A stretch of 64,000 bases of DNA. Origin: Clostridia bacterium (GTDB lineage Bacteria > Bacillota > Clostridia > Oscillospirales > Acutalibacteraceae). The position numbers and the translations under genes were made by a program. The notes below the pieces were generated by a model, which was given only the letters and a program-made list of their open reading frames with translations, was not told the DNA's origin and did no database searches. Shown one piece after another: positions 1 through 64,000 of the stretch. Location of the stretch: NCBI GenBank assembly GCA_017516745.1, contig JAFXBF010000017.1, positions 42,331 through 106,330 of the forward strand, read 5' to 3'. Within the stretch, counting starts at the first letter, position 1. The number at the start of each line of letters is the position of its first letter.

Positions 1-973
1 TTTCAAGCAGAAAGCCAATGATATCAACAAGACCGGTACCGCAAATTCCCTTGGGAGCTGTATTGTTAATTGTTTCAGCCTTTCCGTTTGTAAATGAATA
101 AACAGCACCGTCACAAGCACTCATACCGCAGGATATATTTGCGCCTTCAAAGCAAGGACCTGCTGCCGCCGCTGTACAAACAATATCTTCGTCAGAAAAC
201 AAAACCGTTTCCGCATTTGTTCCAAGATCAATAAGAATATTGTATTTACCGCTTTCAGGCTGACCGACAAAGTTAAGACCCGCAACAATATCTGCACCGA
301 CAAAAGCTGAAACGCAGGGAAGCGAAACAACATCTGATATTCCTGACAGACCTAATTCTGAACCCGATGCATATTTTGATTCAAGAAAAATAGGTGTATA
401 AGGTGCGACACCGATTGTTGAACAGTCAATGCCGAAAAATAAGTGAAGCATAGTCGTATTGCCTGTAACAAAAAGCGGTAAATTATTACCGACATTTAGC
501 TTATATATCAGTCGGTTAACCTCTTCAATAAGCGGTAGCTGCAACGGTTTAACACCGTTATTGCGGCAGTAATCAATTCTCGATATTACATCAGCGCCGA
601 ATCTGCGTTGCGGATTTACAGCCGTTTCAACCGATATTACTTTCTTTTCGTCAAGTGAAACGAGTGCAAGTGCAAGCGTAGTTGTGCCTATATCGAGGAC
701 AAAACAGGCGTTTTGTGTAATCACCCCTGTTTCATCGGCACCCGTTACGGATACTATATTCGTATTTTCACAGGCGGTTACAACAATATCGGAATTGACT
801 TTATATTGGCAGGATAAAGCTTTCTCACCGTTTACGCTGACCAAGCATTTACGGCATATCCCCTTACCGCCGCACGGATGTTCAACTGCTTTTCCGGCAC
901 GAACAAGCACATCGGACAAAAGCTGACCGTGAGCAGCAAACAGAGTATCACCGTTAAAAATAACCTTATGCAT
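1..973 (-). CDS. RACo-like corrinoid-activating protein, [2Fe-2S] ferredoxin plus ASKHA ATPase domain (3' end cut by window)
   Basis: Reading the minus strand from the ATG at 971-973 gives an open frame of 324 codons that runs off the left edge. The N-terminus carries a plant-type [2Fe-2S] ferredoxin motif (CGGKGICRKC near residues 34-43, with a further Cys near 54). An actin/Hsp70-like phosphate loop follows (DIGTTTLALAL, near residue 94), with a second acidic loop ILIDLGTNAE. This architecture is that of RamA/RACo reductive activators, which use ATP to return Co(II)-corrinoid to the active Co(I) state. The start overlaps the stop of the upstream methyltransferase by 8 nt, so the two are translationally coupled. 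The C-terminal part and any following gene lie outside the window. Family assignment is strong; the partner (the corrinoid protein at 1969-2601) is inferred from the operon. Confidence 0.88.
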   Translation of the reverse strand, partial: MHKVIFNGDTLFAAHGQLLSDVLVRAGKAVEHPCGGKGICRKCLVSVNGEKALSCQYKVNSDIVVTACENTNIVSVTGADETGVITQNACFVLDIGTTTLALALVSLDEKKVISVETAVNPQRRFGADVISRIDYCRNNGVKPLQLPLIEEVNRLIYKLNVGNNLPLFVTGNTTMLHLFFGIDCSTIGVAPYTPIFLESKYASGSELGLSGISDVVSLPCVSAFVGADIVAGLNFVGQPESGKYNILIDLGTNAETVLFSDEDIVCTAAAAGPCFEGANISCGMSACDGAVYSFTNGKAETINNTAPKGICGTGLVDIIGFLLE

Positions 974-1955
974 AAAGCTCATTTACCTTTTTAAAATATG
1001 CGTCTATGTTTTCCCACTTTGCATCGGCAGGCACATCACAGCCTGTTGAAATCATAAAATTAGGATAGGATGAACATTCGTTGAAAATACGTTCAACTTC
1101 TGCAGAAACACATTCGGGTGTGCCTGTGCGCAGTAGCAACGGGTCAACATTACCCATTACGATTCTATCGTTTGGTAAGAAATCAAGTGCTTTCTTTATA
1201 TCTACAGCGTTACCGAAATGATAAATATCAGCACCAACTGTTGAAATACCCTCAAGCATATCAGCAACATAGTTGCCGCAGTTGTGGTAACAGAGAACAA
1301 AAACATCCGAATTTACTGCATCAAAAATTCTTTTAACAAACGGTACTGAAAACTCATCGGCAAACGTGGGTGACAGCATACCTGCAGCAGGCTCAGCCAT
1401 AATAACTCCGTCAGCACCGACCGCTTTGAAAGCATTGATATAATTTATTATAAATTCCGCAGCTTTTTCAAGCAGAATTTTAACTTCATCAGGGCTGTCA
1501 TAACAGGCATACATAAGCTCTGTCATATCGAAAAGACGGCTTGCAAGGGAATAAGGCCCGATTACACCGCAGAAAACGGGTATATCGGCTATTATATCTT
1601 TTGCTATTTTTACTCCGTCAATGAAAATGCCCGTTCTGCCTGCACCTGTTTGAGGTACTGCAATCCTTGATACATCTTCAATATCATCAATAATTCCGCC
1701 GATAACCGTAGGAATTTCATTTTCACTGAAATGTATCTTTGCGCCGAAGGCTTCTGCCTCGACAGATAAATCCATCATATTAAGCGAAGCGCCAATACTG
1801 CATCTCTCGGCAATTGCTTTCATACCCTTCGCCTGATTATCGGCAGAAGATATCAGGTCATTAACACTTATACTGAGCAGTTTAGTTGACGGAAAGCTGA
1901 GTATGGGTACGGTTTTATTTTTGTTTTCGATTATATTCTGTACAATTGTTTTCAT
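966..1955 (-). CDS. URO-D-family zinc methyltransferase (MtaA/MtbA-like corrinoid methyltransferase)
   Basis: A 329-aa protein of the uroporphyrinogen-decarboxylase fold. It has the zinc motif His-x-Cys (H224-N-C226, in LCYHNCGN) and a distal Cys (C306, in ISTGCDVP) that define MtaA/MtbA/CmuA-like cobamide-dependent methyltransferases rather than haem-pathway HemE. It lies directly after a corrinoid protein and before a RACo-like activator, so transfer of methyl to or from the corrinoid is the likely role. The acceptor or donor is unknown; coenzyme M is not expected in this kind of host. The ATG at 1955 is preferred over an upstream in-frame ATG inside the corrinoid gene, because the shorter form begins 13 nt after that gene's stop behind a CAGGACAG site. 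Confidence 0.85.
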   Translation of the reverse strand: MKTIVQNIIENKNKTVPILSFPSTKLLSISVNDLISSADNQAKGMKAIAERCSIGASLNMMDLSVEAEAFGAKIHFSENEIPTVIGGIIDDIEDVSRIAVPQTGAGRTGIFIDGVKIAKDIIADIPVFCGVIGPYSLASRLFDMTELMYACYDSPDEVKILLEKAAEFIINYINAFKAVGADGVIMAEPAAGMLSPTFADEFSVPFVKRIFDAVNSDVFVLCYHNCGNYVADMLEGISTVGADIYHFGNAVDIKKALDFLPNDRIVMGNVDPLLLRTGTPECVSAEVERIFNECSSYPNFMISTGCDVPADAKWENIDAYFKKVNELYA

Positions 1956-1968
1956 AATTCTGTCCTGA

Positions 1969-2601
1969 TTATCTGCAAAGTTCAACAGCGGCATCCGCAG
2001 CACTTGCGGCATCAGAAGTATAAACGTCAGCACCGATATTTTTGCAGAATTCCTCTGTAATCGGAGCACCGCCTATCATAATTTTAATCCTTTCACGGAC
2101 TCCTGCAATTTCAGCTTGCTTTACAACCTCAGCCATTTCATCCATTGTTGTTGTGAGAAGTGCCGAACAGCAGATAACCTTGCAATCCTGCTCAATTGCT
2201 GTGTTCACAAAGGCTTCGGGTGCAACATCTGTGCCAAGGTCAATAACCTCAAGCCCCTTACCTTCCATCATCATTTTAACAAGATTTTTACCGATATCGT
2301 GCATATCGCCACGAACGGTACCGAGGCATACCTTACCGACAGCCTGAACATTGCCTTCTGTAAGCAAAGGCTTGAGTATTGCAACACCTGCATTCATCGC
2401 CCTTGCCGCAACAAGTACCTCGGGCACGTAAACCTCGTTATTTTTAAAGCGCTCGCCTATTTCATTCATACCGACAAGAAGACCGAGATTTAATATGTCT
2501 TCAGCAGGAAGACCGGAATCAACAGCTGACTGAACAAGCTCTTTTACCATTTTCATTTTGCCCGTGCGGACGTTTTCTGATATTTCAAGATATATACTCA
2601 T
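1969..2601 (-). CDS. Corrinoid (B12-binding) methyl-carrier protein
   Basis: A 210-aa protein with a helical cap domain (about residues 1-85) followed by a Rossmann-like cobalamin-binding domain. The base-off/His-on signature D-x-H-x-x-G is present as D99-M-H101-D-I-G104. The length and architecture match MtaC/MtbC/MtmC and O-demethylase corrinoid proteins. It would carry the methyl group on cobalt between the two URO-D proteins encoded on either side (2616-3734 and 966-1955). The cobalt would be re-reduced by the RACo-like protein at 1-973. The spacing to both neighbours (14 and 13 nt) supports one transcript. Confidence 0.92.
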   Translation of the reverse strand: MSIYLEISENVRTGKMKMVKELVQSAVDSGLPAEDILNLGLLVGMNEIGERFKNNEVYVPEVLVAARAMNAGVAILKPLLTEGNVQAVGKVCLGTVRGDMHDIGKNLVKMMMEGKGLEVIDLGTDVAPEAFVNTAIEQDCKVICCSALLTTTMDEMAEVVKQAEIAGVRERIKIMIGGAPITEEFCKNIGADVYTSDAASAADAAVELCR

Positions 2602-2615
2602 AATTAGTACTCCTC

Positions 2616-3734
2616 TTAAATTCGAATCTTCTTTATTTCTTCGGCGTAATACTGCACAAGCTCAAATTTAGTGCCCGGCATCAATCTGTGGTCGGGACAG
2701 GGAATAAATCCACCCATCGAGGCAAGCCGCTTCATACGCTGAATTTCGGCGTCAACAGCCGCTTTATCCTTACGCAAAGCGGTTTTGTCCATACCGCCGA
2801 CACCAAGCATTCCCTTGCCGAATTTGTTTCGTGCGACCTCAAATTGGTCTCCCCATACACCGATTTCAATCGGGAACATTGTGTTGACACCGTTTTTAAA
2901 CCACGTAGGCAACAGCTTTTCCGTAACACCGTCACAGTCAAGCGAAATAATATCTATTCCGTATTCGTGACATAAATCATTGCGCTTTTTATAATGCTTT
3001 GCACAAAGCTCATCAAACTTTTCCGGTGATATCAACGGACCGTTTTTAAAACAGATATCCTCCCAATAATGCGCAAAATCAAACCTTGCGCCCGTTTCAA
3101 GAATTTCTTTGACACATTTATACTGCATTTCGGCAAAGGTATCGACAATGTCGGCAAAAAGTTCTTCGTCTTCATCATACATAAGATAGCTCATACCTAC
3201 AACCGAAGTCATATCACGGATGCTTCCCAATACACTTCCGAGGTGAAGACCTACAGGTCTGTCATAATCACGGGTTTCGTTGAAATTTTTGAAATAATCG
3301 TAATTTACTCGTTCGGGTGAAAACTGCATTTTGGGCTTATAAAGATTTTCAAAAGCCTCTCTGTCCTTTAGAGTGTAATCGTCTTCGGACGGGATAGAAG
3401 CTATACCCGGTTTGATTCGTTCTATAACACCTGCACCGTTTAAAACTCTGCGTGACCCGTCGGGCAAGATTTCGAGCTCTTTTTGTTCAAAGCAAGGATA
3501 AAGACCGTTGTTTGCTCCTTTTGTGTTGTTCCAGTTAAAATCCCAGCCGATTAATTCATCGAGCGCTTTGTCCATTTCGCCGCCGTCGCCTATACCGCCT
3601 GCAAAATCTTTCGGTATCTTACCCTGCTCAACCCATTCGGTAAGCAGTTCGCCCCAATAGCCGAAATGAACGGCAGGCAAACGGTCAACATCTTTATAAT
3701 GCAGTATATTCAGCGCTCTTTCACGGTTAGTCAT
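2616..3734 (-). CDS. URO-D-family protein, candidate substrate-specific methyltransferase of the corrinoid system
   Basis: A 372-aa protein of the uroporphyrinogen-decarboxylase superfamily. It starts with the MTNRERALNIL opening common to these methyltransferases (compare 'NRERVLAAL' in HemE-like proteins). It lacks the His-x-Cys zinc motif of its neighbour: the equivalent segment reads ISLDCDGV and the distal one IPCPDHRLMPG. The cysteines are kept, but the His is replaced and Asp/His occur nearby. Lying immediately upstream of the corrinoid protein, it is a good candidate for the methyltransferase that takes the methyl group from the substrate. This is inference from position and family. 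A true HemE role is unlikely because no other haem gene is near. Confidence 0.75.
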   Translation of the reverse strand: MTNRERALNILHYKDVDRLPAVHFGYWGELLTEWVEQGKIPKDFAGGIGDGGEMDKALDELIGWDFNWNNTKGANNGLYPCFEQKELEILPDGSRRVLNGAGVIERIKPGIASIPSEDDYTLKDREAFENLYKPKMQFSPERVNYDYFKNFNETRDYDRPVGLHLGSVLGSIRDMTSVVGMSYLMYDEDEELFADIVDTFAEMQYKCVKEILETGARFDFAHYWEDICFKNGPLISPEKFDELCAKHYKKRNDLCHEYGIDIISLDCDGVTEKLLPTWFKNGVNTMFPIEIGVWGDQFEVARNKFGKGMLGVGGMDKTALRKDKAAVDAEIQRMKRLASMGGFIPCPDHRLMPGTKFELVQYYAEEIKKIRI

Positions 3735-3740
3735 AACATA

Positions 3741-4628
3741 TCACCCGTTTTGCTCGGTTTCTTTCTTGCAGGAATAATAAATTGACTCCAGCTTTTCGTT
3801 TGTGGCAGTTCTGTCAATAATCGCCTTAACAAGGCTGTCAAGCTCCGTGCCTTCGGAATAATCGGCAGGAGCAAAATATCTGATTCGTCTGTCACGCATC
3901 ATTCTGTAAACCTTGGTTTTATTCCTGGTTTGTGCATCATACACACCTATTGAATGTCCACCGTAGGAACTGACAAGCTTCATACAGGGTATATCCGTAT
4001 CGCTGTCACCGATATAAACCATATTGCGGAATGGGACACGGATTTCCTCGGCAGGAAAATAATCGTTTACACGGGGGTCGTTTACATCAAGCACACCCTT
4101 CTGTATTCTGAAAAGGAACTGTGTCTTGTTGGTATAATTTACAACCTGCGCAGGCCACTTCGCAACACCACGCTCATTGTACCAGAAAGAACTGGCATAA
4201 ATCTTTTTAAAAGCGCCGTTTTTTGCCATTTCGGTGCCTTCAATCATTTCTTTAAGTCCGGAAGAAATTATGTAATGTTCAACAATTACACCTTTTTCAA
4301 GGCCGTATTGACGGATTCTTTCAAACCATTCATTGACGCCGGGAAACAGCTTAACATTAGCGCCGTATTCGCCAAGTGTTTCCCGTTTGAGCACGAGATT
4401 GCCTTCTGCTTCTTGTACCATCTTGTGCATATACGCAAGGTTCTGGTCCATATCATTTTTTCTTGCGAGCTCATTGGATTCTTTCCAGAAATCCTCAACA
4501 TTATAGCCGACAGACTGAATGTACCCTTGCGCCTGCATATCGTCAGGCGTGAGGGTTTTATCAAAATCGTAGCAGACAGCAAGTACGGGCATTGCTTCCT
4601 TACCGAATTTTATATATGTGTTATCCAT
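3741..4628 (-). CDS. HAD-superfamily phosphatase
   Basis: A 295-aa haloacid-dehalogenase hydrolase. Motif I is D21-F-D23-K-T25 (nucleophile and acid/base Asp). A large helical cap follows, and motif IV is VYIGDSDTDIPC. Such enzymes dephosphorylate small organic phosphates. It sits 6 nt from both neighbours inside the transporter/methyltransferase operon, so its substrate is probably an intermediate of the same pathway, possibly a phosphorylated sugar or cofactor. No particular substrate can be named from sequence. Confidence 0.85.
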   Translation of the reverse strand: MDNTYIKFGKEAMPVLAVCYDFDKTLTPDDMQAQGYIQSVGYNVEDFWKESNELARKNDMDQNLAYMHKMVQEAEGNLVLKRETLGEYGANVKLFPGVNEWFERIRQYGLEKGVIVEHYIISSGLKEMIEGTEMAKNGAFKKIYASSFWYNERGVAKWPAQVVNYTNKTQFLFRIQKGVLDVNDPRVNDYFPAEEIRVPFRNMVYIGDSDTDIPCMKLVSSYGGHSIGVYDAQTRNKTKVYRMMRDRRIRYFAPADYSEGTELDSLVKAIIDRTATNEKLESIYYSCKKETEQNG

Positions 4629-4634
4629 ACGCTT

Positions 4635-5294
4635 TTACCTTGCGTTAAGTCTCGGCTCAACACATTCCTTCCATCGTCTGGCGATAAGCTGATGTCCGCC
4701 GGTTGTGGGGTGAACACCGTCCCACAGGAGTTTAAAAATATCCGTCTTTTTTGCATATTCATCAAAAATATCCTGAAGAGGTACAAAAACAGCATTATAT
4801 TCTTCTGCAACTTCTTTTGTCGCAGCAGCAAAAGAAGCAATATTCGCTTTAGCGTATTTATCCCATTCAGCGTTATCCTTTGAAGTACCGAAAAACGGCT
4901 CCATAATAACTATCAGTACATCGGGATTCACTTCAATTGCTTCATCAAGCATCAAACGGTATATCTTTTTAAAACGCTCTGTATCTGAACCGCAGCCGCA
5001 TTCAAAATTTCCGTAAATATCATTAACTCCGACAAGTATACTCAACACATTCGGCTTAAGATTAATACAATCCTCTTTCCATCTGCCGTAAAGATTGGCA
5101 ATTCTGTTGCCGCTGATGCCTCTGTTGATAACTTCAAAATCCACATCCAAATTATCCGCATGCATTTCTGAAGCTAAAATATACTGATACCCGTGACCGT
5201 GAATATGGTTGAGGTCATCGTTTCTGCCACGATTGCCGTCGGTTATAGAGTCGCCCTGAAAAAGTATAACATCATTGTTTTTAAGTCTGAACAT
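4635..5294 (-). CDS. SGNH/GDSL hydrolase (esterase/lipase-like)
   Basis: A 219-aa SGNH-fold hydrolase. Block I is FQGDSITDGNR with catalytic Ser16, the Gly block is RGISGNR, the Asn block is GVNDIYG, and the final Asp/His block is WDGVHPTTGGH. There is no signal peptide, so it acts in the cytoplasm on an imported substrate. Family members remove acyl or acetyl esters from carbohydrates. Together with the symporter encoded directly upstream (17 nt), it suggests the imported compound is acylated or is a sugar-like ester. Substrate unknown. Confidence 0.88.
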   Translation of the reverse strand: MFRLKNNDVILFQGDSITDGNRGRNDDLNHIHGHGYQYILASEMHADNLDVDFEVINRGISGNRIANLYGRWKEDCINLKPNVLSILVGVNDIYGNFECGCGSDTERFKKIYRLMLDEAIEVNPDVLIVIMEPFFGTSKDNAEWDKYAKANIASFAAATKEVAEEYNAVFVPLQDIFDEYAKKTDIFKLLWDGVHPTTGGHQLIARRWKECVEPRLNAR

Positions 5295-5311
5295 ATAATC
5301 ACCTATGTAAA

Positions 5312-6754
5312 TTATTTAACTGCAAAAGCTCTTGATTTTGTCAAATCGCCGTACATAACCTCAAGCTTTGATTTATTGAGCGGATAAAGCATAAACAGTA
5401 CAAAAACTAAAGTATAAACAATAGCGGGAATTACGGTGCAGACAAAGAGTATGCCTTCGCCGACACCTTCAACATAGCCTGCCGAGCCGTGAACAGCACC
5501 GTCGTAGCCTGCTACGGAAGAGAGCAGCTTCATACCGCCGACATCGGCAAGTGTCTGACCGAGTTTACGGCAGAAGGTATATACGGCGTAAACGGCACTT
5601 TCGCTGCGGATACCTGTTTTGTATTCCTGATAATCAATAACATCCGTTATAACAGCCCAGTTTGTAATGCTGACAAAAGAATATCCGAAGCCGATAATAA
5701 ACAGGAATATCATAAACACAACCGAAGCGTTACCAAGTCTGTCGCAATGGGGAACAATAACAAACATAAGTATTGAAGCTATTGCAGAAAGAAGAGTACC
5801 GATTGTGCAAAGCTCCTTTTTACCGTATTTCTTGACAAGCTTAGGTGTAAACAGAATCATAACCGCCATGGGCAGATATGTTGCAACAGTACCGATAATT
5901 GACAAATCGGTATTTTCAAAGTAATTTTTGTAAAGATACTGGTTGAGTGAGTTGAATTGAAGCTGACCGCTTATAAGTATTCCCGAAAGTGCGGCAATAA
6001 CAAAGGGCTTGCTCTTGAGCATACCGAGATATGTCTGCTTGACATCAACCTTGGGCTCTGCTTCGGAAGCAACTCTCTCCTTTGTCGTTGCAAAACAAAG
6101 GAAATAGAAAATAATGGAAAGCACACCCATTATTATACCGAATTTCATCATACCGCCTGCATCGGCTGCTTTTATGGGATTACCCTGAGAGTTTGTGCCG
6201 ACAACGGTATAAATAATCATCGGGCCGATAAGCAGCGGTATCGCTCCGCCGAGACCTGCACCGACCGAACGGAAGGTGGAAAGAAGCGTTCTGCCCTCGG
6301 GGTCGTCGGTAATAACGGAGGCAAGAGAGCCGTAAGGAATATTCATACCGGTATACATCATACCGAAACCGATATATGAAGCATACATAAGCGCAAGCAC
6401 AACAGCTTCGTTTGTCGTGAAATCTCTGAAATTGACAAAGCAAAGTATTGAAGTTATGCCGAGAGGTATGGCACACCACTTTAAATAGGGTCTGAACTTG
6501 CCGTCTTTACCCGGTCTGCGCTTGGCAACAATTGTACCCCACAATGGATCGTTAATTGCATCCCACAGCCTTGAAATGAGAAGCAGAGTTGTAATTTTGC
6601 TCTCTGCAACCTTGAGAACATCGGTATAAAAAACTTTAAGATAAGATGAAACATAAGTAAGGACAAACAAATTGGCAGCATCGCCGAGACCGTAGCCGAA
6701 TGAGTCCTTCATACCGATTTTGTTAGGGTGTTGAAAAGTACGCTGTTTTTCCAA
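5312..6754 (-). CDS. GPH-family (MelB-like) MFS symporter, first gene of the corrinoid methyltransferase operon
   Basis: A 480-aa membrane protein with about 12 hydrophobic segments and the GPH signature near the N-terminus (SRLWDAINDPLWGTI). This places it with glycoside-pentoside-hexuronide:cation symporters of the MelB type. The start codon is TTG at 6752-6754, chosen because a GAGGAGG Shine-Dalgarno lies 7 nt upstream and a strong promoter lies at 6783-6811. The next Met is after residue 12. As the leading gene of a seven-gene operon it presumably imports the substrate used by the enzymes downstream. The family transports sugars, uronates and some other small solutes, so the cargo is not fixed. 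Confidence 0.88.
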   Translation of the reverse strand: MEKQRTFQHPNKIGMKDSFGYGLGDAANLFVLTYVSSYLKVFYTDVLKVAESKITTLLLISRLWDAINDPLWGTIVAKRRPGKDGKFRPYLKWCAIPLGITSILCFVNFRDFTTNEAVVLALMYASYIGFGMMYTGMNIPYGSLASVITDDPEGRTLLSTFRSVGAGLGGAIPLLIGPMIIYTVVGTNSQGNPIKAADAGGMMKFGIIMGVLSIIFYFLCFATTKERVASEAEPKVDVKQTYLGMLKSKPFVIAALSGILISGQLQFNSLNQYLYKNYFENTDLSIIGTVATYLPMAVMILFTPKLVKKYGKKELCTIGTLLSAIASILMFVIVPHCDRLGNASVVFMIFLFIIGFGYSFVSITNWAVITDVIDYQEYKTGIRSESAVYAVYTFCRKLGQTLADVGGMKLLSSVAGYDGAVHGSAGYVEGVGEGILFVCTVIPAIVYTLVFVLFMLYPLNKSKLEVMYGDLTKSRAFAVK

Positions 6755-6782
6755 AATAATACCTCCTCTTTCCTTTTTTTAC

Positions 6783-6811
6783 AGCATAACATTAAAGAAA
6801 GTAAATTTCAA
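6783..6811 (-). promoter_or_regulatory. Sigma-A type promoter of the transporter/corrinoid operon
   Basis: On the minus strand, -35 TTGAAA (6806-6811) and -10 TATGCT (6783-6788) are separated by exactly 17 nt, about 30 nt upstream of the TTG start of the GPH symporter. No operator-like palindrome was seen next to it. Confidence 0.7.
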
Positions 6812-6847
6812 TAATTGTAACAAAATTGTAACCATTTTATAGCAAAG

Positions 6848-6874
6848 AAAGCCCTTGCATTACGCAAAGGCTTT
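6848..6874. terminator. Probable bidirectional hairpin terminator between spoVM and the transporter operon
   Basis: AAAGCCCTTGC (6848-6858), a 5-nt loop and GCAAAGGCTTT (6864-6874) form an 11-bp stem with one C-A mismatch on the plus strand, followed by TTTTTATT. In minus-strand RNA the mismatch becomes a G-U pair, so the stem is complete. It therefore could back up termination of spoVM as well as act on any plus-strand transcript. Confidence 0.5.
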
Positions 6875-6884
6875 TTTATTAATA

Positions 6885-6917
6885 CTATAAGAAAACCGCC
6901 ATCACGGCGATGGCGGT
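6885..6917 (-). terminator. Rho-independent terminator downstream of spoVM
   Basis: A perfect 9-bp stem, ACCGCCATC (6895-6903) with GATGGCGGT (6909-6917) and a 5-nt loop, is followed on the minus strand by TTTTCTTATAG. It lies 10 nt past the spoVM stop codon and closes the priA-to-spoVM gene series. Confidence 0.75.
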
Positions 6918-6926
6918 AACTTAACG

Positions 6927-7013
6927 CTAAACCGATTCGATTTTCTTAATGCCGAACAACATTCTCAATACACCCTGCAAAGCCTTGGGACTGCGTAACA
7001 CTACAATTTTCAT
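6927..7013 (-). CDS. spoVM: SpoVM, 28-aa stage V sporulation peptide
   Basis: The minus-strand ATG at 7011-7013 opens a 28-codon frame ending TAG at 6927-6929, with an AGGGG site 9 nt upstream. The peptide starts MKIVVLRSPKALQGVLRMLF and ends GIKKIESV. It aligns without gaps to Bacillus SpoVM (26 aa): Met1, Lys2, Pro9, Lys10, Leu12, Gly14, Arg17 and Gly21 are identical, and Pro9 is the residue that breaks the helix. SpoVM is an amphipathic peptide that recognises the convex forespore membrane and anchors SpoIVA for coat assembly. Its position after the rsgA/prkC/prpC genes matches the Bacillus gene order. It is below most gene-caller length limits. No clear sporulation promoter was identified in the 60 nt upstream. 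Confidence 0.87.
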   Translation of the reverse strand: MKIVVLRSPKALQGVLRMLFGIKKIESV

Positions 7014-7073
7014 TATGTATTTCCCCTTTCTGTCATATTTTATGAAAGAAAGGAAAAAAGGGTTACATAAATA

Positions 7074-7961
7074 CTACTTTAGTTCCCAGTCTTTGATGTC
7101 CTTAACCTCGTTGTACATTGCGACATAGCTTTCATGGCGTGATTTCATAACCTCGCCGTTTTCGATTGCTTCACAGATTTTACAGCCCTTATCCGCAACG
7201 TGAGTACAGGTTGAAAACCTGCAAAGCCCGAGGTAAGGCAAAAACTCTTTGAAGCAGAACGGCAGGTTTTCTTTTCTTATCATTAGCTTTGTGTCCATCA
7301 TATCTATTGCGGCAAAGCCGGGAGTATCGGCAATATAACCTCCGCCAACCTTAAACAGCTCAACCTGACGGGTTGTGTGGCGTCCCCTGCCCAGCTTTTC
7401 ACTTATCTCGCCTGTTTCAAGTGCAAGCTCGGGAATAAGAGCGTTTAAAAGCGTGGACTTGCCAACACCCGAATTTCCCGAAAATACACATATGTTGCCG
7501 TTGATAGCCTTACGGATTTCGTCAAGACCCGTACCGTTTGCAGAAGAAACAGTATATGTTTCAAAGCCCGATTTTCTGTAAATATCGGCAAGACCCTCGT
7601 CGGATTTTAAATCTTCTTTTGTAAATACAATTGCACACTCAATTCCCTTGTCCTGTGCAATGGCTGTCATTTTATCAATAACAAGCGTGCTTGGTACAGG
7701 GTCGCAGGTGGAAGCAAGAACAAAGAGCTTGTCAATATTCGCAACGGGCGGACGGATGAGAAAGTTCTTGCGTTCAAGAATTTCATCAAGCGAGCAATAG
7801 CCCTCGTTATTAACCGTAATGCGCACGTTGTCACCGGCAAGCGGTGTTAACCCTTTACGGCGGTGAATACCCTTTGCCTTACATTCGTATATTGTGCCGG
7901 CGGCCTCTACATAGTAGAAGCCGCCAATTCCTTTAATTAAAACGCCGTTCAAAGAACTCAT
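7074..7961 (-). CDS. rsgA: RsgA, small-subunit ribosome biogenesis GTPase
   Basis: A 295-aa circularly permuted GTPase. An N-terminal OB fold is followed by the G4-like FTKEDL, then the P-loop GNSGVGKST and G3 DTPGF. A C-terminal zinc-binding cluster (C-x4-C-x-H-x5-C pattern in CRFSTCTHVADKGC) closes the protein. RsgA binds late 30S precursors and hydrolyses GTP to finish assembly. Its ATG overlaps the stop of prkC by 4 nt (ATGA), so translation is coupled. In Bacillus RsgA (CpgA) is a PrkC substrate, consistent with this arrangement. Confidence 0.96.
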   Translation of the reverse strand: MSSLNGVLIKGIGGFYYVEAAGTIYECKAKGIHRRKGLTPLAGDNVRITVNNEGYCSLDEILERKNFLIRPPVANIDKLFVLASTCDPVPSTLVIDKMTAIAQDKGIECAIVFTKEDLKSDEGLADIYRKSGFETYTVSSANGTGLDEIRKAINGNICVFSGNSGVGKSTLLNALIPELALETGEISEKLGRGRHTTRQVELFKVGGGYIADTPGFAAIDMMDTKLMIRKENLPFCFKEFLPYLGLCRFSTCTHVADKGCKICEAIENGEVMKSRHESYVAMYNEVKDIKDWELK

Positions 7962-10183
7962 CCGAGTACTCCCTTGCCGATAACAATTACTATAGCTGTT
8001 GATGTTGAATACTGCTTATATCTGTTAAGACCGTTAAGCTCGGGCTTCTGATTGATTACCTTGCCGACCTTTGAATTGTCGAGTGTGGTCTGTGTTTCAA
8101 CCGTAATATTGTAGAAGCCCTGGTTATTGAGTGCCTTTTCGGCTGCTTCTCGTGTTTTGCCCTCAACATTCGGGATAATACTCATAGCGCCGTAATAGAA
8201 AGAATCGTAATAAACATCGTCAATTGTCTTTTCGTCGGAAACAGCAATCGGGTCAGCGGTAAAGTTGATTTTACAACTGTAGATGACAGAGCCGTCAATT
8301 TTAACGATAAGAGTATCATCCTTACCCGAACCGCTTACGCAGAAGGAATAGGTGCTGCTGTTGAGAAGCACCTCTGCACCTGCATCATCAACCGCAACAT
8401 TGTTTAGGTAAACCTTAAGCGTACCTGCGTTGCCGTTTTTATAAGGCAGACGTACGGTCATATCAACGGATTTTGTGGGTGCTTTACCCGAGCTTACCTT
8501 GATATCAACCTTTTCACCCTCGTGGATGGGGTCACCGGCTAAAGGTGTCTGTTCAATAACGGTGCCTTCGGGCTGTGTGCTGTCTTCAATAGTAACCTCA
8601 CCGAATTCGAGGTTTACGGATTTGAGAAGATCAAGCGCAATCTCCTGAGAGTAACCGACTATTTCGGGAGTTTCAATAGCATCTGCATCGGTGTGTGAAG
8701 AAACGTAAATGACAACTGTTGAACCGATTGCGGCCTCATCGCCGTGCTCGGGTGAGGTGTTGATAACAACGCCTTCTTCAATACTGGTGTCATATACCAT
8801 TTCGTACGATGTTACAAAGCCTGCTGCCTCAAGTGTCTGCTTTGCAACGAGATAGGACTGACCGTAAACATCGGTAACAAGAGCAGTCTTATTGGTGTTG
8901 ACAGTCAGAAGAATTACATCATCCTCATCAATCTTTTCGCCTTTTTCGGGGCTCTGTTTGATAACCGAACCTACTTCATACTCTGCACTGTATTCATATT
9001 CGATTTCAATGTTGTAGTCCTTATATTTTGAGCTGTCTTTAATTTCAGTTTCGTAAATCATGCCGATAAACTGCGGTACTTTAATTTCGGAGGACTTGAA
9101 AACATCAGTAAAGAAGAACAGCACGGCAAGAATAACAACAAGTACTGCACCGAGACCTGCAACTGCACCCGTAAGAATGGGAATGAGCTTGCTGTTGGAC
9201 TGTGCCTGCTCATCGTCAATTTCTTCGATGATTTCATCATTATCGGTGTTTGTTTCGGCCTCATTAACAACGGGAGTTTTGTTTGCTATCTTTTTGCGGT
9301 CAATAAACTTTGTGGGCTCATTATCAACAAAATACGAATAATCAAACTTGATATCGGGATTACGCTTGTATTCGTCAATATCCAAAAGCATCTGTGCTGC
9401 AGACTGATAGCGTGCGGAAGGCTCTTTCTGCATTGCGTGCATTGTAATCTGCTCAAGGCCGACGGGCACTGCGGAATTTCTTTCACGGGGGCTGTCGGGC
9501 TCATTCTGCAATTGCATAAGAGCAACTGAAACAGCACTGTCAGACTGGAAAGGAAGCGTACCCGTGAGCATTTCATACATAACCACACCGACGGAATATA
9601 TATCCGCCTTGGCATCCGTGAAATCGCCCTTTGCCTGCTCCGGGCTGATATAGTGAACGGAGCCGATAGCACTGTCGGACATTGTTCTCGTGTCACTGCG
9701 GTTAAAGCTGGCAATGCCGAAATCGGTTACCTTGATACTGCCGTTTTGCAGAAGCATAATGTTCTGCGGTTTTACATCACGGTGAACAATGCCTTTATCA
9801 TGAGCATGCTGAAGCGCACGGAGAATCTGTGTAACGAACAGCACAGCTTCTCTGGGCTGAATTACACCCTGCTGCTGGATATACTCTTTAAGAGTAATAC
9901 CCTCAATGTATTCCATTACGATATACTGCAGACGGTCGCCGAAGCTGACATCGTAAACCTTGACGATGTTGGGGTGAGAAAGCACCGCAATATACTTGGA
10001 TTCATTCTTGAATCTTCTGCGGAATTCTTCGTTTGAAATATATTCTTCCTTAAGAATTTTTACCGCAACAATTCTGTCGTCAATATTATCATAGGCTTTA
10101 TAAACAACGGCCATTCCGCCTACGCCTATAATTTCATGTATTTCATATCTGCCGTCTATACGCTTACCAACGTAATTTTCCAT
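7958..10183 (-). CDS. prkC: PrkC-type Ser/Thr kinase with extracellular PASTA domains
   Basis: A 741-aa protein. The Hanks-type kinase domain (about residues 11-275) has GVGGMAVVYKA, Lys42, HRDVKPQN (134-141), DFG (154-156) and the activation-loop IGSVHYISPEQ. A single membrane segment (about 337-361) follows, then several PASTA repeats (starting near VPQFIGMIYE, about 373) that bind peptidoglycan fragments. Between the third and last PASTA units is an extra beta-rich stretch (about 575-690) not typical of short PrkC proteins. It controls growth, germination and wall homeostasis with the phosphatase encoded directly upstream, and overlaps rsgA downstream. Confidence 0.96.
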   Translation of the reverse strand: MENYVGKRIDGRYEIHEIIGVGGMAVVYKAYDNIDDRIVAVKILKEEYISNEEFRRRFKNESKYIAVLSHPNIVKVYDVSFGDRLQYIVMEYIEGITLKEYIQQQGVIQPREAVLFVTQILRALQHAHDKGIVHRDVKPQNIMLLQNGSIKVTDFGIASFNRSDTRTMSDSAIGSVHYISPEQAKGDFTDAKADIYSVGVVMYEMLTGTLPFQSDSAVSVALMQLQNEPDSPRERNSAVPVGLEQITMHAMQKEPSARYQSAAQMLLDIDEYKRNPDIKFDYSYFVDNEPTKFIDRKKIANKTPVVNEAETNTDNDEIIEEIDDEQAQSNSKLIPILTGAVAGLGAVLVVILAVLFFFTDVFKSSEIKVPQFIGMIYETEIKDSSKYKDYNIEIEYEYSAEYEVGSVIKQSPEKGEKIDEDDVILLTVNTNKTALVTDVYGQSYLVAKQTLEAAGFVTSYEMVYDTSIEEGVVINTSPEHGDEAAIGSTVVIYVSSHTDADAIETPEIVGYSQEIALDLLKSVNLEFGEVTIEDSTQPEGTVIEQTPLAGDPIHEGEKVDIKVSSGKAPTKSVDMTVRLPYKNGNAGTLKVYLNNVAVDDAGAEVLLNSSTYSFCVSGSGKDDTLIVKIDGSVIYSCKINFTADPIAVSDEKTIDDVYYDSFYYGAMSIIPNVEGKTREAAEKALNNQGFYNITVETQTTLDNSKVGKVINQKPELNGLNRYKQYSTSTAIVIVIGKGVLG

Positions 10184-10196
10184 TATTTACGCCTCC

Positions 10197-10928
10197 TTAA
10201 GATGCAATTGCAACAACCGTAATATTGTCTCCGCCGCCGTTTGAGTTTGCCATGGCAACAAGCCTTTCGGCATACTCGAAGAAACTGCCGTGTGAAACAG
10301 CGCTGACAATATCCTCATCGCTTACAAAGTTTGTAAGACCGTCCGTACACATCAGAAGAATATCACCGTCAGATATATCCTCTTCGCAAAAATCAACACT
10401 TACGGTTTCTTCAACACCGAGCGCACGGGTTATTATGTTTTTACCGGGATAATTCTTTGCTTCGTCACGGGTTATACTCCCGTTTTCAACCAAGTCCTGA
10501 ACAACGGAATGATCCCTTGTAAGCTGACAAAGCGAGCCGTTTTCGGTAACAACATAAGCTCTGCTGTCGCCGACGTGTGAAATATAAGCGGTTGAATCCA
10601 CAACAAGCACGGCAACACAGGTTGTACCCATACCGTTGAGTGTCTCATCCTTTTGTGACATATCAAACAGGCAGGCGTTTGCGGAAACTATAGCCGATTC
10701 CAGCAGGTTTCGTATAGACGAAGGTCTCATACCGTTACGGTATCCTTCATCAATTGAATGGGAAATCATTTTTACCGCTTCGGCGCTGGCAACATTGCCG
10801 CCTGCGGCACCGCCCATTCCGTCGCAAACAACTGCCCAGGCTACACCTCCGGGAAGTTCACCCGCCGCATAGGAATCCTGATTGTTGCTGCGTACCAATC
10901 CTATATCTGTTTTTGCTGTGATTTTCAT
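10197..10928 (-). CDS. prpC: PP2C-type Ser/Thr phosphatase PrpC/Stp
   Basis: A 243-aa PPM phosphatase. It has the metal-binding motifs RSNNQDS (near residue 14), VCDGMGG (near 36), HVGDSRAYV, LMCTDGLTNFV and GGGDNITVV. It reverses phosphorylation by PrkC, whose gene begins 13 nt downstream behind a GGAGG site that overlaps the prpC stop. The leader is odd: the nearest strong GGGGAGG lies about 35 nt upstream of this ATG at the edge of a dispersed repeat (10971-11251). An in-frame TAA blocks any longer reading. Confidence 0.95.
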   Translation of the reverse strand: MKITAKTDIGLVRSNNQDSYAAGELPGGVAWAVVCDGMGGAAGGNVASAEAVKMISHSIDEGYRNGMRPSSIRNLLESAIVSANACLFDMSQKDETLNGMGTTCVAVLVVDSTAYISHVGDSRAYVVTENGSLCQLTRDHSVVQDLVENGSITRDEAKNYPGKNIITRALGVEETVSVDFCEEDISDGDILLMCTDGLTNFVSDEDIVSAVSHGSFFEYAERLVAMANSNGGGDNITVVAIAS

Positions 10929-10970
10929 AGTGCAAATCCGGCGCAGATATTATGTCTCTTGCGCCTCCCC

Positions 10971-11124
10971 TTTCTTAGGGTGGCGAGTATAATCCGAACC
11001 CGTTTTTTGCGGGGCGGATTTCCGCCATCTCTTCGTTAAAATACTCGTAAATCCGTTAGGATTTACTGCGTTTTGTGCCTAGATATGCCAAAAATCCGCT
11101 TCGCAAAAAATCTACGACCCAAAA
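10971..11124. repeat. Dispersed 154-bp structured repeat, copy A
   Basis: It aligns without gaps to 39780-39933 with 8 mismatches (about 95% identity). It contains a perfect hairpin GTAAATCC/GGATTTAC (11047-11066). It also has a longer stem, TTTTTTGCGGGGCGGATT (11003-11020) with AATCCGCTTCGCAAAAAA (11093-11110), which is fully paired if G-U pairs in plus-strand RNA are counted. None of the 8 differences falls in these stems. The copy lies 42 nt upstream of prpC. Confidence 0.9.
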
Positions 11125-11251
11125 GTGCGAATTTTTGATGGATTTTTGGATGTTGAGGATGCCGACAGGCTGTCGCCTTTCAAATCCGAAACACCGAAAA
11201 GTCGCAAAAATTCACGCTTTTGGGCGAGTTCGAATTGTACTCGACACCCTA
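10976..11251. mobile_element. MITE-like palindromic element containing repeat copy A
   Basis: This fills most of the 354-nt gap between rlmN and prpC. Its ends form imperfect terminal inverted repeats of 27 bp (10976-11002 with 11225-11251, 23 of 27 matching). A second inverted pair lies inside (11118-11137 with 11205-11224, 18 of 20). No transposase is encoded; the single short open frame across it has no recognisable product. The terminal repeats and a second genomic copy of its left half suggest a non-autonomous element. No target duplication could be recognised with confidence. Confidence 0.6.
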
Positions 11252-11282
11252 TGGAGTAATGCAAAATAAATATCTATATTAA

Positions 11283-12314
11283 TCAAGCCTTTTTGTGCTT
11301 GCTTCTTAACTGACCGCAGGAAGCGTCAATATCGCCGCCGAGGCTTCGGCGCACGGTAACATTTCTTCCGCTCTTTTCAAGAATTTCGGTAAATTTCTTT
11401 ATTCTTTCGGGTGTGCTGGATTTCAGTCCCGATTCCGTTACATCGTTGGCAGGAATGAGATTTATATGGGATAATGTACCCTTGAGCTTATTCGCCAACT
11501 CCCGTGCACATTCATCACTGTCATTAACTCCGCCGAACATAGCATATTCGTATGAAATTCTGCGTGATGTGGCATTAGTGTATTCACGGCAGGCAGCTAA
11601 AAGTTCGTCAACACCATACTTTTTGTTAACGGGCATAAGCCGTGAACGGATTTCATCATTCGGTGCGTGAAGCGAAACAGAAAGGGTAAGCTGTAAATCC
11701 TCCTGCTGCAGCTTCTTGATACCGGGTATTATTCCGCAGGTGGAAAGAGAGATATTTCTCATACCGATATTAAGTCCGTCATCAGCATTGACAAGCTTTA
11801 AAAAGCGAATAACATTGTCGTAATTATCCATAGGCTCGCCCATACCCATAAGAACTATATGCGAAACTCTTATGTTCATATCGTTCTGTGCGGCGTGAAT
11901 CTGGCTGAGTATTTCGGCAGGTGTGAGATTTCTGACAAAGCCGCCGACACCCGTAGCACAGAAGGCACAGTTCATTCGGCAGCCGACCTGAGTGGAAACA
12001 CAAAGCGAATAACCGTACTTATATTTCATCAGTACGCTTTCGATAAACTCACCGTCAATAAGTCTGAACAGATATTTTACCGTTGAATCGAGCGCTGAAA
12101 CAGACTTTTTCTCAACCTCGCAACCAAAAATATCAAACTCATTTTTCAGTTTTTCACGAAGGTCTTTGGAAATATTTGTCATTAAGTCAAACGACATAAC
12201 ACCTTTTTCCTGCAGCCATTGCCACACCTGTTTGGCACGAAAGGCAGGAAGACCAAGCTCGGAAAAAGCAGAGGAAAGTTCAGCCTGAGTCATGGATTTG
12301 ATATCTCTTTTCAA
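11283..12314 (-). CDS. rlmN: RlmN, dual-specificity 23S rRNA/tRNA adenine-C2 methyltransferase
   Basis: A 343-aa radical-SAM enzyme with the [4Fe-4S] motif CRMNCAFC, preceded by STQVGC. The C-terminal catalytic Cys segment is GDIDASCGQL. It methylates C2 of A2503 in 23S rRNA and A37 of some tRNAs through a methyl-Cys intermediate. I prefer the TTG at 12312-12314 as start because an AGAGGAG site lies 8 nt upstream. The longer TTG start at 12332 overlaps that site. It begins 4 nt after the rsmB stop, as in Bacillus. Confidence 0.95.
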   Translation of the reverse strand: MKRDIKSMTQAELSSAFSELGLPAFRAKQVWQWLQEKGVMSFDLMTNISKDLREKLKNEFDIFGCEVEKKSVSALDSTVKYLFRLIDGEFIESVLMKYKYGYSLCVSTQVGCRMNCAFCATGVGGFVRNLTPAEILSQIHAAQNDMNIRVSHIVLMGMGEPMDNYDNVIRFLKLVNADDGLNIGMRNISLSTCGIIPGIKKLQQEDLQLTLSVSLHAPNDEIRSRLMPVNKKYGVDELLAACREYTNATSRRISYEYAMFGGVNDSDECARELANKLKGTLSHINLIPANDVTESGLKSSTPERIKKFTEILEKSGRNVTVRRSLGGDIDASCGQLRSKHKKA

Positions 12315-12318
12315 AAGC

Positions 12319-13632
12319 TTAACTCCTCTCAAATGCGGCTATAAAAAAGCCGTCAGTAGAATTATTGTGCGGCATAAGCGTAATCATACCGCCTGACGAA
12401 TATACATTATCGGCAATAAACGAAATATCCTTAAGAACAAATTCTTTGTTTTCTTTAAGAAAACGCTCACATACCCTTTCATTTTCCGCAGGGTTAAGCG
12501 CACAGGTTGAATAAACAAGCTGTCCGCCTTTTTTCAGATACCTTGCGGCATTTGAAAGAATTGTAAACTGCAATTCGGGAAGCGAGGCAATTTCTTCAAG
12601 TGATTTATGACGGATTTCGGGCTTTCTGCGCACAATGCCGAGACCCGAACAAGGAACATCGCAAAGTACTCTGTCAAACTGAGGCATTTCCGGATTGAAA
12701 ACCGAGGCATCGTTGCGAAGTACATCAATTATATTTACGCCTAATCTGTTTGCACCTTCTTTAATAAGTGCAAGACGGTGGCTGTGTATGTCGCAGGCAA
12801 GAATTCTTCCCTGATTTTCCATATACTGCGCACAGGTAAAAGCCTTACCGCCCGGTGCTGAACAAATATCAAGCACACTGTCACCTGGTTTAGCTTCAAG
12901 TGCCTTTGCACAAAGCTGGGAAGCGGCATCCTGAACATGGAAAAGACCTTCTTCAAAAGCGGAAAGTTTTTCGATACTGCCGCATTTTTCAAGGTTAAGG
13001 GCATTTTCAACAGTTGATTTTATTGCTGTAACGCCTCCATTTTCAAGACGGGTTATCAATTCTTCTTGCGAAATTCTTAATGTGTTTGCCCTTATTGTCA
13101 GAGGCGGTCTGCCTGCACAGGAGGACATTATTCCCAATGCATTTTCTTCGCCGTAGCTGTCTATCCATAAGTTAACCAGTTTTTCAGGAAATGAATATTT
13201 TACGCTGTAATAATTGATTTTATCGGTGTCATCAGGAAGAACAAAGCCTTCCTTTGAAACAGCACGCAGAACAGCGTTTACAAGACCCGAAGCGAAGGCA
13301 CAGCCGTTTTTCTTAACGAGAGTTACGCTCTCGTTGACAGCCGCAGAAACGGGAATTTTATCCATAAATAGAAGCTGATATGTACCAAGCCTCAAGGCGG
13401 TAAGCACCTGCGGCTTGAGTTTCTTCAGGGGTTGCTTAAGGTGGCGTGAAAGGCAGTAATCAAGCGAAATTGACCGTTCAAGCACACCGTAGACCAATGC
13501 GCTTACAAGTGCATTGTCTGCACCCGAAAGGTTGGCGGAATAGAGATAACTATCCAAAGTAAGATTGGAATAGGATTTATCTTTTTCAATTTTATTCAGA
13601 ACCTCAAAAGCGGTTTGTCTTGCAGTTTTCAT
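12319..13632 (-). CDS. rsmB: RsmB, 16S rRNA m5C967 methyltransferase
   Basis: A 437-aa protein with an N-terminal NusB-like RNA-binding domain (about residues 1-140) and a C-terminal SAM-dependent domain. The SAM domain has CSAPGGKAF (SAM binding), CDVPCSGLG (catalytic Cys) and STCALNPAEN (second Cys). It forms 5-methylcytosine 967 on 16S rRNA. The ATG overlaps the stop of the peptidase gene upstream by 4 nt. Confidence 0.95.
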   Translation of the reverse strand: MKTARQTAFEVLNKIEKDKSYSNLTLDSYLYSANLSGADNALVSALVYGVLERSISLDYCLSRHLKQPLKKLKPQVLTALRLGTYQLLFMDKIPVSAAVNESVTLVKKNGCAFASGLVNAVLRAVSKEGFVLPDDTDKINYYSVKYSFPEKLVNLWIDSYGEENALGIMSSCAGRPPLTIRANTLRISQEELITRLENGGVTAIKSTVENALNLEKCGSIEKLSAFEEGLFHVQDAASQLCAKALEAKPGDSVLDICSAPGGKAFTCAQYMENQGRILACDIHSHRLALIKEGANRLGVNIIDVLRNDASVFNPEMPQFDRVLCDVPCSGLGIVRRKPEIRHKSLEEIASLPELQFTILSNAARYLKKGGQLVYSTCALNPAENERVCERFLKENKEFVLKDISFIADNVYSSGGMITLMPHNNSTDGFFIAAFERS

Positions 13633-14327
13633 CTGTTTCTCCGTGACGAAAAGCGTATTACAAACCTGAGAAGGTTTGCCAGTGAAACGAGAAGTGCCGT
13701 TACATAAGTCATAGCTGCGGCTGTAAGCACCTTTTTAGCTCCGCCGATTTCTTCAACACCGAGCATATTTGTTTCTTCAATAACATTTACTGCTCTTTTA
13801 CTTGCGTTGAATTCAACGGGAAGTGTTGCAAACTGGAACACGGCAATCAACGCATACAAAAGTAAGCCAACCGAAACCAAAGGCTCAAAGCCCAGAAAAT
13901 ATCCGATAATAGCGAGCGGCAGACCCAATTTTGAGCCGATATTGCATACAGGCAAAATTGCGTTTCTGATTTTAATCGGCACATACCCTTGTGCGTGCTG
14001 TGCAGCGTGTCCCGCTTCGTGGCAGGCTATGCCTATAGCGGCAACGCTTGTGCTGCCGTAAACGCCGTCCGAAAGACGGATAACGTTTGACCTTGGGTCA
14101 TAATGGTCGGACAATGTACCCGAAGGTGAGCGCTCGATTCTGACATCGGTTATGCCGTAATGATAAAGTACTCTTGCAGCGGCCTGCTCACCGGTAAGTC
14201 CTCTTGCAGAAAGCACCTTGGACTGTTTAGCAAATGCGGATTTGACCATAATCTGTGCAACAAGTGAGAGAATAAGCATCGGTACAACCAGAAGCAAATA
14301 ATATTGGTCATAATACAAAAACCACAT
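13629..14327 (-). CDS. YugP-type membrane zinc metallopeptidase
   Basis: A 232-aa membrane protein with a zinc-peptidase motif CHEAGHAAQHAQGY (HExxH near residue 114) and about four hydrophobic segments. It belongs to the YugP family of uncharacterised neutral zinc peptidases common in Bacillota. Its place between fmt and rsmB is unusual compared with the Bacillus cluster. It overlaps rsmB by 4 nt, so it is part of this transcript. Substrate unknown. Confidence 0.9.
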   Translation of the reverse strand: MWFLYYDQYYLLLVVPMLILSLVAQIMVKSAFAKQSKVLSARGLTGEQAAARVLYHYGITDVRIERSPSGTLSDHYDPRSNVIRLSDGVYGSTSVAAIGIACHEAGHAAQHAQGYVPIKIRNAILPVCNIGSKLGLPLAIIGYFLGFEPLVSVGLLLYALIAVFQFATLPVEFNASKRAVNVIEETNMLGVEEIGGAKKVLTAAAMTYVTALLVSLANLLRFVIRFSSRRNR

Positions 14328-14351
14328 AGTTTCTCCTCCTTTAAAATATAA

Positions 14352-15278
14352 TTACTCTAATATTGTTCCTTTTTCTACTTTGAAACCACGCAGGAAATCT
14401 GCGGAAGAAAGCTTATTTTTTCCCTGCGCCTGAAGCTGTGTAATTATGACTGTATTACCGTCACCGCAGCACACTTCAAGCTGTTTTTCGTTTGAAACAA
14501 CTTCACCTGCTTTGCCGTTGAAAGAATTGCCCATTCTTGAGCCGAAAAGTTTGACGGGTTTTCCGTTTATTACCGTTGTTGCAACGGGCCACGGTTCAAG
14601 ACCACGAATGTGGTTGTGAACAGATTTTGCCGGTTTTGACCAATCAACTGGTGAAAATGATTTATTGAGCATAGATGCATAGGTTGATTTTGAATCATCC
14701 TGCTTTTCGGGCTTGAGTTCACCCTTGAGCATTGCATCAATTGTTTCCATAAGAACTTCGGCACCGAGAACCTTTAGTCTGTCAAAAAGCTCTCCCGAAG
14801 TTTCGTTTTCTTCAATTTTTGTTTTTTTGACAAGAAGAATATCTCCTGTATCAAGACCTGCATCAAGCTGCATAGTCGTGACGCCGGTTTCTTCAAGACC
14901 GTTGATAACAGCCCACTGTATCGGCGCTGCTCCACGAAGCTCGGGCAAAAGAGAACCGTGAACATTTACACAGCCGTACTCGGGAATATCGAGTATTTCC
15001 TGTGGAATAAGCTTACCGTAGGCAACAACAACAATTAATTCGGAAGCCAGTTCACGCAAAAGCTGAGTTGATTCACCGTTCTTAAGTGTGGCGGGCTGAT
15101 AGACGGGAATATTGTATTTTTCAGCGCAAACCTTAACCTCGGGCGGAGTAAGAATCTGCTTTCTGCCCTGCGGTTTGTCAGGCTGTGAGAATACGGCGAC
15201 AACCTCGTGGTTGCTGTTGACAAGCGCTTCAAGACAGTCAACGGCAAAATCGGGCGTACCCATAAAAACAATTTTCAT
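14352..15278 (-). CDS. fmt: Methionyl-tRNA formyltransferase
   Basis: A 308-aa enzyme. The N-terminal formyltransferase domain has FMGTPDFAV, the catalytic block NVHGSLLPELRGAAPIQ and GVTTMQLDAGLDTGDIL. A C-terminal tRNA-binding domain follows. It formylates initiator Met-tRNA with 10-formyl-THF. It is encoded directly after the deformylase gene (18 nt), the usual def-fmt pairing. Confidence 0.97.
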   Translation of the reverse strand: MKIVFMGTPDFAVDCLEALVNSNHEVVAVFSQPDKPQGRKQILTPPEVKVCAEKYNIPVYQPATLKNGESTQLLRELASELIVVVAYGKLIPQEILDIPEYGCVNVHGSLLPELRGAAPIQWAVINGLEETGVTTMQLDAGLDTGDILLVKKTKIEENETSGELFDRLKVLGAEVLMETIDAMLKGELKPEKQDDSKSTYASMLNKSFSPVDWSKPAKSVHNHIRGLEPWPVATTVINGKPVKLFGSRMGNSFNGKAGEVVSNEKQLEVCCGDGNTVIITQLQAQGKNKLSSADFLRGFKVEKGTILE

Positions 15279-15296
15279 TTCTTTTTCTCCGATATT

Positions 15297-15746
15297 TTAG
15301 TCCTGATTGGGTGAAAGGTTATCAATATACAGAACACCGTCAAGGTGGTCAAGCTCGTGGCAGAAGGCTCTCGCTTTGAGACCCGTGCCGGAATAGAAAA
15401 ACCACTTGCCGTCTCTGTTCTGTGCCTTAACTTTAACACTCATCGGGCGTACGGTAACACCGCTTTCACCGGGCAGTGATAGACAGCCTTCAACCTCTTC
15501 CTGCACACCCTCACGCTCAATGATTTCGGGGTTAACAAGCTCCATAAGCCCGTCACCGCAATCAATTACAACAACACGCCTGAGTACACCGACCTGAACG
15601 GCAGCAAGACCAACACCTTCAGCTCTGTACATTGTATCAATCATATCGTCAATAAGTGTTGCAAGTCTGCCGTCAAATTCCGTAACTGCCCTGCTCTTTT
15701 TTCTGAGCAAGGGATTTTCTTTAGTAATAATGTTTCTTATAGCCAT
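15297..15746 (-). CDS. def: Peptide deformylase
   Basis: A 149-aa enzyme with all three deformylase motifs: GVGLAAVQVG, EGCLSLPG and HELDHLDG (metal ligands Cys, His, His). It removes the formyl group from nascent chains. The ATG at 15746 is preferred over a GTG three codons upstream, because that GTG is itself part of the AAGGGTG ribosome binding site. Confidence 0.97.
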   Translation of the reverse strand: MAIRNIITKENPLLRKKSRAVTEFDGRLATLIDDMIDTMYRAEGVGLAAVQVGVLRRVVVIDCGDGLMELVNPEIIEREGVQEEVEGCLSLPGESGVTVRPMSVKVKAQNRDGKWFFYSGTGLKARAFCHELDHLDGVLYIDNLSPNQD

Positions 15747-15758
15747 GTTAATCACCCT

Positions 15759-18200
15759 TTATAATATGCTCTCGGGATTTATATCCGCAAAAACATTTAC
15801 ATCGCCAAATTTTGTATCCTTACCGAATTCAATAAGAAGCCGTGAAATAAGCTCTCTGAATTCAGGTGAATTTTTGCATTTGATAATCATTCGGTATCTG
15901 AATTTATTGCTGATTTTTGCAAGCCTCGGCTGCAAAGGGCCGAGTACAATAACCTTCTGCTTTTTATATTCGGTTGATGCAAGCTCTTTGAATTTGCTGA
16001 AAAACAGGCGTGATACCATACGCACCTTGTTTTCATCCTCGCCGGAAAAGCCGATGACACATAAATCACAAAAAGGCGGATAAGTCATCATCTTACGCAT
16101 TGCAATTTCGTTTTCAAAGAACGCATCGTAATCCTGATTGGATGCTTGCCGAATTATTTCGTTTTCAGGGGTCAGAGTCTGAATTATCGCCTTGCCTTTT
16201 GCCTTTCCTCTGCCTGCCCTGCCGACAACCTGTGTCAGCAGAGAAAATGTTCTTTCAAGCGAACGGAAATCATCGTTATAAAGCTGTTGGTCAACGGAAA
16301 CAACACCGACAAGCGTTACGTTTTCAAAGTCTATTCCCTTGGCTACCATCTGAGTGCCGAGAAGAATATCATATTCACCGTTTGCAAAAGCAGTTAATGC
16401 CTTTTCATGAGCGTTTTTGCGCATTGTGGTATCCTGATCCATTCGCAAAATGCGTGCATCGGGAAACAGCTGTGCCAACTCATCTTCAACAAGCTGTGTA
16501 CCGAAGCCGGCATACACAAGCTCCTGCTTTTCACACTCGGGACATTTGTCCGACAAAGGCTGTGAATAGCCGCAGTAGTGGCACATCAGCCTTGAATTTG
16601 CGTGATGGTAAGTCAATGAAATACTGCAATTAGGGCAGGTAACCACAGTTTTACAAGCCTTACACGAAGCAAAGGTATTATAACCCCTGCGGTTAATAAG
16701 CAGTATTGCCTGCTGCTTATTGTCAAGCGTTTCCTTTATTGCAGAAACCAACTTTGAACTCAGAGTATTATCGCCTTCATAAGCCATATCAACCGTTATG
16801 ACCTCAGGCAAGGTCGCACCTGCATATCGGTTTTTAAGTATATTTAATGTATAAATTCCCTTTTGTGCACGGGCAAAGGTTTCAACATCGGGTGTTGCAG
16901 AGCCGAGTAAAAGCATTGCTCCGTTTTCTTCACAGCGGAAGCGTGCTACTTCCTTTGCGTTATAACGTGGTGTCTGCTCGGATTTATAGGTATGCTCCTG
17001 CTCTTCGTCAATAATAATCAAACCGAGATTTTTCAGCGGAGCAAAAACAGCCGAACGTGTACCGATTACGACATTTACTTCGCCTCTGCTGACTCTCTTC
17101 CATTCATCGGTTCTCTCTCCGAGTGAAAGCGCTGAATGGAATACGGCAATTTTATCGCCGAAATATGAACAAAATCTGTCAATAATCTGCGGTGTAAGGG
17201 CAATTTCGGGCACCATCATTATTGCTGATTTACCGCTGTTAATTACCTTTTCAATCAGCTTGATATAAATCTGCGTTTTACCGCTGCCGGTAATACCGTA
17301 GAGCAAAGATATGTTCTTTTCACCGCTATCCATTTGTGCAGAAAAAGACTCAAAAACCTGCTGCTGTTCTTCACTCAGAACAATTTCGGGCTTTAAGCCT
17401 GTCTTTTTTCCTTCAAGCGGACTGCGGTAAACCTCATATTCAACCTGCTCAACCAGATTTTTGCGTTCGAGCGTTTTGACAACCGCACCCGTGACACCCG
17501 TAAAATAGCAGATTTCTTTCAGACTTGCTCCACCCGTTGATCCAAGCAGTTCACAGACACTTTTCTGCTTTGCGGTAAGAGAAGTGTCAAGCTTTTCAAG
17601 CTCCGGAATATCAACGGTGAGTCTGTAAAGAGTCTGTGTTTTGTCAGCAACGGCACGCTGTGCATCAATATTGCGAAGCAAAGCACCTTTTTTGTACATT
17701 TTATCGAGTATGAGAGCATCCGATTTAAAACCGAATGCAGACAAGAGTTTGTTCTTCTCAACAAAACGGCAGGTTTTAAGAAGAGAAAAATATATCTCTT
17801 TTTCATCTGAAGGTAAATTTTCCGCATTTACTTCATAATTCGGGTCAGCACCGAAACAGTAATTGAGCTTCAGCCCGATACCTGTCGGCACTATACAGCG
17901 GAACGCTTCAAAATATGTACAGAATGTTCTGTCCTTAAGCCAGAATACAAGCTTCAGCAAATCGCCGTCAATAAGCGGTTCATCGTCTTTTATCTGTGAA
18001 ATATTCTTTAATTTTGCATTCGGAGCTGATTCATTGATACGCAGAATCAAGCCCTGCCTCCCTGCGTTGGATTTGCCGAAGGGAACGAGGACTCGTACAC
18101 CGGGCTTTGCTTTTTCCGCAAGGTCAGCCGGTACTGCATAATCATAGAGCTTATCAAAGTGATAAGCCGTATTTTCAAGAGCAACTCCTACCGTAAGCAT
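15759..18200 (-). CDS. priA: Primosomal replication restart helicase PriA
   Basis: An 813-aa protein with an N-terminal DNA-binding domain, Walker A GITGSGKTQIY, DEEQ box IIDEEQEHTYK and helicase motif GSATPDVET. Zinc-binding Cys pairs follow (CKACKTVVTCPNC and MCHYCG...CPEC), then the C-terminal helicase motifs (QVVGRAGRG). It reloads the replisome at stalled forks. Its ATG overlaps the rpoZ stop by one base. In Bacillus coaBC lies between rpoZ and priA; it is missing here. Confidence 0.97.
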   Translation of the reverse strand: MLTVGVALENTAYHFDKLYDYAVPADLAEKAKPGVRVLVPFGKSNAGRQGLILRINESAPNAKLKNISQIKDDEPLIDGDLLKLVFWLKDRTFCTYFEAFRCIVPTGIGLKLNYCFGADPNYEVNAENLPSDEKEIYFSLLKTCRFVEKNKLLSAFGFKSDALILDKMYKKGALLRNIDAQRAVADKTQTLYRLTVDIPELEKLDTSLTAKQKSVCELLGSTGGASLKEICYFTGVTGAVVKTLERKNLVEQVEYEVYRSPLEGKKTGLKPEIVLSEEQQQVFESFSAQMDSGEKNISLLYGITGSGKTQIYIKLIEKVINSGKSAIMMVPEIALTPQIIDRFCSYFGDKIAVFHSALSLGERTDEWKRVSRGEVNVVIGTRSAVFAPLKNLGLIIIDEEQEHTYKSEQTPRYNAKEVARFRCEENGAMLLLGSATPDVETFARAQKGIYTLNILKNRYAGATLPEVITVDMAYEGDNTLSSKLVSAIKETLDNKQQAILLINRRGYNTFASCKACKTVVTCPNCSISLTYHHANSRLMCHYCGYSQPLSDKCPECEKQELVYAGFGTQLVEDELAQLFPDARILRMDQDTTMRKNAHEKALTAFANGEYDILLGTQMVAKGIDFENVTLVGVVSVDQQLYNDDFRSLERTFSLLTQVVGRAGRGKAKGKAIIQTLTPENEIIRQASNQDYDAFFENEIAMRKMMTYPPFCDLCVIGFSGEDENKVRMVSRLFFSKFKELASTEYKKQKVIVLGPLQPRLAKISNKFRYRMIIKCKNSPEFRELISRLLIEFGKDTKFGDVNVFADINPESIL

Positions 18201-18436
18201 TAAAGGTTTCTGATTTCTTCGGGCTCAACAAGAACGTAATCGCCGTTGATAAAATCGTTGAGTGCAAGACTTACGGGCTTTTCGATAATTGTTTCACCCT
18301 GTGCATCTGCAACCTCGCAGATTTCTCTTGCACGCTTGGCTGTTGCAATAACAAGAGAATAACGGCTGGTACGGCCTTTGAGAACTCCGCTCAGGTCGGG
18401 ATTGAATTTCATTTCAGTTCTTTTTGTTTCAGACAT
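18200..18436 (-). CDS. rpoZ: RNA polymerase omega subunit
   Basis: A 78-aa protein starting [17 protein letters not shown], with the omega core RYSLVIATAKRAREI and a C-terminal segment KPVSLALNDFINGDYVL. It helps assemble and stabilise RNA polymerase. The ATG at 18436 has an AGGAGG site 10 nt upstream and overlaps the gmk stop by 8 nt. Upstream ATGs inside gmk were rejected for lack of such a site. Confidence 0.93.
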   Translation of the reverse strand: MSETKRTEMKFNPDLSGVLKGRTSRYSLVIATAKRAREICEVADAQGETIIEKPVSLALNDFINGDYVLVEPEEIRNL

Positions 18437-19016
18437 TGTTATTGTCCTCCTTGAGATTTTTAAGAATTGTATATACTTCATCGGTTGCTGTTCCGATATC
18501 GTCATTGACTACACAGTAATCAAAATACTTGCTGTGGGCTATTTCACCCGGTGCAAGGGCAATTCGCTTTGCAATTACTTCGGGTGAGTCTGTCTGTCTG
18601 TTACGTAAACGTCTTTCAAGCTCTTCGAGTGACGGAGGTAAAATAAATATACCTACCGCATCGGGGCGTGATGCTCTCACCTTTGATGCACCCTGAACTT
18701 CGATTTCAAGAATAACTGTTTTACCGTTGTTGAGCCATTCTTCAACGGGGCCTTTGGGTGTGCCGTAGTAATTACCGTTATATTCGGCATATTCAATAAA
18801 GCCGTCGTTGTTAATCAGCTCTTCAAAGCTTTCACGGGTGACAAAGTAATAATCAACACCGTCTTTTTCGGCATTTCTGGGCTGACGTGTTGTCATCGAA
18901 CGGGAAAGCATTAATTCGTTTTCCGTATCCCTTTTAAAAAGCTCACGCAGAATTGTATCCTTGCCGCAGCCGGAGGGAGCAGAAAATACAACAAGTACGC
19001 CTTTTTTATTACTCAT
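18429..19016 (-). CDS. gmk: Guanylate kinase
   Basis: A 195-aa P-loop kinase, APSGCGKDT at the N-terminus, with the GMP-binding stretch [17 protein letters not shown] and the lid NGNYYGTP. It phosphorylates GMP to GDP. The start at 19016 lies inside the last codons of remA (8-nt overlap). Longer readings run backwards through remA and were rejected. The remA-gmk-rpoZ order is the standard Bacillota one. Confidence 0.96.
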
Positions 19017-19284
19017 CGGTGTCACCGTCCTCATCCTCAATTCCATCGTCATACTCATTGAGTCTGTTGGCAACGGTTTCCGACTGCAGATATGTCAGAA
19101 TTACGTGGTCACTGTCGGTTATGATAACCGCCCTTGTTCTTCTGCCGTGGGTTGCATCGATAAGCATTCCCCTCTCCTTGCTGTCCTGAATAATACGCTT
19201 TATCGGAGCTGATTCGGGGCTGACAATGGCAACAAGGCGGTTTGCATTTACAAGGTTACCGAAGCCGATATTAATAAGTTTCAT
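19009..19284 (-). CDS. remA: RemA/DUF370 DNA-binding regulator
   Basis: A 91-aa protein starting [20 protein letters not shown], with the conserved [21 protein letters not shown] core. RemA of Bacillus subtilis is a DNA-binding activator of biofilm-matrix genes. In Clostridia the role is less clear. The C-terminal tail is strongly acidic ([16 protein letters not shown]), longer than in Bacillus RemA. Confidence 0.93.
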
Positions 19285-19295
19285 AAAATTTCACC

Positions 19296-20177
19296 TTATT
19301 CTATATTCTGAATCTGTTCTCTTATCTTCTCAACCTCGGCCTTGATTTCAAGGACACGCTTTGTTATATCGACATCCTGGCACTTTGATCCGATTGTGTT
19401 GGCTTCTCTGTTCATTTCCTGTGCAAGGAAATCGAGCTTTCTGCCAACGGGCTCACTACTATCAAGCAAGGTGTGAAGCTGGTCAATATGACTGCGAAGA
19501 CGTACCGTTTCTTCCGCAACGGCAACCTTGTCGGCAAATATTGCAGCTTCTGTGAGCAGACGCTGTTCATCAACATTTACTTCCCCTAAAAGCACTTTCA
19601 TTCTTTCAAGGAGCTTGTCGTTATATTCCTTGACAGTCTGCGGTGAACGCTGTTCAATAAACTCTACATTGCCGATAATAACCCTGCTTCTTGAAATTAC
19701 ATCTTCTTTGAGTTTTCCGCCTTCAACCTCACGCATTTTAACAAACGACTCAATTGCTTCCATAGCAACGGATTTTACGGCTTCCCATACTGCATCCTCA
19801 TCGGCTGCAGCCTTACGGACAACAAAAATATCGTTACTGCAACGGCAAAGAGAGGAAACGGAAATATCATCTCTCAAAGAATATCTTTCTGCAAGCTCTT
19901 TAAGTGCTTTATAATAACCGCCTGCAAGTGAATGATTGATTTCAACAATGCAATCATCCGTGTCAAGTGCACTTATCATTACATAACACTCAATTTTACC
20001 TCTTGCAACAAGGCTCTGAACAAGAGATTTGAGCTTATCGTCAAGAAAGCCGTAAGTTCTGGGAGTTTTACAGCCAAACTCAAAACCCTTATGATTAACG
20101 CTCTTGATTTCAACGGAAATACTCATTCCGTCAATTTCTTTCTGGGCTCTGCCAAAGCCCGTCATACTTTTAACCAT
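19296..20177 (-). CDS. yicC: YicC-family endoribonuclease
   Basis: A 293-aa protein starting MVKSMTGFGRA, with the conserved NHKGFEF block and the C-terminal DUF1732 segment (GRKLDFLAQEMNREANTIGSK). Family members are hexameric RNases; YicC in E. coli takes part in small-RNA turnover. It opens the cluster and has its own promoter at 20212-20241. Confidence 0.93.
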   Translation of the reverse strand: MVKSMTGFGRAQKEIDGMSISVEIKSVNHKGFEFGCKTPRTYGFLDDKLKSLVQSLVARGKIECYVMISALDTDDCIVEINHSLAGGYYKALKELAERYSLRDDISVSSLCRCSNDIFVVRKAAADEDAVWEAVKSVAMEAIESFVKMREVEGGKLKEDVISRSRVIIGNVEFIEQRSPQTVKEYNDKLLERMKVLLGEVNVDEQRLLTEAAIFADKVAVAEETVRLRSHIDQLHTLLDSSEPVGRKLDFLAQEMNREANTIGSKCQDVDITKRVLEIKAEVEKIREQIQNIE

Positions 20178-20211
20178 TATATTTCAATCTCCTTGAGATT
20201 TTTTTCAATTT

Positions 20212-20241
20212 AATATATCAAATGATTCTTTATAAAGTCAA
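20212..20241 (-). promoter_or_regulatory. Sigma-A type promoter upstream of yicC
   Basis: Minus-strand -35 TTGACT (20236-20241), an 18-nt spacer and -10 TATATT (20212-20217) lie about 35 nt upstream of the yicC ATG. An AAGGAGA ribosome binding site follows. Confidence 0.65.
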
Positions 20242-20252
20242 CGAAATGACAA

Positions 20253-20582
20253 TTATTGACATTTGCAACCGCAACATGACCCAGTCAGTAAAAACGGAAT
20301 TTCGCCGACAAGTCTTCCGTTTTCGTTTCTGAAACCGAGAAGTTTTGCTACATTGCGGAATTCTTCGGGCTCATAGACACAGCTATAGCCGTCACGGTTT
20401 GCAGCGGCATTCAGCGCACTTCTCATAAGACCCTCTGCGGTTTCATCGTCAATTGCCTGAATGGACACAAGAACTGCCTTGGTTTTCTCAACCGTCAGCA
20501 GAACTTTGCCTGTATTTTTGCCTTCTTCAAAGGCATTGTAAACAACAATTCCTTCTTTTATATCGGGCTTGAACTCAATCAT
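20253..20582 (-). CDS. Small GNAT-like protein with a Cys-rich C-terminus, function unknown
   Basis: A 109-aa protein. The ATG at 20582 has a GAGGAG site 7 nt upstream and overlaps the rluB stop by 8 nt. The segment after about residue 30 (VLVSIQAIDDETAEGLMRSA, then ALNAAANRDGY and LLGFRNENGR) resembles a reduced GNAT acetyltransferase core. I see no certain acetyl-CoA loop. The chain ends SCCGCKCQ, a compact cluster of four cysteines that could bind a metal. It is probably co-transcribed with rluB. No function is claimed. Confidence 0.75.
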   Translation of the reverse strand: MIEFKPDIKEGIVVYNAFEEGKNTGKVLLTVEKTKAVLVSIQAIDDETAEGLMRSALNAAANRDGYSCVYEPEEFRNVAKLLGFRNENGRLVGEIPFLLTGSCCGCKCQ

Positions 20583-21318
20583 CGTAAGCTCCTCTCTGAG
20601 CAGCAAGTGTAAGTCTGCGTACTTCGTCTGCGGTAAGCTCACGCCATTTGCCGGGCTGAAGCATTCCGAGTTTCACTGAGCCGACAGCAGTTCTTTTAAG
20701 CCTTGCAACTTCAATGCCCAGCTCTTCAAACATACGGCGAATCTGACGGTTTCTGCCTTCGTAAAGTATAACTTCACAAACCACTCTGCCTTCTGTCTTT
20801 TCGAGCACACGAAGACCTGCAGGAGCAGTCATTCTGCCGTCAATTTCAATTCCGTTATGAAATGCGTTAATCTGCTCATCCGTAATTTTCGGACGGATTG
20901 TAACCCTGTATGTTTTGGGCACGTGCTTTGCAGGATGTGTAAGTGCATTTGAAAAAGCGCCGTCATTAGTCATCAGCAGAAGGCCTTCTGATTCTCTGTC
21001 GAGTCTGCCGACAGGGTAAATCCTGTCGGGTATATCACTTACCAACTCGGCAACACATTTCCTGCCCTGCTCATCGAGCATAGTTGTGATATATCCACGG
21101 GGTTTGTGAAGCATAATGTATACAGGCTTGTCCTTAACGGAGATGAGCCTGCCGTTAACGCTTACCTTATCCTTTTTGGGGTTAACCTTATCGCCGATGT
21201 GTGCTGTCTGACCGTTAACCTTAACCTGACCGCTTTCGATAATTTCCTCACACTTTCTGCGTGAAGCAATACCGTTATCGGCCATAAATTTTTGAAGTCT
21301 TACTTTGTTGTCGGGCAT
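20575..21318 (-). CDS. rluB: RluB/RsuA-family pseudouridine synthase
   Basis: A 247-aa enzyme. An N-terminal S4 RNA-binding domain (KVRLQKFMADNGIASRRKC) precedes the catalytic domain, with GRLDRESEGLLLMTNDG carrying the active Asp and EGRNRQIRRMFE near the end. It isomerises a uridine in 23S rRNA. The assignment to RluB rather than RsuA rests on gene context (next to scpB, as in Bacillus). Confidence 0.92.
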   Translation of the reverse strand: MPDNKVRLQKFMADNGIASRRKCEEIIESGQVKVNGQTAHIGDKVNPKKDKVSVNGRLISVKDKPVYIMLHKPRGYITTMLDEQGRKCVAELVSDIPDRIYPVGRLDRESEGLLLMTNDGAFSNALTHPAKHVPKTYRVTIRPKITDEQINAFHNGIEIDGRMTAPAGLRVLEKTEGRVVCEVILYEGRNRQIRRMFEELGIEVARLKRTAVGSVKLGMLQPGKWRELTADEVRRLTLAAQRGAYDD

Positions 21319-21339
21319 AGCTTATGTGATTACCTTTCT

Positions 21340-22467
21340 TTAGCAGAAAAATTTTGATATTTTCTCTGCTATTCTTTTAAAAATCGAGGTTTTTTCAAAA
21401 ACCTCCTGTGTTGTTGCTTTGACATCCTCTTTAACTGTAACAGGAAAAGATTTAACGGTTTTGCCGTCAACCGATATACGTACTTCGCCTGCTATATCAC
21501 CTTTTTTAAGAGGAGCAATACTGTACGGCTTAATTATTACTTGTGTGGAAATTCTGTCTGAATTGCAAAAAGCGGCAATACTCAACGGTTCACAAAGTTC
21601 AACGCTGACTTTTTCAACGTCTCCGCCGTAAACAGTAAGTTGCGGCAAAGCACAATCAAGTGTTTTTACCGAAACACAGTCAAAGCCGTATTCAAGCAAC
21701 GCTTTGTGGTCCTGCCAGTCGTTGGGGGCATTCAGCGTGACACAAACGAGCGTAACACCGTCTCTTTCGGCGGCGGAAACAAGGCACCTGCCGCTTTTCT
21801 TTGTAAAGCCCGTTTTGATACCGACTGCACCGTCAAAGGTTTTGAGAAGCCTGTTGTGGTTGGACAAATAGCGTGTGTATGGCTCGTTTCCATAGCAAAG
21901 CTTGGCCTGCACCGAAGAGCAAGCCGAAAGAAAATCGGGATTTGTGATTGCTTCGCAGCCGAGTAAAGCCATATCGTAGGCGGTTGAATAATGGTTTTCA
22001 TCATCAAGCCCCGATGGCGTTACAAACGAAGTGTTATGCATACCAATCTGTTTGGCACGGTTGTTCATCAGTTTGGCAAAATCGGGAATACTGCCTGCAA
22101 CCGATATTGCTGCGGTATTTGCCGCATCGTTACCCGAAGCCAGAAGCATACCGTACACAAGGTCGTGATACGTTACCTTGTCACCCGGCAGCAAGCCCAT
22201 TGAAGTGCCCTCAACAGCCGCCATCTGCTCGGTAACAGTAACCTGCTTTTGCGGTGAAACACATTCAAGCGTGAGCAAAGCGGTCATAATTTTTGTGGTG
22301 CTTGCCATACCTCTTTGCTCATGCTCGTTTTTACCGTAAATCAGTTCACGGCTGTCAGCAACCATTAACGCTGCACTACGTGCTGAAACGCTTGGTGCAT
22401 CAAAAGCGGAACAGCCGAAACTGAATAAAACCAAAAGTAACAGAAAGGATGCAGTTTTTCTCAACAT
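21340..22467 (-). CDS. D-alanyl-D-alanine carboxypeptidase, low-molecular-weight PBP (DacF/DacB type)
   Basis: A 375-aa secreted penicillin-binding protein with a signal peptide (residues 1-22). The active-site motifs are S-x-x-K in MASTTKIMT, S-x-N in LLASGNDAANT and KTG in GIKTGFTKKSG. A C-terminal beta-rich PBP5-like domain follows. It trims the terminal D-Ala of peptidoglycan stems. The ATG at 22467 is preferred for its GGGTGG site; an ATG 12 nt upstream has none. Neighbouring ytfJ suggests, but does not prove, a sporulation role. Confidence 0.93.
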   Translation of the reverse strand: MLRKTASFLLLLVLFSFGCSAFDAPSVSARSAALMVADSRELIYGKNEHEQRGMASTTKIMTALLTLECVSPQKQVTVTEQMAAVEGTSMGLLPGDKVTYHDLVYGMLLASGNDAANTAAISVAGSIPDFAKLMNNRAKQIGMHNTSFVTPSGLDDENHYSTAYDMALLGCEAITNPDFLSACSSVQAKLCYGNEPYTRYLSNHNRLLKTFDGAVGIKTGFTKKSGRCLVSAAERDGVTLVCVTLNAPNDWQDHKALLEYGFDCVSVKTLDCALPQLTVYGGDVEKVSVELCEPLSIAAFCNSDRISTQVIIKPYSIAPLKKGDIAGEVRISVDGKTVKSFPVTVKEDVKATTQEVFEKTSIFKRIAEKISKFFC

Positions 22468-22528
22468 CAGACCACCCATATATTAATAACATTAGTTATA
22501 TATATGCGTAATCCTATTGATTTTTTAC

Positions 22529-22936
22529 TTAAAGAACTGTTTCGGGAGCTGCAGTGTCGGCTGTTGCGTTCTTATTCTTATTGATAAGACCGGAAACCGT
22601 ATCAACAACCTCGGGAACAAGGCCGACAATCTTTTCAGCAGTGTTATCGCCTGTGGGAACGGACTTGATTGTAACGTTACCGTTGTTGATTACAACAAAA
22701 GCAACGGGTGTGATGGTGATGCCTGCGCCGCCGCCGCCACCGAAGAGCTCTGCATTGGACTTTGAGGGGAAATCTGAACCGCCTGAAGCGAAGCCGTAAG
22801 AAACCTTGGAAACGGGAATGATTGTAATACCGTCTGCGGAAAATACGGGCTCACCGACAATTGTCTTTACATCGACAAGGTCACGGATTTTTTCAATTGC
22901 TGTACCGAGAATTCCTGCTGCTGACTGATCTTTCAT
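22529..22936 (-). CDS. ytfJ: GerW-family sporulation protein YtfJ
   Basis: A 135-aa protein with the GerW/YtfJ pattern: DVKTIVGEPVFSADGITIIP, a Gly-rich patch (ELFGGGGGAG) and ITPVAFVVINNGNV. In Bacillus YtfJ/GerW is made during sporulation and is needed for normal spore germination. It overlaps the DUF2953 gene by 4 nt, the same ytfI-ytfJ pairing seen in Bacillus. Confidence 0.94.
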   Translation of the reverse strand: MKDQSAAGILGTAIEKIRDLVDVKTIVGEPVFSADGITIIPVSKVSYGFASGGSDFPSKSNAELFGGGGGAGITITPVAFVVINNGNVTIKSVPTGDNTAEKIVGLVPEVVDTVSGLINKNKNATADTAAPETVL

Positions 22937-23655
22937 ATGTTTTTATCCTCCTTGATATTGTTTGCGTTTTGTGTTTCGGAAACCTTGTTTACGGGCTCCT
23001 TGGGTTTATTTTTAAGCAGTTTGAAAACCACTTTAAATAACAGCTTAAATGCCAGCACCACAACGGCGGTAGTGGCAAAAATCGGTCTGAACGAAAGCAC
23101 GACACGGAATATTGCTGTTTTTTCCGCAGCCATAAAGTTGGGTCTGACAGCACAGTCGTATTCCTTAACCTTGCAGGTGCTTGTGATAAGACCCATTGCA
23201 GGAAAAACAGCCGCACAGGTCTTTCCGTAAAGCTGTGCCGTTTCTGCGGCATCAGATGCACCAACGGTCATATATACTTTAAGTTCACGGAAAACGAAGT
23301 GACGGAATATTGTGCCGAACATACCGTTTATTGCGTTAACGGTATCCTTTAAAAGCTGTAAAACACCGGAAAAGCCCTGATTTTTATAGAATGAAACAAT
23401 GATATTGTCTTTCTTTTCCTTCGGCTTTTCTTCTTCGGGCTGTTGCTCTTTGTTTTCTTCCTTTGGTTCTTTTTCCTTTTTAGGCTTCTTCTCTTTTTCG
23501 GGCTTTTCTTTCTTCGGAAGAATATGAAGTTTTATGAAAAGCCAACTGATGTCGAGCTTAAACTCTTCATCATAGGTCATATAAACCGTAAATCTGATTG
23601 AAAAAATCAGCACAAAAAAGGCTATAATACCAAGAATTACTGTGAGCGCTGTCAA
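22933..23655 (-). CDS. DUF2953 (YtfI-like) membrane protein
   Basis: A 240-aa protein with an N-terminal membrane segment (about residues 4-24) and the DUF2953 region with a second hydrophobic segment near 200. Inserted after LHILPKK is a low-complexity stretch rich in Lys, Glu and Pro (about residues 50-88), which lengthens it beyond the simple family form. It is coupled by 4 nt to ytfJ. Function unknown; co-occurrence with ytfJ suggests a sporulation link. Confidence 0.85.
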   Translation of the reverse strand: MTALTVILGIIAFFVLIFSIRFTVYMTYDEEFKLDISWLFIKLHILPKKEKPEKEKKPKKEKEPKEENKEQQPEEEKPKEKKDNIIVSFYKNQGFSGVLQLLKDTVNAINGMFGTIFRHFVFRELKVYMTVGASDAAETAQLYGKTCAAVFPAMGLITSTCKVKEYDCAVRPNFMAAEKTAIFRVVLSFRPIFATTAVVVLAFKLLFKVVFKLLKNKPKEPVNKVSETQNANNIKEDKNI

Positions 23656-23673
23656 GCTGACACCTCCCTTTTC

Positions 23674-24324
23674 TTATGTAAAATCTTCGTTGAATACCGT
23701 GTCTTCCTCTTCGGAGATAAGGTCTTCGGTTGAAAGAACAACGGTTTCAGGAGTGTTTTTCTTATCGGGTGCTTCTCTGGGCTCAACAAGCGCCTTTTGG
23801 AGCTGTTCCTCGCTCTTTTCGGGAAGCGGAGGAAGCTCACTCAAATCCGAAACGCAGAAGCTGCGCAGAAAATGAGCGGTTGTGCCGTAAATAAGCGGTC
23901 TGCCGGGCAGTTCAAGTCTGCCCTTCTCTTCAATAAGGCCACGCTGACAAAGGGTAGCTATAACGCCCGAACAGTCAACACCTCTGACCTGCTCGACAAA
24001 AGACTTTGTAACGGGCTGGTTATACGCAATTACTGCAAGCACCTCAAAGGCGGCACCCGAAAGCGGCGTGTTACGCTTAAGGTCAAGTATTTCTCTGATA
24101 AGCGGTGCATATTCCTGCTTTGAGCAAAGCTGGAGCTTGTCCCCGAGTTTTTTTAAGCAAAGACCGCTGCCGCTTTCTTCAAGCTTATTTGAAAGGTTTA
24201 CGGCTATGCTTTCAACCTGTTCGCTGTCACATTCAAGCACTTCTGCTATTCTGATTATTTCAAGCGGTTCACCCGAAGCAAAAAGTATCGCTTCAAGAGC
24301 AGAGTTCAGTTCTTTTGCGTTCAT
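23674..24324 (-). CDS. scpB: Segregation and condensation protein B
   Basis: A 216-aa protein with two winged-helix domains (ALEAILFASGEPL at the start, later VLAVIAYNQPVTKSFVEQVRG). ScpB binds ScpA and regulates the SMC condensin complex. The C-terminal tail after about residue 175 is acidic and probably disordered. It overlaps scpA by 4 nt. Confidence 0.96.
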   Translation of the reverse strand: MNAKELNSALEAILFASGEPLEIIRIAEVLECDSEQVESIAVNLSNKLEESGSGLCLKKLGDKLQLCSKQEYAPLIREILDLKRNTPLSGAAFEVLAVIAYNQPVTKSFVEQVRGVDCSGVIATLCQRGLIEEKGRLELPGRPLIYGTTAHFLRSFCVSDLSELPPLPEKSEEQLQKALVEPREAPDKKNTPETVVLSTEDLISEEEDTVFNEDFT

Positions 24325-25037
24325 TGTGTTTCCCCTTCTGCAATAAGTTCAATGGTTGCCGATGTTTTTTCGCCGTCAATAAAAATCTGTTTGGATTTTA
24401 CAAGCGACAGAATTGCCAGGAAAGTTGCTACCATTTCGGAGCGTGATGTTGATTCTTCAAACAGATGCTCAATACTCTTTTTCTCGCCGATTTTCAGTTT
24501 AGCCAGAATAACGCTTACTCTTGAGCCGACTGATACAATTTTTGCCGCAACAATTTTGGTAAAGGCTTCAACGGGCGGCGGTAGCTTACGCATACTCTTA
24601 CCTATAGCCGAAATATAGGCTTTAAGGAGCTCATCGGGTGCGTGAGTGCGTGTGTAGGTCATATCCGCTTCAATCTTTTCGGGCGGTGTTTCGATAAAAT
24701 CAAAGCCGTTGGCTATTTTGGCCAGCTTACCTGCCATAAGCTGACAGTCTGCATATTCGCTCAATTCCCCTCGAAGCTCCTCTTTGAGCTTTTCCGCATC
24801 GTCATACACGGGTAAAAGAGAAACGGTTTTGATATAAACAAGTCTTGCAGCCATTTCGAGAAATTCGCTGGCTATTTCCATATTCTCAAGCTGCATGGCA
24901 CGAATATATTCTATATACTGGTCAATAAGGTCGGTGATAACGACATCGTTTATGCTGACCTTATGCTTGCTGATAAGAAACAGCAGCAGGTCAAGCGGAC
25001 CTTCAAAAACTTCGGTTTTGTACTGAATAGGTTCCAA
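24321..25037 (-). CDS. scpA: Segregation and condensation protein A (kleisin)
   Basis: A 238-aa protein starting with the kleisin N-terminal helix pattern FEGPLDLLLFLISKHKVSI, then LEMAARLVYIKTVSLLP. It bridges the two SMC heads in the condensin ring. The order scpA-scpB with ytfI/ytfJ and dac downstream follows Bacillus. Confidence 0.96.
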   Translation of the reverse strand: MEPIQYKTEVFEGPLDLLLFLISKHKVSINDVVITDLIDQYIEYIRAMQLENMEIASEFLEMAARLVYIKTVSLLPVYDDAEKLKEELRGELSEYADCQLMAGKLAKIANGFDFIETPPEKIEADMTYTRTHAPDELLKAYISAIGKSMRKLPPPVEAFTKIVAAKIVSVGSRVSVILAKLKIGEKKSIEHLFEESTSRSEMVATFLAILSLVKSKQIFIDGEKTSATIELIAEGETQ

Positions 25038-25061
25038 AAATTTCTACCCCTTTGAAATAAA

Positions 25062-25817
25062 TCAGGAAATTAAAGCAAACGGCAAGCCTGCAACAAAATT
25101 AAGTCCGTTAAATACGAATGCGGAAACTATGCTAAGCGGTGTTGACAGAATACCCGTAAACAGTAAAACCATAATGCCTATCATAATATAACGCTCATAC
25201 TGCATTATCTTAAAATAAATTTTGTCGGGCAGTATTACGCTGAGTATTCTTGAGCCGTCAAGAGGCGGAATCGGAATAAGATTGAATACCGCAAGGTTAA
25301 TATTTATGCTTGCACAGTAAAAGAAGAAATAATAAATAATTACAGTAAGCGTTGAATACGGAGTAATGCTAACAATATTCATCAGTATAAGGCTGATGAA
25401 AGCCATAAGCAAATTAGAAAGCGGACCGGCCAAAGAAACAAGCGCCATACAACGCTTTGCATAACCGGGGTCATATCTCGGCGTTGCACTGTAATAATAG
25501 ATGTTATCGTGCTCGGATGCGTTTTTATCTCTCTTGCGGAAATTACGCATATTTACGGGCACGGGCTTTGCATAGCCGAAGCCGACAAGGAATATCATAA
25601 GCGCACCGATAGGGTCAATATGCGCCATAGGCGAAATTGTCATTCTGCCCTTAAGCCTTGCGGTGCTGTCACCAAGTCTGTTAGCAATATAAGCGTGAGC
25701 AAATTCATGTATCGGCAGTACACAGAAAACAACAAAAACACGCACACCCAAATCCATAATAAGCTGCATTTTTTCAGTTGAATCCATACTGCCCATTCTT
25801 AATAAATCAAATAACAT
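25062..25817 (-). CDS. M50-family site-2-type membrane metallopeptidase (YwhC-like)
   Basis: A 251-aa membrane protein with HEFAHAYIANRLGD (zinc motif HExxH) and the downstream Asp motif NLIPIPPLDGSRIL. It belongs to the short PDZ-less M50B peptidases found next to scpAB in many Bacillota. The start at 25817 has a TTGGAG site; a longer reading runs back into prmC. It is distinct from the PDZ-containing RseP at 44768-45838. Confidence 0.92.
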   Translation of the reverse strand: MLFDLLRMGSMDSTEKMQLIMDLGVRVFVVFCVLPIHEFAHAYIANRLGDSTARLKGRMTISPMAHIDPIGALMIFLVGFGYAKPVPVNMRNFRKRDKNASEHDNIYYYSATPRYDPGYAKRCMALVSLAGPLSNLLMAFISLILMNIVSITPYSTLTVIIYYFFFYCASININLAVFNLIPIPPLDGSRILSVILPDKIYFKIMQYERYIMIGIMVLLFTGILSTPLSIVSAFVFNGLNFVAGLPFALIS

Positions 25818-25818
25818 T

Positions 25819-26682
25819 TTAAATACTCCAATTTCTACAGTTAAAAATATTTTTTGCAACAACTACCCTGTCGTTGCCTGAAAAATCCTTGATAACACGA
25901 ACATCAGAAAAGCTTTTCCTGAAAAGTGCGCTTACACTCTCGCCCTGTTCATCGCCTATTTCTACAGCTATGATGCCATCAGGCTTAAGAGCTTTTATCC
26001 AACCTTTGGCTATTCTTTCGTAAAAAACAAGTCCGTTTTCACCGCCGTCAAGCGCCATTTGGGGCTCTTTGTGAACCTCGGGCTGTAAGGTCGGGATAAC
26101 ATCGGAACAGATATAAGGCGGATTTGAGAGGATAATATCCGCTTTTTCTTCAAAGGGACTTTCTTCAAAAATGTCGCCGATAACGGGTTTGCAATTGGCT
26201 GCACCGTTGTGAGCAACATTCTTTTCAAGAAAACCGAACGCCTTTTCGGATTTTTCAAGCATAAAAACTCGGCTGTCGGGTATCTCCTTTGAAACAGTTA
26301 TGCCTATACAGCCGCTTCCCGAACACAAATCGTAACACACAGGCTGTGTTTTGCCTTTTAATTCGCTTATTGCCGAATCAATAAGCAATTCCGTTTCGGG
26401 TCTTGGGATAAGCACACCTTCGCCTACATAAAACTCTCTGCCGTAAAACTCCCATTTACCGAGAATGTACTGTAACGGCTCGTGAAGAAGCCTCCGTTGA
26501 GCAAAATCCATTGCTTTCTCAGCAGTTGCTGTTTCAATTTCTTTTTCGGAATACAGTCTTAATGCAGAATTTGTACAGCCAAGCAAATCGGCAACAATAC
26601 AATCCGCTTCAAAAGAGCTGTCCTCTGCGGAGCACGGTTCAAGCATTTCTTTGAGCGTTTTCCTTAAATCATTCAGCTTCAT
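25819..26682 (-). CDS. prmC: Release-factor glutamine methyltransferase PrmC
   Basis: A 287-aa SAM-dependent enzyme with the signature ILSNPPYICSD and the SAM loop CYDLCSGSGCIGI. It methylates the GGQ glutamine of RF1/RF2. The ATG at 26682 gives the usual family length, but its ribosome binding site is weak. An ATG 48 nt upstream adds a Lys-rich leader of 16 residues and cannot be excluded. It overlaps the DUF1385 gene by 14 nt. Confidence 0.93.
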   Translation of the reverse strand: MKLNDLRKTLKEMLEPCSAEDSSFEADCIVADLLGCTNSALRLYSEKEIETATAEKAMDFAQRRLLHEPLQYILGKWEFYGREFYVGEGVLIPRPETELLIDSAISELKGKTQPVCYDLCSGSGCIGITVSKEIPDSRVFMLEKSEKAFGFLEKNVAHNGAANCKPVIGDIFEESPFEEKADIILSNPPYICSDVIPTLQPEVHKEPQMALDGGENGLVFYERIAKGWIKALKPDGIIAVEIGDEQGESVSALFRKSFSDVRVIKDFSGNDRVVVAKNIFNCRNWSI

Positions 26683-27691
26683 TATTTTCGTCTGATATAT
26701 CTGTGTTTTCTTCTGCTTTTTCTGTTTCATCGGGCGGATTTATTACAGCCTTGATTGCTGCTATACCGACCTCGATAATATCATCCTCGGGCTCTTTGGT
26801 TGTAATTCTCTGCATCATAAGACCGGGGGCGGAAAGTGCTCTAGTAAAGGCGTTGTCGTGCTTGCCTGCAAGCCTGATGCACTCGTAACCGATACTCATA
26901 ATAAGCGGCAGAAGAAGGATTTTAACTAAAATCCAAAGCCAACGGATATCACGGATTTCGGGCGCAATAACAACGACAAGCGAAGAAACAACAATGCTGA
27001 GTATGATTGTTATGAAAATAAAGCTTGTACCGCAACGGGGATGAAAACGGGACTGCTTGCGGACATTTTCAACAGTAAGCTCAAGACCGTGTTCTACACA
27101 GAAGATTGATTTATGCTCCGCACCGTGATATTTGAACACACGCTTGATATCACTCATCTGTGACACAGCCCACATATAAACAACAAAGATAATCATTCGC
27201 ATTACGCCCTCGATAAGCGGACGGAAGCGGTCAAGATTGCCGTGTGCAATATGGTCGTTAATCAAATCCGTAACAAGTGTGGGAATATAAAAGAAAATCA
27301 GAAAAGCAAGACCGAAGCCGAGTACCATTGCAACAGCACCGATAACAGCCATCATCTTCGGGCCAAAATGGTCGCTTAACCATTTGTCAAGCTTGGACAT
27401 TTCTTCCTCATTCATATCGTTGGTGTCAAAAGCGGTTTTTTCGGCAGATTCCATCATACATTTGTAGCCGAAAAGCATCTGCTCAACAAAGTTGACAGGG
27501 CCTCTGATAAAGGGCTTTTTGAGAATTTTAAATTTATCAGTAACGGATTTGAATTCTTTCCTTGTAAGGTCAATAGACCCGTCGGGCATACGGCAAGCCA
27601 TGGCAGCACCGTAAGGGCCTTTCATCATAATTCCTTCAATCAGCGCTTCGCCGCCGACGCCGGAATACTTTATTTTTTCTTTTCCACTCAT
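26669..27691 (-). CDS. DUF1385 (YqhQ-like) membrane protein
   Basis: A 340-aa protein with the DUF1385 opening GVGGEALIEGIMMKGP, several membrane segments, and the conserved YHGAEHKSIFCVEHG and RFHPRCGTSF blocks. The C-terminal tail is acidic. The family is widespread in sporulating Bacillota and often lies next to prmC and prfA. Its function is not established. Confidence 0.92.
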   Translation of the reverse strand: MSGKEKIKYSGVGGEALIEGIMMKGPYGAAMACRMPDGSIDLTRKEFKSVTDKFKILKKPFIRGPVNFVEQMLFGYKCMMESAEKTAFDTNDMNEEEMSKLDKWLSDHFGPKMMAVIGAVAMVLGFGLAFLIFFYIPTLVTDLINDHIAHGNLDRFRPLIEGVMRMIIFVVYMWAVSQMSDIKRVFKYHGAEHKSIFCVEHGLELTVENVRKQSRFHPRCGTSFIFITIILSIVVSSLVVVIAPEIRDIRWLWILVKILLLPLIMSIGYECIRLAGKHDNAFTRALSAPGLMMQRITTKEPEDDIIEVGIAAIKAVINPPDETEKAEENTDISDENNEAE

Positions 27692-27721
27692 TTTTATCTT
27701 TCCTTTCTGGGGTAGCTAAAA

Positions 27722-29164
27722 TTAATCGTTAATAAACTGTTGAATATCCGAAGTTTCCAACGGAAATGTTACCGTGATTGTTGTGCCTTCATCAAGTACG
27801 CTTTCTATCTCCATAGTAGCGTTATGCATTTTGATAATCTCATCCGCAACCGCAAGACCGATACCGGTGCCGTGAACAGATAAATTAGCACGGTAAAATC
27901 TTTCCTTGATATGCGGAATATCTTCGGCAGAAATACCGCAGCCCGTATCCGTAAATCGGATTACAAGGTTATCAGACACAATCTGTGCAACAACCGAAAT
28001 CTTACCGCCGGGCTTATTATACTTGATTGCGTTATCAAGCAGATTAACAAACACCTGCTTGATTTTACCGGCATCTCCGTACATTGCAAGAGTAAGCTGC
28101 GGAACATCGTAGGTAAATTCAAGGCCTTCCCTTGCGGCTCTGTTTTTCATGGCAAAAACGGCATCGTCAAGCTCTGCAAGGATATCGTACCTTCCCATAT
28201 TGAGCCTCATTTTTCCGCTTTGCATTCTTGAAAAATCAAGCAACTCTTCAACCATCTCGGCAAGGCGTTGTGACTCGTCAATAATAACCGACATACCTCT
28301 TTTAGTGGTTTCGGGGTCAGAATTATCGAACCCGATAAGCGTTTCACCCCAGCCTTTAATGGCGGTAAGCGGTGTACGCAATTCGTGGGAAATTGTTGAA
28401 ATAAAATCGTTTTTCAGTTCTTCCGCCTGACCGAGTGCACAAGCCATATCGTTGAAGGTTGAACCGAGTTCGTCTATTTCGTCGTGCATACCGCTGCTGT
28501 CCACACGAGCCGAAAGGTTGCCCTTGGCTATTTCCTTGGCAGTATCGTTAATATGAAGAACAGGTCTTACAATTGAACGGATAAAGAAACTGCCCGTTGC
28601 AAGAACAAGAAGCATAACGCCGGCAGCAAGCAACGCAATAAATACGGTTATTGTCAGCAAAGTGTTGTCAACTTCTTCAAGCGAACATATATATCTGATT
28701 GCACCACTGACCTGACCCTTTGAATCGGGAAGCATTGCAGTTACAGCCATAACCTTTTCGCCGTTGGAAAGCCTTCCCGTCCATATACCCTTATCCGTAT
28801 CGGATGTCAATGCAAGGTCATAGTCGGGCATTGTCATATTATCCTGAATTTCAAAGCCCGAAGCGGAAACAACAGGTCTTCCGCTGCTGTCGATAACCCA
28901 GACATCCATCATATCTTTATCAGAAAAGTTTTCAACAAAGTTAATTGCACCTGAAACGAAAGTATCATTACCTGTTCCGATATAGTTTGAAAAATAATTA
29001 TTCACAAGGTCGGAGGCGTGAGAATCAAGGGTCATTTCAACATAATTGTAATAGTAACCCTTTACAAGAAAGACGGCAGTAACAGCTACCGCCAGAATAA
29101 TGCCGGCAATAACACTGAAAGCACTATACAACCAACGTTTTGTAACACCGCTGAGTTTACGCAT
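27722..29164 (-). CDS. Sensor histidine kinase (HAMP, HisKA, HATPase)
   Basis: A 480-aa kinase with two membrane segments (about residues 12-35 and 168-193) flanking an extracytoplasmic sensing region. A HAMP domain, the phospho-acceptor box FISTISHELRTPLTAIKGW, and the ATPase N and G boxes (NLLDNAIKYNKPGG, DTGCGISAED, GTGIGLAVADEI) follow. It pairs with the regulator encoded 35 nt upstream. It lies at the 3' end of the cdaA-cdaR operon, so its signal may concern wall or turgor state; that is inference. Confidence 0.95.
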   Translation of the reverse strand: MRKLSGVTKRWLYSAFSVIAGIILAVAVTAVFLVKGYYYNYVEMTLDSHASDLVNNYFSNYIGTGNDTFVSGAINFVENFSDKDMMDVWVIDSSGRPVVSASGFEIQDNMTMPDYDLALTSDTDKGIWTGRLSNGEKVMAVTAMLPDSKGQVSGAIRYICSLEEVDNTLLTITVFIALLAAGVMLLVLATGSFFIRSIVRPVLHINDTAKEIAKGNLSARVDSSGMHDEIDELGSTFNDMACALGQAEELKNDFISTISHELRTPLTAIKGWGETLIGFDNSDPETTKRGMSVIIDESQRLAEMVEELLDFSRMQSGKMRLNMGRYDILAELDDAVFAMKNRAAREGLEFTYDVPQLTLAMYGDAGKIKQVFVNLLDNAIKYNKPGGKISVVAQIVSDNLVIRFTDTGCGISAEDIPHIKERFYRANLSVHGTGIGLAVADEIIKMHNATMEIESVLDEGTTITVTFPLETSDIQQFIND

Positions 29165-29199
29165 CTGCCATCCTCCTTTCTTCTTGCCGTTTGAACGAT

Positions 29200-29910
29200 T
29201 TACTTAATCCATTTATAGCCCATTCCCCAGACAGTTGTCAGATGTCGTGGGGTTGACGGGTCGTTTTCTATCTTCATACGAAGACGGCGTACGTTAACAT
29301 CAACAACCTTTTCTTCGCCCACATATTTATCGCCCCAGACGTGTGCAAGAATATCGTTTCTGTCAAGAGGCTGACCCGGGTGAAGAAGAAAATACTCCAT
29401 AATCTGGAACTCAACCTGTGTCAATTCAATTGGTACACCACGTCTCGTAAGCGTTCTGCTTCTTAGGTTAAGTACGAAATCGCCGCTGTAAAGCATATAT
29501 TCGGACGGATCGGGAAGCGGTGAAGAATCGCCCTTAAGTACACCTACACGCCTGTATAATGCATCCACTCTGGCCATAAGTTCAGACGGAGAAAAAGGCT
29601 TGGTAACGTAATCATCCGCACCCATTATAAGTCCGGTAATTTTGTCAATCTCCTGCGTCTTTGCAGTAAGCATTATTATACCAATGTTGTTATTATCCTG
29701 TCTTATCTGCTTACATACCTCAAGTCCGTCAATACCGGGCATCATAATATCAAGCAGAACAATATCAAATTTTCCGGCTTCGGCATAGTAGGCCTCAAGA
29801 GCTTTTTCACCGTTTTCCGTATCAATAACCTCATAGCCGTTACGTTTGAGATTTATAACAATAAATTCACGTATTGCCGCTTCATCTTCGGCAACCAATA
29901 TCTTTTTCAA
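29200..29910 (-). CDS. OmpR/PhoB-family response regulator
   Basis: A 236-aa regulator. The receiver domain has the acidic pair EDE near residue 9 and phospho-acceptor Asp in VLLDIMMPG. A winged-helix DNA-binding domain ends VWGMGYKWIK. It is the partner of the histidine kinase directly downstream. Targets are unknown; no obvious tandem direct repeat operator was seen upstream of the operon. Confidence 0.96.
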   Translation of the reverse strand: MKKILVAEDEAAIREFIVINLKRNGYEVIDTENGEKALEAYYAEAGKFDIVLLDIMMPGIDGLEVCKQIRQDNNNIGIIMLTAKTQEIDKITGLIMGADDYVTKPFSPSELMARVDALYRRVGVLKGDSSPLPDPSEYMLYSGDFVLNLRSRTLTRRGVPIELTQVEFQIMEYFLLHPGQPLDRNDILAHVWGDKYVGEEKVVDVNVRRLRMKIENDPSTPRHLTTVWGMGYKWIK

Positions 29911-29936
29911 ATCCTCGCACTCCCCTTTCCGGTATC

Positions 29937-31250
29937 CTAACTGTTAAGTGAGAAATACTTTACGATGTCCGATTGCTCAATGCCGTAGTCTGTCAATTTT
30001 TCTTCAGCGTTACAAACATAGACCTTATCGGCAGTTGTAAGCAGCACCACGGATGTTTCAGACTGATTGCCGATCCATTCATCTGCCTTATAAACGCTGA
30101 TGACAAATAGCTTTTCTCCGAAATCGTCAAAAAAGGCCCAGACAGATTTATTCTCACTCCTAACGGTTAATTTACCGTCAAGCACATCGGGAACATAAAT
30201 GCGGTAATTGTCACGGACATTCACGATATAACTACGTTCCTTAAAGAAGCCGCCGTTATTGTAGTCATACCAGACAAGCATATAGCCCGATGAGGTATCC
30301 GTATTTTTATAATTCGCAAGTGGTTCACGTTTTGGAATTTCAATTACTCCGTCTGCATCAATATCGAAGCTGTAAAGATTACTGCTTCTTGCAGTCACCA
30401 ATTTGTCATACTGAAGCGACGGAGATATAAGCTCAACAAAGCTTTTCTTTTCTGCATTCCAAACAAGAATCTCCGTAATCAGCTTGTTGTCACGAAGCAA
30501 TGCATCAACAAATATTCTTGTATCTTCGGAATCAAGCGGTTTATCCGCTTTAAGCGATGTAATACTGCTTATTCTGTCATCCAGCGTTGTTTGAGACACA
30601 AGCACAACTCTGTTCTGTGCATTAAGACTCATAAGGCGAATGTGTGTTTTGTCGGTCTTTTTTGCAGTATCGGTATACGTCAGAATAAGGTGTTTTTCTC
30701 CCGTTGAAAAAACATCCGCCACACAATACAGATTGTAGGCTTCCGTAGCACAGGCAGAGAAATTGATTTCGTTTCCCTTTCTGCTGCTTGAATAAACCGT
30801 AAGTGTCTTGTTTACTTTATCTTCGAAAAGATACCAGCTGACAAGCATATCGTCGCCGCCGTCGTTGTTAAGGTCGTAAAAATCAACCGAATAAACACCG
30901 CTGCCGTTTCCTGCAAAATCGGACACTAACTGCCAGCCGCTGCTGTTTCTTTTGAGTACGCACATTCTTACAACGGCAGTATCGTTGTTATTAACATAAA
31001 AGATAATTGCTTCATCGTTTTTGTCGCCATCTAAATCGTGCAGAGTAATTGCGGAGTGGAAACTGCCGGAAGCCGGGGAACGAAGCGAAATATTATTGCC
31101 GAGAAAGCTGTCAATGGATTTTTCAAGTTCCTGCTCGGTTGCCGTCAGCGGAGGGCGCATAAGCGTATCGATTGACTTGAGTTCAAGCGAACAGCCCGAA
31201 AGCGCAAGCAAAGCCGCTACAAGAACCGGAACTGCAAATCTTAACTTCAT
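29937..31250 (-). CDS. Lipoprotein with FG-GAP/VCBS-like repeats
   Basis: A 437-aa protein with a lipoprotein signal peptide (MKLRFAVPVLVAALLALSGC). It then has repeated calcium-loop-like segments such as LHDLDGDKNDEAIIF, FYDLNNDGGDDMLVS and FDIDADGVIEIPK, which resemble FG-GAP/VCBS propeller repeats. It is probably anchored on the outer face of the membrane. Its position between cdaR and a two-component system suggests an accessory sensor for that system, but no partner is proven. Confidence 0.82.
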   Translation of the reverse strand: MKLRFAVPVLVAALLALSGCSLELKSIDTLMRPPLTATEQELEKSIDSFLGNNISLRSPASGSFHSAITLHDLDGDKNDEAIIFYVNNNDTAVVRMCVLKRNSSGWQLVSDFAGNGSGVYSVDFYDLNNDGGDDMLVSWYLFEDKVNKTLTVYSSSRKGNEINFSACATEAYNLYCVADVFSTGEKHLILTYTDTAKKTDKTHIRLMSLNAQNRVVLVSQTTLDDRISSITSLKADKPLDSEDTRIFVDALLRDNKLITEILVWNAEKKSFVELISPSLQYDKLVTARSSNLYSFDIDADGVIEIPKREPLANYKNTDTSSGYMLVWYDYNNGGFFKERSYIVNVRDNYRIYVPDVLDGKLTVRSENKSVWAFFDDFGEKLFVISVYKADEWIGNQSETSVVLLTTADKVYVCNAEEKLTDYGIEQSDIVKYFSLNS

Positions 31251-31285
31251 TCAGTTTCCCTCCTTTATGTGAATTCGTTAATGGC

Positions 31286-32560
31286 TTACTGTGTAACAGT
31301 CACGCTGTAGCTGCCGCTTACCCAACAGTCTTCGCTGTTCTTAACAGAAACTCTTGCAGCAAATTCCTGCTCGGTTGCAGATAAATCAGCGCCGCTTAAA
31401 TCAACCGTTACAAAAAGCTCCGACGGAGTAACCTCCGAAAGAGATGCTTCGGGGCCGACGACAGTAACGCTACCGACAGACTTTGTAACAGATTTAACAT
31501 CATAGCCTTTCGGCGAATTTACAAAACTTATATTTTCGGCAGGCACGGTAAGCGTCTTGAGTTTGCAGCCTGTTACATTGACGGTAACCTCAAAATCCTT
31601 GAAAGATTCAAGTGAGAGAACCGACGTAATTGAATCGGAAGGAACGGTAATCACGTTCTTACCGGGTTTGAGCTGAGAAAAATCAATGGTTGCTATCGCA
31701 ATGCTTTCAACCGTATTGTCGCTGTCTATGCCCTGAATTCCCGCATTGAACTGTGCAGGATTTATTGTGTAACCGAAGGGGTTGTCAATATATGCGGCAG
31801 GCGCATTTTTAAATGTAACCGAAGTGGGTTTGTTCACAACATAATAAACGGGAACGGTAAGCGTCACCTCGGAATTGCCGTAGTTATAAGAAAGATAGTG
31901 CAAAACTGCACCTGCTTCGTTGTAAGCGTTGATATCGGCAGCCTGAGTTTTGGTCTGAGTAAGGGGCTTATCAATATCGATTTCGGCAAAAACATTTTTT
32001 ACCGCACGGACTTCTGTAGCAGGACCCGAAACAACAACCGTATCAGCGGAAAGTACAGGCTCACCAGCAACAAAGCCTTTTTCAACAAGCTCATCATCAA
32101 TATTGATTTTAGGCTCAAGGTTAAAATCCTGTTCCATATAGACATCAAAGAAAACTTCAATATATTCATCCGACAAACCTACAATCTCAAACTCATCGGA
32201 CTCTATTACCTTGGAAGCTTTAAGTGAAAGAGTATGCTTGCCTGCGGAATCAACGTAAGCCGTCTGGGCAACGACCCTGATGGACTTTTTATCGGCAACC
32301 GAAGAAAGTATATATCGTTTACCCGATACTTCCACATCTACGGAAAATTCGGACTGGCCGAAAATTTCCAGATTGAACTGTGCAGGCACACTGTTTGCAA
32401 GGTCAAGAGTTACAGGAACATCCTTGATAACTACAGTATCAATGGGGCTGAACGAAATCACGACAACCAGCCAGATGATAACGGCAACAACGAAGGAGAA
32501 AACCATAAGAACCTTGTTATCATAAAAAAGCTTGTGGGTTATATTAGCTATTTTGTTCAT
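31286..32560 (-). CDS. cdaR: CdaR/YbbR-type regulator of diadenylate cyclase
   Basis: A 424-aa protein with one N-terminal membrane helix (about residues 18-40) followed by extracytoplasmic YbbR repeats (for example VTVVGPEASLSEV). CdaR modulates CdaA activity and is encoded next to it in Bacillota. The ATG at 32560 has a GGAGG site; it begins 14 nt after the cdaA stop. In Bacillus glmM follows; here a lipoprotein gene does. Confidence 0.93.
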   Translation of the reverse strand: MNKIANITHKLFYDNKVLMVFSFVVAVIIWLVVVISFSPIDTVVIKDVPVTLDLANSVPAQFNLEIFGQSEFSVDVEVSGKRYILSSVADKKSIRVVAQTAYVDSAGKHTLSLKASKVIESDEFEIVGLSDEYIEVFFDVYMEQDFNLEPKINIDDELVEKGFVAGEPVLSADTVVVSGPATEVRAVKNVFAEIDIDKPLTQTKTQAADINAYNEAGAVLHYLSYNYGNSEVTLTVPVYYVVNKPTSVTFKNAPAAYIDNPFGYTINPAQFNAGIQGIDSDNTVESIAIATIDFSQLKPGKNVITVPSDSITSVLSLESFKDFEVTVNVTGCKLKTLTVPAENISFVNSPKGYDVKSVTKSVGSVTVVGPEASLSEVTPSELFVTVDLSGADLSATEQEFAARVSVKNSEDCWVSGSYSVTVTQ

Positions 32561-32574
32561 CAGGCTCCCTCCTT

Positions 32575-33465
32575 TCATTTCTTTCTGAATATGTTCTTTA
32601 TCTTGTAGGTGAGTTTGTTAGACTCGTCCGTTTCTTTGGCAAGAAGATAATTCTGAAGGATTTCACGAAGCTCAGCAGAAGAAATTCCTCGCTTGATTCT
32701 GCCCTTCTCAACGATTGATATATAACCCGTTTCTTCTGAAACGACAACTACAACGGCATCGCTTTCTTCAGACATACCGAGTGCGGCACGGTGCCTTGTG
32801 CCCAGTTCCTTGCTCAACTCATTGTTTTTGGTAAGCGGAAGAATACAGCCTGCAGCAACAACTCTGTCCATACGGATAATGGCAGCACCGTCGTGAAGAG
32901 GTGTTTTAGGGAAGAATATCGTTCCGATAAGTTCTTCTGATGCACGTGCATCAACCATTGTACCTGTTTCAATAATTGAGCCGAGAAGAGTCTGACGTTC
33001 AAAAACCATAAGTGCACCGATTTTCTTTTCACTCATTGTGCCTGCGGAACGGCAGACCTCGGTAATCATATTGTTGATTTTTTCATTCTGGAGCTGTCTT
33101 GCATTTTTACTGTAATTGAACGGAGAGAGTGTGGAAAAGCTGCGTCTGCCGACACTTTCCAGTGCGTGACGGATTTCGGGAGAGAAAATTATAACAAGGC
33201 AGACAATTGCATTGGTGGCAACACTTCTGAAAAGATATTCACTTGCCTGCATTTCAAGCACAATAATAACGACATAAACTATACCGAAAAGAAGAATACC
33301 TTTGAAAAGCTGAATGGCTCTTGTTTCACGCACAAGCTTTACAACACTGTACACAACCAAAGCAACAAGACAAATATCTAAAAAATCAGAAAAGCGAAAA
33401 GATGTTATAACACCTACCGCCTGCTGAAAGAAGTTGACAACCTGTTCAAAATACGTCATTTGCAT
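32575..33465 (-). CDS. cdaA: Diadenylate cyclase CdaA (c-di-AMP synthase)
   Basis: A 296-aa protein with three N-terminal membrane helices and a DAC domain with the catalytic motifs DGA (TPLHDGAAI) and RHR (LGTRHRAALG). It condenses two ATP into c-di-AMP, which controls potassium and osmolyte transport and wall turgor. A second ATG two codons in is also possible; the GGAGTG site fits either. A good promoter lies at 33488-33516. Confidence 0.97.
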   Translation of the reverse strand: MQMTYFEQVVNFFQQAVGVITSFRFSDFLDICLVALVVYSVVKLVRETRAIQLFKGILLFGIVYVVIIVLEMQASEYLFRSVATNAIVCLVIIFSPEIRHALESVGRRSFSTLSPFNYSKNARQLQNEKINNMITEVCRSAGTMSEKKIGALMVFERQTLLGSIIETGTMVDARASEELIGTIFFPKTPLHDGAAIIRMDRVVAAGCILPLTKNNELSKELGTRHRAALGMSEESDAVVVVVSEETGYISIVEKGRIKRGISSAELREILQNYLLAKETDESNKLTYKIKNIFRKK

Positions 33466-33487
33466 ATCACTCCATTCTTATTTGCTA

Positions 33488-33516
33488 ATTGTATCACAAT
33501 AATAATTATAATGCAA
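33488..33516 (-). promoter_or_regulatory. Sigma-A type promoter of the cdaA operon
   Basis: Minus-strand -35 TTGCAT (33511-33516), a 17-nt spacer and -10 TACAAT (33488-33493) lie about 22 nt upstream of the cdaA start. Confidence 0.65.
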
Positions 33517-33555
33517 ATAAAAATAGGCATTTTAATATATTTTTAATAAAGACGT

Positions 33556-33598
33556 AAATAAAAACGAGAAAGTATGATCAAAAAACATACTTTCCCGT
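33556..33598 (-). terminator. Rho-independent terminator after the alcohol dehydrogenase gene
   Basis: A 13-bp stem (33564-33576 with 33586-33598, one G-U pair in minus-strand RNA) is followed on the minus strand by TTTTTATTT. It lies 15 nt past the dehydrogenase stop. Confidence 0.8.
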
Positions 33599-33613
33599 CG
33601 TAATTTTATTAAA

Positions 33614-34822
33614 TTATGCCATCATTGAGCGTATGATTCTCTCACACTCAGCCTCATCCATAAGCTTGGGAACGGGATAAAGCGGATTGCCTTCAATCAT
33701 TGCACGCTTTGCAATTGTCGGAATATCCTCTTCCTTGATGCAGTCGAAGCATGACGGAATCTTCATTCTCTCATTCATAGCGCAGATTTCATCAATAAAC
33801 ATATTGGCCTTTTCTGCGTCGGTCTTACCGTTTGTGTCAAGGCCTGCAAGGTCGGCAAGCTTTGAAAGCTGAGTATAAATAGTATCGCCGTAGTAACGCA
33901 GAACATAAGGCAGAATTATTGCATTTGCAAGACCGTGAGGAACATTGTAGAAACCGCCGAGATTATGAGCAATTGCGTGAACATAACCGACATAAGCCTG
34001 TGTGAAAGCAATGCCTGCGTAGAATGAAGCGTTGAGCATATTGTCACGTGCTTCAATATTCTTGGGCTCGTTATAAGCTGTTTCAAGGTTTGCAAAAATC
34101 ATTCTGACAGCCTTTTCGGCAGCCTCGGTTGTGCCGGGTGTGTTGCTCTTGCCGATATAGGCTTCAACAGCGTGCGTAAGAGCATCCATACCTGTTGTGG
34201 ATGTGATGTGAGGCGGAAGACCTACAGTAAGCTCGGGGTCAAGTACAGCAACCTTCGGACGAAGGCAGGGATCATTGATTGCAAACTTCTCATGTGTATC
34301 GGGGTTAACAATAACAGCAGCAAGAGTGGTCTCTGAACCTGTACCTGCAGTTGTGGGGATAGCATAAAGCGGAGGAAGCTTTGCAAGAACCTTGAGAGTA
34401 CCTCTCATTTTCGGAATCTGCTTGTTGGGTGCTGCAACACGGGCTGCCGCAACCTTTGCACAGTCCATAGGTGAACCGCCGCCGAAAGCAATAACAGCCT
34501 GGCAGTTGTGGTTTATGTAAATATCCTTAGCCTCTTCAACATTGGGTATAGTCGGATTGGGCTGTGTGCCATCGTAAATTACAAAATTGATACCCTTGCT
34601 TTCAAGGCCTGCCTTAAGACTGTCAAGCAGACCGAGACCGTGAAGAACCTTATCGGTTACTATCATAACGTTCTCAATGCCCTGACTTTTAAGCAGGGAA
34701 GGCAGTTTTGTAACGCTGCCGGGGCCTTTGACAACCTGAGGGCCGGTCCAGTCAAGAACCTTTGTGGCAACTCTGAAAGCTGCCTGATAAGTTCTGCAAT
34801 ATGCACCGTAAAGCTTGTTCAT
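33614..34822 (-). CDS. Iron-containing alcohol dehydrogenase
   Basis: A 402-aa group III dehydrogenase. NAD-binding GGGSPMDCAK and TTAGTGSET are followed by the iron-ligand region HAIAHNLGGFYNVPHGLANA. Family members interconvert short alcohols or diols and aldehydes. The exact substrate (butanol, ethanol, lactaldehyde or propanediol) cannot be read from sequence. It is a separate unit with its own terminator. Confidence 0.93.
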   Translation of the reverse strand: MNKLYGAYCRTYQAAFRVATKVLDWTGPQVVKGPGSVTKLPSLLKSQGIENVMIVTDKVLHGLGLLDSLKAGLESKGINFVIYDGTQPNPTIPNVEEAKDIYINHNCQAVIAFGGGSPMDCAKVAAARVAAPNKQIPKMRGTLKVLAKLPPLYAIPTTAGTGSETTLAAVIVNPDTHEKFAINDPCLRPKVAVLDPELTVGLPPHITSTTGMDALTHAVEAYIGKSNTPGTTEAAEKAVRMIFANLETAYNEPKNIEARDNMLNASFYAGIAFTQAYVGYVHAIAHNLGGFYNVPHGLANAIILPYVLRYYGDTIYTQLSKLADLAGLDTNGKTDAEKANMFIDEICAMNERMKIPSCFDCIKEEDIPTIAKRAMIEGNPLYPVPKLMDEAECERIIRSMMA

Positions 34823-34872
34823 AAATACTTCTCCTTTTATACAGTTTGTATATTTATTAAACTTTTAACTTA

Positions 34873-35379
34873 CTAAAACATTGATATCAAAGCAGGGATA
34901 CCGTAAGAAATAACCGACATTATAACACCTGCAATAAATACACCGACAGCAATAACAAATGTCGATGTTTTAATTCTCATATCGAGGAGTGCGGCAATAA
35001 GCGCACCCGTCCAACCGCCTGTACCGGGCAAAGGAATTGCAACAAATGCGAGCAAGCCCCATTTACCGTATTTTTTAACGGTATCACTTTTACGCATTGA
35101 ACGTATTTCAAGCTTCTGAATAACCTTGCCAAAGAAAGGCTTATCACGCAGAAACTGAAAAATCTTTCTGATAAACAGCAGAATAAAAGGAACGGGAATC
35201 ATATTACCGATATAGCAGATTATAAACGAAGGTATAAGCTCAAGACCGAGAATACTTGCGGCAATCATACCGCCACGCAGTTCAAGAATCGGAAAAAGTG
35301 ATATAACAAAAATTATAAGTTCTTCGGGAATTTTATTCTGAAACAAGTCAACCAGAAAGGTTGCCAACTGTTCCGCCAT
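34873..35379 (-). CDS. Small multidrug export-like membrane protein (COG2426)
   Basis: A 168-aa membrane protein with about four hydrophobic segments and the family pattern LFPILELRGGMIAASILG. A second block is LPGTGGWTGALIAALL. It belongs to the Sm_multidrug_ex family, whose named export role has little experimental support. It begins 12 nt after the Nudix gene and is probably co-transcribed with it. Confidence 0.85.
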   Translation of the reverse strand: MAEQLATFLVDLFQNKIPEELIIFVISLFPILELRGGMIAASILGLELIPSFIICYIGNMIPVPFILLFIRKIFQFLRDKPFFGKVIQKLEIRSMRKSDTVKKYGKWGLLAFVAIPLPGTGGWTGALIAALLDMRIKTSTFVIAVGVFIAGVIMSVISYGIPALISMF

Positions 35380-35391
35380 TATTTAACCACC

Positions 35392-36129
35392 TTAATTTTC
35401 TATTTCGCCTATTCTCAGCAGGAATTCATGTGCCTTTTCGAGAATGGCTCTGTCGTTTTCAAATTTGAGAGTTTTTATGGCTTTATCGTAATTAAGCCAT
35501 ATATAGTCTTCAATTTCTTCGTGCTGGATAATTGTCTGCGTATCCGATGTTTTTGCAACAAAAATAGAAACGGATTTTTCAACCTTACCCTGAATAGTAT
35601 ATTCGGATTTAGAGATAAATCCGGGGATTATCTGAATACGGATACCCGTTTCCTCGAGAACTTCTCTGCGTGCCGTATCTTCCTTTGTTTCGCCACGCTC
35701 AATATGACCCTTCGGGAAACCCCAGTTTGCGCTTCGTTTATTTTTAATAAGAAGATAACGGACTTCACCGGCTATCATTCTGAAAACAACAGCACCGCAG
35801 CTGCTTTCGTAAAGGCATTCAAGAGTATAGTTTTTACCGATACCTTCCGCAAATTCAATTGCAGGCTTTACGTCGTTTACAATAAAGCGTGTGCTTTTGG
35901 GTGCAACAACCCAGAGTTTTTCACCGCTTCTGCGTGTGATGATGGCGATAACTCGCCCGTCAAAATTCCGCACAGGATGGTCAATGCCCATAATATAGGC
36001 AAACTGCTCATTTCCTGCGAGAGAATGGCCTTCTACTCTACCGTAATTGAGCTCATAAGTATAGCCCTCGGTCTCATTTTGGGTATTGATTGCATTAGTA
36101 ACATTTACCCTTACGTACTTACCCAACAT
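35392..36129 (-). CDS. Fusion of an inorganic-pyrophosphatase-like domain and a Nudix hydrolase
   Basis: A 245-aa protein in two parts. Residues 1 to about 100 resemble the short family-I-like pyrophosphatase proteins of Clostridia (GKYVRVNV, YELNYGRVEG, AYIMGIDHPV, GRVIAII). The acidic residues expected before the AYIMG strand are partly lost (EQFAYI). Residues 110-235 form a Nudix domain with a perfect box at 141-163 (G-x5-E-x7-REVLEETGI). The Nudix half should cleave a nucleoside-diphosphate-linked compound. The N-terminal half may be a non-catalytic nucleotide or phosphate-binding module. Confidence 0.85.
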   Translation of the reverse strand: MLGKYVRVNVTNAINTQNETEGYTYELNYGRVEGHSLAGNEQFAYIMGIDHPVRNFDGRVIAIITRRSGEKLWVVAPKSTRFIVNDVKPAIEFAEGIGKNYTLECLYESSCGAVVFRMIAGEVRYLLIKNKRSANWGFPKGHIERGETKEDTARREVLEETGIRIQIIPGFISKSEYTIQGKVEKSVSIFVAKTSDTQTIIQHEEIEDYIWLNYDKAIKTLKFENDRAILEKAHEFLLRIGEIEN

Positions 36130-36172
36130 TGGCCTCCATCTCTCCTTTCCATGACTTTAGACATATAGATTA

Positions 36173-36201
36173 ATTATATATGCTTATACTGTTAAATACA
36201 A
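36173..36201 (-). promoter_or_regulatory. Sigma-A type promoter upstream of the PPase-like/Nudix gene
   Basis: Minus-strand -35 TTGTAT (36196-36201), a 17-nt spacer and a consensus -10 TATAAT (36173-36178) lie about 44 nt upstream of the ATG. Confidence 0.65.
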
Positions 36202-36230
36202 GTAATTTTTGAATTTTTTTATGGTTTTAC

Positions 36231-36284
36231 AAAAAAATATCTCCCCTAAACCGAAAATAAAAGGCGGATTAAGGGAGAATATAT
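36231..36284 (-). terminator. Rho-independent terminator after the M20 peptidase gene
   Basis: Minus-strand ATATTCTCCCTTAA pairs, with small bulges, with TTTAGGGGAGATAT about 20 nt later and is followed by TTTTTTTG. It starts 6 nt past the peptidase stop. Confidence 0.65.
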
Positions 36285-36289
36285 CAAAA

Positions 36290-37759
36290 TCAGTCAGATG
36301 CAAGCTGCTTAATATAGCGTTTGAAGAATACCACTGCCTCACCTACCGTGTTTTTAGGCAGGCGTTCATTCGTACCGTGTGTGCAAAGCAGAAGCTTTGT
36401 ATCGGCAATAAACGGAGAATATCTGTAAATATTCTCACAGACAAGCTCATAGTGGTAAGCGTCTGTACCGCCCATAACAAGGTAAGGTGCAACAATAGCC
36501 TCGGGATAATCGGAAACCGTTATGTTTTCAATTGCCTTGAAGGCTCTGCTGTCTGTCGGAGAAATAGCGGAGGGCTCTTTTGACTTAAGGCACTTAATCT
36601 GAATATCCTTATTTTTAACTACCTTGCGGATGTGCTCTTCAATATCCTTTGTTGAGCAGCCGGGCATACCACGGAAATTGACAACTATACTTGAACGCTG
36701 AGGAAGAACATTAGCAGCAGGGCTGCCCTGAGCCATTGTAACACCCGTTGTTGTACGGATAAGGCTTGCAGCAGGCGGAATGAGCTTGAGAACTTCCTTA
36801 AGTATGGGATTGAGCAATTTGAGGTTACAGGTAACAAGTCTTGCAGGATAGCAGACTCTTCTGCCTACGCTGTCAAACAAATCCTTAAGGAAAGGCATCA
36901 TTTCAGCCTTGAACTGATTATTTTCAAGGTCTTTGATAACATCTGCAAGCTTACCCAAACCACTGTGTTTAGGCGGCTGTGAGGAGTGACCGCCCTTTGT
37001 TTCAACGGTTATCTCGAAATCTGCATAACCCTTTTCGGCTATACCTATTCCGGCAATAAAGCCGTCAATAACGCCCTTGACATTAACAGGAAGAATTGCT
37101 CCGCCCTCGTCAATAACGCAGTCGAGATGTACTCCCCTTTCCTTAAGAAGGCGTGCTATTTCGCCTGCACCTGAATTTTCGGAAGCAACAATTTCCTCAT
37201 CGTGACCGAAGCAAAGATAAACGTCTCTTGTCGGCTGATAACCTTCTTCAAGCAGGGTTTCAACCGCTTCCATAACACAGATAAGATGGTTTTTCATATC
37301 CATGGCGCCTCTGCCCCAGATAAACTCATCATCTATATCACCGCTGAAGGGCTCATGCTCCCAATCCTGCTCTGTTCCCTTTGATACGGGAACAACATCC
37401 TGATGAGAAAGAAGAGCTATAGCATCAAGGGAAGAATCTGTACCCTTCCAACGGTAGAGAAGGCTTGCCTTTGATACAACTTCCCTCTCAAGATTCTTTG
37501 CTATAAGCGGATAAGAATCCTCCAAAAACTTATGAAATCTTTCAAACTGCGACCAATCCACCATATCGCTGTCGGGATATGAGATTGTAGGAATCCGGAT
37601 AGCACCGCTTATGTGCTGTATTGCACGCTCAACATCACAGCTCTCTGTGGGAAGCGGAGAAGTTTCACGCTTTTCAGGCTTAAAGGCAGCCGCACGTACA
37701 CAGTTTACGGCAGTTGCCGCACCAAGGGCACCGAGAACAATCTTAGTTTTTGTTTTCAT
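36290..37759 (-). CDS. M20-family zinc peptidase (CPS1/PM20D1-like)
   Basis: A 489-aa protein with an N-terminal hydrophobic segment (about residues 7-25). The metal ligands are IALLSHQDVVPV (His and nearby Asp), WGRGAMDMKNH (bridging Asp) and FGHDEEIVASENSGA (catalytic and ligand Glu). A dimerisation insert and a C-terminal His near GGTDAYHYE follow. It would hydrolyse peptides or N-acyl amino acids. The N-terminal helix suggests membrane association. It is last in a gene series that includes the two genes upstream. Confidence 0.9.
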   Translation of the reverse strand: MKTKTKIVLGALGAATAVNCVRAAAFKPEKRETSPLPTESCDVERAIQHISGAIRIPTISYPDSDMVDWSQFERFHKFLEDSYPLIAKNLEREVVSKASLLYRWKGTDSSLDAIALLSHQDVVPVSKGTEQDWEHEPFSGDIDDEFIWGRGAMDMKNHLICVMEAVETLLEEGYQPTRDVYLCFGHDEEIVASENSGAGEIARLLKERGVHLDCVIDEGGAILPVNVKGVIDGFIAGIGIAEKGYADFEITVETKGGHSSQPPKHSGLGKLADVIKDLENNQFKAEMMPFLKDLFDSVGRRVCYPARLVTCNLKLLNPILKEVLKLIPPAASLIRTTTGVTMAQGSPAANVLPQRSSIVVNFRGMPGCSTKDIEEHIRKVVKNKDIQIKCLKSKEPSAISPTDSRAFKAIENITVSDYPEAIVAPYLVMGGTDAYHYELVCENIYRYSPFIADTKLLLCTHGTNERLPKNTVGEAVVFFKRYIKQLASD

Positions 37760-37779
37760 AACTTATCTCCTCAAAAAAA

Positions 37780-38487
37780 TTATATAAAGAACTTTCTTGA
37801 CAGCCAGGCTCTGAGTCTTTTATTCTTGAGAACGGAAAGGAAGAACGCAACAAGAGCAAGACAGCAGACGGCAATAATTATTGAAACAATGGGCAGAAGC
37901 GACAGTTTATAATAATAACGGAATATAAGTTCTATTCCGAAAGAAACAACCGCAGTCTGCAAAAGAAGCGAAGTAACAAGTATGGGCCAATCAAGTTTTT
38001 TGTGTTTAATCCACTCCGCAACAGAAAACGCAAAAGCGGCTACAACAAGAATAAGCGGCAAAGCCAATTCAAAAAGCCAGCCGTGACCGTGTTCAACGGC
38101 GTAAAAAACAGCAGTATACAAGAACACACCGACAGCATCTATCGGCACAATAATATAGCTTTTCGGCTTCTTGAACAGAAACGGAAACACAAGCAACAGC
38201 CACACAAGAGCACTTGTTGCATTAAGGTAGGTAGCCCATAGATAGCCAAAATTAAAAAGTAGGTTTATAACCAGACAGACAATATTGGGAATCAGAAACA
38301 CCATAGAAGCTATGAAAGCACCGTATCTGCGACGCACCTCCGCCGGAATAACAACACGTGTAGGAAACGGCGTAACAGCTTCCTCAGGAGGTATCAGAGC
38401 ATTCGGATTGATAACGGGAGTTGAACACAATGCGCATTTTTTTGCGCTGTTGTCCAGTTCAACACCGCAGTTGACACAGTATGACAT
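37780..38487 (-). CDS. Zinc-ribbon membrane protein (DUF6320-like)
   Basis: A 235-aa protein with an N-terminal zinc ribbon (CVNCGVELDNSAKKCALC, residues 4-21), a short linker and about six hydrophobic segments. Similar proteins are encoded next to acyltransferase-like partners in clostridial genomes. Here the partner gene ends 7 nt upstream. Function unknown. Confidence 0.8.
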   Translation of the reverse strand: MSYCVNCGVELDNSAKKCALCSTPVINPNALIPPEEAVTPFPTRVVIPAEVRRRYGAFIASMVFLIPNIVCLVINLLFNFGYLWATYLNATSALVWLLLVFPFLFKKPKSYIIVPIDAVGVFLYTAVFYAVEHGHGWLFELALPLILVVAAFAFSVAEWIKHKKLDWPILVTSLLLQTAVVSFGIELIFRYYYKLSLLPIVSIIIAVCCLALVAFFLSVLKNKRLRAWLSRKFFI

Positions 38488-38494
38488 TTTCCGC

Positions 38495-39766
38495 TTACCT
38501 CCTGTTACTTTCTATTTTAACATGTGCACCCATTTTTACAAGGGCAGTGAAAAAGCGTTTTTCAATATCACTTTCTTCAAAAATGTTTGCAAAATCAATA
38601 ATAAACTTGTCCTTTAATCCGCAGCCACCGCACCGCACGGCATTGAGTCGGCCGGGTCCTGCCATCATTTCAACACAGTCAACAAACCGGAGCATATCCT
38701 CAGGCAAATCAATTTTACCCAGATTAGTGAAAAGTACCGTTGCTGCTCTCTCACCCGTAAAAAGGGAACCTATACCGATAGCCAGATCCTTGACAACAAG
38801 TGGCATAACACGCATAAACGGTGAGTTAACAAGTTTGAGGTTGGCGGTAATCATGGCTCTTAATGTCTTTTCATTATTGATATCACGAAGTGAAAGAATA
38901 ATGTGCTTGAGTACCTCTTCAAAAGTATAATCACCAAGAAGCGGATCAATATCAAGCAGATAATAAAGCGAAAAATTTCTCAACGTCTGTATACCGAAGG
39001 TTCTGCGAAGACTGACAGGTATCTGAACACAGACCTTCTTTTGCTTGCGTTTTTCCTCCCTTTGTTTTTCATAATGAACAAACAAAAGTAAGGCACCGAT
39101 AAATTCCGTTACGGTTGCGCCATAGCTTTTGGCAAGAGCACGAACATCATCAAGCGAAACAATACCACGGGTAATATTAACCATGTGCTTGGGTACCTTC
39201 GTTCCCTTTGCGTGATAGACGCTTGAAATTTTCCTGCTGACCTTACCCTTACTTAAACCGCATTTTTTATACGGGTCTTCAAGCTCTTCTTTGGTAGCAG
39301 GAAAAGTGATATCGAGCACATTTCCGCCAACGGAAATATTGTAACCGCAAAGGCGAAGATACTGTGCAGCCAGCGTACAGACAAAAACACAAGCACCCAA
39401 TCCGTCGGTCAAGGCGTGGTAGAAATCACCTGAAATTCTGTTTTCATAGTAGTAAATTCTGAATAAATAACCGCCGTTTTCCTTGAATTTCACACGGTGA
39501 CAGGGGTTAACAATATCTGGCTGAATTGCAGGTACACCGTTTGGATTTTTCTCAAAATAATGCCAGAAAAGTCCGTTTCTTATTCTTACATCATAGCACG
39601 GAAAGCGTGGCATAACATCCGCCAGCGCCTGCTCAAGGATAGTAGGATCTATCTTTTCTGTAAGCATAACGGAAAAACGGAAAATGTTTGACCAGCGAGA
39701 AGTGTTTTGCCCGGGAAATACCGTTGCGGCATTGTCAAGCTTAAACCATTGCTTTTGTTTAGGCAT
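38495..39766 (-). CDS. Alcohol acetyltransferase/condensation-domain-like protein
   Basis: A 423-aa protein of the CoA-dependent acyltransferase/condensation superfamily. The catalytic motif HxxxDG occurs in DFYHALTDGLGA (about residues 115-126). A conserved R-R-T-F-G stretch lies near PVSLRRTFGI. It is not part of a peptide-synthetase module; no carrier or adenylation domain is near. With the zinc-ribbon membrane protein downstream, it may acylate an envelope component. Its ribosome binding site (AAGGAGAAACGG) lies at the border of repeat copy B. Confidence 0.78.
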   Translation of the reverse strand: MPKQKQWFKLDNAATVFPGQNTSRWSNIFRFSVMLTEKIDPTILEQALADVMPRFPCYDVRIRNGLFWHYFEKNPNGVPAIQPDIVNPCHRVKFKENGGYLFRIYYYENRISGDFYHALTDGLGACVFVCTLAAQYLRLCGYNISVGGNVLDITFPATKEELEDPYKKCGLSKGKVSRKISSVYHAKGTKVPKHMVNITRGIVSLDDVRALAKSYGATVTEFIGALLLFVHYEKQREEKRKQKKVCVQIPVSLRRTFGIQTLRNFSLYYLLDIDPLLGDYTFEEVLKHIILSLRDINNEKTLRAMITANLKLVNSPFMRVMPLVVKDLAIGIGSLFTGERAATVLFTNLGKIDLPEDMLRFVDCVEMMAGPGRLNAVRCGGCGLKDKFIIDFANIFEESDIEKRFFTALVKMGAHVKIESNRR

Positions 39767-39779
39767 ACTCCGTTTCTCC

Positions 39780-39933
39780 TTTCTTAGGGTGGCGAGAATA
39801 ATCAGAACCCGTTTTTTGCGGGGCGGATTCCCGCCATCTCATCGTTAAAATACTCGTAAATCCGTCAGGATTTACTGCGTTTTGTGCCTTGATATGACAA
39901 AAATCCGCTTCGCAAAAAATCTTCGACCCAAAA
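39780..39933. repeat. Dispersed 154-bp structured repeat, copy B
   Basis: The second copy of the repeat at 10971-11124, in the same orientation and without gaps. The hairpin loop differs (GTCA for GTTA) while the stem is unchanged. It fills the polC to acyltransferase gap. One end lies 13 nt upstream of the acyltransferase ATG and the other 6 nt past the polC stop. The right half seen in copy A is absent here. Confidence 0.9.
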
Positions 39934-39939
39934 CTAAAA

Positions 39940-42900
39940 TTACATATCAAAAAGGCTTATCTGCATGCTGTCAGGCAGTCCGTCAAGCGCACCGGCTTCT
40001 TTGAGTGCAGTGATTACGCTGCTGGAAACACCTGCCCTGCGCTGAAATTCGTCAACGCACATAAACGCACCCTCTCCGTCGTCTCTTGCGGCGGCAAGTG
40101 CCTTTGCGGCGTTTTCACCGGTGCCGTTAAGCGAAGAGAAAGCAAGTCTGATTTTTCCGTCCTCAATTTTGAATACATGAGCATCGGATTTATAAATATC
40201 AATCGGAAGGAATTCAATACCTCTTGCCTTCATTTCAAGAAGCACCTGAAGAGCTGTGTACTGCGAAAGCTCCTTCGCCGTAGCTTCCTTACCCTTATCG
40301 GTAATTTCCTTCATCTTGCGCCTTACCTGTTCTTTTGTGCACATAATAAGCGAAGCATCAAGGTCATCACCACGAACGGTAAGGTAAGCGGCATAGTAAG
40401 CAACCTTATGATAAATCTTGTACCAGCCAAGGCGCAATGCGGCAATAACATAAGCCGCAGCGTGAGCCTTCGGGAACATATACTTGATTTTCATACAGGA
40501 ATCAATATACCACTCGGGAACATTGTGCTTACGCATTTCCGCAAAATGTTGTTCGGTAAGCAGCTTAGTTGCATTGCCCTTACGCACAATTTCCATAATT
40601 TTGAACGCCATATCAGGCTCAAGACCCTTGTGCATAAGGTAAACCATAATATTATCACGTGTACCGATAACATCGGAAATTGTACATACTCCGTTATGTA
40701 TCAAATCCTGTGCATTGCCGAGCCAAACGTCCGTACCGTGGGAAAGGCCCGAAATCTGCAACAAGTCGGCAAAGCCCTTGGGCTGTGCTTCAAGAAGCAT
40801 CTGACGGACAAAGCTCGTGCCCATTTCAGGAATGGAAAGCGTACCCGTTTCGCAGTCAATATCCTCTGCCGTTATACCGAGCGGCTCGGGACTGACAATC
40901 ATTTCATAGAGCTTTCTGTCACAGACATCGGCATCAAGAACGGATATGCCCGTAAAATCCTCAAGATATTTATAAAGTGTGGGAACATCATGACCGAGGT
41001 TATCGAGCTTAAGAATGGTATCGTGCAAAGCGTGGAAGTCGAAGTGAGTTGTGATTGAAGCGGCGGAAACATCATCTGCAGGGTGCTGAACGGGAGTAAA
41101 GTCTTCTGCCTCGTAGCGGTTGGGAACAATAACCATACCGCCCGGGTGCTGACCTGTTGTACGCTTGATACCTGTACAGCCCTTGCAAAGTCTGTCGGTT
41201 TCGGCGTTGTGTACGCTTCTTTCACGTTCTTCAAAGTACTTTTTAACGAAGCCGAAAGCTGTTTTATCGGCAACGGTACTTACCGTACCTGCCTTGAAAA
41301 CGTGGGTAATACCAAAAAGCTCTTCGGTATATCTGTGAGCGTAGAACTGATATTCACCCGAGAAGTTAAGGTCGATATCGGGTGATTTATCGCCCTTGAA
41401 GCCGAGGAAGGTTTCAAAGGGAATGTCGTGACCGTCACGAATCATCGGAATACCGCAATTCGGACAGTCCTTGGGCGGCAGGTCAAAGCCCGAGCCAACC
41501 TCACCGTTGAGGAAGAACTCGCTATGCTTGCACTTCTTGCAAAGATAGAACGGTGCAAGCGGCATAACCTCGGATATACCTGCCATGGAAGCAACAAATG
41601 ACGAACCGACCGAACCACGGGAGCCGACATAATAGCCGTGGTCTTCAGAGTTTTTAACAAGCTTCTGTGCAATCATATACAAAACGGCAAAACCGTTTTT
41701 GATAATTGAGGTAAGCTCTTTTTCAAGGCGCTGTGCAACATATTCGGGAACAGGGTCGCCGAACATATTCTTTGCTCTTTCCCAACAGATTCTTGTAAGC
41801 TCTTCTTCAGAGCCAGGAATATCGGGCGGAAAGTTACCGTTGGGAATCGGGATAAGTCTGTCAACCGCATCGGCTATTTTACCGGGATTTGTGATAACAA
41901 CCTCTTTTGCGGTTTCTTCGCCGAGATAGGCAAATTCGTCAAGCATTTCCTGCGTTGTACGAAGATAGAGCGGTGCCTGTCTGTCGGCATCCTTAAAGCC
42001 CTGACCCGACATAAGTATTGCTCTGTATACGCTGTCCTCTGCATCAAGGAAATGCACGTCACAGGTAGCTACAACAGGCTTACCCAGCTTGTCCGCAATA
42101 TGAATGAGCTTTCTGTTGAGGTTTTCAAGGTCGGAATAGCTCTGGATATGCGGAAAATCAGGAGAATCCAAAAGGAATGTGTTGTTTCCCAAGGGCTGGA
42201 TTTCAATATAGTCGTAGAAGGATGCTATTCTGAGAAGTTCATCGTCCTTTTCACCGTGAAGCATAGCCCTGAACAGCTCGCCTGCTTCACAGGCACTGCC
42301 GACAATAATACCTTCACGCAATGCTTCCAATTCACTCTTGGGTATTCTCGGTCGTTTATGATAATAATTAAGATTGGATTTTGAAATAAGCTTATAAAGG
42401 TTTTTCAAGCCCGTATTGTTCTGCGCTATAAGAATTATATGGTATGACGGGAGCTTTTTGTAGTCCTTTTCGTCACCGTCAATATCATTGACAAGATAGC
42501 CCTCCATACCGAAAAGGAGCTTAATATCACTGCCCTTTGCGGCCTTTACTGCATCCGGATAAGCCTGAACAACACCGTGGTCAGTAATTGCAACAGCCTT
42601 GTGTCCCCACTTGATTGCACGCTTGACAAGGTCCTTAACATCAGCCATACCGTCCATAGCCGACATACGTGTATGCATATGAAGTTCAACACGCTTTTCG
42701 GGTGCATCATCGATTTTGGTGAGTTTGTCAATCAAAGCCATTGAACGCACATCAACCGTGTTTTCACGGGCATATTTATCGTACATAACCGTGCCTCTGA
42801 TAAGTACGGTCATACCGTCTTTGAGTTTGTCATTTAAGTACTGTGTGCTCATATTGTCGCCAAAAATTTTTGCGGAATATGAAGCTGTGCCGTCATAGAA

Positions 42901-43662
42901 ATTAAAGGTTATAATTCTGTTTCTGCCGTCTTTGGTGGAACGGATTTCAAGCGAAAAAACATCGCCCCACACAAAAACAGTACCGCTTTCGGGTGTAATA
43001 TCGGAAATCGGAACAGGATGTCTGTCTGACTGGATTTTTTCACCGTAGATTATCTTTGCGTAATCGGTACAGATGGGCAGGTCTTCAAAGGTCTTTTTGA
43101 TTACCTTTTCAATGGGCTTGTCCTTGACAACCTTCGAATCCTCTGCACGCTGCATTTCTTCAACGGTCATTTCCTTAACAGCCGCACCCGCAACTATTTC
43201 AACGTTTACATCAATGCCGTAAAGCTCTTTGATAATGACTGCAATATCCTTGTCAGCCTTCATACTTCTGAGAATTGCCGCACCTGCTGCGGAAACGGTA
43301 ACGGTGTAGCAGTTACCGTAAAGTACGCCTGTTGCGTCATTCATAAAACCGTTTGCCGAAGCAACACGTTTTTTAAGTAGTGTGCTAACCTTATCTATTT
43401 CAATAACTATATCTTTGACTGTTTCGGCATGCTCAACAACATTAAGGCTGACTGTTGCTTTATTGAGCTTGAGCGCACCGCAAAGCGCCGCTTCAAGAGG
43501 CTTGACATCAAACCCCTGTGAAACAGCATCAAGCACCTCAACGAGCATAATTCTCTGCGAGGTGTTAACTTTAATTTCAATATGTTCAAATTCTTCGAGC
43601 CGTTTGGTAATATCCGAGCCGATACTCGGGTTAAACAAAACGGCAAATTCTTTGCCTGTCAT
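39940..43662 (-). CDS. polC: PolC-type DNA polymerase III alpha subunit without the inserted exonuclease domain
   Basis: A 1240-aa replicase: N-terminal domain (1-220), OB fold (about 228-310), PHP domain (VELHMHTRMSAMDG at 325-338; AITDHG at 358-363), PolC zinc finger (CKKCKHSEFF...CPNCG, 708-737), and the catalytic pair D762/D764 in KSPDIDLNF. Thumb and C-terminal domains follow. Normal PolC is about 1430-1440 aa because a DEDDh proofreading exonuclease is inserted within PHP. Here the chain passes from GMEGYLVNDIDGDEKD (about 385-400) straight to SYHIILIAQ, and no DVETT motif exists anywhere. The ATG at 43662 has no strong ribosome binding site; GAAAGGA lies about 28 nt upstream, so a non-ATG start slightly upstream is possible. 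Confidence 0.95.
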   Translation of the reverse strand: MTGKEFAVLFNPSIGSDITKRLEEFEHIEIKVNTSQRIMLVEVLDAVSQGFDVKPLEAALCGALKLNKATVSLNVVEHAETVKDIVIEIDKVSTLLKKRVASANGFMNDATGVLYGNCYTVTVSAAGAAILRSMKADKDIAVIIKELYGIDVNVEIVAGAAVKEMTVEEMQRAEDSKVVKDKPIEKVIKKTFEDLPICTDYAKIIYGEKIQSDRHPVPISDITPESGTVFVWGDVFSLEIRSTKDGRNRIITFNFYDGTASYSAKIFGDNMSTQYLNDKLKDGMTVLIRGTVMYDKYARENTVDVRSMALIDKLTKIDDAPEKRVELHMHTRMSAMDGMADVKDLVKRAIKWGHKAVAITDHGVVQAYPDAVKAAKGSDIKLLFGMEGYLVNDIDGDEKDYKKLPSYHIILIAQNNTGLKNLYKLISKSNLNYYHKRPRIPKSELEALREGIIVGSACEAGELFRAMLHGEKDDELLRIASFYDYIEIQPLGNNTFLLDSPDFPHIQSYSDLENLNRKLIHIADKLGKPVVATCDVHFLDAEDSVYRAILMSGQGFKDADRQAPLYLRTTQEMLDEFAYLGEETAKEVVITNPGKIADAVDRLIPIPNGNFPPDIPGSEEELTRICWERAKNMFGDPVPEYVAQRLEKELTSIIKNGFAVLYMIAQKLVKNSEDHGYYVGSRGSVGSSFVASMAGISEVMPLAPFYLCKKCKHSEFFLNGEVGSGFDLPPKDCPNCGIPMIRDGHDIPFETFLGFKGDKSPDIDLNFSGEYQFYAHRYTEELFGITHVFKAGTVSTVADKTAFGFVKKYFEERERSVHNAETDRLCKGCTGIKRTTGQHPGGMVIVPNRYEAEDFTPVQHPADDVSAASITTHFDFHALHDTILKLDNLGHDVPTLYKYLEDFTGISVLDADVCDRKLYEMIVSPEPLGITAEDIDCETGTLSIPEMGTSFVRQMLLEAQPKGFADLLQISGLSHGTDVWLGNAQDLIHNGVCTISDVIGTRDNIMVYLMHKGLEPDMAFKIMEIVRKGNATKLLTEQHFAEMRKHNVPEWYIDSCMKIKYMFPKAHAAAYVIAALRLGWYKIYHKVAYYAAYLTVRGDDLDASLIMCTKEQVRRKMKEITDKGKEATAKELSQYTALQVLLEMKARGIEFLPIDIYKSDAHVFKIEDGKIRLAFSSLNGTGENAAKALAAARDDGEGAFMCVDEFQRRAGVSSSVITALKEAGALDGLPDSMQISLFDM

Positions 43663-43697
43663 ATATTCGATATGTACGCCGTAAGCGTATCCTTTCG

Positions 43698-44750
43698 TTA
43701 CATTTTATCAATTTCAAGTAATAATTCTTCAACAAGATTTTCTTCGGGAACTTTTCTGATTATCTCGCCTTTTTTGAAAATCAGTCCGCAGCCGTCACCG
43801 CCTGCAATGCCGATATCCGCTTCTCTTGCTTCGCCGGGGCCGTTTACGGCACAGCCCATTACGGCTACCTTGAGCGGCTTTTTGCAGTCTGCAAGGGCTT
43901 TTGTTACTTTGTCTGCAATTTCAATCATATTGATTCTCGTTCTTCCGCATGTGGGACAGGAAACGATTTCAACACAGTTTTCTCTTAAATTAAGCGCTTT
44001 TAGTATATCTATGCCTGCCTTGATTTCTTCAACAGGCTCATCGGTCAGCGACACACGGATGGTATCGCCTATACCGTGAGCAAGAAGCGAACCGATACCT
44101 GCGGCAGATTTGATTATACCCATATGCTTTGTGCCTGCCTCCGTTACACCGAGGTGAAGCGGATAATTGCACATCTGTGCCACGGTTTCGTAAGCACGCA
44201 CGGTGTTCTGTACGCTTGATGATTTAATGGAAATAACAATATCGTTAAAATCAAACTTTTCAAGTAAAGAGGCGTGATACATGGCACTTTCAGCCATTGC
44301 TTCGGGTGTAGGACCACCGTATTTTTTGAGCAGCTCTTTTTCAACAGAGCCCGAATTAACACCAATTCTTATCGGCACGCCTGCGTTTTTACAAGCATCG
44401 GCAACAGCCTTTACCCTATCCTCAGAGCCGATATTACCGGGATTTATGCGTATTTTGTCTACACCGGCGCTGACACATTCGAGCGCAAGTCTGTAATCAA
44501 AATGAATATCCGCAACAACGGGTATTGATATATTGCTTTTAAGCTCACTGATAAGTTTAACCGCTTTCATATCCGGCACAGCAGCACGGACAATGTCGCA
44601 GCCTGCCGATTCAAGTTCTTTTGCCTGCGCTATACTGCCCTCAAAATCGTCCGAACGGCGGTTGAGCATAGACTGAACGGCTATAGGCTCAGTTGAGCCT
44701 ATATATATATTACCTATTTTAACACGAGGTGTTTTTCTTCTGTCAAACAT
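43698..44750 (-). CDS. ispG: 4-hydroxy-3-methylbut-2-en-1-yl diphosphate synthase IspG
   Basis: A 350-aa [4Fe-4S] enzyme of the MEP isoprenoid pathway. The N-terminal barrel (VKIGNIYIGSTEPIAVQSM) is followed by the cluster-binding Cys residues in CPTCGRTRINM and MGCAVNGPGEA. It converts MEcPP to HMBPP. It lies downstream of dxr, the first MEP step, in the same gene series. Confidence 0.97.
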   Translation of the reverse strand: MFDRRKTPRVKIGNIYIGSTEPIAVQSMLNRRSDDFEGSIAQAKELESAGCDIVRAAVPDMKAVKLISELKSNISIPVVADIHFDYRLALECVSAGVDKIRINPGNIGSEDRVKAVADACKNAGVPIRIGVNSGSVEKELLKKYGGPTPEAMAESAMYHASLLEKFDFNDIVISIKSSSVQNTVRAYETVAQMCNYPLHLGVTEAGTKHMGIIKSAAGIGSLLAHGIGDTIRVSLTDEPVEEIKAGIDILKALNLRENCVEIVSCPTCGRTRINMIEIADKVTKALADCKKPLKVAVMGCAVNGPGEAREADIGIAGGDGCGLIFKKGEIIRKVPEENLVEELLLEIDKM

Positions 44751-44767
44751 TTCGTTTCCCTCTTATA

Positions 44768-45838
44768 TTATCCTTTAATAAATTTAAAGATGTCGCTGAA
44801 GGATACAACCGCCATAAAGACAAGCAGCAATACAAGACCTGCCGCATGAATCCAGCTTTCGTATTTCTGCGGAACAGGCTTGCGGAATATCATTTCAATA
44901 AGCATAAAGAACAGTCTGCCGCCGTCCAATGCAGGAACGGGAAGCAAATTGAAAACGCCGATATTGATTGATATAAACGCCATAATGTTGATAAGTGCGG
45001 AATAATCTGTCGATTTCTGCGAATCCTCAACCGTTTCGGCAATTATACCGACTGTACCTATAACACCCGAAACATCCTTAATTCCGTATTTGCCGCTAAT
45101 AAGGTCGCCAAGGCTCATCCACACCATACGGGCAACGGAAACGGTCTGTTTCAACGCAGCAGAAGAAACTGACAGAAATGTTTTATCTACACCTACAATA
45201 GTCATATCGTAGACAATTTTTGTTTCGCCGTTTTGCTCTACAGTTGTAAATTCAATGCCGCTGATTTCCTTTTTCTCTCCGTTTCTTTCAACGACAAAAT
45301 CCATCTTACCGTCATCATCGGTAAACATAAGATATGAAATATCATTATCAGAAAAGACGTGTCTGCCGTTGATTTCTTTGATTACATCCTTTGCCTGCAA
45401 ACCGCTTGCTTCAAGCTGTGAACCCTCTTTGAAGGAGTGAATCTGTGTTGTACCGACAAGATTCTGCTGCGAAATCAGCACGGCAAGAAGTACGGCACCG
45501 AGAATAATATTAACTACAGCACCTGCAAGCACAACAAGAAAGCGCTGCAAAACAGGCTTGTTGCAGAAGGCTCTGTCATCCTTGCTGTCCTCGTCCTCGC
45601 CTTCCATACTGACAAAGCCGCCAATGGGAAGAAGACGAAGAGAATATTGGGTTTCCTTACCCTTCTTTTTGAGAATTGCAGGACCCATACCTATTGCAAA
45701 CTCATTGATTCTGATTTTGAAAAGTCTGGCTACGCTGAAATGGCCTAATTCGTGTGAAATGATAATAACGCCGAAAAACAGAATTGCGAAGATTATCGGC
45801 CAAGCCTTATCCCAGACTGCGGAAATTGACAAAAGCAA
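44768..45838 (-). CDS. rseP: RseP/RasP site-2 protease
   Basis: A 356-aa intramembrane metalloprotease with HELGHFSVARLF (HExxH), a central PDZ domain (GSQLEASGLQAKDVIKEING) and the second motif NLLPVPALDGGRLFF. It cleaves anti-sigma factors and signal-peptide remnants within the membrane. The cdsA-dxr-rseP order is conserved in Bacillota. Confidence 0.95.
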   Translation of the reverse strand: MLLSISAVWDKAWPIIFAILFFGVIIISHELGHFSVARLFKIRINEFAIGMGPAILKKKGKETQYSLRLLPIGGFVSMEGEDEDSKDDRAFCNKPVLQRFLVVLAGAVVNIILGAVLLAVLISQQNLVGTTQIHSFKEGSQLEASGLQAKDVIKEINGRHVFSDNDISYLMFTDDDGKMDFVVERNGEKKEISGIEFTTVEQNGETKIVYDMTIVGVDKTFLSVSSAALKQTVSVARMVWMSLGDLISGKYGIKDVSGVIGTVGIIAETVEDSQKSTDYSALINIMAFISINIGVFNLLPVPALDGGRLFFMLIEMIFRKPVPQKYESWIHAAGLVLLLVFMAVVSFSDIFKFIKG

Positions 45839-45889
45839 CTTATTGCTTCCTCCTTAATGTTTCATCATTTACTCTTAAATATATAAACT

Positions 45890-47038
45890 TTATATATTTG
45901 TCAGCACAAATTCACGTGCCCACTTATCTGTTTCAAGTACATCACTTAAAGTATATTCACTTATTTTCGGAGAATTCTCAAAAGCTTTGCCGACAAGACG
46001 GGCAATATCCAGAAAGCCTATTTTTCCTGCACGGAAAAGCTCATTTGCCTTTTCATTTGCTGAATTAACAACGGCCGTGCAAAGACCGCCTTTTTCTATT
46101 GCACTTCGGCAGATATTGATACATTCAAATGTTTCATAATCAGGCTCGTCAAAGGTCAGAGTTTTCCACTCTTCAAGCCTTAATTGTCTGACGGGTGAAA
46201 CAAAACGCTCCGGATAAGTTAAAGCATACTGTATCGGTATCCTCATATCGGGCACACCTAACTGTGCAATAACGGAATTGTCAACATATTCAATCAAAGA
46301 ATGGATAATGCTCTGCCTGTGCACAACAATATCAACATCCTTCGGTGAAACATCAAACAGCCATACTGCTTCGATAAGTTCAAGACCCTTGTTCATCATT
46401 GTAGCAGAGTCTATGGTTATTTTTGCACCCATACTCCAGTTGGGATGCTTCAAAGCATTTTTGACGGTTGCATTTTTCAGTTCATCTTTAGTTTTACCGA
46501 AAAAAGGACCGCCCGAAGCAGTGAGAATAATTCTTTTAAGCTCTTTTTTGTCGTTCATACCCTGGAGGGCTTGGAAAATTGCCGAATGCTCGCTGTCAAC
46601 GGGAAGTATGTCAATGTTTTTTTCTTTTGCCAGACCCATAACAAGCTGACCGCCCGCAACAAGAGTTTCCTTGTTGGCAAGAGCTATTTTACAGCCTTCG
46701 TTAATTGCAGCAAGTGTGGGCTGCAAACCGGCCATACCGACAATGCTGTTCAGCACTATAGCCTGAGAATTATCGGCGGCGCATTCACAAACGCCTTCAA
46801 CGCCAGATAGAACTTTAATGTCGGTATCTGCAAGGCGGATTTTAAGCTCATTTGCCGCAGCCTCATCAGCCATTGCAACCTTTACGGGCTTGAATTCACG
46901 AGCTTGCTTTTCAATAATATCAACATTTCTTGCCGCAGTAAGTGTATTTATTCTGTACCCGTGAAGTCTTGCAACATCGAGCGCCTGCTCACCGATTGAG
47001 CCTGTTGAGCCGAGAACGGAAATTATTTTATCAGACAT
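45890..47038 (-). CDS. dxr: 1-deoxy-D-xylulose 5-phosphate reductoisomerase
   Basis: A 382-aa enzyme with NADPH-binding GSTGSIGEQALDV, the metal and substrate region PVDSEHSAIFQAL, LTASGGPF and MGAKITIDSATMMNKGLE. It commits DXP to the MEP pathway, feeding isoprenoid units to UppS. A hairpin followed by T runs separates it from cdsA. Confidence 0.97.
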   Translation of the reverse strand: MSDKIISVLGSTGSIGEQALDVARLHGYRINTLTAARNVDIIEKQAREFKPVKVAMADEAAANELKIRLADTDIKVLSGVEGVCECAADNSQAIVLNSIVGMAGLQPTLAAINEGCKIALANKETLVAGGQLVMGLAKEKNIDILPVDSEHSAIFQALQGMNDKKELKRIILTASGGPFFGKTKDELKNATVKNALKHPNWSMGAKITIDSATMMNKGLELIEAVWLFDVSPKDVDIVVHRQSIIHSLIEYVDNSVIAQLGVPDMRIPIQYALTYPERFVSPVRQLRLEEWKTLTFDEPDYETFECINICRSAIEKGGLCTAVVNSANEKANELFRAGKIGFLDIARLVGKAFENSPKISEYTLSDVLETDKWAREFVLTNI

Positions 47039-47064
47039 AATTGTTTCGCTATCCTTTCAAAAAT

Positions 47065-47101
47065 CAGCAAAAGGCGAAGCAGCTCACACAGCCGCTTCGC
47101 C
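47065..47101 (-). terminator. Hairpin with T runs between cdsA and dxr
   Basis: GGCGAAGC (47073-47080) and GCTTCGCC (47094-47101) form an 8-bp GC-rich stem with a 13-nt loop. On the minus strand TTTTGCTGATTTTT follows. It lies inside an otherwise continuous gene series, so it may be a partial terminator or a processing site that lowers dxr expression. Confidence 0.5.
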
Positions 47102-47111
47102 GCAAATTATG

Positions 47112-47969
47112 TTATACAGTAAGCTCAAGGTAAATATACAGCACTGCGTAAACAAACGGTGCAACAAAGCTTATGCTGTCCATTCTGTCCATTATTCCGC
47201 CGTGACCGGGAATAAGGTTACCGAAATCCTTAATGCCGTAATTTCTCTTGATTGCCGAAGCAGTAAGGTCACCGAGAGTACCGACAAGCGGAACTGCAAG
47301 AGAAACAAGAATCATAAGCCATACGGGAATCGGGAATGGCTTGTAACAGACTGCATTGCAGATAAACAGAGCAATAATATTGATTACCGCAGAGCCGATT
47401 ACGCCGCCGATGAGACCTTCAACAGTCTTTTTGGGACTGATTTTAGGCGACAGCTTGTGCTTACCGAACTTGACACCTGCAAAAAGTGCAAAGGTATCGG
47501 AAAAAACGGCACCTGCAAGGCAGAACCAAATAAGAAATCTCATATGGCCTCTTGTGAGAACATCGCCGTACTCGCCTACCATATTCCTCATTTTAAGGAA
47601 ACAGCCCAATGCACCGGGCAAAGCCATGCTGGCAAAAGCCGAAAGTGCGGCATGGTTGAAGGTTGTTCTGCCGAAGTCGATAAGAGTCAGCATAAGCATG
47701 GCAACAAAATAAATCATCAACGCCAAAACGGGATTGACAGATATGCCAAGCTGTGCCGAATATGCCATATATGTAATCTGCAAAGCTGAAAAACCGATGC
47801 CGAAAACGTACATAAGCTTATTAACAACGCCGAACACTTTCATCAGTTCGTAAACCGACATAAGAGAAATGGCATAAACCATAACATCGGGCAGCGGAGA
47901 GAACGTGAGAACAACGATAGCTATTCCCAGTAATCCGAAGGAAACACCGCTTATTACTCTGGTTTTCAT
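47112..47969 (-). CDS. cdsA: Phosphatidate cytidylyltransferase
   Basis: A 285-aa multi-spanning membrane protein with the CDP-alcohol signature LGDLTASAIKRNYGIKDFGNLIPGHGGIMDR split across its C-terminal third (only its ends are diagnostic: LGDLTASAIKR and PGHGGIMDRMDS). It makes CDP-diacylglycerol for phospholipids. It starts 9 nt after uppS. Confidence 0.96.
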   Translation of the reverse strand: MKTRVISGVSFGLLGIAIVVLTFSPLPDVMVYAISLMSVYELMKVFGVVNKLMYVFGIGFSALQITYMAYSAQLGISVNPVLALMIYFVAMLMLTLIDFGRTTFNHAALSAFASMALPGALGCFLKMRNMVGEYGDVLTRGHMRFLIWFCLAGAVFSDTFALFAGVKFGKHKLSPKISPKKTVEGLIGGVIGSAVINIIALFICNAVCYKPFPIPVWLMILVSLAVPLVGTLGDLTASAIKRNYGIKDFGNLIPGHGGIMDRMDSISFVAPFVYAVLYIYLELTV

Positions 47970-47978
47970 AAAATCACC

Positions 47979-48692
47979 TTACACACCGCCAAAGCGTCTG
48001 TGCCTTTTTGAATAATCTTCAATAACCTTGTCAAAATCTTCTGTAGTAAAATCGGGCCATAGCTTATCTGTGTACCAGAATTCAGAATAAGCAGCCTGCC
48101 AGATCATAAAATTTGAAAGGCGCTGTTCACCGCTGGGGCGAACAATAATATCGGGCTCGGGCTGACCTGCCGTATAAAGACCCGAGGTAATCATATCCTC
48201 TGTTATGGAATCGGGGTCAAGCTCACCTGCTGCAACGCTGTGCGCAAGGCGCTTTACGCTGTGCAGAATTTCTGCCCTGCCGCCATAGTTAACGGCGATA
48301 TTAACGGTTGTTTTTGTCTGATTGACCGATTCATTCTCGGCGGTATCAAACAAATCCAGTATATCCTCGGGCATACCCTCACGCTCACCCATATAATGCA
48401 TATGCATACCCTTTTGTGCGTTTTCTTCCTTACGCTCCTGAGCTTCGTGAAGGTAGTCACGAAAGATGTTCATTATTGCGGAAACCTCCTGTGCAGGACG
48501 CTTCCAGTTTTCTGTGGAAAAGGCGTAGAAAGTCATACTCTTGATACCGATATCGCAGCCGTATTCGCAAATTCTGCGAAAAGCATCGGCACCTGCCTTG
48601 TGACCCTCTGAACGGGAAAGACCACGTGAGGTAGCCCACCTGCCGTTACCGTCCATAATAAAGCCTATATGACGAGGTAATTCAATACCCAT
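47979..48692 (-). CDS. uppS: Undecaprenyl diphosphate synthase (isoprenyl transferase)
   Basis: A 237-aa cis-prenyltransferase with HIGFIMDGNGRWA at the N-terminus (catalytic Asp), the FSTENWKRP block and RPSGEQRLSNFMIWQAAYSEF near the C-terminus. It makes the lipid carrier for peptidoglycan. The ATG at 48692 is set by a GGAG site 7 nt upstream and by homology. The open frame extends 54 codons further upstream, but that part is the frr gene read in another frame. Confidence 0.96.
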   Translation of the reverse strand: MGIELPRHIGFIMDGNGRWATSRGLSRSEGHKAGADAFRRICEYGCDIGIKSMTFYAFSTENWKRPAQEVSAIMNIFRDYLHEAQERKEENAQKGMHMHYMGEREGMPEDILDLFDTAENESVNQTKTTVNIAVNYGGRAEILHSVKRLAHSVAAGELDPDSITEDMITSGLYTAGQPEPDIIVRPSGEQRLSNFMIWQAAYSEFWYTDKLWPDFTTEDFDKVIEDYSKRHRRFGGV

Positions 48693-48693
48693 C

Positions 48694-49248
48694 TCAGATC
48701 TCCATAACCTCTTTTTCCTTTGCTGCTGCAATGGAATCGATATCCTTAATGAACTTATCGGTTGTATCCTGAATTTTCTTTTCGCCCTGCTTGAGGTCAT
48801 CCTCTGTAATTTCGGAATCCTTCTGCATCTTCTTGAGCTTGTCAATGCAGTCACGGCGGATTGAACGGATAGCGACCTTTGAATCTTCTGCTGTTGAACG
48901 GACTGTCTTTACAATTTCCTTACGTCTGTCCTCAGTGAGAGGCGGGAAAGTAAGGCGAAGAACACTACCGTCATTCTGGGGGTTGATACCGATATCAGAA
49001 GTCTGGATAGCTTTTTCAATAGCGCTGAGAACACTCTTGTCCCACGGCTGAATTGTGAGAATTCTTGCCTCTGCAACGGAAACTGCAGCAAGCTGGTTGA
49101 TGGGTGTGGGTGTGCCGTAGTAATCTACTCTGATTTTATCAAGAACAGCGGCAGAGGCTCTGCCTGCTCTGATTGAATTATACTCGCTGTTGAGAGCGTT
49201 GATTGTCTTGCCCATTTTTTCTTCTGCGAAGCTGAATACTGTTTTCAT
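48694..49248 (-). CDS. frr: Ribosome recycling factor
   Basis: A 184-aa protein with the RRF pattern: LNSEYNSIRAGRASAAVLDK, VDYYGTPTPINQLA and RLTFPPLTEDRRKEIVK. It releases ribosomes after termination together with EF-G. It follows pyrH by 21 nt and precedes uppS by one base, the standard order. Confidence 0.97.
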   Translation of the reverse strand: MKTVFSFAEEKMGKTINALNSEYNSIRAGRASAAVLDKIRVDYYGTPTPINQLAAVSVAEARILTIQPWDKSVLSAIEKAIQTSDIGINPQNDGSVLRLTFPPLTEDRRKEIVKTVRSTAEDSKVAIRSIRRDCIDKLKKMQKDSEITEDDLKQGEKKIQDTTDKFIKDIDSIAAAKEKEVMEI

Positions 49249-49269
49249 AATCTGATTTCTCCTTATATT

Positions 49270-49971
49270 TTATTCTGTTACGAGTGTGCCTATTTTTTCG
49301 CCCTTGATGGCGCGGATTACGTTCTGAGAATCTGTAAGGTCGAAAACAAGAATATCAATGGAATTGTCACGGCAAAGCGAAGCTGCCGTACTGTCCATAA
49401 CCTTGAGACCTTTCGTAAGTACTTCCGTGTGGGTAAGTGTGTCGTACTTAACGGCATCGTCAAACTTGTTGGGGTCTTTGTCGTATACACCGTCAACATT
49501 GGTTGCCTTGAAATAGACCTGAGCACCGATTTCGGCAGCCCTGAGTGCTGCAGTAGTATCTGTTGAGAAGAACGGACAGCCTGTACCGCCGCCGAAGATA
49601 ACTACCCTGCCCTTTTCAAGATGTCTGACAGCCTGCTGTTTATTATACGTTTCGCAAAGCTGAGGCAATGAAACAGCGGACATTACTCTTGCATCAACAC
49701 CGACCTGTGAAAGATAATCTCCCAAAGCCAATGAATTCATAACTGTTGCAAGCATACCGATGTGGTCAGCCCTGGTTCTGTCCATATTTTCGCTTGAACG
49801 TCCACGCCAGAAGTTGCCGCCGCCGACAACTACGCCGACCTGAACGCCAAGATCGCAACACTCTTTAATTACACGGCAGACAGAAAGCGTTGTTTCGTTG
49901 TCAATGCCGTGTCCCTTGGCACCGGCAAGAACCTCGCCGCTTACCTTTAAGAGGATTCGTTTATAAGACAT
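49270..49971 (-). CDS. pyrH: UMP kinase
   Basis: A 233-aa amino-acid-kinase-fold enzyme with [47 protein letters not shown] and the phosphate-binding C-terminal part. It makes UDP from UMP. In many Bacillota rpsB-tsf lie upstream; here a lipoprotein gene does. The promoter at 50012-50040 therefore starts the cluster. Confidence 0.97.
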
Positions 49972-50011
49972 TTTAACTCATCCTTTCAAAAATTTATGTT
50001 TTATCCTTATT

Positions 50012-50040
50012 ATTTTACTTGAAAAAAAGTAATAAGTAAA
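50012..50040 (-). promoter_or_regulatory. Probable promoter of the pyrH-frr-uppS cluster
   Basis: Minus-strand TTTACT (50035-50040), a 17-nt spacer and TAAAAT (50012-50017) lie about 40 nt upstream of the pyrH ATG. The surrounding 100 nt are very AT-rich and hold no other feature. Confidence 0.5.
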
Positions 50041-50077
50041 GAGAAACTTTAAAAGTTTTATAGATTTTACCAAAAAA

Positions 50078-52327
50078 TCAGTTAACTCTGAAGAAATTAA
50101 GCGGCTCAACAGTAATACCGCCTACAGTTACAGGCTCATTTGTATAGTTTACATACACCTTTGTCGTGGATTCAAATTCGGTGCAGAAAACATCTTCAGC
50201 TACCTTGAAATGGTCTGTAATTCTCGAATCTCTCAAATCAGCAAAAACTTCCGAAGACTGATTGTAGCAATTGTAGATGAAAGCAAGCCAGTTATCCGTT
50301 GCAAAAATCTTATTATATTCATCACTTGCATCAAGACTGTTGTTTGTCAGAACAAACGACGTAATTGCACCGTATTCAATACAGCGCAGGAACTCTTGCT
50401 TACTGTTGCTTGAAATATTTACGGGCGCACCGCTGAATTCAACTATACCGTGCAGAATGAGCTGTACGAAGGGAATTGAAACATAGCCTTCACTTTTTGT
50501 ATGCTTGCAGCTCATAGGGATATCACAGATAATGTCAGCATTCTTAAGAGAATAGAAATTACCCTTCTGAATCATAACAATATTCTGTGTTGCAAGAGGC
50601 GAAATCTTTTCATTAATAATTGAGGCAGCAAACTGTCTGTCTGTATTACCGTTGAAATCAGTATAAAGTCTTTCGCCTGCATCGGTTACACAGAAGCCCG
50701 TTGAATCGAAATCCGTAAACTTCTCAAGTGCTGACAGTACAGTTTTTTCAAGCCCCGAAAGCTCTGTGTAATATGTCTTTGAGAGTTCACTTGCAAAGCC
50801 GGTTTTGGTAAATATGGTTTCTCTGTCGAAAGTGGTTTTTGACTCAGTAAGATTGCCTATAGCGTTCTTACCTGCATTTTTGCCGCTTACCAAAGAAATA
50901 TCAACAAATATATTGAAGTTAAGACCTGCAGCATAATCATTGAGTGCGCTGAAATCCTTTTCTCCGCCAAGTGAATTGAGCAGCTTTGCATTACGTATAT
51001 TTTCGGCATCAAGTCCTCCGCTTAAAGCACCGCTGTAGCGCAGATAAACATTATTGATACCCTTTGATTTGATACGGTTGAGGATATCCTGTGCCTGGGA
51101 ATATGTTGTAAGCTTTTTATTAAAGCCGAAAATTCCGTCTTTTTTTGCCTGACCTATAACATTTACAACCAAAGGCATTGCATCAGCCGAAAGCAGACCG
51201 GTAGAAGAAAGAGTATAGTTTCTGATAAACTGCTCTCTGCAAGCCGCCGCAAGACCCGAATAGGTTGCATCGGCACCGCTTAAGAATCTGTAACAGATTT
51301 CGATTGTACCCGAATAAACACACTCCGAGAAAATCTCATCATCACCGTCAATCTGTGAAGGTGTTATTATGAAGCTTGCACCGACACGGTCAAAAGCACT
51401 GCCGTTGTGAGCCTTTGCAGCATTTATTTGCGCAACAGCATCACCCTTTTCAATTATAGCCGCAAAAGCATCGTTGCCGCTTCTGACACCGAATGCAGGT
51501 ACAACTGCTTCAAGAGGTGTAGTACCGCCGATATCGTTACCGTAAACAGCAATGCTTACTGGCTCAAGAGCCTCATCACAGGCGGTATCTATTATAGCAC
51601 CGCTTCCGTCGGGAACGAGAAGAAAATCTCCCTGCTGTGCCGCAGCAGAAGCACCGAAATGTTCAAGGAAGCCGATACTTACAAGAACATCGTCTTCGTT
51701 ACCGAGGTTAACCCAATCGAGTGAGGCGTAAAGACAGCCGTCCTTAAGTGTATAGCAGACTGTTACTTTAAAGAGAATATTATCACCAGCAGCCTCGGAA
51801 TAAACTTCGTCGGATGCGGCTGCATCAATATCTTTAAGTAGCGCAGGCATATCAGTAATATAATAGACTACCGTAAATCCGTCCTTGGTATTGGCTCGGG
51901 AAACTGTACCGTTGGAAACACAGCAATCCTGCGAATTGAGAATGTATCTGCTTGTATCATGTATTATTTCAAGGCTTACGATTTGAGCCTCATCGGAGAG
52001 TGTTTCGCCCTCAGAGTATTCGGGAAGCGCCGACCAGAGCTTACTGCTGTCACTGTTTCCGTTAACCCTGACACCGACAGAACTGCTGTTTTCATCAAAC
52101 AAAAGCGTAATAAGACCCGAAGTGGCTATTTCAGTAAGATTTTCGGAGTTGAAGTAATGCGCAGACATATCCGTAGATTCGGGATATACAACGGGTGCAC
52201 CGACCTTAAGCTTCAGCAGTGAATCTGCTTTTCCGCCGCAACCGCAAAGGCTGACAAGCAACAATAAGGCAGACAAAGTTGCACAAAGTCTGACCGCAAA
52301 ACTGTGTGTGTTAGATGGTTTAGTCAT
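50078..52327 (-). CDS. DUF5696-family lipoprotein
   Basis: A 749-aa protein with a lipoprotein signal (LLLLVSLCGCGG, lipid-anchored Cys near residue 29). It ends with the DUF5696 pattern KVYVNYTNEPVTVGG. The central part (INNVYLRYSGALSGGL onward) looks like a TIM-barrel-type glycoside-hydrolase relative. The ATG at 52327 has a GGAG site; the longer frame has none. The family is common in Paenibacillus and Clostridia, has no settled function, and probably acts on or senses envelope glycans. Confidence 0.82.
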   Translation of the reverse strand: MTKPSNTHSFAVRLCATLSALLLLVSLCGCGGKADSLLKLKVGAPVVYPESTDMSAHYFNSENLTEIATSGLITLLFDENSSSVGVRVNGNSDSSKLWSALPEYSEGETLSDEAQIVSLEIIHDTSRYILNSQDCCVSNGTVSRANTKDGFTVVYYITDMPALLKDIDAAASDEVYSEAAGDNILFKVTVCYTLKDGCLYASLDWVNLGNEDDVLVSIGFLEHFGASAAAQQGDFLLVPDGSGAIIDTACDEALEPVSIAVYGNDIGGTTPLEAVVPAFGVRSGNDAFAAIIEKGDAVAQINAAKAHNGSAFDRVGASFIITPSQIDGDDEIFSECVYSGTIEICYRFLSGADATYSGLAAACREQFIRNYTLSSTGLLSADAMPLVVNVIGQAKKDGIFGFNKKLTTYSQAQDILNRIKSKGINNVYLRYSGALSGGLDAENIRNAKLLNSLGGEKDFSALNDYAAGLNFNIFVDISLVSGKNAGKNAIGNLTESKTTFDRETIFTKTGFASELSKTYYTELSGLEKTVLSALEKFTDFDSTGFCVTDAGERLYTDFNGNTDRQFAASIINEKISPLATQNIVMIQKGNFYSLKNADIICDIPMSCKHTKSEGYVSIPFVQLILHGIVEFSGAPVNISSNSKQEFLRCIEYGAITSFVLTNNSLDASDEYNKIFATDNWLAFIYNCYNQSSEVFADLRDSRITDHFKVAEDVFCTEFESTTKVYVNYTNEPVTVGGITVEPLNFFRVN

Positions 52328-52428
52328 AAATATACTCCTGTGGATTAAATCTTGTAATCTGTAAAAAACTTTCCTATTAAGTGAAAATATAAGCATATTT
52401 CAGGCAAGAATATATGCAGGTGATGATT

Positions 52429-52857
52429 TTGAAAAAACTTAAAGAATATTCATTTATTTACTGCCTTGGTGCCGTACTGTACAGCGGAATTGAAATAGCT
52501 TTCCGTGGCTTTACGCATTGGACAATGGCACTCACGGGAGGCCTTGCGTATCTGCTGATATATATTACGAGCTTCAGAATTAAAGCGAAAGGACTTTTTG
52601 TCCGCTGTCTTTCCGGTTGCGGAATAATCACTGCGCTTGAATTCATTGTCGGCTGTATAGTAAACCGAAAGCTTCATATGAACGTATGGGACTATTCACA
52701 AAGACCCGGGCATATCCTCGGACAAATATGCCCGTTATTCTGTGTGATATGGTTTTTGTTGAGCATTCCTGCCGTCCTGCTCTCATTTTTCATCAAAAGC
52801 AGACTGTTTTCATCGGGCAAGCAGAAAAGCAGCATTTATCAGCTGTTTTTAAAATAG
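52429..52857 (+). CDS. CmpB-like putative ABC-transporter permease family membrane protein
   Basis: A 142-aa membrane protein with about four hydrophobic segments and the family pattern MNVWDYSQRPGHILGQICP followed by FCVIWF. It belongs to the PF06541 group of small membrane proteins; a true transport role is not shown. AGGTGA at 52418-52423 favours the TTG at 52429, although ATGs at 52414 and 52423 are in frame. It is one of the few plus-strand genes here and its 3' end overlaps the amidase gene by 19 nt, tail to tail. Confidence 0.78.
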   Translation: MKKLKEYSFIYCLGAVLYSGIEIAFRGFTHWTMALTGGLAYLLIYITSFRIKAKGLFVRCLSGCGIITALEFIVGCIVNRKLHMNVWDYSQRPGHILGQICPLFCVIWFLLSIPAVLLSFFIKSRLFSSGKQKSSIYQLFLK

Positions 52858-55736
52858 TTGACAATTCCGTTTACCGCACCCTGTGCCAGAGCGTTCTGAT
52901 TTTCGTCGAGTGTAAGCGCCTTACATTCAACAACATTGGTGACGTATCCGAATTCAATAAGTACAGCAGGACATTCTTCAACTCTTGTTACCTTGAAGCC
53001 CTTGAATGCGCTTCCTCTGTCAACCTTTGATGCCATTGTGCTGTTATTGGCATAAACAGTGTTCTTGTATGCACTGACTATTCCTTTGCTCATACTGTCC
53101 GCAAGAGGATAGGAATAGCTCTTGTAGTAATATGCCGTCGTACCCGAGGGTGACTGGCTTTCCGATGCATCGCAATGAACTGCAACAAAAATATCGGGAT
53201 TTTTGCTTCGGCAGGCTGCAGCCCTTGATTCAAGGCTGATTGTCTGTGTGGCAGAAGTACGTGTCATTATTACGGTTGCACCGAGAGCTTCAAGCTTTGC
53301 CTTGATTTTATTTGCAAGAGCAAGATTAATTGTAGCTTCGTAAACGTTCTTTGAACCTACAATAGCTGCACCGATTGCACCCGGGTCATTGCCGCCGTGG
53401 CCTGCATCAAGCATAATAACCTTACCTGCAACAGCACCCGATGCTCTCTCTTTAATCGAGAAAGTCAAAGTGCCGTTACTGTTGTAGTAATACTTTATGC
53501 CGTAAAAACCACCTTTTTTATTCAGATACAAACGAAGAGTCTGCGAGTTGCCGTTGTTTATCCACTCAGCCTTCTTAATTACGCTGCTGTTGAACTGCGG
53601 TGCAGCATCCGTTTTGGTTGTGTGGTAAAAAACTATATCGACATATTCGGCGGTAAAGCTCTTGACGCTGTATGGTCTGCCTGCGGTCTGTTCGTAGAAC
53701 GACTGCGGCTTTTCACGCACGTTGAAGGGCACCTTCCACCTGGTTGTAAAGGTGATATCCGTTGATGATGAAGTTTTCTTCACGCCAACTGTCTTTATTT
53801 CGTTTGCAGGCATATTGTAGCCGCTTGAGAGGTATTCAACATCGGTTTTATAAACTCTTCTGCCCGAAGCGAGCACATAATAATTTATTCCACTGTAGGA
53901 AAGCGTACCGGTTACATAATCGACCGTACCTGCAGGAAGAGCAGTAAAATAAGGTACCGATACATCATTGGTCGTTGTATCGGGAAGCGTTTCGGCAAGT
54001 GAAGCTTTTACGACAACCATTTTGGACTTACCGCTTACGCCGTTATACTCATAAGGCGTTAAAAGCTTGAATATTTCCGTAGGTACGGAAGGCTTTTCGG
54101 TTGTTGTGGGCAATGTGGTTGTTGTATTTGTAACTGTCTGCGATGAACCGTCTTCTTCGGAAGAAGAATTATCCGAAGTATCATCAGTCAAGGGCTCAGT
54201 CGTAGTGCTGACGTGAGTTGTCGGAACAGTTGAAGTCGGCGGTACTTCCACAACGGGCGGCACAACTTCGACTTTGGCGTTAACCGAAACCGAAGCACCC
54301 GAAACTGTCTGCGCAGCACCGGAATAAGTGGCATTAATTTTTATTTTGCCTATATTCTGTTCGGTGCTTTTGCCTTCGGGCAGAACATAGTTACCCACAA
54401 AATAGGTGTAGTCGGAGCTGTCATCGGCAGTTGCATCATCACTGAATCCATCGGAACGCTTTAAACCGACCGAAGTGCCGTTTATAACAGCGGTAACAGT
54501 TGCGGATTTATGAGCAACAACTGCTATATCAAGGCTTGAGCCGCCGGGGGCACTAACCGTGCCTGTCGGCGAAACCGACCTGATAAGCTCCATTTCGTAG
54601 GTTATTTTATAAACAACGGTTTTATCCTTATGCTTGAAGGTGAAAATATTTTCGCCGGGTTTAAGCTGAACATCGGCGGAAAAATAGCCGTCGTCAATCA
54701 TTTCAATTTTCTTACCGTTTAATGTAAGAGGCTGTGAGATATCACCCGTACCGACAAAGGATACGGTAGACTCATCGGTGATAAATGACTTCTTTTCAGG
54801 CTTTGAAATAATCAGTTCCTTGAAAAAGTCCTTCATTATGCCGGTCTGCATATACTCAAGAATGGCATCCGTAATACCGTTGGTGTTTCTTTCAAGCACG
54901 CCGTAGCGGTAAAAACCGAAGCCGGAAAAGTCAAGACGGGTAACGGTTTCAAACTGCGTAAGTATTTCCTCGGGCTTTTCATAGCCCTGCTTGTTGCCGA
55001 CAAGCTCAACACGCATACCGAAAACAGTATCGGCCACTGTGCCGTCAATATAGTTGCCGAGAAAAGCAGAATAATCGCCGTCAACATCTGCTGTAGGTGT
55101 AAAGATATCCACAAACTTGTAATCAAAAACACCGGCAGGACAGACTGGCTTGTACTCATTCTGTGTTGCCGAATAAACACCGAGGTACATTTCAGGCGCA
55201 TTTTTGCGGAACGCTTTTGCGGCTGTACGAATTTCCCTATCTGTAAAGCCTTCGGAAAAATCGAGCAGAACGGAATCTGCACCCGTACCTGCAAATGCCT
55301 TGACGGCCGCCGTATCTGCAGCGCCGCCGTTGAGCACCTGCGAAGCATCTGTCAAAGCAACAGTATAAAGACCGAACTCCTCTGCAAGAGCAACAAGACG
55401 GGTAAGTTCATCAACGCCGCATCCGCTGAAAACAACTGCGTTCATACCCCATTCGGATATTTGGCTCAAAGCGTAGCTTGCCGATTCAACCTGTGTAAAA
55501 TCAGCTCCCTTTTCAAGACAGATAAAATTGAGTCCTCCGTCAGGACCGCTGACAGATATATCCTCAAGCTGAACATCTGCCTGAGTTGTGATTTCAGTTT
55601 CTTTCTCACCCGACGGCAGCCATGCGGCGATTTTTTCGCCAAAGCCGCCAAGATAAATCACAAGTGCAATTACGCCGATAAGCATAACTGCTACGCATAC
55701 AGCCATTCCTGCTTTTCTTCCCGTTTCTTTTTTCAT
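52839..55736 (-). CDS. Large membrane-anchored N-acetylmuramoyl-L-alanine amidase
   Basis: A 965-aa protein: one N-terminal membrane helix (about residues 11-30), a domain resembling family-10-like glycosidases (about 50-290), Ig-like beta regions, and a Thr/Ser/Pro-rich linker (about 500-560). SH3-like beta segments follow, then a C-terminal Amidase_3 catalytic domain. The zinc and catalytic residues are visible in IMLDAGHGGNDPGA (His), the Glu of YEATINLA, VHCDASES (His) and VLIEFGYVTN (Glu). It would cleave stem peptides from glycan strands outside the cell. The start at 55736 is set by a GGGAG site. Confidence 0.92.
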   Translation of the reverse strand: MKKETGRKAGMAVCVAVMLIGVIALVIYLGGFGEKIAAWLPSGEKETEITTQADVQLEDISVSGPDGGLNFICLEKGADFTQVESASYALSQISEWGMNAVVFSGCGVDELTRLVALAEEFGLYTVALTDASQVLNGGAADTAAVKAFAGTGADSVLLDFSEGFTDREIRTAAKAFRKNAPEMYLGVYSATQNEYKPVCPAGVFDYKFVDIFTPTADVDGDYSAFLGNYIDGTVADTVFGMRVELVGNKQGYEKPEEILTQFETVTRLDFSGFGFYRYGVLERNTNGITDAILEYMQTGIMKDFFKELIISKPEKKSFITDESTVSFVGTGDISQPLTLNGKKIEMIDDGYFSADVQLKPGENIFTFKHKDKTVVYKITYEMELIRSVSPTGTVSAPGGSSLDIAVVAHKSATVTAVINGTSVGLKRSDGFSDDATADDSSDYTYFVGNYVLPEGKSTEQNIGKIKINATYSGAAQTVSGASVSVNAKVEVVPPVVEVPPTSTVPTTHVSTTTEPLTDDTSDNSSSEEDGSSQTVTNTTTTLPTTTEKPSVPTEIFKLLTPYEYNGVSGKSKMVVVKASLAETLPDTTTNDVSVPYFTALPAGTVDYVTGTLSYSGINYYVLASGRRVYKTDVEYLSSGYNMPANEIKTVGVKKTSSSTDITFTTRWKVPFNVREKPQSFYEQTAGRPYSVKSFTAEYVDIVFYHTTKTDAAPQFNSSVIKKAEWINNGNSQTLRLYLNKKGGFYGIKYYYNSNGTLTFSIKERASGAVAGKVIMLDAGHGGNDPGAIGAAIVGSKNVYEATINLALANKIKAKLEALGATVIMTRTSATQTISLESRAAACRSKNPDIFVAVHCDASESQSPSGTTAYYYKSYSYPLADSMSKGIVSAYKNTVYANNSTMASKVDRGSAFKGFKVTRVEECPAVLIEFGYVTNVVECKALTLDENQNALAQGAVNGIVNYFKNS

Positions 55737-55759
55737 ATCACTTACTCCCAATTATCCGT

Positions 55760-55775
55760 AACACTTTTGAGTGTT
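55760..55775. promoter_or_regulatory. 16-bp perfect palindrome in the amidase leader
   Basis: AACACTTTTGAGTGTT is a 6-bp inverted repeat around TTTG, with the whole 16 bp close to two-fold symmetric. It lies between the promoter at 55794-55822 and the ribosome binding site of the amidase gene. There is no T run after it on the minus strand, so it is more like an operator or leader hairpin than a terminator. Confidence 0.45.
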
Positions 55776-55793
55776 ATTATAATAATTAAAGTA

Positions 55794-55822
55794 AGTATAG
55801 CATATATCTTGTTTATTTACAA
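55794..55822 (-). promoter_or_regulatory. Sigma-A type promoter of the amidase gene
   Basis: Minus-strand -35 TTGTAA (55817-55822), a 17-nt spacer and -10 TATACT (55794-55799) lie about 58 nt upstream of the ATG. Confidence 0.6.
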
Positions 55823-55858
55823 GAAAAATAAGAACTTCGGTAAGAATAAAAGAAAAAT

Positions 55859-56989
55859 TTACTGATTTTCAACTGACGAATAAGAAAAAAGAGCATATCC
55901 GTCATATCCGATATTTCGTACAAATTCTGTTTGTCTGCGGATAATGTCTGAACCGAAAACCCATTCATTTTCTCCGCTTCCTGCGCCTTTATCGGGCTGA
56001 CCGAGCTTATATGAAGCAAGACCGCAAATCATCTTAACACTGCCGTTTTCAGCGAGTTTCAACCAATCCCCTGCAGTATCTTCAAAAGGCATTGTTTCGT
56101 GCTCAAAACCGTAATAAATCTGCGGAACTATCCAGTCGGCATATCCGTTATGGCTGCACCACAATTCAACATCCGCATAATGAGAAAGCTTATTTTTTCG
56201 TATATCGCCTGCAGGACTTATGCTGAAAACAGCCTCGGGTTTAACGGAATGAACAAGCGAATACATAGCCGCAACAAGTGAATTGACATTTTCACGCCGC
56301 CAATTGTTTTTACTTAATTTTCCGCCGCTGTCACGGTATGCTTTAAAGCTGTTTTCATCAAAATTTTCTTTGGTCAGCGGATAGAAATAGTCGTCAATAT
56401 GTATTCCGTCAACATTATAGTTTTCAAGTATTTCACGCACACCGTCAAGCACCAGCTTCTGTGCTTCAACGCTTGACGGGTCAAGAAAAACTCCCTTATC
56501 ACAAGAAAAAGCAAAGCTACTGATACTTTGTTTAATATCGAAGTCCGAACTGTACGACACACGGTAAGGATTTATCCAGGCGTGTACAGAAACACCGTAA
56601 TCATCTGCAATATCAACAATAATTTCCAAAGGGTCAAAATCGGGAGTTTTGCCCGAAGAAGACTTTGCAAAATCCGACCACTCAAATAAATCCGACGGAT
56701 AAAACGAATCGCAAAAAGGTCGCACTTGAACGAAAAGAGTATTGATATTCTTATCATTACACAGCTCAAAAACTTCTGTTATTTTATCAGAAAAATATTC
56801 CTTTGTACCTTTTTTGAACATTCCGGATAACTCATAACAGCTAAGCCACATTGCCCTTATCTGTTGTATTTCTTCGGTTTGAGAAGGTATTGGTTGTGTC
56901 TGCTGTTCGTTATTTTCATTGCTGACCGTACACGAAGAAAGCAACAGAAAACTGCAAAGCAAAAATAATATAAATTTATTTTTTGACAT
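55859..56989 (-). CDS. GHL10/YngK-like family-10 glycosyl-hydrolase lipoprotein
   Basis: A 376-aa protein with a lipoprotein signal (FLLCSFLLLSSC, Cys near residue 20) and the GHL10 barrel: IRAMWLSCYELSGMF, TLFVQVRPFCDSFYPSD, SVHAWINPYR and NVDGIHIDDYFYP (acidic catalytic candidates). Such proteins are predicted to attack peptidoglycan-related glycans. It lies directly upstream of the amidase gene on the same strand, but with its own spacer and the amidase promoter in between. Confidence 0.9.
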   Translation of the reverse strand: MSKNKFILFLLCSFLLLSSCTVSNENNEQQTQPIPSQTEEIQQIRAMWLSCYELSGMFKKGTKEYFSDKITEVFELCNDKNINTLFVQVRPFCDSFYPSDLFEWSDFAKSSSGKTPDFDPLEIIVDIADDYGVSVHAWINPYRVSYSSDFDIKQSISSFAFSCDKGVFLDPSSVEAQKLVLDGVREILENYNVDGIHIDDYFYPLTKENFDENSFKAYRDSGGKLSKNNWRRENVNSLVAAMYSLVHSVKPEAVFSISPAGDIRKNKLSHYADVELWCSHNGYADWIVPQIYYGFEHETMPFEDTAGDWLKLAENGSVKMICGLASYKLGQPDKGAGSGENEWVFGSDIIRRQTEFVRNIGYDGYALFSYSSVENQ

Positions 56990-57005
56990 AATAACACCTG
57001 TTGTA

Positions 57006-57034
57006 TTGACTTTTTCGAAAAATAATTATATCAT
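57006..57034 (+). promoter_or_regulatory. Sigma-A type promoter of the DUF1294 gene
   Basis: TTGACT (57006-57011), a 17-nt spacer and TATCAT (57029-57034) lie upstream of a GAGGAA ribosome binding site. A minus-strand TATAAT (57025-57030) overlaps it and may serve the divergent lipoprotein gene. Confidence 0.55.
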
Positions 57035-57066
57035 AAACAAATAAATATGCTTATGAGGAAATATTT

Positions 57067-57348
57067 ATGAAAGAATATTTGATTTATGCTGCTTTAATAT
57101 ATGGTGCCATAGGAATTGTTTCCGTAGCGGTAACTGTTTATGATAAGGCAGCGGCTAAAAAAAGAAAAAGAAGAATACCCGAACAGGTGCTTTTCTTCTG
57201 GGCAGGTATAGGCGGTGCATTGCCTATGCTGCTGACAATGAAATTAATCAACCATAAAACCAGACATAAAAGATTTATGCTTGGCTTACCGGGAATTATT
57301 ATTGCGCACACTGTACTGGCAATATTTTTAGCGGTAATAATTATGTAG
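57067..57348 (+). CDS. DUF1294 small membrane protein
   Basis: A 93-aa protein with the DUF1294 pattern: VYDKAAAKKRKRRIPEQVLF, then GGALPMLLTMKLINHKTRHKRF split by a membrane segment, and a C-terminal helix. It has three hydrophobic segments. The family is widespread and of unknown function. GAGGAA 9 nt upstream supports the ATG. Confidence 0.9.
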   Translation: MKEYLIYAALIYGAIGIVSVAVTVYDKAAAKKRKRRIPEQVLFFWAGIGGALPMLLTMKLINHKTRHKRFMLGLPGIIIAHTVLAIFLAVIIM

Positions 57349-57360
57349 TTTACATAACAA

Positions 57361-57664
57361 CGGCGGTTGCTGTCCTTCGCCCACGCCCGACAAGGCAGTA
57401 TTTCTTTAAAATGTGAATTTTCAGCACAACAATGCGTCAAATCCCACAGATATGCGTTAGCATCATCTGCGGGATTTTCCTTTTCTTGTATCCGAAAATT
57501 TCATTTTAAAGTGCTTCGCAGTTTCGTAAGAATTTAAAATTTCTTGTATCGAAGCCAAAAACGCAGCAAGGCTGTCGCCTTGCGAGGCTTTTGACAAAGA
57601 TACAGGGAATTTTGTTTGAGAAACAAATACTTCCTTATCGGGCGTGGGCGTTAAAGCAACCGCC
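57361..57664. mobile_element. Nested palindromic (MITE-like) element
   Basis: This fills the 325-nt gap between the DUF1294 and exonuclease genes. The outer arms (57361-57421 and 57605-57664) are imperfect inverted repeats sharing GGCGGTTGCT, CGCCCACGCCCGA and AGTATTT. Inside, CTTTAAAATG (57403-57412) and CATTTTAAAG (57502-57511) are inverted around a strong hairpin (57440-57476). Another perfect 7-bp hairpin, GCAAGGC/GCCTTGC, lies at about 57565-57582. A 72-codon minus-strand frame (57463-57681) runs through it and has no recognisable product. Confidence 0.65.
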
Positions 57665-57673
57665 ATATTTGTT

Positions 57674-58546
57674 TTACTCATTGGCTTTGGGTTTATCCTG
57701 CTCGGGAGGAATATAGGGTGCTACGGTTTTTTTGACATCTACCCTATCGTACATTTTCATAAAACGTACGGATACACGGGACATTTTACCGCAGCAAGGA
57801 CATCTGAAAACAGCCCTGAAAAATCTGTTTGAATACTTCCACTCGGTCTGTCTGTGTGCATTCACACGGCAATCGGGGCAGAAATAAGTGAGCTGTTTTT
57901 TATCAACAAGCGGATTTTTAAGATTGCTGATAGGATGCGGTTTGAACGCAAGCTTTGCATAGAAATCAGAAGAACAAACCCTGATATAATCAGTGAGTTC
58001 AGTCCAATCAAATACTTTTTTAAAGCATTCTGCGCTCAGTCGGCTGTCATCAAGAGCACGGTGGTGTGAGAAACTCTTATCATCAATACCAAGCAATTCC
58101 GCAGCCTTTCCGAGACCCACCTGCTGACCCTTAGGTGTATCGAGTTTGCGCTGAACAAAGCTCTGCAAGTCAACATAATCGGTGAGAAAAGGAATAAAAG
58201 CAATACCGTTAAGGTACTTATAATTTTCAATAAGCACTCTGATATCGCCGTCACCCCAGGTGAGGACAACCGTAGGCTCTGCTCCTATCCATTTTCTGAA
58301 CGACGAAAAAACGTGGGTAAAAGGCTCACCGCCGAGAACATCGTCATTCGTGATATGAGTAAGCTCCTTAACGCTGCCTCTCAGGCGCTTGCCGATACTC
58401 GGCTTTACAAAGCTCGAAAAGCTTGAAAGCTCATTAAGGTTTTCGTCAAGCTTAACCGCACCGATTTCTATTATTTCGTTTATAAAACCGTTGATTTTAC
58501 GGCCGTAAACGTTGTTCCATTCAAGGTCAAAAACTACATATTGCAT
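57674..58546 (-). CDS. DEDDh 3'-5' exonuclease with C-terminal zinc ribbon
   Basis: A 290-aa protein. The exonuclease motifs are ExoI VVFDLEWNN (D7, E9), ExoII around LTWGDGDIRVL and ExoIII FSHHRALDDSRL (His and Asp), a DnaQ/KapD-type DEDDh nuclease. The C-terminal third adds a zinc ribbon (YFCPDCRV and FRCPCCGKM). It could act on RNA or DNA ends. It is 14 kb from polC, so a proofreading role is only a hypothesis. Its stop lies at the edge of the palindromic element. Confidence 0.9.
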   Translation of the reverse strand: MQYVVFDLEWNNVYGRKINGFINEIIEIGAVKLDENLNELSSFSSFVKPSIGKRLRGSVKELTHITNDDVLGGEPFTHVFSSFRKWIGAEPTVVLTWGDGDIRVLIENYKYLNGIAFIPFLTDYVDLQSFVQRKLDTPKGQQVGLGKAAELLGIDDKSFSHHRALDDSRLSAECFKKVFDWTELTDYIRVCSSDFYAKLAFKPHPISNLKNPLVDKKQLTYFCPDCRVNAHRQTEWKYSNRFFRAVFRCPCCGKMSRVSVRFMKMYDRVDVKKTVAPYIPPEQDKPKANE

Positions 58547-58567
58547 TTTTGAAAAAACGTCACCACA

Positions 58568-59563
58568 CTATTCCTTGCTGTATGTTTTAACTATCTGTGA
58601 AGCTCTTTCGCAGATTGCGTTGCGAAGCTCAACGGGAGAAATAACCTTGATATCCGCACCGTACTGCAAAACCCACGAAATAAAGCCTTCACCCGTAATT
58701 GCGGTGATTTCCGCAGTAAATGAGTCGGCATTCTGTGATTTGAATTTGATGTTTTCGCCGAAGCGGTCAACTATTTCTTCGAGAATTTTATTTGAACATC
58801 TTAAAGAAACACGCTGCTCCTGACCCGAAAACATATTGAAAAGCTTGCCTGCATAATCAGCGGAATCAAACCTGTCCTTATAGCCCGAAACAAGGCTGAA
58901 ATGTCTTGCAGGAATATCAAGCTGTTCAACACCCTTCATTCTGTCGAGACGGGTGTGCATAAGATTATTGTAATTCGGGTTATTGCACACAAGATAATAA
59001 TGGTCGTTTGACCATATAAGCGCATAAGGGTTTACGGTAAATTCTCGCTCGGTAAGCTCAACTTCAAGCTCATTGGACACTACCAGATGAGAGTAAGTAA
59101 ACCTAACCTGTTTTTTGGCAAGAATCGCCTTGTGAAGAGTATCAATTGTATAATATATCTCCTCGTTTTTTCGCTTTCTTGAGCGGTCAATATAGACCTG
59201 TGATTTTAGTCGTTCTGCCTGCGGCTGACTGAGAAGAGAGTTGATTTTTCCGACAAGGGCATCCGTTTTCTTTGCGGTAATAAATTTTGCCGCCTGCACA
59301 GCATCGCTCATAAGGCGTACTTCCGCTTCCTCAAAATCACGTGAAGCGAGGAAATAACCCTTTTTAGGGCTTCGTGTACATACAATATCCATACCCGTTT
59401 CACGAAGGGCATCAATATCGCCATACAGAGCTTTGCGCTCGGCATCAATACCATTTTCGGCAAGGAATTCACAGATTTCAACAGCAGAATAAATATGCTC
59501 TTCGTCTGTGTATTTCTTAAAAAATTCAGCCGTAGCAAGCAATCTCTGCTTACCGTTGCCCAT
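58568..59563 (-). CDS. WYL-domain transcriptional regulator
   Basis: A 331-aa protein with an N-terminal winged helix (YSAVEICEFLAENGIDAERK), a middle helical part and a WYL ligand-binding domain (VRFTYSHL, NPYALIWSNDHYYLVC). The C-terminal WCX segment follows. The ATG at 59563 is supported by a GGGGGTG site. A near-consensus promoter at 59592-59620 starts within the end of the GH3 gene. It may control the neighbouring glycosidase genes; its ligand is unknown. Confidence 0.9.
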   Translation of the reverse strand: MGNGKQRLLATAEFFKKYTDEEHIYSAVEICEFLAENGIDAERKALYGDIDALRETGMDIVCTRSPKKGYFLASRDFEEAEVRLMSDAVQAAKFITAKKTDALVGKINSLLSQPQAERLKSQVYIDRSRKRKNEEIYYTIDTLHKAILAKKQVRFTYSHLVVSNELEVELTEREFTVNPYALIWSNDHYYLVCNNPNYNNLMHTRLDRMKGVEQLDIPARHFSLVSGYKDRFDSADYAGKLFNMFSGQEQRVSLRCSNKILEEIVDRFGENIKFKSQNADSFTAEITAITGEGFISWVLQYGADIKVISPVELRNAICERASQIVKTYSKE

Positions 59564-59591
59564 TGGCGACACCCCCGTAAACATAAAAGTT

Positions 59592-59620
59592 ATTATATAT
59601 TGCTGATAATATAAAGTCAA
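59592..59620 (-). promoter_or_regulatory. Near-consensus sigma-A promoter of the WYL regulator
   Basis: Minus-strand TTGACT (59615-59620), a 17-nt spacer and TATAAT (59592-59597). The -35 box overlaps the stop codon region of the GH3 gene. Confidence 0.75.
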
Positions 59621-62013
59621 TCTTTTTCGGGAAGATTGAGAACAAGACCGAGGACATTCTTTGCCGTGCGCTGCATTTCACCGAGAGTTATACCGTCGTG
59701 CTTACCGTAGGTTTCAAGCAGTGTGCCGTCGGGCTTATGTTTGGAGGTTCTGTCGCCGCCCGGCATAAGCACGTCAACGCCTGCACGTACACGGTATCCG
59801 TTATTGCGCACACACGGAAACTCGGGACTTGAGCTTTTTCTCATCCACCAGTCGGTCATAACCATACCTTCAAAGCCCCATTGAGCAAGAACGGACATAC
59901 AAAGCTCATAATTATAGTGTCCCCATACGCCGTTAATCTTGTTGTAAGAAGTCATAATACACTTCGGCTTTGCTTCTCTGACACAGATTTCAAAACCTTT
60001 GAGATAAATCTCCCTCAATGCTCTTTCGCTTACCCTTGAATCGTTGTAACAGCGGTTTGTTTCCTGATTATTGCAGGCAAAGTGCTTCGGACAGGCACTT
60101 AAACCGCTTGACTGTATACCTCTTACCACTGCGGCGGCAATTTTACCGCTGACAAGAGGGTCTTCGCTGAAATATTCAAAATTTCTGCCGCATAAGGGAT
60201 TTCTGTGAATATTCATACCCGGTGCAAGCAGCACATCTGAACCCCTGTCAAGCATTTCCTTGCCGACAAGAGTATATAGCTCTTCAACCAATTCCTCGTT
60301 CCACGAACAAGCAAGAAGCGTACCTATGGGCAGAAGAGAGCAACTTGCCTTTAATCTGATACCCGAAGGTCCGTCGGTTGTTGTTACGGGACGGACACCC
60401 TTTTCTCTGAGTGAGGGTAGAACACCGCCAAGAACACCTGCGTTACCGAGTGCACCCAAGGGGCTGTTCATTCTGTAATCGCCACGGCTGATTGCTTCAA
60501 GCTCATCAAGACTCAACTGTGCAACAAAATCGTTAAGAAGCACTTTGCCCGATTTAACATCGCTGAGTTTATAACCCTTGTCACCCGTCAAATCAATATC
60601 CGCAGGAATATTCTTCTTGATAAGCGCTTTAATATCTTTTTGGTTTAACGGAACGGGATGCTTTGACTTGTCAAGACTATCAATTCTGTCAAAAGGTTGA
60701 GTAGGTGCGGAACATTGCGTAAGCTGTTCGATAAGTGTAGTTTCACACTCAAATCCTGCACACTGATAGGCAGAAACTGCATCTGTACCGACAAAAATTC
60801 TATAATTGCCCTTTTCTTGTACCCATGCGTGCTTATAGCCGGTAACTCCCGAATCATCATAAGAAGCATAGGCTTTATTTGAATAGGAAATAATCAATTC
60901 CTGTTCTTCGCCGGGAGCAAGCAGCTTTGTTTTGGCAAAGCCGACAAGCTGTTTACCGGGCTTTACAAGTGCTGTATTTTCTGCACCGTAGTAAACCTGC
61001 ACAACTTCTTTACCCGAGTACTTATCGGAAATGTTTTTAACCTTTACAGTAACATCCGTATTATCTTTACCTATATTTACCGAAAGACACACAATATCAA
61101 ATTCGGCATATCCGAGACCGAAGCCGAAGGGATAAAGCACTTTATCCCCGTCAAATGTGGAAAAGTAGCGGTAACCGACAAAAATATCTTCCTCGTAATT
61201 GTTGAATTTTTTGTTGCCGAAATTATTGCTGCCGGGATAATCGGTGTAAGCTTTTGCTATCGTATCCGTCAGCTTACCGCAGGGGGAAGCCTTACCGCAA
61301 AGCAGGTCAGCAAGTGCATTGCCGCTTTCCATTCCGCCCTGCCACGCAATAAGAATTGCACCGATTTTGTCGCCAAATTCCTCAAGCTGTGAGAAATCCA
61401 TAACACAGCCGACATTCAGCACAACGGCAACCTTTTTAAATTCAGCAGTAACCTTGCGGAGCATATCAAGTTCTTCATCCGTCAGGTAATAACTACCCTT
61501 TTTAAGAATATTTTCTCTGTCTTCACCCGATGACCTGCCGATGAATACAACAGCCGCATCGGAGTTTTGTGCAGCAGTTTTAACTGTATTTTTGTCCAAC
61601 GGCATTTCAGGCAGAAAACGGGGCCACATACCCCAAACAGAGTCGAAAACGGGATTCTTTTCACACCATTTTTCATAAATTTCGGAAAGCTCGGTATTGA
61701 GAATTATATCCTCGCAATTCTTTATTCCATCAAGGTAGCTTACCTTATACGGTGCACTTACATCACCGCCAGAACCGTAGCCGACAAAGAATGTATTGAC
61801 CTGAATTCTTCCGAAAAGCGAGATTTTTTCGGTTTTATCAAAAGGAAGAACACCGTTATTTTTGAGCAGAACAGCACCCTCCGTCGCAGCAGCACGGACA
61901 AGCTCGGGCATACCCGGTGTAACCTCGCCCTCGGCAAAGCCCGTGCCCTGTGCCTGTGCAAGAGAATTTATTTTACGTGCAACAAAGCCAAGCGCTTTCT
62001 GCATAATTTTCAT
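59617..62013 (-). CDS. GH3 beta-glycosidase with reversed domain order
   Basis: A 798-aa glycoside hydrolase family 3 protein in which the usual C-terminal alpha/beta sandwich comes first (about residues 25-290, EGAVLLKNNGVLPFD). A fibronectin-like domain follows (about 290-400), and the catalytic TIM barrel comes last (VTTTDGPSGIR to the C-terminus). The barrel carries KHFACNNQET and the nucleophile Asp in MVMTDWW. This order is known in some rumen beta-glucosidases (Butyrivibrio, Ruminococcus albus). There is no signal peptide, so it acts on imported oligosaccharides. An ATG at 62013 and a GTG three codons upstream are both possible starts. Confidence 0.92.
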   Translation of the reverse strand: MKIMQKALGFVARKINSLAQAQGTGFAEGEVTPGMPELVRAAATEGAVLLKNNGVLPFDKTEKISLFGRIQVNTFFVGYGSGGDVSAPYKVSYLDGIKNCEDIILNTELSEIYEKWCEKNPVFDSVWGMWPRFLPEMPLDKNTVKTAAQNSDAAVVFIGRSSGEDRENILKKGSYYLTDEELDMLRKVTAEFKKVAVVLNVGCVMDFSQLEEFGDKIGAILIAWQGGMESGNALADLLCGKASPCGKLTDTIAKAYTDYPGSNNFGNKKFNNYEEDIFVGYRYFSTFDGDKVLYPFGFGLGYAEFDIVCLSVNIGKDNTDVTVKVKNISDKYSGKEVVQVYYGAENTALVKPGKQLVGFAKTKLLAPGEEQELIISYSNKAYASYDDSGVTGYKHAWVQEKGNYRIFVGTDAVSAYQCAGFECETTLIEQLTQCSAPTQPFDRIDSLDKSKHPVPLNQKDIKALIKKNIPADIDLTGDKGYKLSDVKSGKVLLNDFVAQLSLDELEAISRGDYRMNSPLGALGNAGVLGGVLPSLREKGVRPVTTTDGPSGIRLKASCSLLPIGTLLACSWNEELVEELYTLVGKEMLDRGSDVLLAPGMNIHRNPLCGRNFEYFSEDPLVSGKIAAAVVRGIQSSGLSACPKHFACNNQETNRCYNDSRVSERALREIYLKGFEICVREAKPKCIMTSYNKINGVWGHYNYELCMSVLAQWGFEGMVMTDWWMRKSSSPEFPCVRNNGYRVRAGVDVLMPGGDRTSKHKPDGTLLETYGKHDGITLGEMQRTAKNVLGLVLNLPEKD

Positions 62014-62045
62014 ATAATTCACCGTCCACCTGTTGTATCAAATTT

Positions 62046-62074
62046 ATTATACTATGCAGTCCGTGGAATGTCAA
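62046..62074 (-). promoter_or_regulatory. Perfect-consensus sigma-A promoter of the GH3 gene
   Basis: Minus-strand TTGACA (62069-62074), a 17-nt spacer and TATAAT (62046-62051). It lies back to back with the GH130 promoter at 62096-62124, so the two units can be controlled from one 80-bp stretch. Confidence 0.85.
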
Positions 62075-62095
62075 AGCAAATAATAAAAGTTTGAT

Positions 62096-62124
62096 TTGCT
62101 ATTCAGCCGCAAGTATGGTACTAT
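62096..62124 (+). promoter_or_regulatory. Promoter of the GH130-HAD unit
   Basis: TTGCTA (62096-62101), a 17-nt spacer and TACTAT (62119-62124). An AGGAGG site at 62151-62156 precedes the GH130 ATG. Confidence 0.6.
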
Positions 62125-62163
62125 AAAGATAAACTATCACCGAATAATTCAGGAGGTCTGATT

Positions 62164-63114
62164 ATGTCAAAAATTATCGGCGAAAATATACCCAACATTC
62201 CGTGGCAGGATAAGCCCGAAGGATACAGATATCCCGTATGGCGTTACGACGGTAACCCAATTATCACAAGAGATAACCTTTATATGGCTAACAGCATTTT
62301 TAACTCTGCCGTTGTTCCCTACGGCGACGGCTTTGCAGGCGTTTTCCGTGTTGATGTTATGAGCCGTGACCACACACTTGTTGTCGGCTACAGTAAGGAT
62401 GCTATCAACTGGGAGCTTGAAGAAAAGGTCATTTTCAGAGGCTACGACCCAAGGCTCTGCCTGATTGACGGCAAGTACTACCTTTCATGGGTAAATCTCA
62501 CTCCTCACGGAACAACCATCGGTATTGCCTACACAACCGATTTCAAGGAGTGGGTACAGCTTGAGGATGCCTGTTATCCTGTGGCAAGAAACGGCGTTCT
62601 TTTCCCGAGAAAAGTTAACGACGAATATCTGCTTCTCATCCGTCCCTGCGACAGAGGCCACACACCCTACGGTGATATTTTCCTCAGCCACAGCAAAGAT
62701 TTAACCTACTGGGGTAAGCACAGATTTGTTATGAAGCCCGAAAAGAACTGGGAAATGACCAAGGTCGGTGCAGGCCCGACACCCATTGAAACTGACGAAG
62801 GCTGGCTGATGTTTTACCACGGTGTTCTCACAAGCTGTAATGGCTTTACATACGCAATGGGTGCGGCTATACTCGATAAAGATGAGCCTTGGAAGGTGCT
62901 TCACCGTTGCGACAGCTTTCTCCTTGCACCGCACGAGCTTTACGAATGTGTAGGCGATGTTCCCAACGTTGTCTTCCCCTGCGCTGCACTTGCTGACAGC
63001 GAAACGGGCAGAATAGCTATTTACTACGGTGCTGCTGATACAAGCGTTGCACTCGCATTCACAACCGTTGACGAAACCGTTAAGTTCATTAAAGAACACG
63101 ACCTGATTAAATAA
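62164..63114 (+). CDS. GH130-family beta-mannoside phosphorylase
   Basis: A 316-aa five-bladed propeller enzyme. Family blocks are NSAVVPYGDGFAGVFR, the catalytic Asp region FRGYDPRLCLIDGKYY and the phosphate-binding region KVGAGPTPIETDEGWLMFYHG. GH130 enzymes cleave beta-mannosidic bonds with phosphate, giving mannose 1-phosphate. Whether this one uses mannosyl-glucose, mannobiose or mannosyl-GlcNAc is not certain. There is no signal peptide. It is the first gene of a plus-strand pair, divergent from GH3. Confidence 0.92.
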   Translation: MSKIIGENIPNIPWQDKPEGYRYPVWRYDGNPIITRDNLYMANSIFNSAVVPYGDGFAGVFRVDVMSRDHTLVVGYSKDAINWELEEKVIFRGYDPRLCLIDGKYYLSWVNLTPHGTTIGIAYTTDFKEWVQLEDACYPVARNGVLFPRKVNDEYLLLIRPCDRGHTPYGDIFLSHSKDLTYWGKHRFVMKPEKNWEMTKVGAGPTPIETDEGWLMFYHGVLTSCNGFTYAMGAAILDKDEPWKVLHRCDSFLLAPHELYECVGDVPNVVFPCAALADSETGRIAIYYGAADTSVALAFTTVDETVKFIKEHDLIK

Positions 63115-63118
63115 GACT

Positions 63119-63862
63119 ATGGCATACAATAAAAAACCGAAAATGATACTGTTCGATGTCGGCGGTACTTTATTTGACGACGGGCCTTGCATACCAATTG
63201 ACGGTCTGGCACAATTAAGGCCTGCAGCAATAAATCCCGATATAACAGACAATACCACACTTGCTTTACTGTGGGATGAATATATGACCGAAATAACGGG
63301 TCTTAAGTCAAAATCCGATATTCCGCTTGATATGCCGCTTTCAGCACCAATCAAGTATGTGACAATGAAAAGCGGTCTTAAATTTGATATACCGATGATT
63401 GAACAGGAAGAGATTTTTGACCGCTACAATTCATCAAGAAAAGTTATTGACGGTGTGCCCGAGTTGCTGTATACATTGCATTCCCTTTCAATCCGTACAG
63501 CCGTTATCAGCAACAACGCAATGAGCGGAGAAAGCCTTGCTCTTGCACTTAAAAGATGGATACCGAATGTAAGGTTTGAGTTTTGTCTTACAAGTGCAGA
63601 CATTCTTTATTGCAAACCATGCAAGGATATTTTCCTGACAGCTTCGGGTTACGCAAACCTCGACCCGAGCGAATGCTGGTATTGCGGTGATAGTTTTATA
63701 CCCGATATTCTCGGAAGCTCCGGTGTTGGTATGACACCTGTTTTGCTTGACACTAAATCGAACACACCGTTTAAAGTATGCGAGAACGAAAGCACAGGTA
63801 AATACATAACTGTCAATAATTGGAATGCCCTGAAAGAACATATAGAAAATTTATCCGAATAA
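63119..63862 (+). CDS. HAD-superfamily hydrolase
   Basis: A 247-aa HAD protein with motif I ILFDVGGTLFDDG, motif II VISNNAMSG, a Lys-containing CKPCKDIFLTA region and motif IV WYCGDSFIPDILGS. It starts 4 nt after the GH130 stop, so it is co-expressed. A role in dephosphorylating a sugar phosphate from the phosphorylase pathway is plausible but unproven. The stop at 63860-63862 lies directly beside the mobile-element end. Confidence 0.88.
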   Translation: MAYNKKPKMILFDVGGTLFDDGPCIPIDGLAQLRPAAINPDITDNTTLALLWDEYMTEITGLKSKSDIPLDMPLSAPIKYVTMKSGLKFDIPMIEQEEIFDRYNSSRKVIDGVPELLYTLHSLSIRTAVISNNAMSGESLALALKRWIPNVRFEFCLTSADILYCKPCKDIFLTASGYANLDPSECWYCGDSFIPDILGSSGVGMTPVLLDTKSNTPFKVCENESTGKYITVNNWNALKEHIENLSE

Positions 63863-63865
63863 TAG

Positions 63866-64000
63866 GAACCCCCCGGCTTAGCCGGGGGTTCTTCATATGC
63901 GGGCAAAGCCCTTCCTATACTGGCAACGCCTGGAGGCGCACCCTACGACTACCAACCGCAAAGGTTTGTTACTTACTTACCCGTAAACGGGTCTGTGTAT
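63866..64000. mobile_element. End of an IS200/IS605-type element (continues beyond the window)
   Basis: A strong hairpin, CCCCCGGC (63870-63877) with GCCGGGGG (63881-63888) and a TTA loop, is followed by further small hairpins (GGGCAAAGCCC near 63902-63912). On the minus strand it is preceded by the 3' end of a reading frame ending DPFTGK-stop. Subterminal hairpins in place of inverted repeats are typical of IS200/IS605 ends. The hairpin may also terminate the HAD transcript. Confidence 0.7.
63973..64000 (-). CDS. tnpA: C-terminal end of an IS200-type TnpA transposase (partial)
   Basis: Only eight codons and the stop lie inside the window; they read YTDPFTGK. Many IS200-family Y1 transposases end in a DPFTG-like sequence, and the flanking hairpins agree. 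The call rests on this short match and on context. Confidence 0.5.

Follow-up and report, generated by a model that had tools for sequence, protein, structure and literature searches.

The closest described systems, the MtvABC, OdmABCD and MtoABCD O-demethylases and the Cdm chloromethane system, combine a URO-D-fold methyltransferase I (MTI), a small carrier, an ATP-dependent RACo-type activator and a separate methyltransferase II (MTII), according to excerpts of PMC8630106 and PMC13222342. In acetogen and methanogen O-demethylases and in Cdm, the acceptor of MTII is folate (or H4MPT), from which the methyl group enters the C1 pathway. Type 1 mlp clusters contain multiple URO-D methyltransferases, a carrier and an activator, with MtaA-like His-Cys-Cys enzymes and no folate MTII (Kountz and Balskus, PMC10418091, in excerpt). 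Dietary plant fibre contains methylated sugars such as 2-O-methyl-fucose in rhamnogalacturonan II (excerpt of PMC12282258). In aerobic marine bacteria, 6-O-methylgalactose is demethylated by an oxygen-dependent P450 (excerpt of PMC10033563), and the excerpted text of a 2025 study of how porphyran is broken down in the gut described anaerobic bacterial demethylation of this sugar as still to be discovered (PMC12316285). Corrinoid demethylation of sugars appeared in none of the titles or abstract openings among the best literature matches listed.

The stretch analyzed here (the window, 64,000 nt) carries an operon with the same general make-up: a URO-D-fold donor methyltransferase (MT1), a carrier, a second methyltransferase (MT2) and a RACo-type activator. 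The operon probably removes methyl groups from a methylated compound of plant origin, possibly a sugar, and hands them on to a sulfur-containing acceptor; gut bacteria living without oxygen may demethylate such substrates in this way. If the substrate is a methylated sugar, making it available for catabolism would be an outcome shared with the P450 route.

Operon organization

The original prediction of seven tightly spaced genes, including their order, was confirmed by minus-strand coordinates, short gaps and Pfam matches (Table 1, in transcript order). Gaps along the operon were 17, 6, 6, 14 and 13 nt, followed by a 17-nt overlap of MT2 and RACo if MT2 starts at the ATG at 1955. Transcription from one promoter, also predicted, is deduced from this spacing; a promoter-like site lies at 6811-6783, but such sites were found 23 times against a mean of 19.9 in shuffles, which is no excess. 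An Rfam search of positions 1-12000 gave no match, a PDB search with a 745-aa neighbour protein gave only weak HigB-like matches, and a plasmid search returned two records with a distant URO-D protein (about 26% identity).

Table 1. Features of the operon, with window coordinates
Feature	Coordinates	Strand	Evidence or remark
Possible extended -10 promoter, TTGAAA-17-TATGCT	6783..6811	-	Such sites not above chance
GPH-family cation:sugar symporter	5312..6754	-	TIGR00792 and MFS_2 (Pfam)
SGNH hydrolase	4635..5294	-	Lipase_GDSL_2 (Pfam); nearest structures in the PDB are 4q9a and the acetyl xylan esterase entries 5bn1 and 3w7v/4jhl
HAD-IB-type phosphatase	3741..4628	-	PF12710
MT1, divergent URO-D-fold donor methyltransferase	2616..3734	-	URO-D Pfam; D266-C267-D268 ... 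C346-P-D348-H349
Corrinoid (B12) methyl carrier	1969..2601	-	DMHDIG motif; nearest models MtgC
MT2, MtaA/MtbA-like URO-D methyltransferase	966..1955	-	H-N-C ... G-C site
RACo-type reductive activator, 5' part	1..982	-	Whole gene continues past window edge

The symporter passed the curated NCBIfam threshold (288.5 bits, cut-off 231.35); its start was placed at a TTG, with an alternative ATG giving 466 aa. The HAD protein scored 45.4 bits, over the cut-off, and was under the cut-off for TIGR01488; it had no PDB match at E<=0.01. The predicted complete corrinoid methyl-transfer set was upheld by Pfam. The carrier scored over both generic Pfam cut-offs (B12-binding and B12-binding_2) and carries D-M-H-D-I-G. 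The complete RACo is 465 aa (contig 16:41915-43312; L004:14916-16313) and has the domain make-up of RACo activators, with Raco_middle (133.3 bits) and RACo_C_ter (181.8 bits, the C-terminal ASKHA domains) both over cut-off and marginal N-terminal 2Fe-2S matches (22.3 and 19.8 bits) just below it.

Proximity of the carrier to the MtgC (glycine betaine) model would fit N-demethylation of betaine or methylamine. Its scores were below cut-off for MtgC (207.5 bits, cut-off 370) and for pyl_corrinoid (184.4 bits, cut-off 215.3), related carriers serve many different donors, and the donor enzyme of the operon is URO-D-like rather than MttB, so this substrate class is highly improbable.

Metal-site residues and the methyl acceptor

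MT1 and MT2 matched the URO-D Pfam at 41.4 bits (cut-off 23.9) and 180.7 bits, respectively. Their BLASTP similarity was not significant, and hhalign of the two alignments gave a probability of 0.3%. A common URO-D fold is proposed from the Pfam matches and from both profiles matching MtbA and UroD. MT1 had no close relative among solved structures. When its profile was aligned to MtbA (4ay7), D266 and D268 fell at the His/Cys pair and H349 at the second Cys; in place of the His-x-Cys...Cys of MtbA, an S-methyltransferase, MT1 and its close relatives have Asp-x-Asp...His. Genes in the loci of relatives were called with a codon-usage caller, and D-C-D was present in 79/80 and C-P-D-H in 80/80 MT1 genes called (the window's own included; that of L107 was not called). 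The MT2 site was of the thiol type and aligned with MtbA, with HNC in 43/43 and GC in 40/43. The excerpted PMC10418091 assigns enzymes with carboxylates, or that have lost the Cys ligands, to the O-methyltransferases and those with His-Cys-Cys to the S-methyltransferases. From the presumed metal-site residues, we infer an O-methyl compound as the MT1 donor.

The same comparison bears on the alternative of a type 1 mlp-like system acting on methylated sulfur or selenium compounds. The operon shares the architecture of such clusters (PMC10418091, in excerpt), in that more than one URO-D protein is accompanied by a carrier and an activator and a folate MTII is missing, and MT2 is MtaA-like. Type 1 clusters have two MtaA-like His-Cys-Cys enzymes (Mlp2 and Mlp3), whereas here MT2 alone qualifies; type 1 Mlps have His-Cys-Cys, some Mlps1 excepted (same excerpt), whereas MT1 is a divergent URO-D protein with Asp-x-Asp...His and had no MtaA or MtbA match, the latter in a single-sequence phmmer search at E<=1. 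Sugar genes near some loci are a further difference. This alternative was judged improbable.

MtrH, noted earlier as lacking from the window, was likewise not found when the search was widened to the bacterium's whole genome (97% complete). Acetyl-CoA synthase was also absent from that genome, and Pterin_bind occurred only in DHPS and MetH, with no stand-alone folate-type MTII. Across 17 genomes with a close MT1 (10 of them both >=90% complete and <=5% contaminated), MtrH and CdhC (acetyl-CoA synthase) were each found in 0/17, and a stand-alone methyl-folate:corrinoid methyltransferase in 1/17 (G223). The operon has the URO-D MTI, carrier and RACo of an acetogen-type O-demethylase and differs from acetogen and methanogen systems in its MtaA/MtbA-like MT2, in the lack of a folate-type MTII in cluster or genome, and in these acetyl-CoA synthase counts. 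Together, the Asp/His site of MT1, the thiol-type MT2 and the lack of MtrH and acetyl-CoA synthase make R-O-CH3 to Co(I) carrier to thiol the likely methyl path, rather than acetogenesis.

Proposed pathway

We infer an O-methyl donor, a thiol acceptor, a sugar substrate and fermentation, as follows. The O-methylated substrate, for which a methylated sugar of the plant cell wall is the most likely candidate, would be imported by the GPH symporter and deacetylated by the SGNH hydrolase. MT1 would transfer the substrate methyl group onto the Co(I) carrier, and MT2 would then use the methyl-Co(III) form to methylate a thiol such as homocysteine or sulfide, while RACo would re-reduce the corrinoid cofactor. 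The cell would profit from the released sugar, which it could ferment, rather than from the methyl group. This reading as a whole, a corrinoid O-demethylation operon of a non-acetogen acting from sugar to thiol, is put forward tentatively, as a possibility short of probable. If true, a corrinoid system with a thiol acceptor could fill the anaerobic sugar-demethylation gap, corrinoid demethylation would serve sugar release instead of methyl-based growth, and fibre breakdown could be linked to methionine or methanethiol.

Gene neighbourhoods and substrate

The MT1/carrier/MT2/RACo core recurred across gut Clostridia. One relative is Eisenbergiella porci WCA-389-WT-23B, whose contig (L102) codes for an MT1 with 80% identity. 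Among the 41 well-flanked loci, counting that of the window, the carrier was found within 6 kb of MT1 in 35, MT2 in 28, RACo in 23 and all three in 20; 6/41 had no carrier, MT2, RACo or DUF2284. In 33/78 loci, the MT1 gene run contained no non-core gene of >=150 aa. SGNH and HAD adjoined MT1 in only two relatives, both very close, and a window-type GPH in those two and one more. SGNH, HAD and GPH, including the two genes behind the original substrate clue, thus give little information on what the conserved core acts on.

Rhamnosidase, GH95, uronate or rhamnose genes lay near MT1 in some relatives. With home-made profiles, 11 GH78/GH95/GH106 genes were observed against about 3.8 expected in 836 kb of non-core flank (80 loci), all 11 on the MT1 strand. 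Only GH106 was individually in excess (6 vs. 1.0 expected; GH78 3 vs. 2.2, GH95 2 vs. 0.7), and the excess is partly due to method, as the profiles were seeded from the same loci, genome rates came from Pfam, and the loci are related. Pfam on 112 co-directional neighbours gave GH106 3, GH95 2 and GH78 2, and within 10 kb of MT1 in the 17 genomes lay 2/99 GH78, 1/30 GH95 and 0/66 GH106 match rows. Enrichment of glycoside hydrolase and sugar genes near MT1 is therefore modest and depends on the test. Co-occurrence of glycoside hydrolase counts was rejected as an argument, as these genomes are rich in such enzymes anyway.

Members of GH78, GH106 and GH3 also cleave plant glycosides. The neighbouring rhamnosidases and glucosidases could thus free methoxylated phenolic aglycones, with MT1 as an aromatic methyl ether O-demethylase; its metal site speaks for oxygen and not for the type of ether, and corrinoid O-demethylation reported in gut acetogens acts on aryl methyl ethers (PMC12915777, in excerpt). 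The MT1 profile, however, did not find CdmB at E<=1, though it matched MtbA and UroD; CdmB, placed by its authors near MtvB/OdmB/VdmB (PMC13222342, in excerpt), was the sole representative of these enzymes. The own genome lacks the folate MTII of acetogen systems, and the operon includes a sugar symporter and an acetylxylan-esterase-like protein. Aromatic ethers are accordingly an unlikely substrate, if a serious contender.

The predicted methylated carbohydrate drew moderate support from the carboxylates, the SGNH protein and the sugar genes beside some relatives, and a methylated sugar is plausible; its suggested form, 4-O-methylglucuronate from xylan, was not borne out. The relation of SGNH to acetyl xylan esterases, 228 bits of GPH to the glucuronide transporter model (cut-off 528 not reached), and mannitol-dehydrogenase-type (UxaB-like) and altronate-dehydratase genes beside MT1 in one relative (L040) would suit it. 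GH67 and GH115 were missing from the own genome and present in 0/17 and 2/17 genomes with a close MT1, which leaves it unsupported. Both families are rare anyway in the order (17/295 and 15/295 genomes), with no association with close MT1 either way (Fisher p 0.61 and 0.21), and other species could supply the compound ready-made. It was considered quite improbable.

AraC-carrier fusions in relatives

In 20/80 relatives, the carrier and an AraC regulator share one reading frame as a fusion protein, an example being the ORF L134:7287-8861; the window operon itself has no such fusion. Ada is an AraC-type regulator activated by methylation. The fused carriers likewise join an AraC-type DNA-binding part to a methyl-accepting part; the acceptor, unlike that of Ada, would be a corrinoid carrier. 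By this analogy, we suggest that the fusion may be activated by methylation, which, if true, would be a new means of sensing corrinoid methyl state. AraC-corrinoid fusions were named in none of the titles or abstract openings among the best literature matches listed. It is a rather doubtful proposition that the missing anaerobic methyl-sugar route is a corrinoid O-demethylase passing methyl to a thiol in non-acetogenic gut Clostridia, with the fusion in many relatives controlling the system and reporting substrate through cofactor state, as an Ada-like switch with one reading frame and two translation starts. An internal ribosome site was found within the fusion in 16/17 loci without a free carrier and in 0/3 with one.

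Operon and surroundings

The operon comprises seven minus-strand genes, of which one pair overlaps and the others stand 6-17 nt apart, and Pfam and NCBIfam matches agree with the gene families named in the original prediction. The RACo (reductive activator) gene, truncated at the window edge, is whole on the contig and encodes 465 aa; the window spans positions 42331-106330 of contig 16 in a genome of 2.89 Mb. Beyond RACo, and convergent with it, lie genes for an MFS transporter, a 745-aa protein without Pfam match, a PfkB kinase and a ribulose-phosphate-epimerase-like protein. All four are kept in relatives L071 and L072, whose donor methyltransferases (MT1) are 92% and 90% identical to that of the window. 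Left of the convergent sugar genes, an FAD oxidoreductase, whose nearest models, scoring far below cut-off, are of the carotenoid-isomerase/CrtI kind, is paired with an FAD/NAD/2Fe-2S reductase. A 28-aa ORF, which we take to be SpoVM-like, is preceded by RsgA-like and PrkC-type kinase-like genes (by eye), with the corrinoid operon immediately downstream. Contig 21 of the same genome encodes a third URO-D protein, whose motif is H-S-D; no carrier was recognised by eye among the surrounding listed ORFs.

Coordinates of features in the window, its genome and related loci
Feature	Location	Strand
Corrinoid operon	window 1-6754	minus
SpoVM-like ORF	window 6927-7013	minus
FAD oxidoreductase	L004:8020-9576	
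FAD/NAD/2Fe-2S reductase	L004:6819-8018	
Third URO-D protein	L005:5876-6844	
DUF2284 protein	L046:6976-7527	
DUF2284 protein	L043:3257-3886	
Cluster without Pfam match, 12 loci	L110:4165-5418	
Cluster without Pfam match, 4 loci	L124:11172-12236	
Methyl-folate:corrinoid methyltransferase (G223)	L165:1384-2184	
AraC-carrier fusion (one of 20 loci)	L134:7287-8864	
AraC-carrier fusion	L133:11163-12731	
AraC-carrier fusion	L124:8464-9981	

Distribution and conservation

Relatives were the best 80 of 225 loci confirmed from a genome-contig scan. Nearly all belong to metagenome-assembled Clostridia, plus Eisenbergiella porci, and many record titles name goat, sheep, deer, buffalo, cattle or yak guts. 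Among 295 genomes sampled from the order, MT1 matched in 55 at E ≤ 1e-10; 17, the window's own included, hold a full-length copy at ≥70% identity, and in 22 more the best match is a full-length sister at 45-51% (partial matches in G174, G215 and G109 left out).

Linkage was scored where the flanks reached 4 kb or more upstream and 6 kb or more downstream, which gave 41 loci counting the own one. Genes found no farther than 6 kb from MT1 were those of the carrier (35 loci), the second methyltransferase MT2 (28), a DUF2284 protein (25) and RACo (23); carrier, MT2 and RACo occurred together in 20 loci, and none of the four in 6. SGNH and HAD homologues clustered in only 3/81 loci (own, L071, L072) and the window-type GPH symporter in these and L073, where a sulfatase lies between GPH and MT1. 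None of the three was found in 33 further loci (tblastn, E ≤ 1e-8). The conserved unit is thus the MT1/carrier/MT2/RACo core, and GPH, SGNH and HAD are local cargo; of the gene order sought in gut Clostridia, the former recurs and the latter does so only in the few loci named. In L077, L078 and L109 the core is followed by MFS_2 transporters of a different group.

The DUF2284 protein, predicted to bind metal, accompanies the core in 46/81 loci (cluster K2, e.g. L074), but the window operon lacks it; it may donate electrons to RACo. Two protein clusters without Pfam match also occur near MT1; the one in 4 loci, and perhaps that in 12, look by eye like further divergent URO-D proteins.

Active sites and fate of the methyl group

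MtbA (4ay7) has a His-x-Cys...Cys site, whose residues are zinc ligands (PMC10418091). In profile alignment A3, read by eye, MT1 D266/D268 match the His/Cys pair and H349 the second Cys. Called MT1 genes carry D-C-D (79/80) and C-P-D-H (80/80), and MT2 carries H-N-C (43/43) and G-C (40/43). Sites in the other 38 MT1-cluster members, assigned by rough pattern, are mixed (H-S-D 12, D-S-D or similar ~18, H-S-C 6, D-C-D 1, unclear 1). According to PMC10418091, His-Cys-Cys sites go with sulfur or selenium, and oxygen goes with carboxylates or other residues in their place. By analogy, MT1 would be a donor enzyme of the O type and MT2 an acceptor enzyme of the thiol type. Metal binding by MT1 is putative; both CdmB and the Moorella O-demethylase are described as lacking zinc (PMC13222342).

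MtrH and acetyl-CoA synthase (CdhC) were found in 0/17 genomes with close MT1, 10 of which are ≥90% complete with ≤5% contamination; control matches came only from two methanogens. The absence of MtrH from the window, already remarked, extends to the whole genome. Pterin_bind matches lay within frames of 594-883 aa (MetH-like size) in 14 of the 17, the one checked, from the own genome, being MetH-like; G000 and G014 additionally matched in dihydropteroate synthase. The G015 match was below cut-off, G086 had none, and that of G223 was a stand-alone methyl-folate:corrinoid methyltransferase, whose gene adjoins an electron-transfer-flavoprotein-like gene. As MtrH and CdhC are absent and the stand-alone enzyme is confined to G223, folate would be an unlikely methyl acceptor in all 17 genomes but perhaps one.

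The system appears to join a donor like that of acetogen O-demethylases to an acceptor like that of SCMT/Mlp, but departs from each family in a defining test. Corrinoid demethylation of sugars was not among the literature matches listed, whose coverage mostly excludes subscription journals.

Candidate substrates

Methylated carbohydrate, with xylan 4-O-methylglucuronate as a guess, had been proposed. The guess is disfavoured by the scarcity of GH67 and GH115, absent from the own genome and found in 0/17 and 2/17 close-MT1 genomes, respectively; the SGNH hydrolase is nearest to 4q9a and acetyl xylan esterases. The wider idea fared better in that sugar genes lie beside some relatives, although GPH and SGNH are local. 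Neighbours include GH95, GH78, GH106, GH127, GH51-like, GH3, a pectin-lyase-fold protein, sulfatase, L-rhamnose isomerase, a mannitol-dehydrogenase-type protein and altronate dehydratase, a biased set picked by eye from mostly large proteins. Housekeeping genes turned up in the same scans too, among them those for argininosuccinate synthase, phosphoglycerate mutase and TldD.

An unselected scan covered 112 co-directional non-core neighbours of ≥150 aa from 78 loci (leaving out L078, a copy of L077; L107, with MT1 uncalled; and the own locus), 33 of which had no such neighbour. It matched 155 families; among the 25 listed, as raw counts, were MFS_1 (5), MFS_2 (4), metallophosphatase (4), DUF5722 (3), GH106 (3), GH95 (2), GH78 (2), GH32 (2) and others. 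Across 836 kb of non-core sequence in the 80 loci, profiles seeded from these loci found GH106 6, GH78 3 and GH95 2 times, 11 in total vs 3.8 expected from densities in the 17 genomes (1.0, 2.2 and 0.7). GH106 alone stands out above expectation, its density being a rough count (~45 genes behind 66 match rows). All 11 genes share the MT1 strand (norm for large neighbours, 62%). Against this linkage, few matches in the 17 genomes lie within 10 kb of MT1 (GH78 2/99 rows, GH95 1/30, GH106 0/66). The case for a methylated sugar is circumstantial. Aromatic methyl ethers are a serious rival substrate. For a methylated sugar, our favourite source is rhamnogalacturonan II, because GH106, GH95, GH78 and GH127 act on it; 2-O-methyl-xylose is present in it. 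It also contains 2-O-methyl-fucose, released by GH139, not GH95 (PMC12282258).

AraC-carrier fusions

The window has a plain carrier only. Carrier and AraC regulator form a single reading frame in 20/80 loci, all with the corrinoid motif DLHDIG intact; in L041, a fusion locus outside the 80, HTH_18 matched at E 7e-21. In 16/17 fusion loci where no other carrier was seen, the carrier start coincides with an internal ATG that has a strong Shine-Dalgarno sequence, against 0/3 loci with an additional free carrier (L090, L113, L129; Fisher p 0.0035). With L041 and L043 added, the counts were 17/18 vs 0/4 (p 0.0007); the loci are related, so both p values are indicative. The exception, L108, groups on a long branch with the fused copy of two-carrier L129, as if its free carrier were located elsewhere. 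The free carrier frame of L113 is split, possibly by assembly error. The two carriers of L090 are sisters, and the free carrier of L129 lies next to the fused pair in the tree. In both loci the branch of the fused copy is the longer one, as would be expected if duplication relieved it of carrier duty. We read the fusion frame as probably yielding two products, a free carrier and a regulator equipped with a corrinoid sensor of its own. Matches at E ≤ 1e-100 came from only two of 398 phylum genomes, both of one genus, where AraC and carrier are adjacent, separated by TAA followed by a Shine-Dalgarno sequence and ATG.
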